A stretch of 64,000 nucleotides of DNA, taken from contig NW_027395283.1 of NCBI RefSeq assembly GCF_027580225.2, positions 6,452,501 to 6,516,500 on the forward strand, read 5' to 3'. This DNA is from Misgurnus anguillicaudatus. Lineage: Eukaryota; Chordata; Actinopteri; Cypriniformes; Cobitidae. Made by a program: the position numbers and the translations under genes. The notes under the pieces are model-generated. The model did no database searches. It was not told the DNA's origin and saw only the letters and a program-made list of their open reading frames with translations. How positions within the stretch are numbered: the first letter of the stretch is position 1; every line of letters starts with the position of its first letter. Positions 1-64,000 of the stretch are shown here, piece by piece.

Positions 1-2039
1 CGGTTGGACCGCGATACATAGAGATTGAAGTGGGTTTCATACCCGAGAAAGTGGTCCGGGACCACGGGGAACATAGCGGTCGGACCGCATAAGAGAAAGT
101 GAAAGTGGTAAGAAAGCCACGAAAAAGTTGAAAAGACTAAGAGAATATTGGTATTTGAAAAAGTTTTATTGTAAGCAATATTGTTAAGTTGTGCTAAAGA
201 ATAGGAATTTGAAACTTACTGAAGATTGTACGGAATGGCTGTTTATTTGTAAATGTGCCCTCTGCTTGCTACCGGTATATTATCAGCTTTACTGTGAGTA
301 TATTTTAATTCAACTTCTTCTTTGGATAAATATTTTTATTGATTTTTGCTGCCAGTGAATTGCAATTCAGTGTTATCTTTTTACGAAATATTTTTAACAA
401 AGTTTTTACTTAATCTTATATCTTAGGTTTTAATTCAATTCTCTATTTTTCTTATTCAATTTTATTATCAGTAATTTTTACTTAATTGTATATCTTAAAT
501 TTTTATTCAATTTTCTATTTCTACGAAGACATTTTATTTTGAGTCAGATTTATGATCAGTACATTTTAATTTAGCATCCTAAAATCTGAGTATTGTCTAT
601 TATTATAAGTAAAATCGTAATTCAGTTTTTATGTGTTCAGTTGTTAATCGTTTTACTGTAAGTGAAATTGGAATAAAATTTCTAGTTTTAAAAGCCGTCG
701 GATTCCGTCTTTAGACAATTTATTGTGGTTGCAATTTACTGTCAGCAAATTTTAACTCAATTTGTAGAAAAGCATATTTTATATCCTGTGTATATTATAT
801 TTTACTATTGTGTGTATTTGGGGGATTTTGTTTAGTATCATTTCATTTACACGGTACAAGTGTAGACGGATCCAGATTTTATTTTTGTTTTATTAGTGTG
901 AATGTGTGATTCTCCGGAGTTGTCTAGTGTTATTTCATGTTTAAAGGAGTAGACGTTTCTGCAGTATATTTTATGTTTATTGTATTTTAGTGTGGATGTT
1001 CATTTTCTTATTTCATTCCGGGGTGTGACTCGGAAAGAAAGAGTGGTTTATTTGTAGTTGATTTTAAAATAAATTGAAATTGAGAATTGATTTCGGTGAA
1101 TTTATTACCAGAAGAGATTGTTTCATATTTAACAGATTCTAAAATAAGGGAGAGAAAACTGTGAACTTTTCAGCTCGTAGCGTAATTTAGTTTCACTTTA
1201 GAAGTCGTGCTCTTATTCTGTTGTTTGTCCGCTACGGGGCTGTAGTTTTACTTTCATTTTGGAAAAATAAAATTGAAGTAGTTATATATTATAGAGTATC
1301 CGTGGTAAAAAGGCGTGCGGAAGAGAGATAAACCCAGTCCGAGATAGACAAGAGACATAAAGTGTTGAAATGTAAAAGATTCAAACGGTTACTTATATCT
1401 AATAGTTTTGATTGCAGTATTGGGACAGGGTTTAATAAAAATCAACCGACTCTGTTTGAAACTCAGCCATGGTTATCATAAAAGTGTACAGTGCCTGTGA
1501 ATTGATTGAGACGCATATTGTATAAATTGTTTTGACTTCTAATAAGAATATTGTAACTTTTAGGAAAAACGTTAGAATATTAGTGAGATCAGTAAAGAGA
1601 TTAGAGAACAAGTGTTTAATATCATTAAATTTGTTGGGCTTTGACAGATTTTAAATTTCAAATTTGACAAGTATTATATAATGAATGTAGTTTGAATTTT
1701 GACAAGAATTACATATTACTGGATTGAATTCGCTTTAAGTTTTGACAACGCCTTGAATCCTCTTTAACCGTCATCGACTGAAGAGTTGAATATTATTATA
1801 TTTTAATTTCAAAAAGAAGTTAACATTACTGAATTTTATTGTCTGGCAAGTATTAAATATTATTAAAGTGAACTTTAATTTTGATAAAGAGGTGATTATT
1901 ATTAATTTGACTAAGAAAACACAGAAAATAATTTTGTGAGAGTCTTTTGTGTATTTACAGAAGGACTGGCATCAAATAACATTGAAAGGAAGAATAAACA
2001 ACACATTCAGGGTAAGAACTACTTCAGTGGGAAAATAAA
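1..2039 (+). other. Long noncoding retroviral leader
   Basis: About 2 kb precede the first gag ATG at 2040, without a convincing ORF. The first 90 bases are GC-rich and carry dyads built on GGTC/GACC: one at 1-11, a 15-base palindrome at 51-65 and a 13-base near-palindrome at 76-88. The rest is very A/T-rich, with many TTTTA/TTCAATTT-like runs. Retroviral leaders usually hold the primer-binding site, the dimerisation palindrome and the packaging signal. The primer-binding site should directly follow the 5' LTR and is not recognisable here, so it is probably just upstream of the window. The leader is unusually long compared with the few hundred bases common in simple retroviruses. Confidence 0.55.
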
Positions 2040-3704
2040 ATGAAAACTCTTAAGGAACGATGGGAGAACAAAGATAGGGAGAAGAAAATTCAGAAATTAA
2101 AAGAAATATATGAGGATTGGAAGCAAACGAAAAGATATGAAGAAAAAAAGGTTAAGTCTGAAAGAAATTAGAATACAGGAAGGAGATGCAAACTGCAACT
2201 TTCTGAGAAAGAATGTACAGGAAGCAGGGTTTGTGTGTAAGAAGAAACATGAGAGGAAATGAAGAGATGCGAAGCTAAGGAGAAAGAGAGAGAGACAGCT
2301 CAGCTGATGAGACAACATAAAGAGCTGGCTGTGCAGGGAGAACAGGTGAAAGCAACACTGGAGAAAGAAATAAGGGAACAATGGAATAGTGTAGTACAGG
2401 AAAGGACATTTCAGCCCAGAGCACAAAGCACCCCAGGAGAAACATTGAGCAGCAGATTTATAACAGTGGATGAGACTGGGAGTCAGATAGAGGTTGAAAA
2501 TCAGGGAACATATCCAGTGGAAATCAGAGGAGAAATGAGGATGGGTAAGAGGATGAGAGAGGAGAGCAAATATAACTCCAATATAAAGACACCAAAGAAA
2601 GAACAGGAAAGAGAAGAACAGGAATATAGGGAACTAGGTCTCATTCGAGGGATACCAAATATGTGCCCACTAGTGGACACAAATGGAAACTTAGAATATA
2701 AACCATGGTCATTCACAGACATGGGAGCTATCCTTGCAAAGTTACCTCATATCACGAGTGGAGGGGGTAAATGGATAGGGAAGGTAATAACTTTGACGCA
2801 GGGCCATACGTTGGCGATAGGAGACCTGAGGGCATTATTGGGACAGGTACTGACTGTAGGACAGATCACGGAAATTGAGCAAGAGGCAGGAACGGTTGGG
2901 ATATATGATGACCACCCATATTGTCAAGTGGCATCAGTTTGGGGAAAGGCCCTGCGAAAGCTGTACCCAGCGCCAGCAGGCACCCTTTATAATATCAAAT
3001 TTTCTCCAAAAGGGGAAGAAACAGCAGCAGCATAACTGAGTCGATGCAAAGGAGAATGGGAAGAGCACACTGGGGCTCATCCACATGCAGACAAAATACA
3101 GGAACACATTTTCAGAGCTGCTGTATTGGAAGGGACTCCTAAATCTGTACAAGATGAAATAAAAGCCAACCCCGATTTACCAGGTGCTGTATGTGAGGTT
3201 TGGGAACGACATTTCCTTCATCACATGTCTAGGGCGAACGAAAAAGAAAAAGTAGGGGAAGTAGAGGAATTGAAAAAACAGTTGCTAAGATTACAGTTGC
3301 AGGAAGCCAGATCTAAAATAAATGAAGAAAAAGGGGAAAAGAAGGATAAACAAATGGTAGTTCAGGAAATGAAAACCCCTCCAAGATACAACAAAGAACA
3401 GGAAGCTGACCCATCAAATGTAGAATGGGAAAGAACCACCCAAAGACCAATATACTACTCCAATAGAGGTAGGGGTGGGGATTACAATAGGGGGAGGGGA
3501 AGAGTACAGTATCAAGAAGGGTGTTTCCGTTGTGGTCGTCCGGGACACTTCACCCGTGATTGTCGGCAACCTGAACTCGGAGCCCAACAGAGACCATCTC
3601 GGGGCAGAGGCCATAACAAACACATGGCCTCTAACGTGGAAAAAGCACCACGACCACACTCCCAGTACCCTTTGTCCATTAGAGGGGAAGGGGAGTGGTA
3701 CTGA
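2040..3704 (+). pseudogene. gag: Retroviral gag (broken)
   Basis: A lysine/glutamate-rich, coiled-coil-like N-terminus opens at ATG 2040 and is cut by a TAG at 2169-2171; further stops follow before the frame reopens at 2259. From 2259 to 3704 one frame runs through with a single internal TAA at 3033-3035. The segment at about 2640-3000 is the capsid-like part (motif RGIPNMCPLVDTNG at its start). From about 3460 an RGRG-rich basic stretch leads into one CCHC zinc knuckle, CFRCGRPGHFTRDC, the nucleocapsid RNA-binding motif. The frame closes at TGA 3702-3704 and protease follows in the same frame, suggesting readthrough expression in the active ancestor. Gag would package genomic RNA and form the particle. 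With several stops it is a pseudogene here. Confidence 0.85.
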
Positions 3705-5909
3705 GACAGCCCACGGAACGACCTCAGCAGGGCTAGGGCGGAACCCTTGCTGACTTTGGAGGTGAACTCACGTCCTGTTGAATTACTGGTGGATACTGGG
3801 GCAACATAATCCACACTGAACTATGAACTTCCAAAAAATCTTATTTCAGACGAAACCACTGAAGTAAGGGGGTTTTCCGGGGCTATAACTAGACTGCCAT
3901 TCTCCAAAGAACTCACAGTGCAGTGCATGAAAAAACAATCACTGACTCACTCTTTTCTGCTGTCATATTCCTCACCGACAAATTTGTTGGGAAGAGACTT
4001 GCTAGTGAAACTTGGAGCTGAAATCCTATGCAGCCTGGAGGGGATTATAGTAACTATGAAAAATGGTATCACCATGAACTGTTCCATCATGACCACAATG
4101 AGAACGCATGGACAATGGTTACTTTCTGCAAACACCTCTCCACAGGGAGCTGACATTTACTGGGGGAGGGTGCTTCTGGGGGACACAGGGGACACCCTGA
4201 ATGATCTGTACTGTCAATAGGAACCTTGGAAATTATCATTAGCGCCATACACTCAGCTAATAGATCCACTTCATGTCACTTTGTTTTATGATAGAACACA
4301 AGAGTACTGGTACCAAGAACAATTTGATAACATCGCAGGAGAACAATGGGAAATTTGTGGGGCAGGAATAATGATAGGCAAAGAGGGAGTGGCAGCTATA
4401 GTAGAACTTACCCCCGAACAGGAACAATGGTATAGAATGAGGGAAGAGGCATCACCCCATATATCATTATTAGTACATCCCCAACACCAAGCTAAAGATC
4501 TAGGACCAATGGTAAAGAAGGGAATAAATTTAAGAGATTGGAGGGAAACCCAACTTCCTGGTGTAAAATATTCACCTAGCTCAGGGTATTATTTGATCAC
4601 ACAAGAAACAAAAGACAGACACTGTAGTGTTGGAACACGAATGGATCACAAGATCGCATGGTAGGGAGAAAAGTGATCATGAAGATGCTGAAACAATGTT
4701 GAAAAGTTTGCCGATCAATTATGGACACAGAGTCCCACAGATGTAGGGTTTTGTAAAAATTACCCAGAAATTTCGTTCGAGCTGACATGTGATGATCCAA
4801 TTTTGGAGGCCTCAATACAAGCACAAACCAAAGGCAGAGGAAGGTATCAAAGATACCAATGAAGGTTTGTTTAACCGCAGGGGTTTTAGAGTATGATGAT
4901 TCCAATTGGAACACACCCATTCTGCCTGTGGAAAAACAAAACACAGGGAAATTCAGAATGGCACATGATTTGAGAACAATCAATCAAATCATTAAAACTA
5001 CAACTTTACCTGTTCCAAACCCATACACTTCTCTGAATTAAATCACTTAAAATCAATCATGGTATACTTGCATCGATCTCGCTAATGCTTTCTTCTGTTA
5101 ACCTCTTGCAGAGCACGTGAGGGACATTGTTTGACCATACTCACCGCACACTCTGTGGTAACTTATGTTAATTAATCATCATTTATAATTTCCACTCTGA
5201 GACAAAGACGGTTGGAAAAAAGTCTGCACAACTAAATTTGGTTTTCACACATGAGGGCATAAACATGGCCTCATATTGGACAGAAGGAGAACCCCATGAC
5301 TGTTGTATGACCGTGGAAAGGGAAGAGAAAATTAGACCAGATTTGTTGACACAAATCATTCCGGAGGGAGTTATGGTGTTTTCAGATGGATGTTGTTTCA
5401 GAGATTCGAGTGGAACACTGAGGTCAGGAATAGGTATTGCAGCACTGCAAGAGGAAGAGATTCAAATATTGAGAGCAGAACCTTTACAGGGACATCAGTC
5501 AGCTCAGAGAGCGTAAATTGTGGCAATGACAAAGGCTTTGGAGTGGGGAGAGGGAAAAATAATTAACATTTTTAGTGACTATGCCTATGAAGTGGGTGCA
5601 GTAGTAACAGAATTACCTAAGTGGAAAAGATATGGTTTTATGGCAGCTAACAACAAACCTATTAAACATCAGGAAGACATCATAGCATTAGCAGCAGCTA
5701 TTTTGAGACCCAACTAGGTGGCGATCATAAAGTGCAAAGGTAATGATAACAGTAACTCAGATGCGGCACAAGGTAACCGGATAGCGGACATGGCAGTAAA
5801 GATAGGTGCAGAGTACGTAACACAGATGGTATTGCAGAATGCCACACAAGAATGTACCACCGACATTTTGCATGATCCAAACATAGCAGTAGAACAAGAT
5901 AAAGCATGA
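3705..5909 (+). pseudogene. pol: Retroviral protease, partial RT and RNase H (broken pol)
   Basis: The aspartic protease core LLVDTGAT is at about 3783-3806, directly followed by a TAA (3807-3809). Further protease sequence with NLLGRDLL lies at about 3980-4003. Another stop is at 4218-4220. An RT fingers segment (motif NTPILPVEKQNTGKFRMAHD) is at about 4909-4970, and RT motif A (CIDLANAFF) at about 5071. The YXDD catalytic box and most of the palm, thumb and connection are missing between about 5110 and 5240. RNase H begins near 5370 with VFSDG. Its catalytic Glu position (AQRA-E in relatives) is a TAA at 5514-5516, and the later GNRIADMA block is at about 5776-5800. The parts are spread over more than one frame. 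The copy could not make reverse transcriptase. Confidence 0.85.
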
Positions 5910-5919
5910 AGAAAAATCC

Positions 5920-6726
5920 ATGTGGCTCCAAAAAGGAACTGTATGGACGCAAACTGGCTGGGTAGGGCATGACGGTAGACCCGTAACTCTGCCCAGCATG
6001 GTAAAACCCCTTCTCACTCAAGCACACACCCCCTCACATGTTGGAATCAAACAACCCGTGTCCAATCTTAACCAGTGGTGGCACCCATACCTGGCTGCTA
6101 CAGTTAAAGAATTTATCGCTAACTGCAGGGTATGCTCCATAAACAATGTACGTGCTGGAGTGAAATGTGCCCCAGGTGTCTTCCCGCCACGGGGACCTGG
6201 TGAGGAAGTGGTTATCGATTACACAGACATGGGGGACAGAGTGGAAGGTAAACGGTATCTTTTGGTTTTCGTGGATGTGTTTTCAGGTTGGCCAGAGGCG
6301 TGGCCCACGGGGAAGGAAGATTCGATTTCGGTGATTAAGTGTTTGATTAACCAATATATTCCGCGTCACGGTTTTCCACGAATTATTAGCTCAGACAACG
6401 GTACACATTTTAAGAATACAGATTTGCAAAAGGTTGAGAGTGCACTGGGATTACGCTTCCGTTTCGGTACCGTATACCATCCTCAATCACAGGGTAAGGT
6501 CGAACGCATGAATCTCACACTGAAAACAAAAATCGCCAAAATCTGTACACAGATGAAAGTGAACTGGGTAACGGCGTTGCCTTTGGCACTTTTGTCTGTA
6601 CGATCGTCCATTAACCGCATGACGTCATTCACACCGTTCGAACTTTTGACAGGTCGCTCATTTCCTGGTCCGTTCAACCCAGTGCACCCTGAACAGATAA
6701 AAATCTCGATCACAGAACATAATTAA
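5920..6726 (+). pseudogene. pol: Retroviral integrase, open over 268 codons
   Basis: This is the best preserved part of the provirus. An HHCC zinc-binding domain (H in AHTPSH, then CRVC) is followed by the catalytic core. The three acidic residues of the DDE triad lie in VIDYTDM, SSDNGTH and GKVERMN, with normal spacing. The core ends in a PFELLTGRSFPGP block as in gamma/epsilon-type integrases. The usual C-terminal SH3-like domain is not recognisable before the stop at 6724-6726. It is shifted by one frame from the RNase H part, so it is no longer joined to the rest of pol. Integrase would insert viral cDNA into host DNA. The downstream neighbour is the macro domain, which is not a standard retroviral part. 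Confidence 0.9.
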
Positions 6727-6730
6727 CCAA

Positions 6731-7321
6731 ATGATATTGTTTCAAGTTTTTCTAAACAGAAAACCATCTCTCATGAATATCCAGATGAATTGGGTGCTCC
6801 TAAGGGATATGGTAAGATTGGACCTGCAGAAACTGCAGGACCAAAAGGGGGAATCCAACACAGGGGAACAACAGCAGGTTGACATTTCCCAACAGAACAC
6901 AAAAGTTACACTCAAAGAACTAAAGGGGGATTATTCAACAGTCCAGAACATAAAGCATTAGCTCACTGCATTAGCAAAGATTGTGCATTTGGAAAAGGAA
7001 TAGCATTGGAATTCAGAAAAAGATATGGAGTAGACAAAGTAGTTTGACAACGGAAAATAGTGGGACAGTGCGCGGTAACACAGGAAGGGCAAAAAGAACA
7101 ATTTTTCAAAAGAGAAAGCCAAAGATTTGCCAAAATACGACACATTGAGACAGGCAATAAAATAACTCAAAAAACACTGTGAAGAACAAAGGGTAAAAAA
7201 GTTGGCTATACCCAGGATTGGGTGTGGTCTGGATAGATTAGAGTGGGAAAAAGTAAGGGATTTAATCAAAGAAGAGTTCAAAAACACTGAAATAACCATT
7301 ACTGTGTATGTAAGGGAATAA
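6731..7321 (+). pseudogene. OARD1/TARG1-like macro domain carried by the retrovirus (broken)
   Basis: Between integrase and the env remnant there is a macro-domain sequence very close to vertebrate OARD1 (TARG1/C6orf130), which removes ADP-ribose from acidic residues and deacylates O-acetyl-ADP-ribose. Visible blocks, in order: LKELKGD (first strand, about 6911), ALAHCISKDC and FGKGIALEF (ADP-ribose-binding loop, about 6955-7015), a SKEK block (7106-7117) at the position of the catalytic lysine, KAKDLPKYDTL (about 7115-7147), and IPRIGCGLDRLEW with the catalytic-type Asp (about 7207-7245). The domain ends TVYVRE then TAA at 7319-7321. Length (about 145 codons from the first strand) fits the 152-residue family. 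It is inactive: a one-base frameshift near 6930, a TGA at 7048-7050, a second frame change near 7100 and a further in-frame stop near 7163. Whether the ancestor made it as a pol extension or a separate protein is not clear. Confidence 0.87.
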
Positions 7322-7339
7322 TAAGTGGAAAAAAGGGGA

Positions 7340-8250
7340 GATTGTGATTGTGAAGTATTTTACTATTTTTCAAATATTTTACATTTTATTTTGAGATTTT
7401 TAAAATATTTTACAGTTTCTATTTCATGATTATCAAATATTTGACACTTTTCTATTTTCAGATTTTAAAGATTTTACATTTGAATATTTTACAACTTCCA
7501 AGTATTTTACAGTTTACTATTTTTGGTGATTTTTAAAGGTGTTACATTTTACCATTTTCATGAGTTTCAAGTATTTCACATGTGACTATTTTTTGAGAAT
7601 TTCAAAGATTTTACATTTTTCTACATATTGTGATTTTCAAGGGTTTTCCAGTTTACAATATTTTATGATTTTCAAAGGACTTACATTTTAATATATCCTT
7701 TTGTGAGCATCTTTGAAAATATTTGATAAAATTCTACAATTTTCATATATCCTTTCAGGAGTATTTTTTAATAATATTGTTTTACATGTTTATGGATTAT
7801 TTTACAAAGGCATTTTGAAGACATTTTACAATTATCTTGAATTAAAATATATTGTGGTATAGATTTGTAGGCTTATCAGTTTACTTTTAACGTGTGTGTT
7901 TTGAAATTATTTTACATCCAGTTTCACTATATTTTACAGCCTTCATCTATATTTTTATAAATGTTTTATAATTCTTTTATTTCTGGGATATATAACATTT
8001 TTATTACGTGACAGTTTTTAGAGGAATATTTACTATATTTTGGTTATATTTGACAGTGTGTAGAGGAAATTCTTTTGCTATATTTTACAGGACGTTTATA
8101 ATAAATGTTCACCAAATTAAAATTTTTCACACTTCTTTTACGATATTCTATATTCTAAGGTTTGTGCCTATCTTCTTAGAATATTTTCAAGCCGAGATAA
8201 GATTTACACGAAATTATATATTTGTGGTAGTGCCTGTTGAAATAAATAAA
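7340..8250 (+). repeat. T-rich degenerate TTTTACA repeats in the env position
   Basis: About 900 bases with strong T bias on the + strand repeat a core like ATTTTACA(G) every 30-45 bases, more than a dozen times (for example near 7350, 7377, 7410, 7470, 7490, 7508, 7790 and 7930). The spacers often contain CTATTTTC or GATTTTCAAA. No reading frame of note is present. In a provirus this stretch should encode the Env surface subunit, so env appears replaced by, or decayed into, a degenerate tandem repeat. Several copies read TTTTACAG, resembling 3' splice acceptors. Confidence 0.6.
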
Positions 8251-8261
8251 TAAACAAAGAA

Positions 8262-8504
8262 ATAAAGTGGCAAAATTCAGGGATTAAGAACCCATGTAAT
8301 AGCTGGATGACAAAATGGTTTGGGCAATACAGCGCACTGATAACCTCATTGATAATGTCTATTGCGGTGGCGGCAGCAATAATAGTAAACTGTGGATGTT
8401 GTTGTATGCCATGTATCAGATCTTTGTGTAACAGGTATATCGTGAAGACGGTGGAGGGAAAGGATCCTCCACCGTATCAGATGCCACTGCTAGGAGGAGG
8501 ATGA
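8262..8504 (+). pseudogene. env: Env transmembrane-subunit C-terminus
   Basis: The open stretch carries a Trp-rich pre-membrane segment (SWMTKWFGQY), a hydrophobic membrane-spanning helix (about 8335-8394), a cysteine cluster CGCCCMPC and a short basic tail ending in LLGGG before TGA at 8502-8504. This matches the end of gamma/epsilon-type retroviral Env: membrane anchor, palmitoylation-type cysteines and cytoplasmic tail. The signal peptide, surface subunit, fusion peptide and heptad repeats are absent upstream. The polypurine tract and 3' LTR follow within 45 bases, the expected position for the end of env. Confidence 0.75.
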
Positions 8505-8545
8505 ACCAGTGGTTGATCTCCTGTAAAGGAGATCAAAAGGGGGAA

Positions 8546-9170
8546 TGAAGGAAAATGAGAACATTTCCCACATCAGTATATCCTTTCATTATTAATAATT
8601 GCATTGCTTCTAATATTATAAAGCAGTTATGAGTATTAATATTTAGCAGTTTATCACATAGTATTGAAATCAGTTATGTTTATGATCGGTCTTATTTGTT
8701 GTGCATGATCAAAGCTTATATATGAATCCATTGCATTTGACTCTAAAAGGTCATGTCTGCAGAATTTTGGAGGCTTGCAGTCTTGTGTGGTATGTATGTA
8801 TGTGTGTTTTTTAACTTTTGCTTTGCAGAGACACCTGGGGAGAAAAACAGGATGTCGGGGCGACAGGGTGAACTAAAGGTCAATGTTGTTTATAGCAGCA
8901 TGAACTTCTGAGACAGAAGTACAACTTTCCATCGAACAGGCCCCCACCCAACTACACATATATATTTTTGGGGTCAGAGGGAAAGGCAGATCAGATCAAC
9001 CGCTCCTCGGGGGACCTGTTTCTGCATTGGTGTTGTGTAAGGACAGGGACAGTTTTGACCCAGAGCTCTGTAATACTTCATTTGAGATACTTATTAAAAA
9101 TAATTTGATTTGAGTTACGTGTCTGATCTCCTCATTCAAAGAACATGCAGGACATTTAAAGTCCAACACA
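8546..9170 (+). repeat. 3' LTR of the retrovirus
   Basis: A purine run (AAAAGGGGGAA, about 8535-8545) ends just before TG at 8546, the usual polypurine tract/LTR junction. The LTR is taken to end with ACA at 9170. A possible TATA element (CTTATATATGAA) is near 8715 and an ATTAAA polyadenylation-type signal at 9093-9098. The 5' partner is outside the window, so the right edge is uncertain by some tens of bases. Confidence 0.6.
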
Positions 9171-9684
9171 ATTTAAACACAAGGTTGATTTTCGCAACCT
9201 CGACCGTACGCATTCACCAAACGTTATCCCGGCGAGCTTCGCCACTGATTTAGAATAACATCCAAGAATATTTTAATGTTTGACTACTTGAATATACTTT
9301 TTATCAACAGTTTAATGTCATATATTGTAATAAAACAGATCTACTCACCACACTTCGAGCTTGCAGCACTCCAGTGAAGACAGCAATGTACCAGCTCTAC
9401 GTTAACTGGCTCAGGAGAACAATGCGCATGTCCTTTCTTTCTTGGCGCCGTTTTTTTAAACGAATACAACATAGTGATGATGCAGGACAAATCACTTTTT
9501 AGCATTAATACTGCATTTTCTGTAGGATACACATATAATTCGAGTTTATTGCAATACACGTACACACACACAAACACACACACACACACACACACACAAT
9601 GTCTACGGTTTAGAATTTGTATGGGTCTGTATCTGCATAAAAATACCCCAAAACACAATGTGCATATAGCCCTTACGAAAATTT
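9171..9684. other. Intergenic DNA with CA microsatellite
   Basis: No gene is seen. A CA repeat, interrupted once, runs from about 9561 to 9598. Short ORFs here are made by the repeat. Confidence 0.6.
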
Positions 9685-9990
9685 ACCATGGTTTTATTGT
9701 GGTAAAAGTGTAAACATGTTTTTTTGGTGTATTGGTTACTAGCAAAACCATGGTTCTACTATGTTTTTTGTTTTTGTTTTAACTATAGTAAAACCATGGT
9801 TAATTTTCTACATGAAAGTATAATAGCCCATTGAAAAAAGAGACAGCCTAGCTAACGAAAATTAAGCATGTTTTTTTGTGGTACAGTAAAATGTTTTTTG
9901 GTATTGATTAGGCCTACTATTGGCAAAACCATGGTTTTACTAGAGTATGTTTTTTTTTTTGTTTAAACTGTAGTAAACCATTTAATTTAA
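9685..9990. repeat. Interspersed AACCATGGTTTT-type repeat, copy 1
   Basis: The palindrome ACCATGGT with flanking TTTTACT/AGTAAAA recurs here several times. The same family appears at 20735-20960, 22325-22460 and 27765-27865, so it is a dispersed element. It resembles a degenerate short inverted-repeat transposon. I cannot name the family. Confidence 0.5.
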
Positions 9991-11643
9991 TTTAATTATT
10001 TAATTTTCATAAGGGTATATTTTGGAAAACTGTAGCCCATAGACCCCAAATAAATAAAATCCAGTAGCCATTCACGCAGTGACGGCCGCGTGGTGACTTC
10101 TTTATCGAGGGCACATGATGCAAATCTCATCACAACATGTAGCCTGTCATGTGTGTGGCATGAATTTAGTGTAGTGTCTTGCAAGTATTTTGTGAGCGCC
10201 TCTTTAATTACAAATCCTTTCGATGTGTGTCCAGCAGGCACGAAGCATGATGCACATGGTTCACATGACGCAACAAACACATATTTTGACATGATGAGCA
10301 ACACACATGACACCCCAAACACAAATTTTTGAATCCTTCACAAGAGAAGTCACCAGCCACCCCTGCACCACACCATAGTTGGTGAAACAAACTGTAAACT
10401 TATTTCTGAAATCTGATTGGTTGATTGAAATGTTACCCCCGGGTCAACATAAAGTTGCCCTGAGGACATCAACCACTTGGCAAAATCAGGAGAGCCTAGT
10501 TGCTCAATGCTCTTCTCATGGACCTAAACTCATGGACTCAGCATGACTCAGCTTGTCTCAATGTTGGCTAAACATTCTAAACACTTTCAGTATTGAAGGT
10601 CTGGCCAGAGCATGATAGAGGCCTTTGGTGTATGGTGATAATTCACTTAGTATCTATCAAAACATAAAATCAGTTCTACATATGAACAAATCCTCTCAGT
10701 ATAGCAAACATTGGAGACAATGTAAATAAAAGATTTTTGTGCAGTTTTGACTGTTAAATTTATTAAAATTACACTCAGACATCCCACCCTACAAAAACTG
10801 ATTGGGAAGGAAGCTCACCAACAAGCCCCCGCAAAAAAAACATACATTTAAAATAATTAAATCATCAATATAAATTATATATTATTTTGTGTTATGTTGT
10901 TTATTAGCCTACTTTAATATGGTTGCTCTTTTAACAGCTATAAAATATATGTACAATTATGAAGGACACCTTAAACTCCTTTGACCCTATATTTATAAAA
11001 AACTACACATATTTAAAATAAGATAAAAAGGAACAAATAAAGATATGATCAAATGTTTTTGTTTTGTTTAAAAGCAGAGGGTTTACACACAGATACACTT
11101 TTATGTACATGAAAAATAAAGTAAATATTGTATTATTTTCCAGTGTTTTTTTTTTGGACACTCTGTCATTTACTGTACATTGTAAATAAACTACTGTACA
11201 GTGGTTTACTGAGCTGAAGAGAGAGGTTGATTGTAAGCCTGCCCACAGTGAAAACTGATTGGTCTAGATATCAGAATACGGTGAATATGGTCTGTCACTT
11301 TCTCACTTTTGCTAATTATGTTAGATCGCTTTAGACTTGCAGGAAAATTTTAACCTGAGCCTGAACCTAACTAATTTTTGCAATGTTTTGTCATCATATT
11401 ACAAATAACATTTTAAATGCACTAATACCCATGCAAGCTTTGGGTAAAAAATGCAAGGCTTCTGTTACATTGATGCAGCCGTCTTTACTTAGAAGTTATC
11501 CTGCAGTCCTTTGGGACTTCATAAACTATTAGGCTACATGTCTTGCTTTTAGCGTCACCATGGTTTGTGAAGTAAGACAGTCTGAAAACATAGGCATAAA
11601 CCTTTCAGGATCCCTGTTTAAAACAGGGCATGAAATGACAATT
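9991..11643. other. Noncoding DNA, nothing recognised
   Basis: A/T-rich sequence without a convincing ORF, RNA gene or defined repeat boundary. Short ORFs around 9996-10390 overlap on both strands and show no protein motif. Confidence 0.5.
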
Positions 11644-14600
11644 ACATATGGGGGTCCATGTCGGGAGCTTGTATGGGACTGATTGTGTTTGCCCATTTTG
11701 GTCTAATATGATTTGACAGAAAGGGTCCCATAAGTGTTTCCTTATTTAGAATCCATATACTCATGACCTATGTGGGTCCCACTTTGGGCCCATATAAGGA
11801 GTCTTTATAGGAATTATTGTGTTTGCCCATGTTGTACCCATATGGTTTGGCCGAAAGGGTCCCAAATGTGTATCCTCATTCAAAACCCATAAACTCATGA
11901 CCTATGTGGGTCCCACTTCAGACCCATATAAGAAGCCTACATGGGAATAATTGTGTTTGCCCATGTTTTACCCATATGGCTTGGCCCAAAGGGTCCCATA
12001 TGTGTTTCCTTATTCAAAACACATATACAGGTGACCTATGTGGGTCCCACTTCTAAACCATATAAGAAGCCTATATGGGAATAATTGTGTTTGCCCATGT
12101 TGTACCCATATGGTTTGGCCAAAAGGGCCCCATGTGCGTTTTCTTATTCAAAAGACATATACAGGTGACCTATGTGGGTCCCACTTTCGGCCCATATAAG
12201 GAGCCTATATGGGAATAATTGTGTTTGCCCATGTTGTACCCATATGGTTTGGCCAAAAGGGCCCCATATGCGTTTCCTTATTCAAAAGACATATACAGGT
12301 GACCTATGTGGGTCCCACTTTCGGCCCATATAAGGAGCCTATATGGGAATTATTGTGTTTGCCCATGTTGTACCCATATGGTTTAGCCAAAAGGGCCCCA
12401 TATGTGTTTCCTTATTCAAAAGACATATACAGGTGACCTATGTGGGTCCCACTTTCGGCCCATATAAGGAGCCTATATGGGAATATTTGTGTTTGCCCAT
12501 GTTGTACCCATATGGTTTGGCCAAAAGGGCCCCATATGTGTTTCCTTATTCAAAAGACATATACAGGTGACCTATGTGGGTCCCACTTTTGGCCCATATA
12601 AGGAGCCTATATGGGAATATTTGTGTTTGCCCATGTTGTACCCATATGGTTTGGCCAAAAGGGCCCCATATGTGTTTCCTTATTCAAAACACATATACAG
12701 GTGACCTATGTGGGTCCCACTTCTAAACCATATAAGAAGCCTATATGGGAATAATTGTGTTTGCCCATGTTGTACCCATATGGTTTGGCCAAAAGGGCCC
12801 CATATGCGTTTTCTTATTCAAAAGACATATACAGGTGACCTATGTGGGTCCCACTTTCGGGCCATATAAGGAGCCTATATGGGAATAATTGTGTTTGCCC
12901 ATGTTGTACCCATATGGTTTGGCCAAAAGGGCCCCATATGCGTTTCCTTATTCAAAAGACATATACAGGTGACCTATGTGGGTCCCACTTTCGGCCCATA
13001 TAAGGAGCCTATATGGGAATTATTGTGTTTGCCCATGTTGTACCCATATGGTTTAGCCAAAAGGGCCCCATATGTGTTTCCTTATTCAAAAGACATATAC
13101 AGGTGACCTATGTGGGTCCCACTTTCGGCCCATATAAGGAGCCTATATGGGAATATTTGTGTTTGCCCATGTTGTACCCATATGGTTTGGCCAAAAGGGC
13201 CCCATATGTGTTTCCTTATTCAAAACACAGACATGTGACCTATGTGGGTCCCACTTTCAGCCCATATAAGGAGCCTATATGGGAATATTTGTGTTTGCCC
13301 ATGTTGTACCCATATGGTTTGGCCAATAGGGTTCCATATGTGTTTCCTTATTCAAAACACATATACAGGTGACCTATGTGGGTCCCACTTTCAGCCCATA
13401 TAAGGAGCCTATATGGGAATATTTGTGTTTGCCCATGTTGTACCCATATGGTTTGGCCAATAGGGTTCCATATGTGTTTCCTTATTCAAAACACATATAC
13501 AGGTGACCTATGTGGGTCCCACTTTCAGCCCATATAAGGAGCCTATATGGGAATATTTCTGTTTGCCCATGTTGTACCCACTTGGTTTGGCCAAAAGGGC
13601 CCCATATGTGTTTCCTTATTCAAAAGACATATACAGGTGACCTATGTGGGTCCCACTTTCGGCCCATGTAAGGAGCCTATTTGGGAATATTTGTGTTTGT
13701 CCATGTTGTAACCATATGGTTTGGCCAATAGGGTTCCATATGTGTTTCCTTATTCAAAACACATATACAGGTGACCTATGTGGGTCCCACTTTCAGCCCA
13801 TATAAGGAGCCTATATGGGAATAATTGTGTTTGCCCATGTTGTACCCATATGGTTTGGCCAAAAGGGCCCCATATGTGTTTCCTTATTCAAAACACAGAC
13901 ATGTGACCTACGTGGGTCCCACTTTCGGCCCATATAAGGAGCCTATATGGGAATAATTGTGTTTGACCATGTTGGACACATATGGTTTGGCCAAAAGGGT
14001 CCCATATGTGTTTCATTATTCAAAACACATATACAGGTGACCTATGTGGGTCCCACTTTGGACCCATATAAGGAACCTATATGGGAATAATTGTGTTTGA
14101 CCATGTTGGACACATATGGTTTGGCCAAAAGGGTCCCATATGTGTTTCCTTATTCAAAACACATATACAGGTGACCTATGTGGGTCCCACTTTGGACCCA
14201 TATAAGGAATCTATATGGGGATAATTGTGTTTGCCCATGTTGTACCCATATGGTTTGGTTAAAAGGGTCCCATATGTGTTTCCTTATTCAAAACACATAT
14301 ACAGGTGACCTATGTGGGTCCCACTTTCAGCCCATATAAGGAGCCTGTATGGGAATAATTGTGTTTGCCCATGTTGTAACCATATGGTTTGGCCAAAAGT
14401 GTCCCATATGTGTTTCCTTATTCAAAAGACATATACAGGTGACCTATGTGGGTCCCACTTTTAGCCCATATAAGGAGCCTGTATGGGAATAATTGTGTTT
14501 GCCCATGTTGTAACCATATGGTTTGGCCAAAAGTGTCCCATATGTGTTTCCTTATTCAAAAGACATATACAGGTGACCTATGTGGGTCCCACTTTTGGCC

Positions 14601-15808
14601 CATATAAGGAGCCTATATGGGAATATTTGTGTTTGCCCATGATGTACCCATATGGTTTGTCAAATAGGGTCCCATGTGGGTTTCCTTATTCAAAACACAT
14701 ATACAGGTGACCTATGTGGGTCCCACTTTCAGCCCATATAAAGAGCCTATATGGGAATAATTGTGTTTGCCCATGTTGAACCCATATGGTTTGGCCAAAA
14801 GGGTCCCATATGTGTTTCCTTATTCAAAACACATATGCAGGTGACCTATGTTGGTCCCACTTTGGGCCCATATAAGGAGCCTATATGGGGATAATTGTGT
14901 TTGCCCATGTTGTACCCATATGGTTTGGCCAAAAGGGTCCCATATGTGTTTCCTTATTCAAAACACATATACAGGTGACCTATGTGGGTCCCACTTTGGG
15001 CCCATATAAGGAGCCTATTTGGGAATAATTGTGTTTGCCCATGTTGTACCCATATGGTTCGGCCAAAAGGGTCCCATATGTGTTTCTTATTCAAATACAT
15101 ATACAGGTGACCTATGTGGGTCCCACTTCGGGCCCATATAAGGAGCCTATATGGGAATAATTGTGTTTGCCCATGTTGTACCCATATGGTTTGGCCAAAA
15201 GGGCCCCATATGAGTTTCCTTATTCAAAACACAGACATGTGACCTACGTGGGTCCCACTTTCGGCCCATATAAGGAGCCTATATGGGAATAATTGTGTTT
15301 GCCCATGTTTTACCCATATGGTTTGGCCAAAAGGGTCCCATATGTGTTTCCTTATTCAAAACACATATATAGGTGACCTATGTGGGTCCCACTTTGGACC
15401 CATATAAGGAACCTATATGGGAATAATTGTGTTTGCCCATGTTGGACCCATATGGTTTGGCCAAAAGGGTCCCATTTGTGTTTCCTTATTCAAATCACAT
15501 ATACTCATAACCTATGTGGGTCCCACTTTGGACCCATATAAGGAACCTATATGGGAATTATTGTGTTAGCCCATTTAAGACCCATATTGGTTGCCCAAGA
15601 GGGCCCCATATGTGTTTCCTATTATGAGCCCATGCCCTCATTTCCCATTAACATCCCAACTAGGACCCATATAGGGAGCCTATGTTTTTTAACCCATGTG
15701 GGGCCTACTACACTAACCCAAGTGAGTCCCATATAAGATGCCCATAATAGGACCATGCCCACTTGGTACCCATGTAGCCCAAGTAAAACCCATGTGGGGC
15801 CCACATAT
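11644..15808. repeat. 134-bp tandem repeat (large minisatellite/satellite array)
   Basis: About 31 tandem copies of a 134-bp unit; identical landmarks recur at 12209, 12343 and 12477. Outer copies are more diverged than inner ones. Inner copies show a higher-order period of five units: the block from about 12050 recurs 670 bases later with the same private variants (ACTTCTAAACC and TGCGTTTTC). Each unit holds dyads: GTGGGTCCCAC, CCATATGG, and CCCATATA/TATATGGG around a 7-base loop. Several CCATAT-like motifs about 33 bases apart suggest an older short sub-repeat. The 75-codon ORFs starting every 134 bases are by-products, because 134 is not a multiple of three and the frame changes each unit. 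Confidence 0.95.
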
Positions 15809-16075
15809 ACATGTTGGCTGGGTCATTCATGTCAGTACAGTCTGCACACCAGCGACATCTCGTGGACTTTGATTGTATTGCATCAAATGAGTCAATCTGG
15901 ACCAAACCCGAACTCAAAAGTAATATTTAATACATTTATAAACTGATGATTTTACCCCTGATGATGTAAAACATTTCTGTTAGTGTTGATGTAAAACTAA
16001 GAGTAAACACAAGCTGTCAGAATTTATGTGTGAAACAGGTCGATTCATTCACTGTCTCTCTTTCATCTTTCTCTG

Positions 16076-16076
<1 letters not shown>
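15809..16076. other. Noncoding DNA, nothing recognised
   Basis: The last diverged satellite fragment fades out near 15808. No gene is visible up to the CT repeat. Confidence 0.4.

Positions 16077-16158
<82 letters not shown>
16077..16158 (+). repeat. CT microsatellite
   Basis: Uninterrupted CT dinucleotide run of about 80 bases. Confidence 0.98.
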
Positions 16159-16161
<3 letters not shown>

Positions 16162-16830
16162 ACATGAAATAAACATGATATTCAATAATCTAAACTTTAC
16201 TGATATTAATTGTGCAGACATCAGTTGTATGTCGCTTACTGATAACTGTAAAGATGAAATGAGCGTAATTTACAGTTTTAATACAGTGACATAAAGTTTA
16301 ATAAAATGATAAACTTGACATTTCAGCTTTGGTCTATCGCTGTTGATTATCTGTCAGACGCTTTCTGAACGGCAGAGTCAAACTGCGCCATCTAATGGAC
16401 AAACACAAACTTTATAATAAATTTACAATAAAACACAACACATTCTATGCCTAATCCAAAATAAATATAAACACAAAACTGTAAATTCATACTCAGTGAA
16501 CAGTGAATAACCGAAAACTAAACACAAATAGATGATGAACCTGAACAAAGGAGAAATCCTGTCAGAGAGAGGTAAAGTTCAGGTTATTTAAGTGATTATG
16601 TTTGTAGTTTTCAAGGTGATGTAGCTGACATTGATTATTATTACAAACTTGTATGCAATGAACCTCAAACACACAAAGAAGCTGAAACATCAGAGAAGAC
16701 AGATGAGTGAGTTAAGATTATAGATGAAGAGATGAAGTCTATAAAGTGTTAACGTTTACTCTGATCAGTCTACAATGAAGGTCAAGAATTAGTGAGTGTG
16801 TCTACACTATTAAGAAAAACAGTGATGAAC

Positions 16831-17496
16831 AGATAAATACAAAGCACGATATGATGTCAAAGGTTAAAGTCAAGAGAGAGGTGTGAACCATGACGAGACT
16901 TTTACTACAACTGCCAGTATGACGAGATACTGAAACAGAAAACAGTTCAGGAAAATATGATTGTTCATCAAATGGATGTAAAGACAGAATATTTACATGA
17001 ACCAATAAAATGACATTTATATGAAACAACCAGAGGATTACGAGATAAAATCTCAAAGTAATACAAAACTGATGTGTATAAACTGAAAAAAATCACTGTA
17101 TGGACAGCTGATATAATTGATAGAAGTACTACAAGTTACTGCATTAACATGAACAAAAATGATCCATTAATCTCATGAAGACTAAAAGACAGTCTACTGT
17201 TACACTGTCCACATGTGAAGCTGAGTTTATGACATTAACTGTGACTGTACACGAGTGTTAGAAAACATTGATGGACTGAAATATCAATCTAGAGTTTATG
17301 AAGACAATCAGGGTGTCATAGCGTCAGAAAAAAATCCTGTAAACATGTGGACATTAAATGTCATTTTGTGAGGTCTGTGATAAAGGAGGACAGAATTAGT
17401 CTGAGATACTGTCCAACTGATGATATGATTGAAGATATACTAACAAAACCAGCAACAAACATCATGACATTTAACTCATTTATGTTTGCTGGATGA
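16831..17496 (+). pseudogene. Ty1/copia retrotransposon pol relic (RT and RNase H fragments)
   Basis: Translated fragments match copia-type pol. One part (16831-17045) resembles the start of RT, with IVHQMDVKT (the motif A region) at about 16958-16986 and a degraded copy of the following conserved E-Q-P-E-G-Y-like block. A second part (17190-17496) matches the end of RNase H: TLSTCEAEFM, YEDNQGVIA with the conserved Asp, HVDIKCHFVR, and RYCPTDDMIEDILTKP, closed by TGA at 17494-17496. The middle of RT, including the catalytic box, is missing. Stops and frame changes are frequent, so it is old. No LTRs were recognised. Copia elements are sparse in fish genomes. Confidence 0.8.
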
Positions 17497-17938
17497 ATTT
17501 TCTTCTGTTGAAATGATCAAATAGAAATGTGAGTGTTAAGATTTATAAGTATTGTGCTCTCATTTATATTTGATTTGTTTAACTTTTATTTTTGTGAGCC
17601 ACCCAATCACATTGCAGAGTGTATGTCATGTGACCTAATCAGTGACTGAATGAATTTTCATTTTCATGATGGTAGTTTGTGAAGTTGTTACAGGATAAAT
17701 TTCCAACCATTTGGAATGAGAATCTACCAAAATCTTTCTCAAGGGTCCTGTATAATCCACATGTGTGACCAGCAGACATCAGATGATCACAGCCAGAACG
17801 CTCGTGTCGATGGTGCCGGCCGGTGATCAGACCCACACTCTGTGTCTGAGCTGTGATACGAGACAGAGCTGTGATCAGACCTCATATCTGATCATGTGAC
17901 AGTCTTTGTGTCTGTAATGTCTCTCCTTACACACTTAC

Positions 17939-18095
17939 GTGCTACAACCTGCAGGTTAAGGACACAGGTGCTCTTTCCTATGATGTTTGACATAGTGCAC
18001 TGATACAGGCCGGATGTGCTGGTGCTGATGTTTCTCAGTGTCCCTGCATCTGATCTGAGAACAGCACCATCAGTTATCTTATACATTTCATTCAT
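17939..18095 (-). pseudogene. Single Ig-like domain exon (second half of an Ig fold)
   Basis: On the minus strand an open segment encodes the end of an immunoglobulin domain: a TLRNIS strand, the tell-tale [10 protein letters not shown] (Tyr-x-Cys of strand F), a second cysteine after KST, and the VLNLQV G strand. It is bounded by an AG acceptor (complement of CT at 18096-18097) and a GTAAGT donor (complement of ACTTAC, 17933-17938), giving a 157-base exon. Half-Ig exons of this kind are typical of CTX/VSIG/CXADR-like cell-surface receptors. No other exon of such a gene was recognised on the minus strand within the window, so it may be an orphan exon, a pseudogene, or part of a gene whose other exons are too decayed or too distant to see. 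Confidence 0.55.
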
Positions 18096-18719
18096 CTGTA
18101 CATTCAACACACACTTTAGATTTCAGTGGAGAAAATAAAGAAACTGTGAATAATGTTTCTATTGTCTATGACACACTGCAGAATAACTGTAATAACACAA
18201 ATGTCCGGTAGGTGGCAGTGGAGGCGGAGTTTTCTTTACATCTAATGTTTAATGTCTGATATAATTATCTTGATATTTTGTCTTTTTATTCAATGAAATG
18301 TTTATGTACGCACAATTATATTTTATCTACAATTAATCTTTTAAACTAAAAGTGTGTGTTTTTTTAAGACCTCGCTGTGTTTATTAAATCAAACACTTGA
18401 TAAAGTTCACACTATGATAAATACATGAATGTAAATGTAGTTCACACAAATAATAAAATATCACTTAGTCTACATTATATTAAACCCATATGACTTTATT
18501 AGGTTTACATTAGTTAAACAAAAGAGGAGTAATTTTGATTTGAGTTTAATTCTTGTTAATGCTGATGTGCTCTTTGTTTCATGCAGTGAATGTAAACATA
18601 TTGACTCACATTAATGATTAAGTCTCGTTTATAAATTAAATCTGTTAAATTATTTGTAATCAGATGTTTAATGTTTGTTTACTGTCAGCAGAGGGAGAAA
18701 CACCTCAAACACTTCCTCA

Positions 18720-18791
18720 TACAATAGTGACGTCACAGATGAAAGTGAAAGTAAATTGTTTCGTGTTTATCTTCCGCCATTTTGAACAGGT
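18720..18791 (+). promoter_or_regulatory. Putative interferon-responsive promoter and noncoding exon 1 of the NLR gene
   Basis: A palindromic CRE (TGACGTCA) sits at 18728-18735, an IRF/ISRE-type element GAAAGTGAAAGT at 18741-18752, and a YY1-type CCGCCATTTTG at about 18774-18784. A GT donor follows (GAACAG then GTAGAG, GT at 18790-18791). This arrangement suits a TATA-less, interferon-inducible promoter with a short untranslated first exon spliced to the exon starting at 24739. The link to the NLR gene is inferred from position and strand. Confidence 0.55.
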
Positions 18792-19055
18792 AGAGTTGAT
18801 TTCTTAACATATCGATGATCAAATTGATTAATATAACACGTATAAATAGCTTTACAGGTATTTTTGTGTGTGTAGTTGATGTAAAAGTTGTAGTATTTTG
18901 AGAAAGTGAATCCAGTCAGATTGTGATGACAGCGAGTGTTCAGGGGTGTATTCCAGAAAGCAGGGTAAATTTACCATCAGATTAACCCTGAACTTTGGGT
19001 TGATCAACCCCAAACTTGCTTACTCTGGGTATGTCGGTTCCAAAACACAGTTTTT

Positions 19056-20293
19056 GGGCTCTATCTTACACCCGGCGCAATGCAGCGCAATGCGCGACGC
19101 AAGTGTTTTTCGCTAGTTTCCACCCTAATTTTCACGTTTAGCGCCGCGTTGTTTAAATAGCAAATGCATTTGCGCCCCCTTTTGCGCCCATGGGCGTTCT
19201 GGTCTGAAAATGAGGTGTGTTCAGGCGCATTGTTGGCGCGTTGCTATTTTGAGGCAACTAAAATAGACTACGCCATTGACCAACAAAAACCTGGTCTAAA
19301 GTCTAAAGTCAATGGCGCAATATGTTTTATGTTATTTAAAGAGCGCATTAGTAAAATGCGCCTATAAACGGGAGGACAACGCGGGTTTGCTTATCACAAA
19401 GTACATGAATGCGCAGCAGCACAAAAAATGCTTTTAAATATGAAAGATTGAAGGATTGAATGTAAAAGATTATTATTGAGTCTCTTTGACATATTTATAA
19501 ATGAGGACTGATTATGAGACGTTAGAAGGCGCAAAGAGCTGCTTTACCTGCAGCCTGGTAAGTAAATAAATGCTTTGCTTTGAACAAATGCATCTGTTTT
19601 TAAATGTTTTTTTTTTAATGCTACCTCACGGATTTATTGTATATGATGTACCTGTGGATATGGTGAGATGATAAACATTTGTAAGTAATGCTTAAAAAAA
19701 CTCTTTGCTAAAAAAAACGCTGTCCAAAGTGCTGAAACGTGAGGAGAGCCGTTTGTAATTTCTTTATCTCCTGTTTGTTACAAATAAAGTATTTTTAGAG
19801 TACAAACCTTATCTTACATACTTGTAAATTATGTTTTGATGATATTGGATAGCCATACATTTAAAGCAATTACAAGCCTGCTTTTTACTTCCATGACTAA
19901 AAGAAAACGGGTTTTAAAGGTTTTAATAAAAAAAAAAAAACAATTTCAATACAAGTGAAAAACAACACAATTATTTAACATTAATCTTAAACTGGGGATC
20001 TTCTAGCTCCGCTTAGTTTTTCAGTTTACAAAGTCCGTCATCTAAATAGGGATTAGACATAGCGCCAGCGCAACTTGCTTTTAAAGGGAATGAGAGCTGT
20101 GACTCTCATTGGTTTACTGCACGTTACGCCCAAAATACTCCCATTACAATAGGACCAACCCTTTTAGACCATGCGCTCGGCGCAAAAATTTTTTTTCCCG
20201 TCGTTAAATTAGCAAAAGTGGATTCGGACACGCCCATTTAGACGTTGCGCTGTGCGCTTTAGACAATGCGCTTAGATCGTTAAAATAGGGCCC
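19056..20293. mobile_element. Nested inverted-repeat element with GGGCYCTAT ends
   Basis: Interrupts copy 1: the uninterrupted sequence CACAGTTTAAGAGTTAG is present in copy 2 near 21895 but is split here. The insert begins GGGCTCTATCTTAC and ends GTTAAAATAGGGCCC. Both ends are rich in GCGC-type hexamers (GGCGCAATGC, AATGCGCTTAG). No long ORF. Its style resembles fish PIF/Harbinger-like non-autonomous elements, but I cannot confirm the family. Confidence 0.7.
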
Positions 20294-20734
20294 TAAGAGT
20301 TAGTTCAATCAACCCTCTTAAAGTAACCCAGAGTTAATGCGCGCTCACGGCAACAACATAAAGGCATTGTCAATGGATCACAGATTTCACGAGTCACAAT
20401 GGAAACGTCAGAGAACTTAAAAGTTTTTAAATGAGAAATAACATTATAAACCAATACTTTCTGTCAAAATCAATGTTTTATAATCGGCTTAGAAGTGTGT
20501 GATTACAAAACAGATAAAATTAATTAATTAAATAATTAATACGAACCTATTTTACCCCATTTAAGTCCAATATTATATGTGTCTCAACGAAAATACACAT
20601 AATATTATTTAAATATTATTTAAAAGCCTGTAAAAATAATCATAGATTTTATATATGATTTTAAATATATTAATTATATCTAATTAGATATATCTAATTA
20701 GATATAATTAGACATAATTAAGATTATATTTTCT

Positions 20735-20960
20735 CTTACAAAAATTAACAATGGTTTTACTACAGTTAAAACAAAAAACATGGTAACAGTAAAACCATGG
20801 TAACCACAAAATAACCATGGTTCTGACAACAATGGTTTTCAAAAACCATAGTTAAACCATGGTTAGTGTAGTAAAACCATGGTTTTGCTGATCAATGCCC
20901 CCCCAAAAAACATGGTTACCACAACTTTACACCAATAAAAACATGGTTAATTTTCGTAAA
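20735..20960. repeat. AACCATGGTTTT-type repeat, copy 2
   Basis: Repeated ACCATGGT palindromes flanked by TTTTACTACAGT and AGTAAAACC, the same family as at 9685-9990. It lies within the CAG-flanked transposon and is therefore also present in the sister copy at 22325-22460. Confidence 0.55.
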
Positions 20961-21792
20961 GGTTGTGGCACATCAAGTGCATAATCTGTCATAAGGCTTA
21001 CAGTTTTTTTTAGATATGATTGTATTGTGTATGCATAAAATGCACTATGATTATATTCACTATATTGTACTTATTTCACTTCTGCTCCTTTGGGTGACCC
21101 TGTTTAGTTTTTGGACTTTCCATTGTATGACACTGTATCACCTTGGAACTTTAGATTAATCTCAAATTATCTAGTAAGTGAAAGATGAGGTTATTTATGA
21201 ATTGACAAAATTGATATGGAAATGTACTTTATTGTTAACATTAATTAACTGATGGAAATGTGTTTCATACATACACTGATATTTGGAGATATATTAATAA
21301 TGAACATAATTAAATGTATTTAGTCCACACACAAATATGAATCAATTTTTATTAATAATGGACATAATTTAATGTGTAGTAATTAGTCCAATCACAAATA
21401 TCAATCCATGTTATTAAAAAACTGTTTCTTTAAAGAAAAATCACAATTTTTTAAGAAAGCAATAAATATTTGCCACTGTAAATGTAATAAAATAAATGCT
21501 TTAACATTGTAATATTATGCAAAATATATGCTTCCACGCCCGCTGCACGCTCATCATATGTACACGCATGCGCAGACATCCTCCGGAGCCTCGTTTTATT
21601 AACTAAAATGAACTTATCCTGCAACATAATCTGCTCCGGAGCAGGTTATCTTCAGAGAGTCAGTTGCTGTGGTTACTTACATAACCCGAAAGTTACCTCA
21701 GTTTTTGGAACCGACAGCAGAGGTTATCCGCTTACTTACTCCTAAACTTACCCGGGTAAGTCACATAACCTGCTTTCTGGAATACACCCCAG

Positions 21793-24087
21793 GGGTGTAT
21801 TCCAGAAAGCAGGGTTAATTTACCATCAGATTAACCCCGAACTCTGGGTTGATCAACCCCAAACTTGCTTACTCGGGGTATGTCGGTTCCAAAACACAGT
21901 TTAAGAGTTAGTTCAATCAACTCGCTGAAAGTAACCCAGAGTTAACGCGCGCTCACGGTAACAACATAAAGGCATTGTCAATGGATCACAGATTTCACGA
22001 GTCACCATGGAAACGTCAGAGAACTTAAAAGTTTTTAAATGAGAAATAACATTATAAACCAATATTTTCTGGCAAAATCAACGTTTTATAATCGGCTTAG
22101 AAGTGCGTGATTACAAAACAGATAAAATTAATTAATTAAATAATTAATACGAACCTATTTTACCCCATTTAAGTCCAATATTATATGTGTCTCAAACGAA
22201 AATACACACAATATCATTTAAAATAATCTAAAACAATCTAAAATAATTAATATAGTAAAAATAATTATAGATTTTATATATGATTGTAAACATATGAATT
22301 ATGAATATCTTTTCCCTTGTGAAAAGTAACAATGGTTTTACTACAGTAAAAAAACATGGTTACAGTAAAACCATGGTTCTGCTGATAGTAATCAATGCAC
22401 CAAAAAAAAAAAAAAACATGGTTACTACAACTATACACCAATAAACCATGGTTAATTTCACAAGGGTTGTGGCACATAAAGTGCAAATCTGTCATAAGGC
22501 TTATTTAAAGTTTTTTTTTTTTAGATATGATTGTATTGTTTAGGCATAAAATGCACTATGATAATATTCACTATATTGTACTTATTTTACTTCTGCTCCT
22601 TTGGGTGACCCTGTTTAGTTTTAGGACTTTCCTTGTATGACACTGTGTCACCATCTTTTTTAACATTTACTGATAGCTGATAGATTAATGCACCCTCTTT
22701 TAATTGTAAAGCTTCCTTACAGTCCTTACAGATTTTCAATGATTCTGTGTAATGCTTTTCAGTACACTACACTAAAAATGATCATTCATTTGCATTGGAC
22801 GATTAGGATCTGCTGTGACAGAAGTGGAGAATAGAAATGTTACATTAGTGTCAATAGTAATAATGTTCTAATATATCCTGTATCATCTAATATAACCAAA
22901 TATCTCAATTTCCCTTTGGCTCAAAAATGACAGCTCAGGAAAGCACAAAAGGCCCATTTTAAAGAAAAAAAGGTGATTTAGAAAAAGACCAACAATAGAT
23001 CAAATGTAGAGAGGGGGCTACAGATCTGAAGTGCATGTTTAAGAAATAAATATGATACTATGGAATATATATTTATAATTTCATTTCATTGTGTACATGA
23101 TTCTAACTGATATAATAGAAAATCTCTGACCACTATGCCATATCTGTGATTAAATGGTGTTTCACCAAATGAAGTCTGTGTTTCACCTGTGTCATTCTGT
23201 GGGTCAGTATTAAATCATGCCTGTGCTTCATGGGTGTCATTCTGTGGGTCAGGTTAGATGCACATGCCTATCAGAGACTGCAGGCAGGGGTAACTTCTGT
23301 CCCTCAGTAATTATTATTTTGATAGGCATCATGTGTTTCTATTTGTTACTGTAACATTGGCACATTGTCACTTAAGTAAAATATGTTAAGATTTCTGGCT
23401 CAATATTGACAATGTATTTGCACACACAATTTATTAGAACTTTAGATTCATTTCAAATTATCTAGTAAGTGAAAGATGAGGTTATTTATGAATTGACCAA
23501 ATTTAAATAGAAATGTACTTGTTAACATGAATTAACTGATGGAAATGTGTTTCATACAGCTACTGAAATTTGGAGATATATTAATGATGAACATAATTAA
23601 ATGTATAGTATTTAGTCCGAACACAAATATAAATAATTTTTTATCAATAATGAACATAATTAAATTTATAGTAATTAGTCCAATCACAAATAACAATCCA
23701 TGTTATTAAAAAAAATGTTTCTTTAAAGAAAATATCGTAAATGTTTAAAGACGGCAATAAATATTCGCGACTGTAAATGTAATAAAATAAATGCTTTAAT
23801 GTTGTTGTAATATTATGCAAAATATATGCTTCCACGCCCGCTGCACGCTCATCATAAGTACACGCATGCGCAGACATCCTCCGGAGCCCTTGTTTTTTAA
23901 CTAAAATGAACTTACCCTGCAACATAACCTGCTCCGGAGTAGGTTATCTTCAGAGAGTCAGTTGCTATGGTTACTTACATAACCCGAAAGTTACCTCCGT
24001 TTTTGGAACCGAAAGCAGAGGTTATCCGCTTACTTACTCCTAAACATACCCGGGTAAGTCACATAACCTGCTTTCTGGAATACACCC
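21793..24087. mobile_element. DNA transposon copy 2, tandem to copy 1
   Basis: The same ends as copy 1, flanked by CAG at 21790-21792 and 24088-24090. It aligns with copy 1 over both flanks but lacks the 19056-20293 insert. It contains about 0.8 kb (about 22660-23440) that copy 1 lacks, where copy 1 joins directly from the TGACACTGT region to the TTAGATT region. No transposase ORF. The head-to-tail pair with one shared CAG looks either like a tandem duplication or like two insertions at one site. Confidence 0.8.
22325..22460. repeat. AACCATGGTTTT-type repeat, copy 3
   Basis: Same palindromic family as at 20735-20960, at the equivalent place in transposon copy 2, but shorter. Confidence 0.5.
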
Positions 24088-24738
24088 CAGGTGTGTTCAG
24101 GTGAGATGAGACGCTTTTCTCTTCCTCATTCATAGTTTCTTTAAAGGACAGATTCACTCTTTTAAATTCAATCATTTCTTATCTTTAAATTACTGTCAAC
24201 AAGTTGATCTATCAATACTTAAAGTCGTTGAAAACATTAAGAGACTTCAAAATTATTTTAATTTTTCTGAATTTACTGTTTATAGATGTGTGTTTAGGTG
24301 AAATTATTTATGCTATGTTTCAATACTGTTAAGCATTTATTTGCAGAAATTTAAACAAAATGGTCAAAATAACAAAAGATGTTATGTTATTAAATACAAA
24401 GAAATCAAAATAATATGATTTTTAAACAACATCTTTCATGTTTCTTGCTATGAGTTCAGTCTTTTACATTGTTGTATGTTTTCATTCAAAGTTTATTTAA
24501 AGATTTATTCATTTATATTTTTTATATAATTGTTTCTTATCTTAATCTTAGCATTATTTATTGAACGTTTTGCATTGTCTGTGACTCTAAACATCATTTG
24601 TGTTAATATTGTGTTAATGTGAGGTAATGTTGTGTAGTATTTTCTTCAACATTCAGGATTAATTTATCTGAATTATAATGTCTGTTTATTCACTTTGATT
24701 TTAAGTTTATTTTGTGTCTGAATGTTATTTTCATTCAG

Positions 24739-24837
24739 TATCAGTTGTGGAGATCAGATTGATCAGATTCACCTCTGCAGCTCCATCATGGATCAAACAC
24801 AAACATCAAAACATGAAGATTTTTCTCCAGGATGCAG
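24739..24837 (+). CDS. NLRC3-like gene, exon 2 with start codon
   Basis: The exon follows an acceptor (CATTCAG) and ends before GTACTT (GT at 24838). ATG at 24788 opens MDQTQTSKHEDFSPGC and the exon ends with two bases of a split codon (phase 2). Bases 24739-24787 are 5' untranslated. A short opening exon followed by small symmetric exons and then a large FISNA-NACHT exon is the plan of fish NLR-C (NLRC3-like) genes. The protein is predicted to be a cytosolic innate-immune sensor. Confidence 0.75.
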
Positions 24838-24966
24838 GTACTTTATATAAACACTTTATTAAATAACATTTATATTATAGGGAAATAATTAAGTATTATT
24901 TTTATCACAATCATTGAAAAATATTAGTAATGTAATTTAAAGTATTAAATCTGTTGTGTGTTATAG

Positions 24967-25080
24967 TTCAGATCATCAGAAGAGATCAGATCCAGAGTTC
25001 AGTTGTGTGTCTATGAAGAGTGATGCGTCTATGCATCATCCATTACAGTTTAAGAATGAAGAGACAAGACCCACACACAG
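24967..25080 (+). CDS. NLRC3-like gene, exon 3
   Basis: A 114-base exon between TTATAG and GTATAA. It is phase 2 at both ends, so it can be skipped or repeated without breaking the frame. It encodes SSDHQKRSDPEFSCVSMKSD and on to the end, the repeat-like N-terminal peptide (DPE-x-SCVSMKSD) found upstream of FISNA in fish NLRs. Function of this peptide is unknown. Confidence 0.8.
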
Positions 25081-25326
25081 GTATAAAATATCTTTACTAC
25101 TATTATTGTAGTTTGACATTTTTTTAAAGAGATGAGAAATTATTCTTCATTATTATACAGGACATGTTCACACAGAGAAACACATCTGTGCAAGCACTCA
25201 GTTAAACTTAGTCTTTGTAGTAAAAGATGTAAAGATCATATGAATTTTAAGTTAATAAAGTAATGTGAAAAATCTGACTAATATTAAAGTGTAAAGTGAT
25301 TCTTGATTCTCAATCTTGCCGTTCAG

Positions 25327-25575
25327 ACGAATCAGAACAGAATCTGACTGTCAGAGGAGAAAGATTGAACAATCTGAGAATCAACTACAAGACTTGAATG
25401 AAAACATGAATCCTCGTGTTATAAACTCTCTAACTTCACAAAGGACGAGGACACAAGATTACAAAAACAGGAATATTTATAATGCAGACGCTGAGGAAGG
25501 ATTACACTCAGAAACAAACAACAAAGACCAACAACGATTAAGACACACAAGAGCAAAATATACTAACAAACACAG
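25327..25575 (+). CDS. NLRC3-like gene, exon 4
   Basis: A 249-base exon with acceptor GTTCAG and donor GTGAGT, again phase 2 at both ends. It encodes about 83 charged, Gln/Asn-rich residues (RIRTESDCQRRKIEQSENQL at the start) with no domain I recognise. No stop in frame. It joins to the NACHT exon across a 19 kb intron filled with mobile DNA. Confidence 0.7.
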
Positions 25576-25647
25576 GTGAGTGGGATTACAATGATTAAAA
25601 AAACAGCTGATAATGGTTAACGCTCGTGTGGTGTTCATATTTTTGTT

Positions 25648-27228
25648 ACTTAAGCTGAATCTGAAATCGCATATTTACTGAGTAGACACTGAATTTCACT
25701 GAGTACCTACTTAACGTGCGCTAAGACAGTACATACGTTCGCATTAGTATGGACAGCATCCGCCATGTTGACGTTATCATGTGACCTATGACGTCGTAAA
25801 CAGGACAGGAGGACGACATCACAATACTGCGATAGCGACTCAATATCAGACTTCTCCGTATGATTTCTGGAATCGCTCTCGCAGTACTTTGATGTCATCC
25901 ACCTGTTGATTCTTGCAGCGGTGCATAAACTCCAACAAACCTAATAACAGACATGAAAACGTATGCGTGTGTATGAGGGACAGGTGCACTAACACTTGAT
26001 TGCATCAGTAACTTAACAACTCTACTACGGTCTCTGTCAGTGTTACAGATATTATATTACACATTATTTTATAGTGGACAAAAAATAAGTAAAACAAGCA
26101 GACTGTAATTTAATATGTATTGTCAGATGACAAGTGATTATATACACTTTAGTGAAGCAATGATGCTCTTTTATTTACTTAACAACAGGAAACACAAATA
26201 AAAAAAGAATGAATAAAACCATCACAATAAATGAAAACATATAGAAGTGAATCCCATATAAAACAAAACTTTATTCAAATGTATCACATATTTATTGTCA
26301 TCTCAACACAGCTGTGATAATTCTACAGTTTTATTTTCATGAATCAGCTGAGCACTTTGTGGTATATCCTGGCCTGTCTGTGTGTGAAGTCAGGGAGGAA
26401 CAGCCCTGTGTAACGTATCGAAATCACCCGATTGGCTGGTCTCCGGTCGATTGCTTTGCTTTCCCGTGGCATCATGGGATAGAAGTGTCCATTCGATGCT
26501 TGCTTCCAAATCTGGGCGGACTCAGTTGGGTATCCGGGGATTTATCGCCTACTGATTTAATGAATACTGAGGATTCGGACATACTACTCTGTTCACGCAC
26601 TGTTTCCCCTACTATATTTTAGGAAAGTAGGCGGTTTCGGACGATACTTAAGTATACGTGCCTCTGAATCTAACGAGAAATAGTCCATAATCCCGGTAAT
26701 TCTTGCCTACCCTTTTACGAATACGGAGGTTTCGGACATACTATTCGTGTCACGGCTGAGACCAGGTAAGACAAGACGATGAGGCAAGATGCGGATCCAA
26801 GTGCAGTTTATTCCAAAATAAAGTGAATATAAGGCAAAAACAAAAACCATGGGAACACAAGGGACTGCGACATCTAACAACAAACCACAAACACAGAATG
26901 AACGAGCAGGGTATAAATGAATGACCAAGACCAATGACAGAGCAGAAACAATCAGTAACTAGGACAACACACAAGGGGAGAAGCATGATCACAATGAATA
27001 TCCATGGTTACAAACAAGGGGGAGGAGACACTAATTAACACAGGGAGCTACACTAGGAACAAGGGTATACATGAACACAGGTTAAACACAGGTACACAGA
27101 GACATGAGTATAAAACAAAACACAAGTATCACAAAACACAGGGACACAGGGAACACGTTACAATTCATTCACCTACTGCTTTTTGCCTACTATATAGTAT
27201 GGTAGTATGCGGTTTAGGATTCAGCCTT
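25648..27228. mobile_element. Inverted-repeat element with GCTGAATC ends
   Basis: The left end GCTGAATCTGAAATCGCATA is mirrored by TATGCGGTTTAGGATTCAGC at about 27207-27227. Several further half-copies of the GGTTTCGGAC/CTACTATA end motif occur inside (26603-26650, 26725-26745), suggesting related insertions. No transposase. It contains another element at 26752-27163. Confidence 0.6.
26752..27163. mobile_element. Short nested element with GTCACGGCTGAGACCAGG start
   Basis: About 410 bases, starting GTCACGGCTGAGACCAGG and ending ACACGTTAC, interrupt the element above between two halves of its end motif. The interior is A-rich (CACAGG/AACACAGG runs). No coding potential beyond chance. Family not identified. 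Confidence 0.45.
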
Positions 27229-27667
27229 TGACAATGTCATCATTCGTATCTTAAAGCAATGCAGTCACACACATTTATGTATAACTGTTTACAGATGTTT
27301 ACTTTAGCCTTATTACAAGTAATATAGACAGAATTTATGGTTAATATTTGTCATTTACTACTGATAGAGGACTAGTTATAGATTAAAGTGCTATTAGTTT
27401 TTGTGATAATATGAAATAAGAGAAAATTCTATTCTCCCACAGATATTGACTGAAAACATATTTGAGATGAAAAAATGATGAAAATACTTATTTAAGATAA
27501 ACAAGTATTTTCATCACTTTTTCATCTCAAATAAGTTTTTCATTTCTTTTGATGTTTATTTTTTTTTTTTACTTAATTTGAAATCCATCTAATGTCCACA
27601 CACACACTGCAGTAAATTGTGTTGCTATTGGCTACAACCTAAAATTATGAAAATACTTGGATATGAC

Positions 27668-27672
<5 letters not shown>

Positions 27673-27758
<86 letters not shown>
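27673..27758 (+). repeat. CA microsatellite
   Basis: Uninterrupted CA run of about 86 bases. The His-Thr ORF across it is an artefact. Confidence 0.98.
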
Positions 27759-27759
<1 letters not shown>

Positions 27760-27764
27760 ATAGG

Positions 27765-27865
27765 TTTTGTGGTAAACCCATGGTTTTACAAATAGTAATC
27801 AATACACCAATTTACCATGATTACTACACTTTTACTATAATACATCCATGGTTATTTTTGGTAAG
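27765..27865. repeat. AACCATGGTTTT-type repeat, copy 4
   Basis: CCCATGGTTTTAC, TTACCATGATTACTAC and ATCCATGGTTATTTTTGGTAA mark another copy of the dispersed palindromic repeat. It abuts the CA run, as copy 1 lies close to a CA run. Confidence 0.5.
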
Positions 27866-28590
27866 GGAGATAATGATAAAATGTAGAATGGTTCCTGTTA
27901 GACAGAAGGTAAAGTGTTTGGTACAGTGGGTACAGACGAGTGTTCATGCTTGATATATAATATGTTGTATCCTTGCACCATTACAGCAAGAGCAGAAGGA
28001 CAAAACTCTGACATTCATCCATCACATACAGAGATGGACATAAATACATGTTTTTCAAATACAAATACAAAATACTGTGTCGAAAAATGTATTTAAATAC
28101 AAATACAAAATACTGTGAGGAAAAATGTATTTAAATACAAATATAGTATTTTGTATTTTAAAATACACAAAATACATGTGAAATTGGTGATTCAGTGCAA
28201 GTATCCCTATTAGGCTGAAATCTTTCTGGGTCTATTTCTGAATGCCAAAAAGCATTTAGATGTGTGCAACTGCCTAGAAACTTTCATTTTATTTTACATA
28301 CCTCTTGCTTTCCCCTGCCCTGTAGGAAACAAAAAACTAGAAAAAAACTTGGTAACTTGGTAACACTTTACTTGAAGGGGTGTGTGCATAAGACTGACAT
28401 GACACCTTCATAATCATAACATGACACGTGTCATGAACATGAAGAAGATTTTATGAACATTTATGACAACTGACATTAAGTGTCATTTACTCAATTATGT
28501 AATTTTTATGCAAAGATGACATTGTTTGAGATATCTTTGTTATGACAACTTGACACATAAACCAATACAACACAACTTGTTATAAACGCT

Positions 28591-29395
28591 GATCTATATA
28601 AATGACTGGATTGCGCATGACGTCACACTTGTGAAGCCACCGCGCCGCCATGTTGGTATACCCAAACGTTCTATTAAATCAATGGACATTATCAGATTTT
28701 AATGATAAAACATCACTTTACTAGTCTTCATTTTTATATCTGAAGTTACCCTGTACATTATTACAACACAAACGTCCAAAGCATGTAAATAGTTATTTAC
28801 TGAAAGTTGTACATTTTGCGTTTTAATCAGTTATTATACATTCATCTTCATTACAGTATCAGATCAGCAGACAGACCGCAACACATTTAGTATTAATGAC
28901 AATAAACGTGCTCATTCTGAAATCTAAATAAATAATCATACTTTGTACTGTATGTGCATGCAATAATTTGCTAGTTTTGTAATTATGTTATCTAAACTTA
29001 CAAGCTACCCAAACTTATTTAGAGAAATAACACTGACCGTCACAGTGTAGCTGAATGTCAAAAAAAACTTTATTTATACCCGTGTCTTTAACAAATGCAA
29101 CAGACACACTCACCTTAACAGTTTTTTTGTAAATCCATTATCCTGCCCGATTAAAACATAAACATTGCAAATAACACCAGAATTAACAAATAATTAACAT
29201 ACACATATCCTAAAATTAACCTTGTGTAACTGATACGCTGTAAAGGGGGTAAATTTTTATCATGATTTTGAATGGAAGTCAATGACGCTCTCTGCCGGTT
29301 GGGTATACCAAGATGGTGGCTCGAATTCTGCGCTGGCTTCACCTCACGCTGTTACGTTTAGCGTTCTATGCGCAATCCAGTCATTTATATAGATC
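28591..29395. mobile_element. 800-bp element with GATCTATATAAATGACTGGA ends
   Basis: The left arm GATCTATATAAATGACTGGATTGCGCAT is mirrored exactly at 29367-29395. The similarity extends through GTGAAGCCA and the CCATGTTGGTATACCC/CCATCTTGGTATACCC blocks (about 100 bp). Non-autonomous, no ORF. It lies within the previous element. Confidence 0.75.
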
Positions 29396-31495
29396 AGTGG
29401 TTATAAATCATAAACAATAATTAACAAACTTAAGAAACTACCTAGCTTTGTGGGTTAACATTACATTAAACTGTGATTTAAATGTCATTAAGTGTTAATA
29501 CTATGTCAAATATTATTAATACTCGGTCAAATAAACATTATGAACTGAAGAATATTCATGATGCTGTTATAAAACTATTTAACAGAGTATTAACATTTAA
29601 TGACAAATTATAATTGTACCACTGTAGTTGAGGTCAAGAAAAAGATTCATGATGCTGTTATAAAACTATTTTACAGAGTATTAACACTTAATGACATTTT
29701 AATGAGAAATTCAATTTGTATCACTGGTAAAAAGTGGTCACTTATGTTGTCTTGGTTAACCCCCTGGGGTCCAAAAACGCGGGGCCGCGTTTTGACGTGT
29801 TTTTTCCTTATCATGGCAGAATCAACTTAAAATACTCCATCATTAATAATCATACACTTACGTGTTTGACATCATTTGAAACGGTAAAGGGTCTTCTTTA
29901 ATATGTGTTCATTCACAATAACAACAGATCTTTGTGTTTTTGTCAAATAAAGAAAATAAACAGGGTGAGCATCCAGACATTTCTGTCTCCGCAAGCTGTC
30001 TCTCAAAACACGTTACAAAAATCAATTGAAACTCCGCGAATACTCGTCACACAAGCATGATACACATATCAAAAGAAAGCCTGAAATGTCTACTTTTAAA
30101 CAAGCTAAATATAATCGAAAACAAATATCGCCTGTTTATGTAATCTGCATTGAAGTAAAGAGAGTGCCATTTTTCCTGGCTGACTTCATTATCTTTAATT
30201 CGGCCACGCCCTCAGGCTGTTGACATGGTAATGAAGACACGAGCTGTTCAACCATAACAAGCAAAGCGTAAAGTTTGATCAGATTTAAAGACTTTTTACC
30301 GCATGTTTGGGATATAAACTTTACACACACGTGAGGAATATCTTCATTTATGTCTGGACATTGAGGAAGAGAAGCATTTATCTTTAACGTTACCTAAGAA
30401 TGGAGGACGCACTGGAGCTGGATTAGAAGTAAGTAACGTTAACAGTTAATTCATACCATTTATATTTGCTATCATATAACTTAATATGCTCATGGCTTAT
30501 GCAGTTCAGCCTACATACAGTAACGTTAAGCAACCTCATCAGACTGCACGCTTCGGATTGAAAAACTTTCGCATTGTTTACAAACGGACACGATCTCACG
30601 TAATGGCGGATTTCACTGTTGCATGCTGTAACAGTGTTAAACACAGTTATTCACTTATATCCTTCATGGAAACTTTCAGTAAGCCTGAACTGCTGTATCT
30701 TTTAAGTGTGTGCTGTAATATGATTCCATGTTTACATGCTTATTTACAAACAAATCCGCGTGACCTCCCGTAATGGCGGATATCTGTTACATGCTGTACA
30801 GTGTTAGGCACAGTTATTATTCACTTTCGTATCCTTCATGGCAACTTTGAGAAATGCTGCACTGCGGGATTTGCTGTAAAATGATTCCATATTGTTTACA
30901 TGCAAGGTAATTCCATACATTGCGCTTTACACGCGACACCGTTTTTATGAGCGCTGCGTACACGGAGACGCGAGCTCGCGCACATGCGATGTGTTTTTAA
31001 AGTTCATACGCACTTTCAGAAACACGTTTAAAACAGAAGCTAGACGATAAGGGGATGGGTATCTGAAAACAGTCATCTGAAAACAGCTTTTTATATTAAT
31101 TGCTGCAGATGTTTATCTGATATTAAGTTTATGTACAAGATAGTATATGAATGTTACTTAGTATCAGTGATATTTACCCATCAGTTATATAAGTAAGGGT
31201 ATTTCTGTGGACAATTTATGCTAACAGCTGTTTATAACTCTCTTAGAGGTCTGGATCTCTCTCATAAGTACAAAACTATGAAGTGGAAAAACACTTTTTG
31301 GACATAAAGTTATATGGTAACATGAGCCACATGAAGTTTACAGCTCTGTTGTGTATCAGTTTCTTAGTTTATACAAAGTTTTTGAATAGGGTTTGTTTCC
31401 AAATAAACTCAAAATGTCCTACTGACCATCATTTCTATTTTGATTATATTGTTAACTTAACCCTCTGGGGTCCGACCATTTTGGGACACTCTCAG

Positions 31496-32060
31496 TGTAG
31501 CTGCCCCCTGGTTTCCCGATAACAAGCAGAGAGTCTCTAACGGGTGTAACGTTAATCATTTATTTTCAATCTTCTTCATAAGCACCGTGAAAACTAAAAG
31601 TAAACACAAATAGCAGGTCACATAAACCTGATTATAACATTGTTTTTTATACTTATAAGCTTATCACAGTATTTTTCACATCAAATTACGTTCAAGACAT
31701 AGAAATAAAAAGGTACAAATATAAACATTGTTAACACATGAAGCGTTCAGACCACGCGAACAGCTTGCAAAACAGACAATGATATAAATAAAGATAAAGT
31801 TTGATAAACATAACACAAACTACACACCTCATTCCACTCACCAAGGGGTGCAACTGCAAATCCTCAATATAATGCTGCTTGCAACCATCGCTGACTTTAT
31901 AATCAAAAAAGGCATATCCAAGTCCCCCAGACACAGGCAAAAACACAAGCAGAGAAACCATCTGCCTCTATACAGATTCCGGGGTTCACAGTCTCAAACC
32001 GGCCATGTGACTGACACTCAATGGAAGCATGAACTTAGTGACCTCTAGTGGCCACTTACA
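31496..32060 (-). repeat. BEL 3' LTR
   Basis: 565 bases. On the minus strand it is preceded by the purine-rich GGTGGGAG (32061-32068), the likely polypurine tract. Short ORFs inside recur unchanged in the 5' LTR and are not genes. Confidence 0.93.
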
Positions 32061-32246
32061 CTCCCACCAAATCATGTTATACTGAATGAATTCAAAAGAA
32101 AGGAATTAACCAACAGTTATTCAGAACATGATTTCTAGACTATGGAAAAGCAGACTATAAAGGATATGAATATAAGTAGCAAGCAGACATAAACTTGTTT
32201 CACATTCCTTAACTGAACACGTCTGATGTAAGTGTTTTCCCTTAGT

Positions 32247-32666
32247 TTAACAAGGCGTTAACTTACTGGTTTTATCTTCAATGAGAAGTACCAATTTTTG
32301 AATTGGCCGTTCAATAATTGAATGTTTGTAGCTATGACTTTGTTTCTGTTGTAGTCCTTTATCTCCAACTTGAACCTTTACTCTACGAACAAAACCATCT
32401 GATCCTTCTGTAGTCTCGACTACACGAGCTAATTGTCACTGATTCCTTGGAAGTGTATCCTCTTTGATGATGACTATATCGTCTATTTGCAAGTTGCGTC
32501 GAGGTATGTGCCATTTTTGCCTCGTAGACACATTCAAGAGGTATTCTTTCTTCCACCGGCTCCAGAATTGTTCAGTTAAGAACTGTACTCTGCGCCATCT
32601 CTTTGCAGCATACATATCTTCTTTGACGAACTTTCCTGGAGGTGGTAAGGCGACCTTAGACTTCAA
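32247..32666 (-). pseudogene. pol: C-terminal end of BEL pol, out of frame
   Basis: Continues the integrase C-terminal region of BEL elements ([20 protein letters not shown], then [20 protein letters not shown]). It is shifted +1 from the main pol frame by a small deletion near 32665-32680. A TGA at about 32433-32435 takes a position where BEL proteins have Trp (NQ-W-QLARV). After it the frame is open again to about 32247. Confidence 0.8.
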
Positions 32667-35600
32667 GGTGGTTTGGTGTTAAAGGTTCCAAAGTCATTGG
32701 GTCATTAATTCCATCAACATTTAGTGGACGGCTGTTGACGATGGCCATAGCTTCGTAGAGTAGGGTTCTCAGGGAAGCATCGTCCAATCTACCTGGACAT
32801 TGAGCAATTGTGATGTTCAGCACATTACGAATAGACCGAATTTGGCGTTCCCACACCCCGCCTGCATGACTCGCAGACGGGGCGTTGAAAATGAATTCAC
32901 ACTGTCTGTCCGCAAGAAAAGCTTTCAAAGCCTCTGCGTCACATTGCTTGAGCGCTTCCTTTAACTCGTTCTTCGCACCCACGAAGTTTGAGCCCTGATC
33001 GCAGTAAAGGTGACTAACAGCTCCTCTAAGGCTAATAAAGCACCTCAAGGCGTTGATAAAAGCGTCCGTGGTCATGTCTTCCAGCATTTCAAGATGAACT
33101 GCTCGAGAAGCTAAGCATGTGAAGATAAGTCCATATCTCTTACACTCCTTGCGGCCTAGTTTAGTGATGAATGGGCTGAAGCAATCCATTCCACAGAATG
33201 TGAAAGGAGCAGAGACTTCACAGCGCTCTCTGGGGAGTTCAGACATTCGTTGCTCTTCAGTCGGTCTTCTGAGCCTCCGGCATCTTACACATTCATGTAT
33301 TAATTTGGCGACTGACTTATTCCCACCGAGAGGCCAGAATCCGTTTGCTCGCAGCTCATTCATAGTCTGATTTCGACCTTGATGACAGGTCTTTTCGTGG
33401 TAATGGGATAAAATCAGTTTGGTAATGTAGCTTTCCTTAGGGAGAATGATGGGGTGCTTTTGTTCTTGGCTGAGAGTGGAACCTTTAAGTCTTCCTCCGA
33501 CGCGAATAAGTCCCTCCTCCAAAATTGGGTCGAGGTGACGAAGAGGACTTGAGTTTGGAATAGTGCTCCCACTGGGATTTCTTTGCAACGTCCTTTGATC
33601 TTGGGGAAAGGCTTGCAGCTGAACGAGCTGAAACACCACTTTAGCGGCTCTTGAGCGTTCCTCAACGGTCACAACTTCACCAGCTGAATGGCTCTGCCTA
33701 GACCCAAGTCTTTTAATTCTGGCTACCACCTTAATCAGTGTCGTCCAGGTGGAAAATCGACTCAGTCGCTCCAAGATGTCGTTTTGTTCGCTAGATTGAG
33801 TAGCATGCACTTGAATTGACTTGATTTCAGGGTCACCTACAAGCAACTCGGTAGATGGTTTAAGCAAGGGCAGTGGCTTTTGGTCCCACAGAAACTTGGG
33901 TCCTGACAACCAGCTAGTGGAGGAGATGTCACGAACAAGAAGACCTCTAGACGCATAATCCGCTGGGTTATGGGCTGTGTCTACATAGTTCCATTGGCTT
34001 GGGTCTGTAATCTCTCTTATCAATTGTACACGGTTCGCCACAAACACGTGAAATCTTCGCGCCTCGTTGTTAATATAGGCAAGTACTACTTGTGAGTCTG
34101 TCCAGAAGAATTCTTGCTCGATTTTCATGTTAAGCTCCGCCTTTAGCATGATACTCATTCTGGCTGCAGTGACTGCGGCAGAGAGTTCCAAACATGGAAT
34201 GCTTGTGATCTTCAGAGGAGCTACCCTCGCTTTAGCCATAACGAAGCTGCAGTGTATCTCATTCCTGTCGTTTTTGTATCTTAGGTAGGAGCAGGCCCCG
34301 TAACCTGTGGTACTAGCGTCCGAGAAGTGATGCAGTTCCACTCTGACGATCTTGCCAAAGTTTCGAGGATGATAACAACGAGGTATGGTGACTTCTTTAA
34401 GATTCTGCAAGTCGTTTTTCCACTCCTCCCACCGTGAACGCAAGTACTCAGGAATAGGGTCGTCCCATTCAATGCCTTTGCAACATAGCTCCTGCAGGAT
34501 GCGTTTGCCACTCAGAATGAAGGGGGCTATAAACCCTAGAGGGTCGTACAGGGATGCCACAATTGACAGGAGACCCTGGCGAGTTGGGGGGTGGTCCTTT
34601 ACATTACCGTGGAAACTGAATGTGTCGTTTTCTGCTGACCACTGGATACCAAGTACGAGTCCTTCTGAGGTTGCATCAGTTTGGAAGTTAAAAGTATCAG
34701 TGCTTATGGCTCTTTCTGAGGGAGCAATGCAGGAAAGAACTTCCTTAAGGTTGGAGTTGAACTTATGCAGCCGCAGGCCAGCACCTTGACACAATTCTTG
34801 AGCGCTGATGATTAACTCTTTGGCTTCTTTGGCTGTAGGGACGCTGGTTAATCCATCGTCCACGTAGAAGTTCTTTTCCACGAATTCAGAGGCTACAGGA
34901 TGTTTTTCCTTGTTGTTTTGTGCCAGATATTTAAGACAAAAATTGGCACATCCTGGGGAGGATGCAGCTCCGAAAAGGTGGACCGACATTCTATACTCCT
35001 GTGGTTCTGTATTGAGCAATCCGTCCTTCCACCACAGAAATCTCAAGTAGTTGCGGGCTTTGGGCGAAACGCTAAATTGGTGGAACATCTTTTCGATGTC
35101 GCAGATCACAGCCACAGCTTCTCTTCTAAAGCGACAAAGAACTCCTACTAAAGAGTTAATCAGATCGGGCCCCGTTAGCAGAGTGTCATTCAGGGAGATC
35201 CCTTGAAACTTTGCCGAGCAGTCGAACACGACCCTTAATTTTCCTGGCTTCTTGGGGTTGTACACTCCGTGGTGAGGAATATACCACACCGTCTCTCCTT
35301 CAGCAAGTGGAGGGGCTGGCTCAGCGTGACCTTTCTGTATAATTTCACCCATGAAAGCAATGTATTGCTCGAGGTACTGTTTGTTAGCCCTTAGCTTTTT
35401 CTCTAGGTGTTGCAGTCGGAGAGTAGCCAGCCTTTTGTTGTTCGGTAGAGTCGGGAAACAATTGTCCTTGAAGGGTAGAGGTATCTCGAGACGGCCGTCA
35501 TCTTTCTGTTTAATGTTGTCATTAAGAAACTGTATGAAGTGAACGTCGTTCTGTGATACATACTTGTCCTCGTAACCTTTCTCATTAAAGTCTGACTCCA

Positions 35601-36510
35601 GTACTTTCAACACATCAGTGGCCAATGGTACCTCCTTCACTGCGACGCGATGCACAAAGCTTTCATCTCCTCGTCTGTCCAAATAAGGATTGGCTGACCC
35701 GATTATGCTCCATCCAAGCAGAGTTTTTTGCGCGAATGGTTCGCTGTGTTCACCAGTGATCACTTCCAGAGGAGCCAGAGCTGACGGACAATTGTAGCCG
35801 ATTAACAAACCCACCTCGCAATCTTGAAGCGGGTGCAACTCTTTTGCCAGACTTTTCAGATGAGGCCAATGGAGGGCTGTATCTCTAGTAGGGATGTGAG
35901 ACGTATCGACTGGAATAAACTCTCGTGCATACGCCTGATGTAGTTGGACGTAAATTTCAGAGTTGAGTCCCCGGACCTGTAGACCGCACACAGCCTTGCT
36001 TGCTATGACTGTATCGACAGCTGTCATTGTGCTGAGTTTAAGCTGCACCGGCTGTACACTCACATTAAGTTCAGCAACCAGATCGTCCAAGATGAAGGTG
36101 GAGTCGCTCTGGGTGTCGAGCAGGGCATAGGTGAGTGTTTCCTTCTTGGGTTCTTTGATTGATGACACGAGAACTGGAACAATGCTAGATGTAGCAGAGC
36201 TATGCTGGGTCAAAGCATGTGACATAACCCTTTGAATTTCCTTGCTTGTACGGTTCCCTGGAGCCGTAAACTCTCTGTCTGCAGGTTCAGCGGGATTCCT
36301 GTCTCTGTCTATGTGCAGACAGGTTGGATGACGTCGGCCACAAGTACCGCAGGTGTGGCGCCTCTTACATGCCTTGGTAATATGCCCCTTCCTTAGGCAT
36401 ATGAAAAAAACACGTGTGAACACACAGGTGGTTTTCGAGGATGAAGGCTTTCTTTTCATCTGGAGTCTTTGCTGCAAAGGCTGGGCACTTGACGACGCCG
36501 TGTGTTTCAT
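32656..36510 (-). CDS. pol: BEL/Pao pol polyprotein (protease, RT, RNase H, integrase)
   Basis: 1284 codons open. In order: the end of a zinc knuckle ([11 protein letters not shown]) and a second Cys/His cluster; a retropepsin-like protease with ALLDTQSD, the DTQS form typical of BEL/Pao (DUF1758); RT with [12 protein letters not shown] and the YVDD catalytic box; RNase H/Pao domain ([32 protein letters not shown]); integrase zinc domain ([18 protein letters not shown]) and core with its acidic triad in [15 protein letters not shown] and GGVWERQ. The true start is not the first Met: the frame joins gag near 36404-36410 through a homopolymer shift, so active relatives probably make one gag-pol protein. 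The 3' end is cut by a frameshift at about 32660. Confidence 0.93.
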
Positions 36511-38206
36511 CTTTACAGACTAAGCAAGGTAGCCTCAAGTTTGGGTTTTCGATGGTTCCTGAGATGGGACTTTTCGTTTGTATACTTGTGTTGAGTGACT
36601 TAGCTCTTCTTGGGAATCTCTCGTCGCTAGGTTTAAGGTTCATCAAGAGAGGGGATGCAATGGGGTTGCAGGCGACGCAAGCTTCTTCTTGCATAAATCC
36701 TGTGAAGTGTGCAAAGCTTGGAAATTCTCCAGACCTGTCTAGCTCTTCTACAACTATACGGCTCCATCTGCGTATCATCCATTCAGGCAGCTTTTTAAGG
36801 AGTTTATGATTTTCTTCACAATCGTTTAGAATGCTCAGGCCCTTGACGTGAGGTATGGCCTCGGCGCAGCCTTGAAGGAAATCTGCGAACTCTCTTAATG
36901 CTATTGGATCGTTTGCCGCAATTTTTGGCCACTTTGTGAGCTTGTCCCTGAATGCTCTTTGGACAATAAATGGACTTCCATATCTGTCCTGTAAGACTGC
37001 CCAGGCGCCCTTGTATGCTTGCTCTGAGTTGTGGAAGAAAAATCCTTCTACGGCCTTACGTGCCTCCCCAGCGAGGTAGTTCTTTAAGTAAAACATTTTC
37101 TCACTAGCAGGAAGGGGTTTCTGATCGATGAGAGCCAAGAAAGATATCCTCCCCTCTATGAACTTTAGGGGGTCACCAGAGAACACAGTCGGTTCGGGAA
37201 CAGGTAGGCGGCTTAAGGTAAGTGAGCTTGCAATTGCCTGAGCGAGACTTGTTTCCTCCTGAGTTACTTTCACATTGGAGGGTATAAAGTGAGGCTGGAA
37301 AGGTGCTGCTTGCGGATTTAGCGAGATCTCAGGTCCCATGTCTTGTTGATCATGCTGAGTTTCCTGATCTGTGTCTTCCTTAAAACATTCGAGACCATCA
37401 AAGTTGTTATAGGCTCTCACGCGAGCTGCTGCTACTCTTACTTCACTATTTACTTGTAGTTGTTGCAACTTTGTCTTTTCCGCTTCTAGCTTTTGTTTTA
37501 TTTCAGCCTCCCTTTGCTTTATTTCTGCTAACATTTGAGTTTCCTTGAGTTTCCATTCACTTTCCAGTTTGTCGAGTTTCGCTTGTTGGGCTTGTATTTT
37601 TTGCATGGCTTTAGCCTCTTCTACTTTGGCTGCTAATTCTGCTTCGGCGTCTGCACGTTTGCTAGAGGATTTTGAGTTGACGCTTGAGTTAAGTTCTGAT
37701 CTTTGTAATGATTCAGAAGTTAATGTTTCTGTTTTAGTATTCCCAAAAACTGACCCATAATCATCCTTATTTAGCGCTATTCTCACTCTCGCTTTCTCTA
37801 GTTGGTCATTGAAAGCCTCGTCTATGTTCTTTAGTCGTTTGCTGACAAGGTCGCAGATCTCAACTGTTAGAGTGTCACATGCATCCATTCTTTTGGTGAT
37901 AACTGGAGTAGCGGTTTGATTGCGTCGAATGGGTTCATAATTTTGGTGTACTATAGCTTGTTTAGATTTGACTTCTGTTTGAATCCTATCAAGATCCTCA
38001 GCAGAGCAGAAAACTTTTAATTTGGTTCTAACCTCCTTTGCTACGTGTTTCCAGGCATCATAGGCTTTGTTGAATGTCCTTTCATTTTTCATTGCTTCCT
38101 GTTCACGTAACTCTTGACCCTTTGTTGTTAAACTACGCTCACGGGAGCTTGACCTAGTCTGGTGTGCTTCTGAAGGGTTTTCCATATTGTCGGCAGGAGA
38201 TGACAT
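36365..38206 (-). CDS. gag: BEL/Pao gag
   Basis: 613 codons from ATG at 38206. A long charged coiled coil (about residues 175-275, KLDKLESEWKLKETQMLAEI) precedes the DUF1759 gag domain (PTVFSGDPLKFIEGRISFLA to AFRDKLTKWPK), and a first Cys cluster [14 protein letters not shown] is near the end. The last codons are out of frame with the zinc knuckle that continues in pol. A run of seven A on the + strand (36404-36410; T on the coding strand) lies exactly where the frames part, so slippage there explains the premature end. Gag would form cytoplasmic particles. Confidence 0.92.
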   Translation of the reverse strand: MSSPADNMENPSEAHQTRSSSRERSLTTKGQELREQEAMKNERTFNKAYDAWKHVAKEVRTKLKVFCSAEDLDRIQTEVKSKQAIVHQNYEPIRRNQTATPVITKRMDACDTLTVEICDLVSKRLKNIDEAFNDQLEKARVRIALNKDDYGSVFGNTKTETLTSESLQRSELNSSVNSKSSSKRADAEAELAAKVEEAKAMQKIQAQQAKLDKLESEWKLKETQMLAEIKQREAEIKQKLEAEKTKLQQLQVNSEVRVAAARVRAYNNFDGLECFKEDTDQETQHDQQDMGPEISLNPQAAPFQPHFIPSNVKVTQEETSLAQAIASSLTLSRLPVPEPTVFSGDPLKFIEGRISFLALIDQKPLPASEKMFYLKNYLAGEARKAVEGFFFHNSEQAYKGAWAVLQDRYGSPFIVQRAFRDKLTKWPKIAANDPIALREFADFLQGCAEAIPHVKGLSILNDCEENHKLLKKLPEWMIRRWSRIVVEELDRSGEFPSFAHFTGFMQEEACVACNPIASPLLMNLKPSDERFPRRAKSLNTSIQTKSPISGTIENPNLRLPCLVCKDETHGVVKCPAFAAKTPDEKKAFILENHLCVHTCFFHMPKEGAYYQGM

Positions 38207-38821
38207 TGTAAAGACTCAGCAGATCTGTTTGAACTATAAAGCTTTGGGGGGGGGGTTACGTCTAAACTCAATTTGAAGTAAATGACGGTTTAGGCTTCTC
38301 AACTATGCTGCCACTTACATCAGACGTTTACACTTGTGCTGGACCCCAAAGAGTAAACAGATACAATACAAATGTCTTAACAAGATTACTGCTGACAATT
38401 TGCAAACAGACAATTTGTTTCTCGAAGTTGTCAGAATTAAAGGGTTAAAGTCTTTCAGGAGAAGTGAAACAATTGTGCCATTAGACTTTGTGCTTTGTCT
38501 TACTGGTCTAGCATTTACAGTACTTTGTAGCACAGTCCAAATCCTCTTAAAGTAATTTGGATATTGCCTTTCTTTATTTTCTTAAAATGTGCAAAGTCCC
38601 ATATGAATTAACTGAGCTTGTAATTCCGTTTGTGGCACTGACTTCTATATTGCTCCTTTACTGCTTGCGTAGAATGTCTCAGGTCAAGTTTACCAGCTTA
38701 GTCGATGAAGGCCTCTCGCTGCAGCCATGGAATCCACACACTCGCACGTGTAGCGTTGGCCGATCTCATATCAGCTGAATGAAGATGGCGTGGATGGATG
38801 GCTCAGCGGCTGAGTTTTCAC
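38207..38821 (-). other. BEL 5' leader
   Basis: About 615 bases between the 5' LTR and gag. A run of ten G (38246-38255 on the + strand) and short chance ORFs are present. The sequence next to the LTR (GTGAAAACTCAGCCGC on the minus strand) should be the primer-binding site; I could not assign a tRNA. Confidence 0.6.
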
Positions 38822-39386
38822 TGTAGCTGCCCCCTGGTTTCTCGATAACAAGCAGAGAGTCTCTAACGGGTGTAACGTTAATCATTTATTTTCAATCTTC
38901 TTCATAAGCACCGTGAAAACTAAAAGTAAACACAAATAGCAGGTCACATAAACCTGATTATAACATTGTTTTTTATACTTATAAGCTTATCACAATATTT
39001 TTCACATCAAATTACGTTCAAGACATAGAAATAAAAAGGTACAAATATAAACATTGTTAACACATGAAGCGTTCAGACCACGCGAACAGCTTGCAAAACA
39101 GACAATGATATAAATAAAGATAAAGTTTGATAAACATAACACAAACTACACACCTCATTCCGCTCACCAAGGGGTGCAACTGCAAATCCTCAATATAATG
39201 CTGCTTGCAACCATCGCTGACTTTATAATCAAAAAAGGCATATCCAAGTCCCCCAGACACAGGCAAAAACACAAGCAGAGAAACCATCTGCCTCTATACA
39301 GATTCCGGGGTTCACAGTCTCAAACCGGCCATGTGACTGTCACTCAATGGAAGCATGAACTTAGTGACCTCTAGTGGCCACTTACA
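38822..39386 (-). repeat. BEL 5' LTR
   Basis: 565 bases, matching the 3' LTR except about four substitutions. It should hold the promoter for the minus-strand transcript. Target duplication CTCAG follows at 39387-39391. Confidence 0.93.
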
Positions 39387-42300
39387 CTCAGAGGTTCTGA
39401 CATGCTCTTACATTTGGTCTTTTTTCAGTTGCTTTAAAACATAATAATGGGAAGTGTCTCATACCACTGCGTTCAGCACAAACTGAGCTAAAATATTATA
39501 TGAGCTACATGTATGTACATGTTTGTATTTTTGAGAGAAAAATGTTTATGCGTGGTTTTTAAAAAAGCAAAAATTTTAAGTCACTGATATAAGTCCACAA
39601 AACCCATACTAAACATGTTTTAACAAGACTTTTCTAAACATAATCTAGTAGTCTAGAGTTTTTTCTTTAAAATGATGTGACAATCACCATGCCTACTTAT
39701 TCACATAAAACAATGTATTGATTTAGAAATTGTAAGACACTTTTTGTTTAGACGGGCCGTATGCGAGAAGGATTGATTGACAGCAAGCAAACAAAGGCTC
39801 GCATAATGAGCTGCATAATGAGGCAGGAATGTGAGAATGAACTACAGTGAAGAATGTGAGGACAAATGTATACATGTTTGTTTGAGGTTTATTAAGTTAA
39901 CAATATAATCAAAATAGAAATTATGGTTAGGAGGACATTTTAAGTTTATTTGGAAACATACCCTATTCAAAAAATTTGTATAAACTAAGAAACTGAGCTG
40001 TAAACTTCATGTGGCTCATGTTACCATATAACTTTATGTCCAAAAAGTGTTTTTCCACTTCATAGTTTTGTACTGATGAGAGAGATGCTGACCTCTAAGA
40101 GAGTTATAAACAGCTGTTAGCATAAATTGTCCACAGAAATACCCTTACTTATATAACTGATGGGTAAATGTCACTGATACTAAGTTACATTCATATACTA
40201 TCTTGTACATAAACTTAATCTCAGATAAACATCTGCAGCAATTAATATAAAAAGCTGTTTTCAGATGACTGTTTTCAGATGCCCATCCCCTTATCGTCTA
40301 GCTTCTGTTTTAAACGTGTTTCTGTAAGCGCGTATGAACTTTAAAAACACATCGCATGTGCGCGAGCTCGCGTCTCCGTGTAACGCAGCGCTCATAAAAA
40401 CGGTGTCACATGTAAAGCGCAATGTATGGAATTACTTTGCATGTAAACAATATGGAATAATTTTACAGCAAATCCCGCAGTGCAGCATTTACTCAAAGTT
40501 GCCATGACAGATACGAAAGTGAATAACTGTGTCTTAACACTGTACAACATGTAACAGATATCCGCCATTATGGGAGGTCACGCGTACTCGTTTGTAAATA
40601 AGCATGTAAACATGGAATCATATTACAGCACACACTTAAAAGATACAACAGTTCAGGCTTACTGAAAGTTTCCATGAAGGATATAAGTGAATAACTGTGT
40701 TTAACACTGTTACAGCATGCAACAGTGAAATCCGCCATTACGTGAGATCGCGTCCGTTTGTAAACAAGGTGAAAGTTTTTCAATCCGAAGCGTGTAGTCT
40801 GCTAAGGTTGCTTAACGTTACTGTATTTAGGCTGAACTGCACAAGCCATGAGCATATTAAGTTATATGATAGCAAATATAAATGGTATAAATTAACTGTT
40901 AACGTTACTTACTTCTAATCCAGCAGTGCGTTCTCCATTGTTCTTCTTAGGTAACGTTAAAGATAAATGCTTCTCTTCCTCAATGTCCAGACATAAATGA
41001 AGATATTCCTCACGTGTGTGAATAAAGTTTATAATCCAAATATGCGGTAAAAAGTCTTTAAATCTGATCAAACTTTACGCTTTGCTTGTTATGGTTGAAC
41101 AGCTCGTGTCTTCATTACCATGTCAACAGCTGTGGGCGTGACCAAATTAAAGATAATGAAGTCAGCCAGGAAAAACGGTACTCTCTTTACTTCAATGCAG
41201 ATTACATTAACAGGCAATATTTGTTTTCGATTATATTTAGCTTGTTTAAAAGTGGACATTTCAGGCTTTCTTTGGATGTGTGTATCATGCTTGTGTGACG
41301 AGTATTCGCGGAGTTTCAATTGATTTTTGTAACGTGTTTTGAGAGACAGCTGGCGGAGACAGAAATGTCTGGATGCTCACCCTGTTTATTTTCTTTATTT
41401 GACAAAAACACAAAGATCTGTTGTTATTGTGAATGAACACATATTAAAGAAGACCCTTTACCGTTTCAAATGATGTCAAACACGTAAGTGTATGATTATT
41501 AATGATGGAGTATTTTAAGTTGATTCTGCCATGATAAGGAAAAAACACGTCAAAACGCGACCCCGCGTTTTTGGACCCCAGGGGGTTAATAAACCTCAAA
41601 CAAAGATGTATACATCTGTCCTCACATTCTTTACTGTAGTTCCCTCCTGCCTCATTATGCAGCTCATTATGCGAGCCTTTGTTTGCTAGCTGTCAATCAA
41701 TCCTTCTCGCATACGGCCCCTCTAAACAAAAAGTGTCTTACAATTTCTAAATCAATATATTGTTTTATGTGAACAAGTAGGCAGGGTGATTGTCACATCA
41801 TTTTAAAGAAAAAACTCTAGACTACTAGATTCTGTTTAGGAAAGTCTTGTTAAAACATGTTTAGTATGGGTTTTGTGGACTTATATCAGTGACTTAAAAA
41901 TTTTGCTTTTTAAATACCACGCATAAACATTTTTCTCTCAAAAATACAAACATGTACATACATGTAGCTCATATAATATTTTAGCCCAGTTTGTGCTGAA
42001 CGCAGTGGTATGAGACACTTTATACCATTATTATGTTTTAAAGCAACTGAAAAAAGACCAAATGTAAGAGCATGTCAGAACCTCTGAGAGTGTCCCAAAA
42101 TGGTCGGACCCCAGAGGGTTAATGTCAAGTTGTCATGAGAAGTTATGTTGTATGGGTTAATGTCAAGTTGTCATAACAAAGACATCTCAAACAATGTCAT
42201 CTTTGCAATAAAAATGAAAAAATTGAACAAATGACACTTAATGACAGTTGTCTTAAAGGTCCATAAAATCTTCTTCATATTCATGACACGTGTCAGGTCA

Positions 42301-42720
42301 TGATTATGAATGTGTCATGTCAGCCTTATGTAAAGTGATGTTTTATAAAAACATCATAAAAACTTTTCATGTGTCGTTGACCCACAACCTAAACAGTTTA
42401 TATGTGAAGAAATCCACGTATTTACTTCTCATGAGACGAGTGTTTGACAAATTATTCGGCAAACTACTATCACTCATCGCTGCTTTTTGATGGTTTTGAG
42501 AACAATTACTCACGAGTCGCCCTCTGTCATTTCACAGAATTATACAACGGAGAGCACGTCAAGCATAAAAGTCTTGTAGGTTTACTGAGGAGGTTCACGC
42601 CGTAGAGTAGAGCCGTGCGAATTGCAAAAGTGTAAACAAGGCTTTAACTGCACAAAGCTAAAAAGAAATCAGCAACTGTGTGCTGATTCCACCACTTGCC
42701 GCGTCACATGTGAAAGGGCC

Positions 42721-43645
42721 TTTAAAGGAAAACACCACAGTTTTTCAATATTTTACTATGTTCTTACCTCAACTTAGATGAATGAATACATGCCTATCTT
42801 TTTTCAATATGTGCACTTAATCTTTGCACAGCGTGTCATGAATGTGTTAGCATTTAGCCTAGTCCCATTTATTCCTTAGGATCTAAACAGGGAACAATTT
42901 AGAAGCCAACAAACAGTTCCATGTTTTCCCCATTCAAAGACTGTTACATGAGTAGTTACACGAGTAAGTATTGTGGCACAAAATAAAATGTGATTTTTAA
43001 GTGAATAAAAAATGAGAACTATATTGTATGGCGGAAGAGCACTTAGGGGCTGGACACACCAAAACTTTTAAACGCGGCTGAAAACGCCTTGAGGACACCG
43101 AATGCCAGCTGTTTTTCAGCTGAGTGCCAGCTTTCTTCAGCTGAGCGCTTTGGTAGCTGTGATACTTCAGCTGCGAGCCGGTTGGTTGCTGTGGTAATGT
43201 CCCGCCCCTCCTCCACTGTGATTGGGCGGCCGTGTGAGAACTGACATTGACGAGCGGAACTTTTCTCCCAAAGTTGAACCTCTTTCAACTCTCGACGCTC
43301 AGCGCCAAGCGCGGAAAAACCGCCGAGCGACGGTTTTCAGCGCGGAAAAAAAAACCGCTAGCTGCTGGCTTATTTGAAAAACGCCGAGCTTCCATTGGAA
43401 ACAATTGAAAACATGCGCCGGCCGCGGGGGTAAAAGTTTTGGTGTACACAACCCCTTAGTTTGCAGCACTTCAACCTCTGGCGCAGTAATATCATCACTC
43501 CCTTGAAGATGTTACTGTGCGCTTAGGTCGAAATGCTACAAACTAAGTGCTCTTCCTCCATGCATTGAAAATAGATAGTTATATATTAATTTGTCTAAGG
43601 TAAGGACATAGTGAAATGTTAAAAAAATAGTGGTTTTCCTTTAAG
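42721..43645. mobile_element. Inverted-repeat element with TTTAAAGGAAAAC ends
   Basis: Left TTTAAAGGAAAACACCACAGTTTTTCAATATTTTACTATGT and right inverse (ACATAGTGAAATGTTAAAAAAATAGTGGTTTTCCTTTAAG) form arms of about 60 bp. Non-autonomous. It contains the insertion at 43045-43457, and the motif CACTTAG/GTTTGCAGC flanks that insert. Confidence 0.7.
43045..43457. mobile_element. GC-rich 413-bp element with AGGGGCTGGACACACCAAAA ends
   Basis: The left end AGGGGCTGGACACACCAAAACTTTTA is mirrored by TAAAAGTTTTGGTGTACACAACCCCTT. The inside is GC-rich, with repeated AGCTGAG and GCGCGGAAAAACCGC motifs. No protein is supported. Confidence 0.7.
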
Positions 43646-44653
43646 TCAAAAGTGTAGGCATATTTGTCAGCGTTTCACACTCTCTCAGTCGTGCATTAAA
43701 CTGCCTGCCAACTTGCAAGTGTGAATTTGAATTTCCTTTTGCGACAGTTATAATAACACAAATCACATCACACCCAATAATTCAATCGCCCTTGCTTTTT
43801 TTCCACTCCAACATTTCAATTATTGCCCACTAAAAGCTGCACAGATATATTTGCTTACCTGAACTCTGGTGTCTGGTCTGAACTAGTTGATGCATGAAAA
43901 CAGCACCCTGACTGGTTGACTGGCTCAAAGTTTTTTGAGTATTTTAAAAATACAAAAATACTCATCTTAAATGTATTTAAATACAAATTACATTTCATTT
44001 TTTTCAAAGGCTTTAAAATACAAAATACAAAATACTATTTTGTATTTCAAATACGTATTTTAAATACATGTATTTGAAATACTGCCCATCCCTGATCACA
44101 TATGTACAGACATATATACAAACAAACACACTCATGCACTCACAGGAGTCCCAGATAGGAGAAAATCAGAGTAAAGTTACATAGCACATTCAATTATCAG
44201 TCTCTTATTACCCCCGAACACCACATATGTAATATAAGTACAGTAATTATAAAGTTGATTATTTTTATGTTCTTCATAGAAAATGAGCCAAGACCTATGA
44301 ATCTGAGGTTGAAACAACAATTAATTGCATAATTTTTATTTATGTAAACATTAAAAACGGGTCCCACAGACCCGAACACCACACAAAGGTTAAATGATAA
44401 TGACAAATGAATGAATGAAAACAATAATTAAAACAACAACAGAATCATGACACCTCGTTTCAGGTAAATCATAGGATTTTATTTTGTTTAGTAGTAGATG
44501 CGCAGTAGTAGATTTTATTTTGCCTAAATTAAACATTTTACAAACCATTAATATGTCCTGTGTCTTATGATGGAAATATTACATTTTGTTCTGTATATTT
44601 TACTCTTACAGGTATTTGTGTAATAATCTGATATATTAATTTTTAATTTACAG

Positions 44654-46453
44654 TCATGACTCTGATCCTGCTGAAGTCTTAAACACATTCAGATCAAATC
44701 TGAGGAAGAAGTTTGAGTGTTTGTATGAGGTAACATCAAATAAGAGAAACCCAACACTACTGAATGAGATCTACACAGAGCTCTACATCACAGAGAGTGA
44801 AAGTGGAGAGATCAGTAATGAACATGAGGTGAGACAGATTGAGACACAATCCAGAAGAACAACAACAGAGGAGACACCAATCAAATGTAATGACATCTTT
44901 AAACCTTTACCTGAACAAGACAAACACATCAGAAGTGTGCTGACAAAGGGAGTCGCTGGCATTGGAAAAACAGTCTCTGTACAGAAGTTCATTCTGGACT
45001 GGGCTGAAGAGAAAGAGAATCAGGACGTCCACCTCATATTTCCACTTCCTTTCAGAGAGATCAATTTGATGAAGAACAAAACACTCAGTCTTTTAGATCT
45101 TCTTCATCTTTTCTTCCCACAGACAAAAGAAATGGAAATCTCCAGTGATGAATATAAAGTGTTGTTCATCTTTGATGGTTTGGATGAGTGTCGTCTGTCT
45201 CTGGATTTTTACAGCAGTGTGAGGTTGTGTGATGTAAGTGAATCAACCTCAGTGGACGTGATGCTGACAAACCTCATCAAGGGGAATCTGTTTCCATCTG
45301 CTCTCATCTGGATCACCTCCAGACCAGCAGCAGCTGATCTCATCCCCTCTGAGTGTGTTGATCGAGTCACAGAAATACGAGGCTTCAGTGATCCACAGAA
45401 GGAGGAATACTTCAAGAAGAGAATCAGTGATGAGAGTCTGTCTGATCAAATCATCTCACACCTGAAGTCATCCAGGAGTCTCTACATCATGTGTCACATC
45501 CCAGTCTTCTGCTGGATTTCAGTCACTGTTCTAGAGAGAATGTTGAGTGAAGCAGAGAGAAGAGAGATCCCCAAGACTCTCACTCAAATGTACACACACT
45601 TCCTGATCATTCAGACAAACATCAAACATCAGAAGGACTATGAGAAGAAAGATGAAGACATGATCTTCAAACTGGGTAAACTGGCTTTTGAGCAGCTTGT
45701 GAAAGGTAATCTGATCTTCTATGATGAAGACCTGAGAGAGTGTGGCATTGATGTAGCAGAAGCATCAGTGTACTCAGGATTGTGTACTCAGATCTTCAGA
45801 GAGGAGTTTGGTTTGTATCAGGGGAAAGTTTACTGCTTTGTTCATCTCAGCATCCAGGAACATCTAGCAGCTCTTTATGCTCACATGTCCTTCACAGACA
45901 ACAACAGATATGTGTTTGATGAAAATCAGTTTTCTAAAGTTGTGGGCAAAATAAATCATAAATCATTAAAAGATTATTTATTAATCAATTTACATCACAG
46001 AGCTGTAGATGAATCTTTACAGAGTAAGAATGGACATCTGGATCTTTTCCTGCGTTTTCTTCTGGGTCTTTCACTGGAGTCCAATCAGATTCTCTTACAG
46101 GATCTACAGACACAGATGAGAAGATGCTCCTACAAGAAAGAGAAAACTGTTGAGTACATTAAAGAGAAGATGAATGAGAATCTGTCTACAGAGAAATCCA
46201 TCAATCTGATTCACTGTCTGAATGAACTGGGTGATGATTCACTGCTGCAGGAGATTCAACGTTATGTGAAATCTTCATCAGTAGGAGACTCCAAACTCTC
46301 CTCTTCACAGTGGGCAGCTTTAGTTTTTGTGTTGTTGATGTCTGAGCAGCATTTGGATGAACTTGATCTAAATAAATTTATTGGAGATAAAAATACAGCA
46401 GATGAAGTTCTTGTGAAACTACAGCTTGTGATTAAAGAAACCAAAAAACTCAA
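44654..46453 (+). CDS. NLRC3-like gene, FISNA-NACHT exon
   Basis: A single 1800-base exon, open throughout, phase 2 at both ends, with acceptor TTTACAG and donor GTAAGT. It begins with the fish-specific FISNA domain ([29 protein letters not shown]). NACHT follows: Walker A GVAGIGKT (about 44948-44974) and Walker [10 protein letters not shown] (about 45164-45190), the P-loop ATPase used for nucleotide-dependent oligomerisation. Winged-helix and NOD2-type helical parts ([28 protein letters not shown]) complete it. Length is normal for this family. No stop, frameshift or missing motif is seen, so this exon looks functional. Fish NLRC3-like proteins are cytosolic sensors or regulators of innate immunity; the ligand of this one is unknown. 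These genes occur in hundreds of copies, so orthology cannot be given. Confidence 0.95.
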
Positions 46454-47112
46454 GTAAGTAAAACTAACAACAATCACATGACTGTTTACATATTAAAGCA
46501 ACACTATGTAGTTTTCCATGTAAGATTGGCTTACGGCTCCCACATGAGGTTGAAAAGCGCAACAGTGCAATTGTGTTGCTTTAATAAAATTAATTTAATT
46601 ATTTTATGATTTTATTTTGAACTCTTACTTTGGAAGAATCTTTTCTAACAAAAGTCATTTTCTTAATGTTGTACATAAATCAAAAGTCAATCTCAAAAAA
46701 GTTCTCAATGTTCTGCCAATATAAAAAGTGTTCAGTTTTCTTGACGTTCTAAGAATGTTTCTGTGTTGTCTAAACGTTAGATGAATGTTACATTCTACCA
46801 TTTTCAAACTTTATGACAATTTCATGTTTTAATTTTCACACAATGTTTAAAACAACAACTTATCTACCAACTGCTACAGAATTACACTAACTTTACATTA
46901 CCATAACAAATGTGTTTTATATACATAGCGTTAACACAACCAGGGAAGAACTAGCAAACAAAAAGTCATGGGTCAAGAGTCCAACTAAAACAAACACTGA
47001 TCAACACCATGGTGACTTTAAATGAAACAAATCATCAACATCTAAACCTAATAAGTGAATTGTGTTTTCTACAGCAATATTTTTACCGAACATTAAGAAA
47101 TAATGTTTTATG

Positions 47113-47350
47113 GGGTGGTTTCCCAGACAGGGATTAGCTTAAACCAGGACTAGGCCTTAGTTTAATTATGAAATATAAATTGTTTTAACAAACACACCTT
47201 ACTAAAAACATTACTTGTGTGCATTTTAAGGCAAAACAAATGGCATTGATGTATTTTAAAATATGTCAGTGCAAGTTGTTTTCAGTTTGGACAGCTATTA
47301 CATTTACTTTAGTCTAGGACTAGTCTAATCCCTGTCTGGGAAACCACCTC
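47113..47350. mobile_element. MITE with GGTTTCCCAGACAGGGATTAG ends
   Basis: A 238-bp element. GGTGGTTTCCCAGACAGGGATTAG at the left is mirrored by CTAATCCCTGTCTGGGAAACCACC at the right, with an inner mirrored pair AGGACTAG/CTAGGACTAG. Noncoding. Confidence 0.85.
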
Positions 47351-49140
47351 TATAAATTTTAAAATAATAAAATGCAATGTTTCTCTATCATATGGCTGGA
47401 CAATATGGCCAAAATTTTAGCACGGTATACTTCTCCATTTCGGCCGGCACGGTATAAATCTGATAACGGTATGCATATTAAAAAAGTCTCAGGAAAAACT
47501 GCCAAGAATGCCTGCAATGGATGTCTGAACCAAAAACAAACATCTGAAAAAAAATTGGCCAATGAAACCTTCTCTTATAAAACTATATCATATTTAAAAT
47601 AAAAAAGGGATAAATATATTAATGTTCACCTTTAATTCGTGTTTATCCTTCATACAAAAAAGTGATATCACTGTCCAGTAAAACAAACTTTCAGGCTCAG
47701 CTTAATAATATTATAAGTGCACCCTGAATGTCAGTATAAATGCTGTAATGCAGGGGTCTCAAACTCAAACAGGCTTGGGGACATTTCTAAGATCGACATC
47801 TCATAGGAGGGACGAAGAGCTATTTAACATTAAAAAGCACAATTATTTATTTTACATTTATAAACTATTAAGTATTTTTTGCCACCGGGTTGTGCTTCTG
47901 TTTTGATATATTATGAATTTATTCAGTCATAGTATTGACTTTCGTAGTTCCATCTGTGTTAGTCTTGTTCAATTTGCTATTATAGTCATATGTGGAGAAA
48001 ATATAAGTCAATGTGACCCTAAAATAATTGTAGTATTTAATGTTACATAAAGTAAGAAAAATAAAAATTACTGATCTACTTGTAATTGCTTAGCAAGCTA
48101 GATAGTGAAAAATTATACATTTATTTCATGATCTAATCTAATATTTTTTATACAAAGATGACGGTGTTGACATGTTATGGTTGTCACAGTAGCAGTGTCC
48201 AAAGATATGAAGAAGTTTAAGAGAATATCAAACATACAGGAGCTTGAGTGATCTTGAAGCATGCAGAAGAGCTGAAGGTTTGAAAATGGGGTCCTCAGGA
48301 ATGCAGTTGACTCTGTAGTTGTCTGATTTTATTGCTTTTTATAAATATCTGACGGTGGTGACAAATATGTGGGACACATTTTGAGCAATCACAAAATAAT
48401 AGTAAATATTGTTCAAAACTCACTGTTTGTTGTTTTTAATACATATTACAATGTACCCTTTCATGTGGTAAATATATTATTTAATTCAATTATTACTTTG
48501 GATAAGTTGAAATGATTATCTCTTAACCGAGGACAGCTGATTTTGTAGGCAATGGGCCAGCATATAATCATTAAATTAATAAAAAATAAAAATTAACCTA
48601 TAAAAGAACCTTACATATGTGCAAAGGACCCCCTGATTATAACATTGATTCTTTTTCTTCATGAAAATAATATTAATTTCCAACAGAATTAGCACTTTTC
48701 TTAGTGGGACATGTTTTTGCCAAAGTTTCAAGAATCAGTGATTTGATAGACATTTAATTATATTATACATATTACTCATAACCAGATGACACAGCAGCAT
48801 ACATACTTGTATCTTTTCTCCTCATCTTTATTCTTTTCTTACCTTGGCACCTTATGGATTAAGCCTATTTTTTCTCACCAGTAATTTAGTTTGTGTTTAT
48901 TACATCTCATGTTCTCCCTCTCTATATGGTGTCGTCATTAGAAGCTGTGACTTGATGCGAACTAACCAAACACCTCCTTCTCATACTTCTGAGTGACTGA
49001 CAGCTCTTCTCTGAGCAAACACTCCAAAGTCCCGAAATTAGTAATTGATCGCATGGTGGTGTCAATGATATGATTTGACACGAGGTACAGATGAGCGAAT
49101 TTAAATCCGCATTCCATTTGCTTGTCGTCCCGGAGATTGC
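47351..49140. other. Noncoding intron DNA
   Basis: No gene or clear repeat boundary. The stretch ATATGGCTGGACAATATGGCC to GGTATAAATCTGATAACGG (about 47390-47470) resembles the end of a dispersed repeat; I cannot name it. Confidence 0.4.
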
Positions 49141-49149
49141 GGCTCATGG

Positions 49150-49830
49150 TTGCTTAAAGGACAAGTTGGGTATTTTACACTTAAAGCCCTGTTTTCAGAT
49201 TGTTTATGATGAAATAGAACGGTTTTGACTAAAATTTGATGCTGGCCCGAGAATTTTCGGGTGTTTCTTGTATCATCTCCCACCTCTACAATGGCTGCAT
49301 AGGTGCACAGGAACAATCCTTCCTTAAATGCATTAAACTTTCATTTACAAAGACGTAAAACTCACCGAGTGGTCAGGGGTGTTCACTGGTATGCTCACAC
49401 AAAAATCGCTGCAAAAGATGCTTTCCAACAGGTTTTATCGTAGTTTTTGCCAACTCCATTGACTTGTATTAGATGTGCTGTGAGGTACGGTATTACTCCG
49501 CCCCCGGGAACTTTGTTTCTATTCTTGCAATTGGCAAAGGTGGATTATCGCCACCAACTGGGCTGGAGTGTCTATTATTCAAGCTCTCAATGGAAGAATG
49601 AACGGGTGTGAGGCGTTTGGAAAAATAGGTCCACAAGTTTACAACGAACGGTAAACCACCTGTTGGAAAGCATCTTTTGCAGCGATTTTTGTGTGAGCAT
49701 ATCGGTGAACACCCCTGACCACTCAGTGAGTTTCAAGTCTTTGTAAACAAAAGTTTAATGCATTTCAGGAAGGATTGTTCCAGTGCACTTATACAGATAT
49801 TGTAGAGGTGGGGAAAGAAAACTGGACACT
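49150..49830. mobile_element. Element with long inverted arms
   Basis: Arms 49255-49435 and 49650-49815 mirror each other (for example GGTCAGGGGTGTTCAC with GTGAACACCCCTGACC, and AAAAATCGCTGCAAAAGATG with CATCTTTTGCAGCGATTTTT). This gives a foldback of about 170 bp per arm. Noncoding; family not identified. Confidence 0.7.
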
Positions 49831-50171
49831 TTTTATATTGGCAGAACGTTTTTGGGAACTTTCAGGGAACGTTCTTTGAACATTTTCTGTTAGCTGAGAG
49901 TCAAACAATATCTTGTCCATTATGAACACAAACACTTAAAGGCACACCATGAAACTTTTTGGCCACTAGGGGGTGCTAGACATGTATTTTTCACGCCTAG
50001 CGCCCCTAGAGGCCACAAGCACCGCAGCACTGTCGCAAAGGAAAGGGACTGGCCAACCTTAAAACTAAACTAAAAACTAAACATTTAAAACGCTAAACGA
50101 TCAACATTTTGAGACAACAGGGAGAAACGCAGTCATGTTACAACTTTCTGATGAGGAACTCGTCGTGGCAG

Positions 50172-50408
50172 AAGCCATTTCTCAATCTGAAGGTTGCAGC
50201 CTCCGAATGTCGTATTTCTAAGCTGCATACGTCATCAAGACTCTCTTATTTCACAATATTAACAATTATAAAGTTGACTATTGTACTTATCGTAAATTGT
50301 TGCAGTATGCTTATTACTTGCGAATGTAATGCTCAGTTTACCTTAATAAACCAGGCTTGATGACGTATTCAGCCTTCAGGCTGCAGCCTTCAAATTGAGA
50401 AACGACCA
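50172..50408. mobile_element. MITE with GTTTCTCAATYYGAAGGCTGCAG-type ends
   Basis: Left CCATTTCTCAATCTGAAGGTTGCAGCC is mirrored by GGCTGCAGCCTTCAAATTGAGAAACG, with inner CGTCATCAAG/CTTGATGACG. A related copy at 52586 is split by a large insertion. Confidence 0.75.
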
Positions 50409-50862
50409 GAAATATTTCCTTGCCTTTTTTTGTTGCATCGTCTCTCTCTCCCTCGCCACCAGGATTTTCCGCAATGGCGCTCGTTTTTTCTCTCTTTTGT
50501 GTGAAAATTGTCGCTCCAAATCCAAGTAAACCGATGTGATCCAAGCAGACCTAAAGTCTGCCGCTTTGTAATACGTCACGCGAGTGACAGCGGAACGCAG
50601 CAAATGAGGAAGAGAGAAGAGAGAAACGCTCGGATCTGATTGGTGAATGAGTAGGGTTTGGTTTTACACTGTGAGCAAGTTTGACTGCTGTAGCATCCTG
50701 GATTGTAATGTAAATACCATAGACACAGTAAAAGAAAGGTAAATACGTGAACACAGCATCTGAATACAGCGAACTATAAGCAAGATAATCGCCGTCATTT
50801 ATAAAGAAGATCGCATTTATGTATAAATCAAGATCGTGAGTTTATATAAAAAAATTGCCTTA

Positions 50863-50930
50863 AAGGGGAATCGAACCCGGGTCGCCTGTGTTATAGGTCC
50901 GTGACACTAAAACTGTGCCACGGAGTCACA
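50863..50930 (-). tRNA. tRNA-like sequence (probable pseudogene or SINE head)
   Basis: On the minus strand a T-arm-like GGGTTCGATTCCC (pol III B box) follows an A-box-like TGGCACAGTTTTAG at normal distance, and a CCTATAACACAGG stretch lies where the anticodon arm would be. The 5' and 3' ends do not pair into an acceptor stem, so an intact tRNA is not supported. It lies within a transposon. Confidence 0.35.
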
Positions 50931-51459
50931 TGCTATAAGTTGCTCTCTACACTCCTTAAGTAGCCTCCAGCAAAATTCACGTTAAAAACAAATTGTGTGG
51001 AGGAAGTGACGTATGCCGTAAAGCAGTCGAATTTTGTAGTTTTTTTTGGTGCTCTGGTTACTACCAGAAACCCTAAGTTTTAAAATACGAGTAAAAGTGA
51101 TACAGACCCCGTCAGGCTATGGTAGACATGTCATTCAACCTATTTAAAGTCGATGTACTACCACAAGGGTCTTGAAAATTTATTATGAAGGTTGAAAAAT
51201 TACATGGTGTCACTTTAAGGAAATAAGATCATGTATTCAGTGTGAGTCATGAACTCAATACAGATTTATGAAGAAATGTTCATGTGGTTTAGGACATCTA
51301 ACACTAATAGTCAGCTGTGTGATGGATTTATTTGACATTTAAACACACAGTGTCTCAGTTACTGAGGGATTGAAAGAGGAACATTACATGAAGAGATGGA
51401 GGTTAGAGATTTGTGTTTGTAGTTTTGTATAATTCACATAAAGTCTCTGTTCTCTACAG

Positions 51460-51636
51460 GTTGTGGAGGTGTGATATCACAGATGAAGGTTGTGTTGCTC
51501 TGACTTCAGCTCTGAGATCAAACCCATCACACCTGAGAGATCTGAATCTGTCTCGTAATTATAATCTAAGAGATTCAGGAGTGAAGCTGATCTCTGATGT
51601 ACTGAAGAATCCTGACTGTAAACTAAAGATACTGAG
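51460..51636 (+). CDS. NLRC3-like gene, leucine-rich-repeat exon
   Basis: A 177-base exon between CTCTACAG and GTAAGA, continuing the phase of the NACHT exon. It encodes two ribonuclease-inhibitor-type LRR units: LWRCDITDEGCVALTSALRS, then LRDLNLSRNYNLRDSGVKLI to LKILR. This is the standard repeat-encoding exon of fish NLRC3-like genes, giving the concave ligand-facing surface. Such genes normally have several of these exons and often a B30.2 exon. None is found downstream to base 64000, so the gene is either truncated by the mobile DNA that follows or continues beyond the window. Confidence 0.93.
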
Positions 51637-52585
51637 GTAAGATTGTGATCTGATGTTCAGACAGAAATCACATATAGATTATAGTGAGACTATATAGAGA
51701 TCATAACATCTGTTGGATTGGATTTATAGACACTAGTCAACATTGAAAGTGGATCATAAAAGGGTCTTCTTTTATCTTAGGGTGTTTTCAGACCTGTAGA
51801 TCGATTGATTTGTTTTGAAACCGGGGGTTAAATGGCTACAATGTTGGTTCAGTTTGCATACACAAGGCAATATTTCCAAATGAAGCATACTTTGTTAATA
51901 TAAGTCATGTGTGTGTAAACTTTCCTTTAATTGCTCAGATTGCATCTGTTTATTTTCTGTGATTCTGCTTAAATTGTCTGTCAGGATTAGAGCCCAAAGC
52001 CGTTTGTTTTGAGAATAATGGCTGGCTGATGAAGTTATTGGCTGGCTAGCCGCCTCAGCCAAAACCTAAATGACTGCTGCAGCCGCCAAACTTTTCATAG
52101 CTGCAAATGGCTGAAGCTGCCACTACATGTCTACGATGTATATGTTATACTGATTAACTAGATCTCAATCTTTCCAGGTAATGAGAAAATGAGACTGAGA
52201 AAAACTGTAATATAAACACACACTGTTATCAGTATTATTTTTTCACTTCAATGTACACTGAATCATGCGTCGTGAATTAGCAATGTGGAAAGGATGGTTT
52301 GTTACTGCAGTTATATCACGTTCAGTGCTATAAATCTCTCCGTTCCAGAATATTTGGTTCATAACATCAATCTTTGATTCCGGTTTGTGCAACCGTGCCC
52401 TGAAGATTTAACAAAAGTCTGGGTAGGTCTAAGTTAAAAAAAAAGTAAGTAGGAATTAGGAAAGTATGTGAGAAGTGAGATCAAAATGACCTTTCTTGCT
52501 TCTTTCTGCCATTTAGATCAGTGTGAGAAAAAATGCATCGCTTCTTCTATAGCAATTTTAATTGGTCTTCATCCCTGTGAGTCTC
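51637..52585. other. Noncoding DNA after the LRR exon
   Basis: No exon, RNA or clear transposon end was recognised. Confidence 0.45.
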
Positions 52586-54689
52586 TGGCCGTTTCTCAAT
52601 CCGAAGACTGCAGTCTCCGGAGGTCGCATTTTTACGCTGCATACGTCATCAAGACTGTCTTATTTCAAAATATTAACAATTATAAAGTTTATTCTTATTC
52701 TTAGTTAAATGATGTTTTATTAACAAAGTTCGGGAGGAACACGTTCAAATAATCAACCTAATCACCTCAACTATGACCAGCTGTTGACAATCAGCAATCA
52801 GCTATCCACCTGATCGGCATCAACAGAAACCTATATAGACTGGAAACCAACTCACCCTCATTCCTTGATAGTTTCAGGATGAATTGAACATTGCTTAAAA
52901 CTTAAGACAAACATCAACCAACGCCAACATCTTCTCTAAGAAGTTCCATAATCTTCACATCTCTCTTCAACCAACTCTTCCATCTACAAAATCCACACCC
53001 CGCCGCAAAGCCACAAACTAAACATGGAAAGATCACAAAGCTACATCTCTACTCACCAAAAGGTTTTCCATCTTTGCAAGAGCGGTTTCGTCAGACCGCA
53101 CCAGCAGGCCTTCAGCCTGTCCAGGTTGTGATCAAGATTCTGCCGCCAAGCCTCAATAATTTTTTCGCTCCGAAGATCGCCGCAAAGCAGCCTGCCATGC
53201 ACTGCACGATGCAACACATCCCAGCGATACAGGTTTCCCATCCAGCTCAAGCATGTTTCCGCCAGCGGCGTTATAGCCCTGCTTTCACAAACCTTTCCAT
53301 CTAATTTCTAACCCTTTCCCCTGTCTGTGGCTTGCGGCTCAACCATCAGGCTCAAGCACGAGGCTGCCTCCACTAGCAGCGCATGCCCAGACGCCCCTAC
53401 CTTTTCCCCCTTGTTTTCTTATAATTATAAATCAAACCGGTATGACATACATACACAGCACACATTAATTCGTAATTTACATCATGTTGCCAGTTGCGCA
53501 AGAAATAACTTCAAAGCCACATGCACACTGGCAGTGGAAGCAGCTCCTTTTATCCAACAGCTACATTAATTCAATTCCATACTGGGAAACGCGATCGTTT
53601 TACATAAGGAACACAACCCAAGCCCATATTGATTCCTGCCCCGCATCTGCAGGTGAAACATTGATGTTGTTCCGCTGGCTCGTGTGCGTACCCTGCTCAG
53701 GGGTTGCTTTTCCCGAGCAACGGCATAACGCGCTGCTAAACCACCATACCGTGCATAGTTGGAGAGGCCAGCTGGCTTGTCATGCCTTTTTCCCGAAAAC
53801 ATAGCAACTTTGTCGCACATCCGTCGCTGAACTATGTTGGCTCAACAATAAAGTAAATGATGTCAAGACAAATTAATCTGTTCAGATCGATTTAATTTCC
53901 TCTTATTGCTGTAAACTACATACATCACATCATAGCTTTTGTTGTCACGTTTTAGTTATCTGTTGTTTAAATCCAAGATTCGTCTTTCATTCGCAAGTTT
54001 CCTTCTACGTCACTCATTCCAGGGATTCCCCAGGGTCTTAAAGCTCGTAGTTCTGCGCAGTTTTCCAAAAACAGCGCTTCAATTCTGTTTACATCCTAAA
54101 AGACATGAAACAGACTTTGTCTATATTTAGAATACGGTTATAGAAATCACTGCATGCTGCTTTCTTATTTGTTTAAAAGCATGATCTACCCAAGTCTACA
54201 TGTTATACTAACTAGGAACTATACTTCTAACCACAGCCGTCCAACTGATATTTGGACATTTAATGCGGCTGATAAATAACGTCACTGAGCCTGACTAAAC
54301 TTAAGAGTACTTTATTTGAGATCTTTTCAAATAAAAGATCATGTCATTTAATTCAACATGGATGAAAGTGCAATTTTAAATAAATTATTTATTGATAAAT
54401 AATGTTCTATTAAAGAAGCGGATTTTGTTTGTACCCTATTGCCATCAATCATAGTTCTTAGAAATAACATTGAAATCGGCCAAAGCATGTATCAGCATGT
54501 CACAATTAAAGTAAAACTGAAATTCTGAATTAGCCAAGGAAATTGGAACCAGTGCATCTTCACTTGAAACCCCAACCTCAAATGCCTCTTTAGATACCAT
54601 CCTCCAAGCTGTATCCCCCAGAATCCTACAAACCTTCCCAACTCCTTGAAAGAGCTTCAAGACCTTCTACTCTTCTTACAACCTGTTTT

Positions 54690-55380
54690 TCCTGATTTTG
54701 TCCCTACTCACCATCTCATTCATATCCTACCTCAATCACCACAAGAACCTCAAAGCCAGCTCCATTAAAGGATACCTAAGTGGAATCCAAAATTTTCCAC
54801 AAACTTCTTTTTCAGCTCACCCTCTCCAGTAATAGCCAGCACCCAGACATCCACGCTCGTTAGGAATCCAAAGAACCCACCCGTCCTGATGCAAGACAGC
54901 CAGTAACCTTAGAAATACTCACCATATGCATCTCCACCCTTTGTCGAGATTTCCACTCCACCAACACTACCCTCATACTCTACACAATGTTCATTCTGGC
55001 CATCACTTGCAACTTCAATCCAAATAATCACCCAACAGTTTCAGATCTATCACTTCTGGACAACGATACCATTTCTTATTCCATCAAACAAAGCAAAACG
55101 GACCAAATGAGAAAAGGCCATTCCATTTACATCTTCAATTTCCAAACACCAATTCAACCATACCAGACTCTCCTAGCATATCTACATTCCAGAGACTCCC
55201 AGGCTAGATCCACATCAAACCCACTCTTCACAGATGACTCAAATCGCCCGGTTACACGCTTCCGGTTCCAAAACACCTTAAATCTGTCCTACTCCTATCT
55301 GGCTTCCCAGCAGACCTCTTCTCCAAAACCTACATTCGATCGAATCGCTCCAACATCAGAGAAGCTCAGCGAACTTTCAT
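54690..55380 (+). pseudogene. Tyrosine recombinase (broken)
   Basis: The N-terminal core-binding part is visible as SYLNHHKNLKASSIKGYLSG (about 54724-54783). The catalytic domain follows: a LEILTICISTLCRDF block, then SDLSLLDNDTISYSIKQSKT and DQMRKGHSIYIF (about 55038-55137), and a later KTYIRSNRSNIREAQRT block that follows the catalytic region in relatives. The first catalytic Arg region (R-C-x-E-F in relatives) reads TCNFNP. The HxxR/H-W/Tyr segment is deleted between PADLF and SKTYIR. The frame changes at least twice. It would have joined circular DNA copies to the genome. Confidence 0.65.
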
Positions 55381-55424
55381 CAGCGGATCCCACCAGCTCC
55401 AAGACCACATAAACTATCAGACTT

Positions 55425-57365
55425 TATCCACTGCCGCAGCAGTGATGTTTCCTCTGCTCCCGCAGGAGCCCCCCCTTTTCCCTGCACTCTACTAACCTCC
55501 ACTGCTATGGAAGTGGTTTCCCTCTGCTCCCGCAGGAGCCCTCCCTTCCACAATTTCTCCACCGCCACAGCAGTGATGTTTTCCTCTGCTCTAACATCAA
55601 ACCGCCCCCACATCAGAGAAACCCAACAAACCTTTATCAGCGGATCCCACCAGCTCCAAGACTGTATAAACTATTAGACTTTATCCACTGCCGCAGCAGT
55701 GACATTTCTCTGCTCCCGCAGGTGCGCCTCCTTTTTTCCATGAACTCTACTAACCCCCACTGCTATGGAAGTGGTTTCCCTCTGCTCCCGCAGGAGCCCT
55801 CCCTTCCACAATTTCTCCACCACTACAGCAGTGATGTTTCCTCTACTCTCACATCAAACCGCTCCCACATCAGAGAAACCCAACGAACCCTCATCAGCGG
55901 ATCCCACCAGCTCCGGGACAACACAAACTATAAGACTCTCTTCACTGCCACAGCATTGATTTTTCCCTCTGCTCCCGCAGGAGCCAGATTTTTACTAAAA
56001 TCCACTGCCGCAGTAGTGGTGTTTTTACCATCTCCCGCAGGAGATCTGTTCTCCATTGCTGCAGCGGTGTCATTTTCTCTGCTCCCGCAGGAGCCCTGCT
56101 TTTACTAATCCCCACTGCAATAGCAGTGATGTTTCCCCTGCTTCCACAGAAGCCCTACTCTCCACTGCCGCAGCAGTGACATTTCCTCTGCTCCCGCAGG
56201 AGCCCTGTTTTCCACCGCCGCAGCGGTGTTGTTTCCTCTGCTCCCGCAGGAGCCCTGCTTTCACTAACCTCCACTGCTATCGCAGTGATGTTTCCCTCTG
56301 CTCCCGCAGGAGCCCGTTTCCACTGCCGCAGCAGTGATGTTTCCCCTGCCTCCTGCAGATGCCTGTCTCTCCACCGCCGCAGCAATGTTGTTTCCTCTGC
56401 TCCGCAGGAGCACCGCTTTCACTAACCTCCACTGCCACAGCAGTGATGTTTCCTCTGCTCCCGCAGGAGCCCTGCTTTCCACAATTTTCCTACACTGTCG
56501 CAACAGTGATGTTTCCCCTGCCCTCGCAGGAACCCTTTTTTCACAGCGGTGCCTTTCCTCTGCTCCCGCAGGAGCCCTGCCTTCCACTAATCTCTACTAC
56601 CATCGCAGTACTGTCTCCTCTGCTCCCGCAGGAGCCCTACATTTCACAAATTCTCCACTGCCACAGCAGTGATGTTTCCTCTGCTCCCGCAGGAGCCCTA
56701 ATTTTCACAATTTCTCAACTGCCGCAGCAGTGATGTCTGTACTGCTCCCGCAGGAGCCCAACCTTTCACAATCTCCACTGCCACAGCAGTGTCACTTTCC
56801 CCGCTCCCGCAGGAGCCCTGCTTTTCACAATCTCTGCTCCCGCAGGAGCCCTGTTTTTCCCAACCGCAGCAGCGGTACTATTCCCTCTGCTCTTGCAGGA
56901 GCCATGCCTTCTCACAATCTCCACTGCCACAGCAGTGTCACTTTCCTTGCTCCCGCAGGAGCCCTGCTTTTCACAATCTCTGCTCCCGCAGGAGCCCTGT
57001 TTTTCCAACCGCCGCAGCGGTACTATTCCCTCTGCTCCCGCAGGAGCTATGCCTTCTCACATTCTCCACTGTCACAGCAGTGTCACTTTCCCTGCTCCCG
57101 CAGGAGTCCTGCTTTTCACAATCTCTGCTCCCGCAAGAGCCCTATTTCTCCACCACCACAACGGTGCTGTCTCCTCTGCTCCGGCAGGAGCCCTGCTCTT
57201 ACAATTTCCCCACTGCCGCAGCAGTGATGTCTCCCCTGCTCCCGCAGGAGCCCTGTTTCTCCACCGCCGCAGCGGTGCTGTTTTCTCTGCTCCCGCAGAA
57301 GTCCTGCTTTTCACAATTTCCAACTGTCATAGCAGTGATGTTTTCTACTATCCCGCAGGAGCCCT
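55425..57365 (+). repeat. Tandem array of paired short hairpins
   Basis: Units of roughly 50-65 bases repeat about 25-30 times. Each holds two foldbacks: CACTGC-CGCA-GCAGTG and GCTCC-CGCA-GGAGC, usually with the same CGCA loop. Stems vary in a compensating way: CACCGC/GCGGTG at 56213-56228, CACTGT/ACAGTG near 56495, GCTTC/GAAGC near 56147, ATCTCC/GGAGAT near 56034. Spacers are TGATGTTTCCTCT and CCTGCTTTTCACAATTTC-like. Long ORFs across the array on both strands follow from the repeat and are not genes. The array starts directly after the recombinase remnant. Confidence 0.9.
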
Positions 57366-57679
57366 GTTACCTCCCACTTTACATTCAGCAATTTTTTGGG
57401 GGGACACACACAGTTCCCGGCTGCTGTTCGATGCTAGTTTGCGATCTTTTGGGGGATTGTTCTGGGTTCGGGCCTAAGGCTGAGCCTGGAACCCTCTCCC
57501 CACCAGGAAGCGCTCCGGGCTCAGTCCATTAACAAGCTCGGAGCCCTCTCCTCGGACAGCACGCCAAATACGCATATTAATAACTCTGTTCTGAATTATT
57601 TGTAAGTGTGAACTCGTGAATTGTAAATTGTTGTAATATGCGTATGGCTTGTGAATGTAATGCTCAGTTAACTTCTAAA

Positions 57680-58617
57680 TGGTGGAAATGGCGCGCCTGG
57701 CGGCGGCTTCGGGGTCTACTCAGGATGGACAGAGAGCAGCTTTACGGGATTATTGTGTGGCTTTTTTGTAAGTGTGGTTATATTACTTCATTTGTTTAAG
57801 TAGGAATCAAAACTTGGGTGGGACAACATTCTTACCATGAATCTATGTGGAGAAGAGTAATTAAAATCTGTTATTAATAGGAACAGGTGCACTTTCGTGT
57901 TAAATGGTGTTGACGTGTAGATTCATCTACAAAAAGCTATCAGGTATGTTCATGGTTAATTAAGCAATTCATGAGTACCAAAGACGTCACTTCTGCCATG
58001 CCTACCACCATATTTGTGTCCGTCTTGGCAGCGAACACATATCTAATGCACTAAATGGTCACATTTATTAGTTTAATTGAGGGCTTACCAGAAACAAAAT
58101 ACTGATTTTACAATCTGGAGTTAGATGTCGGCTGCCAGTCAGTCCCTACAGTTGTTCGCGATTGCAGAAGAGCGCAAAATCAACAAAATGTTGCATTTTT
58201 GTGATTCTGCATTATTTGTCATATTCTGTATTAAATATTTCCAGAAATTAAAAATGTCTCATAAAAATAAATAAAATACTATATCTGTCATTATAAATAG
58301 AGTAGACAACTTTGTGAATATTTTTGGCTTTAATTTACTAACCTGAATAAACAATCCCTCTCATAGCACGCTGTATCCTGTTACCATAACAGCCCTGCAC
58401 CCCACAGTTAACAGTGAATCACATCTTCTGAGTACACATAAAACCATTATCTCTACTAGATTTATGAAGTTTAATGGTCAGATATAATGCATTATTTTCA
58501 TTATGATACACACATGAAAGTCCTTGTGAAACCTGCTTGGCGCACCTGCTGTCTTATATGCAAGGATCTGGTGAAGCAATATCAAAATGTATTACAATGT
58601 ATTGTTTTGTATTCCTT
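57680..58617. other. Noncoding DNA
   Basis: A short GC-rich stretch (57679-57770) with ATG, about 30 open codons and a GTAAGT could mimic a first exon, but nothing supports a gene. The rest is A/T-rich and unremarkable. Confidence 0.4.
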
Positions 58618-58625
58618 AAAATACG

Positions 58626-60921
58626 CAGTGGTGTATTAAGACCTTGTGGTGCCCCCGACCCACCTCACAAATGATCATGCAAGAATCCACTTAATCATTT
58701 AAAAGATTTTGTAAGAATGAGCAATTATTACATTTCACAAGGAAACTATCAATATAAACATGTCACTTTTGTAAAATTGAACACAAAAAACAACTCTTTA
58801 TTCTGACATATAACAACATCTGTAGTTAATGTGCAACTACTCAGTGGTGTAATGCTACATTGCTTGTACTGAACAACACAAACAAAACAATTGCAGTAAT
58901 ATTATGCACAAATTCTCAAATAATTTACAATTGCACTTTTCTGGATTTTGACCAAGCAAACTGGCATATGATGTCTTTAAAATCTATGTCCATAACCAGT
59001 TCAGATTCAATGACAAGCAGGGAAAGTGCAGAAAGACGTTTCTGTGTCATTGTTGTCCTAAGTTCATTTTTCACTCGCTTTAGAGTAGATAAAGACCTCT
59101 CTCCTTCACAGTTAGATACTGACAAAGTTAAATACAGTATAAGTGCAACAAAAACATTAGGAAATGTTGTCTTTAGTCCATTCTGATCAACAATTTGCAG
59201 CAGCTCTGCAGGTGAGGTCTTGTCTTTGATAAAATAAAGAGACTTTGACTTTGACTTTGAAAATGTCTGAATCAGTTCATCAGCCAAAGTTTTATCCACT
59301 GGATAAATGATGACAGTTTATCAGCCCTTATGCGCAATTCACTTTCTGTACAGTCCTTACAAAAGAGAACACCAAAAAGATCATAGACCTCTTTGTAAGC
59401 ATCAATACGTTTGGCCAGGCATGATTTTAGTCTTTCCAAAATGACATAATATGCCTCGACCTTAAATCTCTGACTTACATCAGTAAATAAATACTCATCC
59501 ACAAACCGCTTTCTCTTTCGTTTGCAGCAAACATCATATTGATAAGTCTGAGTAACACTGAGAGCACGAGCAGATTCATCTACCTCAACAAACTGCTCTC
59601 GTAGTGCCAACATAAAAGTGTAATGACTGCAATAGTTCAACAGCAGTGGATAAGTCCATGTCGCCTTTTTGCAGATGAACGCTTGTTGTCTTAAATCTGC
59701 TTAGCACCCGGTTCCACAGTGTAGTCATTATCGTCGTTTCCAGATTATTTATCTTACCAGCGAGTGCGGCAGCATCACGTCTTGTGTCTGCTGTTTCATT
59801 ACAATCTGCAGCAATTTTTGCAAGCGTTTTTCTAATTGCATTGTAGTTGACAATTTGACCAACCCCAAGTCTTGCACCATTTTTAGTACACACTCAGCAA
59901 GTCTTGGACCTGTGTGACTATGGATGGGCTCCAATCAAAGGAATCTTTTTAACTACTCTTCCATCAGCATTAACAAATTTAAAAATAAATGTCAACTGAT
60001 CAACATGGGAGAGGTCTGGTGTTGAATCTACAATTATGGGAAAATATTTGGCCTCGATATTTGTTTTGCTCTGTTTATTAAAGCAAGCATGTTACATTGC
60101 TGATTTGCACTCTTTTCATAGTCAGATATCCTCTCAAGATGTTTCCAGTCACAGAAGCCTGTAATAAATGTATGATTTTGTGAGGAGAAAAGTTTGCATG
60201 AATAGCAATAAACCAATCCAGTTGACGGGGAGTACAGTAGCCATTCCTTAGGAACAATGCCGTTGTTTTGGAGACGAGACTGTAATAATTAATTTGTAAG
60301 AGAACGTGTTCTTCCCCCATTCCACAATCTCATACAGATGTTGGATATTTGGCAGCTGATTCTGATAGACTGCAGCTCCATGTTGTATACTCTTCCCTCA
60401 CTTTTTCTGTGATGAACCTCCACAAAACCAGATCACCAGGAAAAGCAAACCTTTGATTGTCCGTTTCATCATCCACCTCAGTCTGGGTGTAGGAGTTTAA
60501 GTCTAGCTGTTGGTTGATTGTTTCTGGATGCTTCGGCTCATCAGGTGCACTTCTGTTTATTTGATCAGTGGTCTCCCCGTCAGTAATTGATTGCTCAACA
60601 GAGCATAAATTTGCATCATTGTTAGTGCTGCTAACAGACTGCTCGGCACCAGCGTGAAAAAAAATGCATATTTGTGGGATTTTGTGTAAAGTGGCTTAAT
60701 GTACTTTTTTTTGGCTATGCCACTTAGCTGCTGCCGATCATTTTCCAAAAAGCTGTTGTGCACGTCACGCTTACTTAGTAGATGAACAACTTACGTCTTA
60801 AAGAGCAAGTACTTTTGTAATTTTATAAAATAATTTTTTATTGCTGGTTTTAGTTGGTGCCCTAAGACTTTGGTGCTCCTTGGCACTCGCCCAGTTTGCC
60901 CATATGGTTAATCTGCTCCTG
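58626..60921 (-). mobile_element. hAT transposon (ZMYM1-like transposase type), decayed
   Basis: The left end CAGTGGTGTATTAAGACC is at 58626. The right end reads CAGGAGCAGATTAACCATAT on the minus strand, ending at 60921. The flanks AAAATACG (58618-58625) and AAAATAAG (60922-60929) match at 7 of 8 bases, the hAT duplication size. The minus strand carries a broken transposase. At about 2.3 kb it is near full size for such elements. Confidence 0.75.
58925..60763 (-). pseudogene. hAT transposase, ZMYM1/TTF-zinc-finger type (broken)
   Basis: Reading the minus strand, a TTF-type zinc-finger region (YCYSCKLFSSQ, GFCDWKHLERISDYEKS; about 60070-60216) is followed by a DUF4371/RNase H-fold region (YFPIIVDSTPDLSHVDQLTF, about 60050-59990) and an alpha-helical part (59272-59893). 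The C-terminal hAT dimerisation domain closes it (ILYLTLSVSNCEGERSLSTL, LVIESELVMDIDF; 58925-59180). The pieces lie in several frames with stops between them, so no full protein can be made. Host ZMYM1-like genes derive from such transposases, but the terminal repeats and target duplication show this is a transposon copy. Confidence 0.85.
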
Positions 60922-61154
60922 AAAATAAGTTGCTGGGACACAAAAGAAAGTTTGGTGTCCATAACATCTCAGTGGGAACAAACATGCACATGCAGAACTG
61001 TGATCTTTCAGGCTTTGACGGTCACATACGCTCATAATTAAGTCAAAATATCCATTGGCGTATATAAATGTATATAAAAAGGTTATGTGTAAAGTGAAAA
61101 GTTTAGGGGAAAAGTATTTTAAGGCGTATGAATCCATTACTATAGGCTTGTAAT

Positions 61155-62239
61155 CAGGTCCTGAAATTAACACCCGACCACGCGCCAAATGCGGGTGGAT
61201 TTTGCAATTGGCGGGTAACACTGTCAATCTACCAGCCACATTGGCGGGTAGCCAATGCGAATCAGTGATGCGCGGGTCAATGTATAAACAACCCACTCCT
61301 GACGTTTTTAACTAACCCGCCCGCAATTGTTTAAAATAGTTTTTAAACCCGACCGACCGGCCCGAGCGGCCCGAATATCATTAAAATATTTTTGGATGAC
61401 TCGTAACCGGGACCCGCTCATTTCTTATCAACCCGTGCATATCTGATGCAAATTGAGTGATTCATTGAGAGGATGCGACTGCTGTTTCGCAACGTTCATG
61501 CGATTGGAAAGAAGATGAGGCACTTCTCTGACTACGTTTGGATGTGCGAGTAAGTATTAAACTGTTGGTGAGATGGGATGAGAATGCAATGCTGACATAG
61601 GCTACAGTATAATCGCAGTTGCAAAGATGTTTAGTGCTGCTGTGACGGATCAGAACTCTTAACTTTACAAAGAGTTGCGCTACTGTGTCTTATACTGTTA
61701 GTACATTAACATACATTTTGCGAATAGAGTAATGACAAACAACGTACGTGGGGCGTTTATGTGCACAGTTTGTGACCCCTCTGTCTCTGTGTGCGTGCGC
61801 GGGTTTAAGGGCACTTGATAGGGCACATCGGAGAGAAGCGTTCCTAAAAGCAAGCGTACATAAAATCTTTCTGCTCTTGACAGGGCACATATAAACAAAA
61901 TGATCTCAACCGTATCTTTTTCTAATAAAACATTTCTTTATGTCTTAAGTGTATGTAGAGAGAGTCGAAAACCAGTCTTTGCTTGTCTTAAAGAGACAGT
62001 AACCTCAATTTACCTACTTAAGTCTGTGTCATGTTAATTAAACAACCTAAGACAAAGAGAAATTACTTTTGTAGCTCTTAAAAATAATTATATTTAATTC
62101 ATACAATAAAGACAGCGTTATCATTCACTATTAAAAAAAAACAAAAAAAACTGGCTGGTAAAAAGTCACTGTGGCAGGTGGACTTCTAAATCCACCTGCC
62201 ACAGTGACTGGTGGTCAAAAAAGTTAACTTCAGGCCCTG
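61155..62239. mobile_element. Non-autonomous hAT element with CAGGYCCTGAARTTAAC ends
   Basis: Left CAGGTCCTGAAATTAAC, right inverse GTTAACTTCAGGCCCTG. Flanks CTTGTAAT (61147-61154) and CTTGTAAG (62240-62247) match at 7 of 8 bases. A near-terminal perfect foldback of 19-base arms with an 8-base loop lies at 62164-62209. No transposase ORF. Confidence 0.8.
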
Positions 62240-62247
62240 CTTGTAAG

Positions 62248-63492
62248 TATAAGTGACAGCTGTAACTTATATGTTACTATTCATTAATATTAGGCAAGCA
62301 TTTATGTTATCTTAGTGGTCACTTCTGATTGAAGGCAATCCTTTATTCCGCTGATTTAACTCCTTTGGAATTGAATACAACTGTAGTTCGGGGTTCCTCT
62401 AACGACTGTTGTTACCGCCAACCAGGAGATTATTGGGGCCTCAGCCAAGGACTGTGCCACACACACAATCCCCTTAAGATGAGCCCTCTTAGCTCCGCCC
62501 CGTCTTTACTTTGCGTTTTAGCACCTTCTTTAATCCACGGTCTCACATTGGCGTGAACTTCAGAAGAGAACAAGGTGTGTGTATTTGATGCTAATTTCTA
62601 TGATATCTGCATATGTGCACTTCCTTACTATAAATGCAGTTTACACAATGTGACGCTGGAGCAATACAATGCAGTTTTCTTTTCACTGTAAAGTCTTCGC
62701 TCTGTTCACCTCAGTTTAAAAAAACACAAGGTGATTTACGTTCCCTGTTTTATGTTATGATTCTAACGTGAAGTCAGCCCTTATAAGCTGTTTTAATTAA
62801 CGTAGCCCGTATAAGCTAATTAACATAAACTAGAAATGTGATCGGTTACACACTCCAATGTTTTGTAACACAATATGCCAAGGAAGGATTTTTAGGCAGT
62901 TGAGAATAGAGTTGATTGTGATAAAACAGAAATGCAACGAAGGCTAAACTAGTCCAGTTATTAAAGCTTCTCACCTTGCAACAGCTTTAAGAAAACAATC
63001 TGTCGTAATCTGTTATAGTTGTTGTAGTTTGTTAGAGAGATGGAGACGTTTATCTACAGTTGTCCTTCATTTCATTTTAGAGTCCTGCTGATTAATAAAC
63101 AGTCTGAAGAATCATTTACGTTAAGAGTATAGCTGTTTTCTCAAGTTCACGTTAATGATCTGTTGTTATTTTTGCTTTAATGTAGCTGCTGGTGTGTGAA
63201 ACTTGTTCTTCACCTTATAAATAATGCTAATAATTATAATACAAGCTTTGGTCAAGCATTTTTGACCCAGTCTTATTTGAGGCAGAATGTAAATGTATAG
63301 AAAAGATGCATTGTTGTTGTTCACCATTTTTAAATGTTACAATGTTATTGGTGTGTGTAACAGCTCAAGTATACAGTATTAATTTCACTATGGATTCAAT
63401 TGCTGACATGAAATTACTCAGTCAACATTAAATTTATCAAGTTCATATTTTCACAAAATGTTCTTTACATTATGTAGGATGATTTTATGTAC
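62248..63492. other. Noncoding DNA, nothing recognised
   Basis: A/T-rich sequence without exon, RNA or repeat boundary that I can support. Confidence 0.45.
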
Positions 63493-64000
63493 AACCCCAA
63501 AACAGAAAAAGTTGGGACACAGTAGAAATTGTGAGTAAAAAAGCAATGGAATAATTTACAAATCTCATAAACTTATATTTTATTCACAGTAGAATATAGA
63601 TAACATATCAAATGTTGAAAGTAAGATATTTTGAAATTTCATGCCAAATATTGGCACATTTTGGATCTCATGAGAGCTACACATTCCAAAAAAAGTTGGG
63701 ACAGGTAGCAATAAGAGGCCAGAAAATTTGAATGTACATATAAGGAACAGTTGAAAGACCAATTTGCAACTTATTAGGTCAATTGGCAACATGATTGGGT
63801 ATAAAAGAGCCTCTCAGAGTGGCAGTGTCTGTCAGAAGTCAAGATGGGCAGAGAATCACCAATTCCCCCAATGCTGCAGCGAAAAATAGTTTTCTGAGTT
63901 TCTCAGAGAAAAAATGCAATGAGATTGAAGTTATCATCATCTACAGTGCATAATATCATTCAAAGATTCAGAGAATCTGGAACAATCTCTGTGCGTAAGG
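63493..64000 (+). mobile_element. 5' part of a Tc1/mariner-like transposon, cut by window end
   Basis: Begins TACAACCCCAAAACAGAAAA with AGTTGGGACA, a motif repeated at 63695-63704 as an internal direct copy. A TATA box (GGTATAAAAGAGC) lies at about 63799-63810, about 45 bases before the transposase ATG. The 3' end is beyond the window. Confidence 0.75.
63844..64000 (+). pseudogene. Tc1-like transposase N-terminus (broken, partial)
   Basis: ATG at 63844 opens MGRESPIPPMLQRKIV, followed by a TGA at 63895-63897. The same frame then continues with a helix-turn-helix DNA-binding motif, LKLSSSTVHNIIQRFRESGT, typical of Tc1-type transposases that bind the inverted repeats. The catalytic domain would lie beyond the window. 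The stop and an apparent small deletion at that point make this copy inactive. Confidence 0.75.

What the first reader, a model, noticed from the sequence alone, without database searches (positions are those of the whole stretch)
6890..7321. Endogenous retrovirus carrying an OARD1/TARG1-like macro domain
Seen: between integrase and the Env tail, translated blocks AHCISKDC, GKGIALEF, a SKEK block and IPRIGCGLDRLEW occur in the order and spacing of vertebrate OARD1. Family knowledge: OARD1 is an ADP-ribosyl-glutamate hydrolase that uses Lys84 and Asp125; macro domains in RNA viruses such as coronaviruses and alphaviruses counter host ADP-ribosylation (PARP) responses. Standard retroviruses do not encode one and I do not know of a described retroviral OARD1 capture. 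Inference: an ancestor of this provirus acquired host OARD1 mRNA, perhaps to blunt PARP-based antiviral defence. The copy is disrupted, so activity must be judged from relatives.
Basis: partly seen in the sequence, partly recalled or inferred. Interest (0 to 1): 0.92.

Follow-up and report, generated by a model that had tools for sequence, protein, structure and literature searches.

The report
Fish retrovirus with TARG1-type macro domain
A fish genome carries a family of endogenous retroviruses whose polymerase protein ends in an enzyme domain related to the host enzyme OARD1/TARG1, which would likely let the virus strip a host-laid mark (ADP-ribose) from its targets; the copy in this window is broken, and macro domains in fish retroviruses had already been reported.

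Summary
Three pieces in 6883-7318 follow the order of human OARD1/TARG1 (E 1.5e-8 and 1.2e-13 for the outer two). They lie between integrase and Env tail of a provirus that starts 1,558 bases before the window and ends at 9168, with two identical 623-base LTRs and a 4-base target duplication. The window copy is broken, but this is no chance insertion: the same genome gives 150 scored macro matches, 44 of 47 macro loci read have integrase upstream, and 13 database proteins (named ones from four fish species) carry the same domain, several in one frame behind integrase. ERV macros form one clade (98/91) beside vertebrate OARD1. A model of an intact one matches TARG1 (TM up to 0.92); the Lys84 and Asp125 equivalents are kept in 46 and 45 of 46 copies; omega is 0.27. 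Most likely it is an ADP-ribosyl hydrolase carried by Pol to undo PARP marks; that function is inferred. Thirteen of 18 rows of the window's subfamily share a break in the domain, so it spread after the loss. Novelty is limited: a 2016 review credits Basta et al. 2009 with fish ERVs encoding macro domains.

The parts
1..2252 (+). Long AT-rich 5' region of the provirus, between the 5' LTR (outside the window) and gag
   Evidence: Matches the 5' regions of two other copies at 77-98% in pieces; 5' LTR found at G000:C33:6450943-6451565, i.e. 1,558 to 936 bases before the window start
2253..3704 (+). gag region, open apart from one in-frame stop; CCHC zinc knuckle in its second part
   Evidence: stop-to-stop frames; zf-CCHC E 1.4e-5
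3810..6726 (+). pol region, broken into several frames; RT and RNase H pieces and integrase recognised, the 5' part not tested
   Evidence: pieces matched to pol proteins of fish ERVs
5893..6723 (+). Integrase ORF, 277 codons, open
   Evidence: rve E 9.5e-16, Integrase_H2C2 E 1.2e-5; 105 database relatives at E<=1e-10
6883..7044 (+). OARD1-like macro domain, N-terminal piece
   Evidence: phmmer to human OARD1 chains E 1.5e-8
7079..7162 (+). OARD1-like macro domain, middle piece (other frame); holds the Lys84-equivalent
   Evidence: Position in the alignment with 17 other copies; no Pfam hit alone
7166..7318 (+). OARD1-like macro domain, C-terminal piece; holds the Asp125-equivalent
   Evidence: phmmer to human OARD1 chains E 1.2e-13; Pfam Macro E 0.0012
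7351..7694 (+). AT-rich imperfect tandem repeat between macro domain and Env tail; part of the element
   Evidence: matched in sister copies
8250..8501 (+). Env transmembrane/cytoplasmic tail remnant
   Evidence: Translated matches downstream of the macro in 36 of 47 loci; 29-residue match to an ERV protein of Parambassis ranga
8535..8545 (+). Polypurine tract
   Evidence: Sequence just 5' of the 3' LTR
8546..9168 (+). 3' LTR, 623 bases, TG...CA, identical to the 5' LTR outside the window
   Evidence: blastn 623/623 and string identity
9169..9172 (.). 3' copy of the 4-base target-site duplication (CAAT)
   Evidence: Same four bases precede the 5' LTR

Best explanation
This is an endogenous retrovirus, with identical LTRs, of a lineage whose Pol protein ends in an OARD1/TARG1-type macro domain that likely acts as an ADP-ribosyl hydrolase against host PARP marks, and the copy in this window carries that domain in broken form. 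Shown: the provirus anatomy; the presence of the domain between integrase and Env in dozens of sister copies; in-frame fusion to integrase in several relatives; one clade of ERV macros; kept catalytic residues; codon rates of purifying selection. Inferred: because it is part of Pol, the domain would be packaged with reverse transcriptase and integrase and carried into the newly infected cell. There it would remove mono-ADP-ribose from Glu/Asp of viral or host proteins, or from phosphorylated nucleic-acid ends, before or at integration. The window's subfamily lost the domain and still spread, most simply by borrowing Pol from intact relatives (inferred).
For: OARD1 matches of the pieces. Six of 105 integrase relatives carry an OARD1-like stretch C-terminal to the integrase match in the same protein, three of them complete. 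P0229 reads RNase H - H2C2 - rve - macro in one protein. A search with the macro of P0140 gave 18 proteins, 13 of them in the ERV clade, named ones from Puntigrus tetrazona, Triplophysa rosa, Misgurnus anguillicaudatus and Paramisgurnus dabryanus. Own genome: 150 scored matches out of 226 candidates. Of 47 loci read, integrase upstream on the same strand in 44, Env tail downstream in 36. L029, L031 and L059 have the macro in open frames of 1,558, 1,555 and 1,536 codons. ERV macros one clade 98/91, vertebrate OARD1 100/98. Model of P0212 best matched by eight TARG1 chains, TM to target 0.85-0.92. Lys84 46 of 46 and Asp125 45 of 46 family A copies. Gly43, Ile44 and Gly123, whose mutants are inactive in TARG1 (PMC5928194, passage), kept in 46, 45 and 44 of 46 rows. 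Omega 0.271 (28 sequences), 2 delta lnL 98.0 against omega 1. Variants shared between copies lean to third codon positions (26/13/40), singletons do not (34/30/35). TARG1 removes ADP-ribose from Glu/Asp and from RNA and DNA ends (PMC6582358, passages).
Against: No activity, expression or packaging was measured. Thirteen of 18 rows of the window's subfamily share a break in the macro, and the window copy has 623/623 identical LTRs, so the domain is not needed for copying within this genome. The 47 loci are not a random sample: 30 were the best-scoring, 17 picked by me from lower rows. Scoring by macro favours conserved copies; the wider test used 46 of 150 rows and its direct contrast of shared and singleton sites is only borderline (Fisher p 0.048). 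Omega of the macro (0.217 in the six copies with intact integrase) is higher than that of their integrase (0.056), so constraint is weaker than on the core enzyme. Pfam Macro scores of the intact ERV proteins lie just under the curated cut-off, and two of them (P0231, P0234) gave no Macro hit at E 0.001. The model rests on a shallow alignment (12 rows; mean pLDDT 63.9 over the whole protein, higher over most of the macro part).
Confidence: 0.6

Rival explanations
1. The macro domain is part of Pol but serves as an ADP-ribose reader or tether, for example steering integration to PARP-marked chromatin, and not as an eraser.
For: It sits after the integrase C-terminal (GPY/F-like) region, where some retroelements carry targeting domains (recalled); macro domains bind ADP-ribose (recalled); omega is higher than for integrase.
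Against: The catalytic Lys84 and Asp125 equivalents are kept in 46 and 45 of 46 copies, more than binding alone would ask.
Confidence: 0.2
2. A processed OARD1 pseudogene landed by chance inside one provirus.
For: The window copy is intronless and broken; the host gene is matched in three separate stretches, as exons.
Against: Integrase upstream in 44 of 47 macro loci read, Pol fusion in other species, one ERV clade apart from host OARD1, element-wide DNA similarity across macro and flanks.
Confidence: 0.01
3. The domain once helped exogenous infection (immune evasion) but is irrelevant to endogenous spread, so what is seen is a relic of past selection.
For: The window subfamily spread with a broken macro; its LTRs are identical, while a copy with an open macro (C21, L059) shows 96.9% identity over about 540 bases of LTR.
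Against: Family A copies in the same genome show omega near 0.25 for the macro.
Confidence: 0.3
4. Related ERVs captured OARD1 more than once at the same site.
For: Against P0140, macro identity is 51% in the window's family and about 66% in family A, while integrase identity is about 69% and 74%.
Against: All 24 ERV rows form one clade, 98/91 and 99% of 200 bootstrap trees.
Confidence: 0.06

Closest known systems
Fish epsilon-like endogenous retroviruses with macro domain genes (Basta et al. 2009, as cited by Naville and Volff 2016, PMC4977317)
   Same: A fish ERV that encodes a macro domain protein besides gag, pol and env
   Different: Basta et al. could not be read here (not held), so its macro type, position and host species could not be compared. 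OARD1 type, Pol fusion, selection test and the broken recent subfamily are from the present calls
Host OARD1/TARG1 (C6orf130)
   Same: Closest solved relative by sequence and by fold; same Lys and Asp catalytic pair
   Different: Host gene in the same genome lies at G000:C13:15022605-15023461 in separate exon-like stretches; ERV macros form their own clade and are fused to Pol in intact copies
MacroD-type macrodomains of coronaviruses and alphaviruses
   Same: Viral macro domains that reverse ADP-ribosylation
   Different: Another macro branch: in the fold search alphavirus macros appear from rank 28 on, TARG1 at ranks 1-8; the ERV domain is on Pol of a reverse-transcribing virus
Pol-borne dUTPases of ERV-L and some lentiviruses (recalled)
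   Same: An extra enzyme of cellular type carried as a Pol domain; in ERV-L it follows integrase
   Different: Different enzyme and substrate
Crocodilian ERVs with captured KIT-ligand or nectin3 (PMC4299795)
   Different: Separate genes of other function, not a Pol fusion

Membership tests
OARD1/TARG1 macro domains | Closest similarity to OARD1 rather than to MacroD-type macros | tested here: met
   Sequence. Fold of intact relative P0212: ranks 1-8 are TARG1, rank 9 DarG
OARD1/TARG1 macro domains | Catalytic Lys84 and Asp125 equivalents (role recalled and given in the finding; positions set by alignment to the human protein) | tested here: met
   44/46 and 45/46 rows; 46/46 and 45/46. In the window both equivalents are present, in different broken pieces
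OARD1/TARG1 macro domains | ADP-ribosyl-glutamate hydrolase activity | not testable with these tools
   Needs an assay of purified protein
Endogenous retrovirus (provirus) | Two LTRs with TG...CA ends and a short target duplication | tested here: met
   623/623 LTRs; CAAT on both sides
Endogenous retrovirus (provirus) | gag with zinc knuckle, pol with integrase, env | tested here: met
   env only as a tail remnant
Epsilon-like fish retroviruses | RT phylogeny | not tested
   No RT tree built; the RT region of the window is broken
Fish ERVs with macro domains (Basta et al. 2009) | Macro domain gene in a fish ERV | tested here: met
   kinship with Basta's viruses could not be checked
Processed pseudogene of host OARD1 | Absent from sister elements, own target duplications | tested here: not met
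   Present in sister copies at the same place

The most novel reading that the evidence does not exclude
A retroviral Pol carries its own TARG1-type ADP-ribosyl hydrolase, fused behind integrase and kept by selection in a lineage of fish ERVs, so that every incoming particle would deliver an eraser of PARP marks to the viral DNA at the moment of reverse transcription and integration: a counter-defence on the integration complex itself.
Probability: 0.35. Interest if true: 0.75.

Novelty: new member of a known kind. Interest (0 to 1): 0.5.

Why it matters
Viral macro domains that fight PARP signalling are best known from RNA viruses that make no DNA. A hydrolase of the TARG1 branch tied to reverse transcriptase and integrase would suggest that ADP-ribosylation restricts retroviruses at an early step, and gives a testable enzyme and a natural set of lineages with and without it. 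The loss in a recently spread subfamily offers an internal contrast between the needs of infection and of endogenous copying.

Tried and rejected
Processed pseudogene: rejected. Programmed frameshift as the reason for two frames in the window: not favoured, because the four sister copies L059-L062 read the region in one frame and the broken ones share a loss of sequence at the junction. DNA-virus source: 16 viral contigs encode OARD1-like macros, none of the 16 has an integrase, RT, RNase H, gag or env-tail match to the window's pieces at E 0.01; the 8 kept in the second tree form a separate group (98/94), while in the first tree, with 14, one other row (P0236) falls among them. Integrase search of viral contigs found no relative. 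No LTR pair was found inside the window; the 5' LTR lies outside it. The C21 copy's flanks as first fetched showed no LTR pair; a further fetch gave a partial LTR match. Pfam alone is weak on ERV macros. A review of viral macrodomains (PMC7729036) and a 2023 paper (PMC10221186) say nothing of retroviral macros in the passages searched; nor do the zebrafish ERV survey PMC8672886 and PMC2684134 (passages). Searches on which statements about print rest.

Rows dropped or chosen before counts: the second tree left out 10 of the 66 rows of the first for long branches or doubtful labels; the first tree also had the ERV rows as one group (SH-aLRT 91, no bootstrap). The first tree used 11 of 33 stop-free own-genome macros, 22 of the listed 120 OARD1 proteins plus human, and 14 of 16 viral loci. 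The codon models used 28 of the 30 best-scoring family A loci (L038 and L043 did not pass the stop filter). L063, a copy of the broken subfamily, passed the stop filter and is among the 33 rows and the 46 rows, but not in the codon models or trees.

Full report
What is there. Positions 6883-7318 hold three OARD1-like pieces in order on the + strand: an N-terminal piece (6883-7044, E 1.5e-8 to human OARD1 chains), a middle piece (7079-7162, placed by alignment with sister copies) and a C-terminal piece (7166-7318, E 1.2e-13). They are spread over two frames with in-frame stops. Upstream lies an open 277-codon integrase ORF, downstream an AT-rich imperfect repeat and an Env tail remnant.

The element. 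The provirus reaches beyond the window. Its 5' LTR is at G000:C33:6450943-6451565 and its 3' LTR at window 8546-9168; the two are identical over 623 bases, begin TG and end CA, and are flanked by the same four bases. Eleven bases that start two bases after the 5' LTR fit a tRNA-Trp primer site by recall. The genome's contig C7 has the length (41,711,799) given for the contig that encodes P0231 of Misgurnus anguillicaudatus, so the host is very probably the pond loach; this is inference.

Sister copies. A search of the same genome with a related ERV macro gave 150 scored matches out of 226 candidates; some are two pieces of one copy. I read 47 loci (L025-L071): the 30 best-scoring and 17 chosen from lower rows to cover the window's own family. 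Integrase lies upstream on the same strand in 44 of 47, the integrase C-terminal region in 24, and the Env tail downstream in 36, within the 1-2 kb fetched on each side. As a control, the host OARD1 gene (C13) is matched in three separate stretches, as exons, and shows no integrase or env-tail match in 5 kb. The loci read fall into a family A (62-68% identical to the Puntigrus macro) and the window's own family.

Fusion to Pol. In database proteins, 6 of 105 integrase relatives run on into an OARD1-like stretch; 3 of the 6 hold it complete. P0229 reads RNase H, H2C2, rve, macro. In this genome L029, L031 and L059 have the macro in open frames of 1,558, 1,555 and 1,536 codons, and integrase and macro lie in one open frame in L026, L029, L031 and L059. 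So the domain is a C-terminal extension of Pol in intact members. Whether the protease releases it is unknown. I did not read any of these long frames through.

Relationship. Named carriers are Puntigrus tetrazona, Triplophysa rosa, Misgurnus anguillicaudatus and Paramisgurnus dabryanus; the first three were checked to be Cypriniformes, the fourth was not looked up. In a tree of 56 rows, 24 ERV macros form one clade (98/91) and 21 vertebrate OARD1 proteins another (100/98). Holding ERV macros with ostariophysan OARD1 is rejected (p-AU 0.014), with teleost OARD1 not (0.065). One origin of the captured domain is supported; the donor is open. Cypriniform host OARD1 was not in the tree.

Function. 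An intact relative (P0212) folded from a 12-row alignment gives a macro domain whose eight best solved matches are human TARG1 (TM to target 0.85-0.92), then DarG. The Lys84 and Asp125 equivalents are kept in 44 and 45 of 46 rows (13 database, 33 own), and in 46 and 45 of 46 family A copies. Codon models give omega 0.271 for 28 family A macros, 0.217 for the six with intact integrase and 0.246 for the other 22; fixing omega at 1 costs 2 delta lnL of 98.0, 39.7 and 94.0. Integrase in the same six gives 0.056. Because the 30 loci were the best-scoring, I added the next 16 near-complete ones: sites with variants shared between copies fall 26/13/40 on codon positions 1/2/3 (p 0.001 for excess at position 3), sites with singletons 34/30/35 (p 0.37); the contrast between the two is borderline (Fisher p 0.048). 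This is what selection before, and neutrality after, integration would give. That the domain is an active hydrolase, that it is packaged with Pol and that its targets are PARP marks on viral or host factors is inference from TARG1 biochemistry (PMC6582358 and PMC5928194, passages).

The window copy. In 18 aligned rows of the window's family, 13 (the window, L055-L058, L063-L070) share a loss of sequence in the middle of the macro; 5 (L059-L062, L071) do not. Twelve of the 17 sister copies also share a deletion in the integrase that the window copy lacks. The window copy's LTRs are identical, those of another broken copy (C23, L065) 99.1% and 100% over two overlapping parts, and those of the open-macro C21 copy 96.9% over about 540 bases. 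The broken subfamily therefore spread after the break, most simply by using Pol from intact relatives; mixed copies such as L056 and L061 suggest recombination. Only these three LTR pairs were compared. Intact-macro copies exist in the genome.

What is known. Naville and Volff 2016 state that fish epsilon-like ERVs occasionally include open reading frames for CNPase or macro domain proteins, citing Basta et al. 2009 (PMC4977317, passage). Basta et al. is not held. Searches for further reports (listings, some passages) showed none that describes an OARD1-type domain fused to Pol, but most subscription papers are not in that library. The finding is thus a new member of a known kind, with the Pol fusion, type, selection and recent loss as added detail.

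Noticed in passing
P0238 (376 aa, unnamed source): A Ty3/Gypsy-like RNase H protein is followed by an OARD1-like domain that lies outside the fish ERV clade: a possible second, independent capture by a retroelement.
   Followed up: partly
G000:C12:24090963-24195012 (L017-L021, L051): A tandem cluster of macro genes; the one tested (L017) is closest to PARP14. A family A ERV macro (L051, at 24177603) lies inside the cluster. PARP14 is an antiviral, interferon-linked PARP by recall.
   Followed up: partly
window 1-2252: The provirus has about 3.2 kb between the 5' LTR and gag, AT-rich and shared with two other copies; no gene was looked for in it beyond the ORF list.
   Followed up: no
window 7351-7694: AT-rich 31-35-base imperfect repeat between macro and Env tail, matched in sister copies, where env would be expected.
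   Followed up: no
family A loci L028, L032-L047, L049-L054: Copies with decayed, deleted or unfound integrase still have an open macro frame in most cases, omega 0.246; choice of loci by macro score biases this, so it needs an unbiased census.
   Followed up: partly
window 11616-15699: Tandem array, 29 copies at spacing of about 134 bases.
   Followed up: no
P0121, P0127: Fish-ERV-like integrases labelled Aeromonas in metagenome-assembled genomes, probably host DNA contamination.
   Followed up: no
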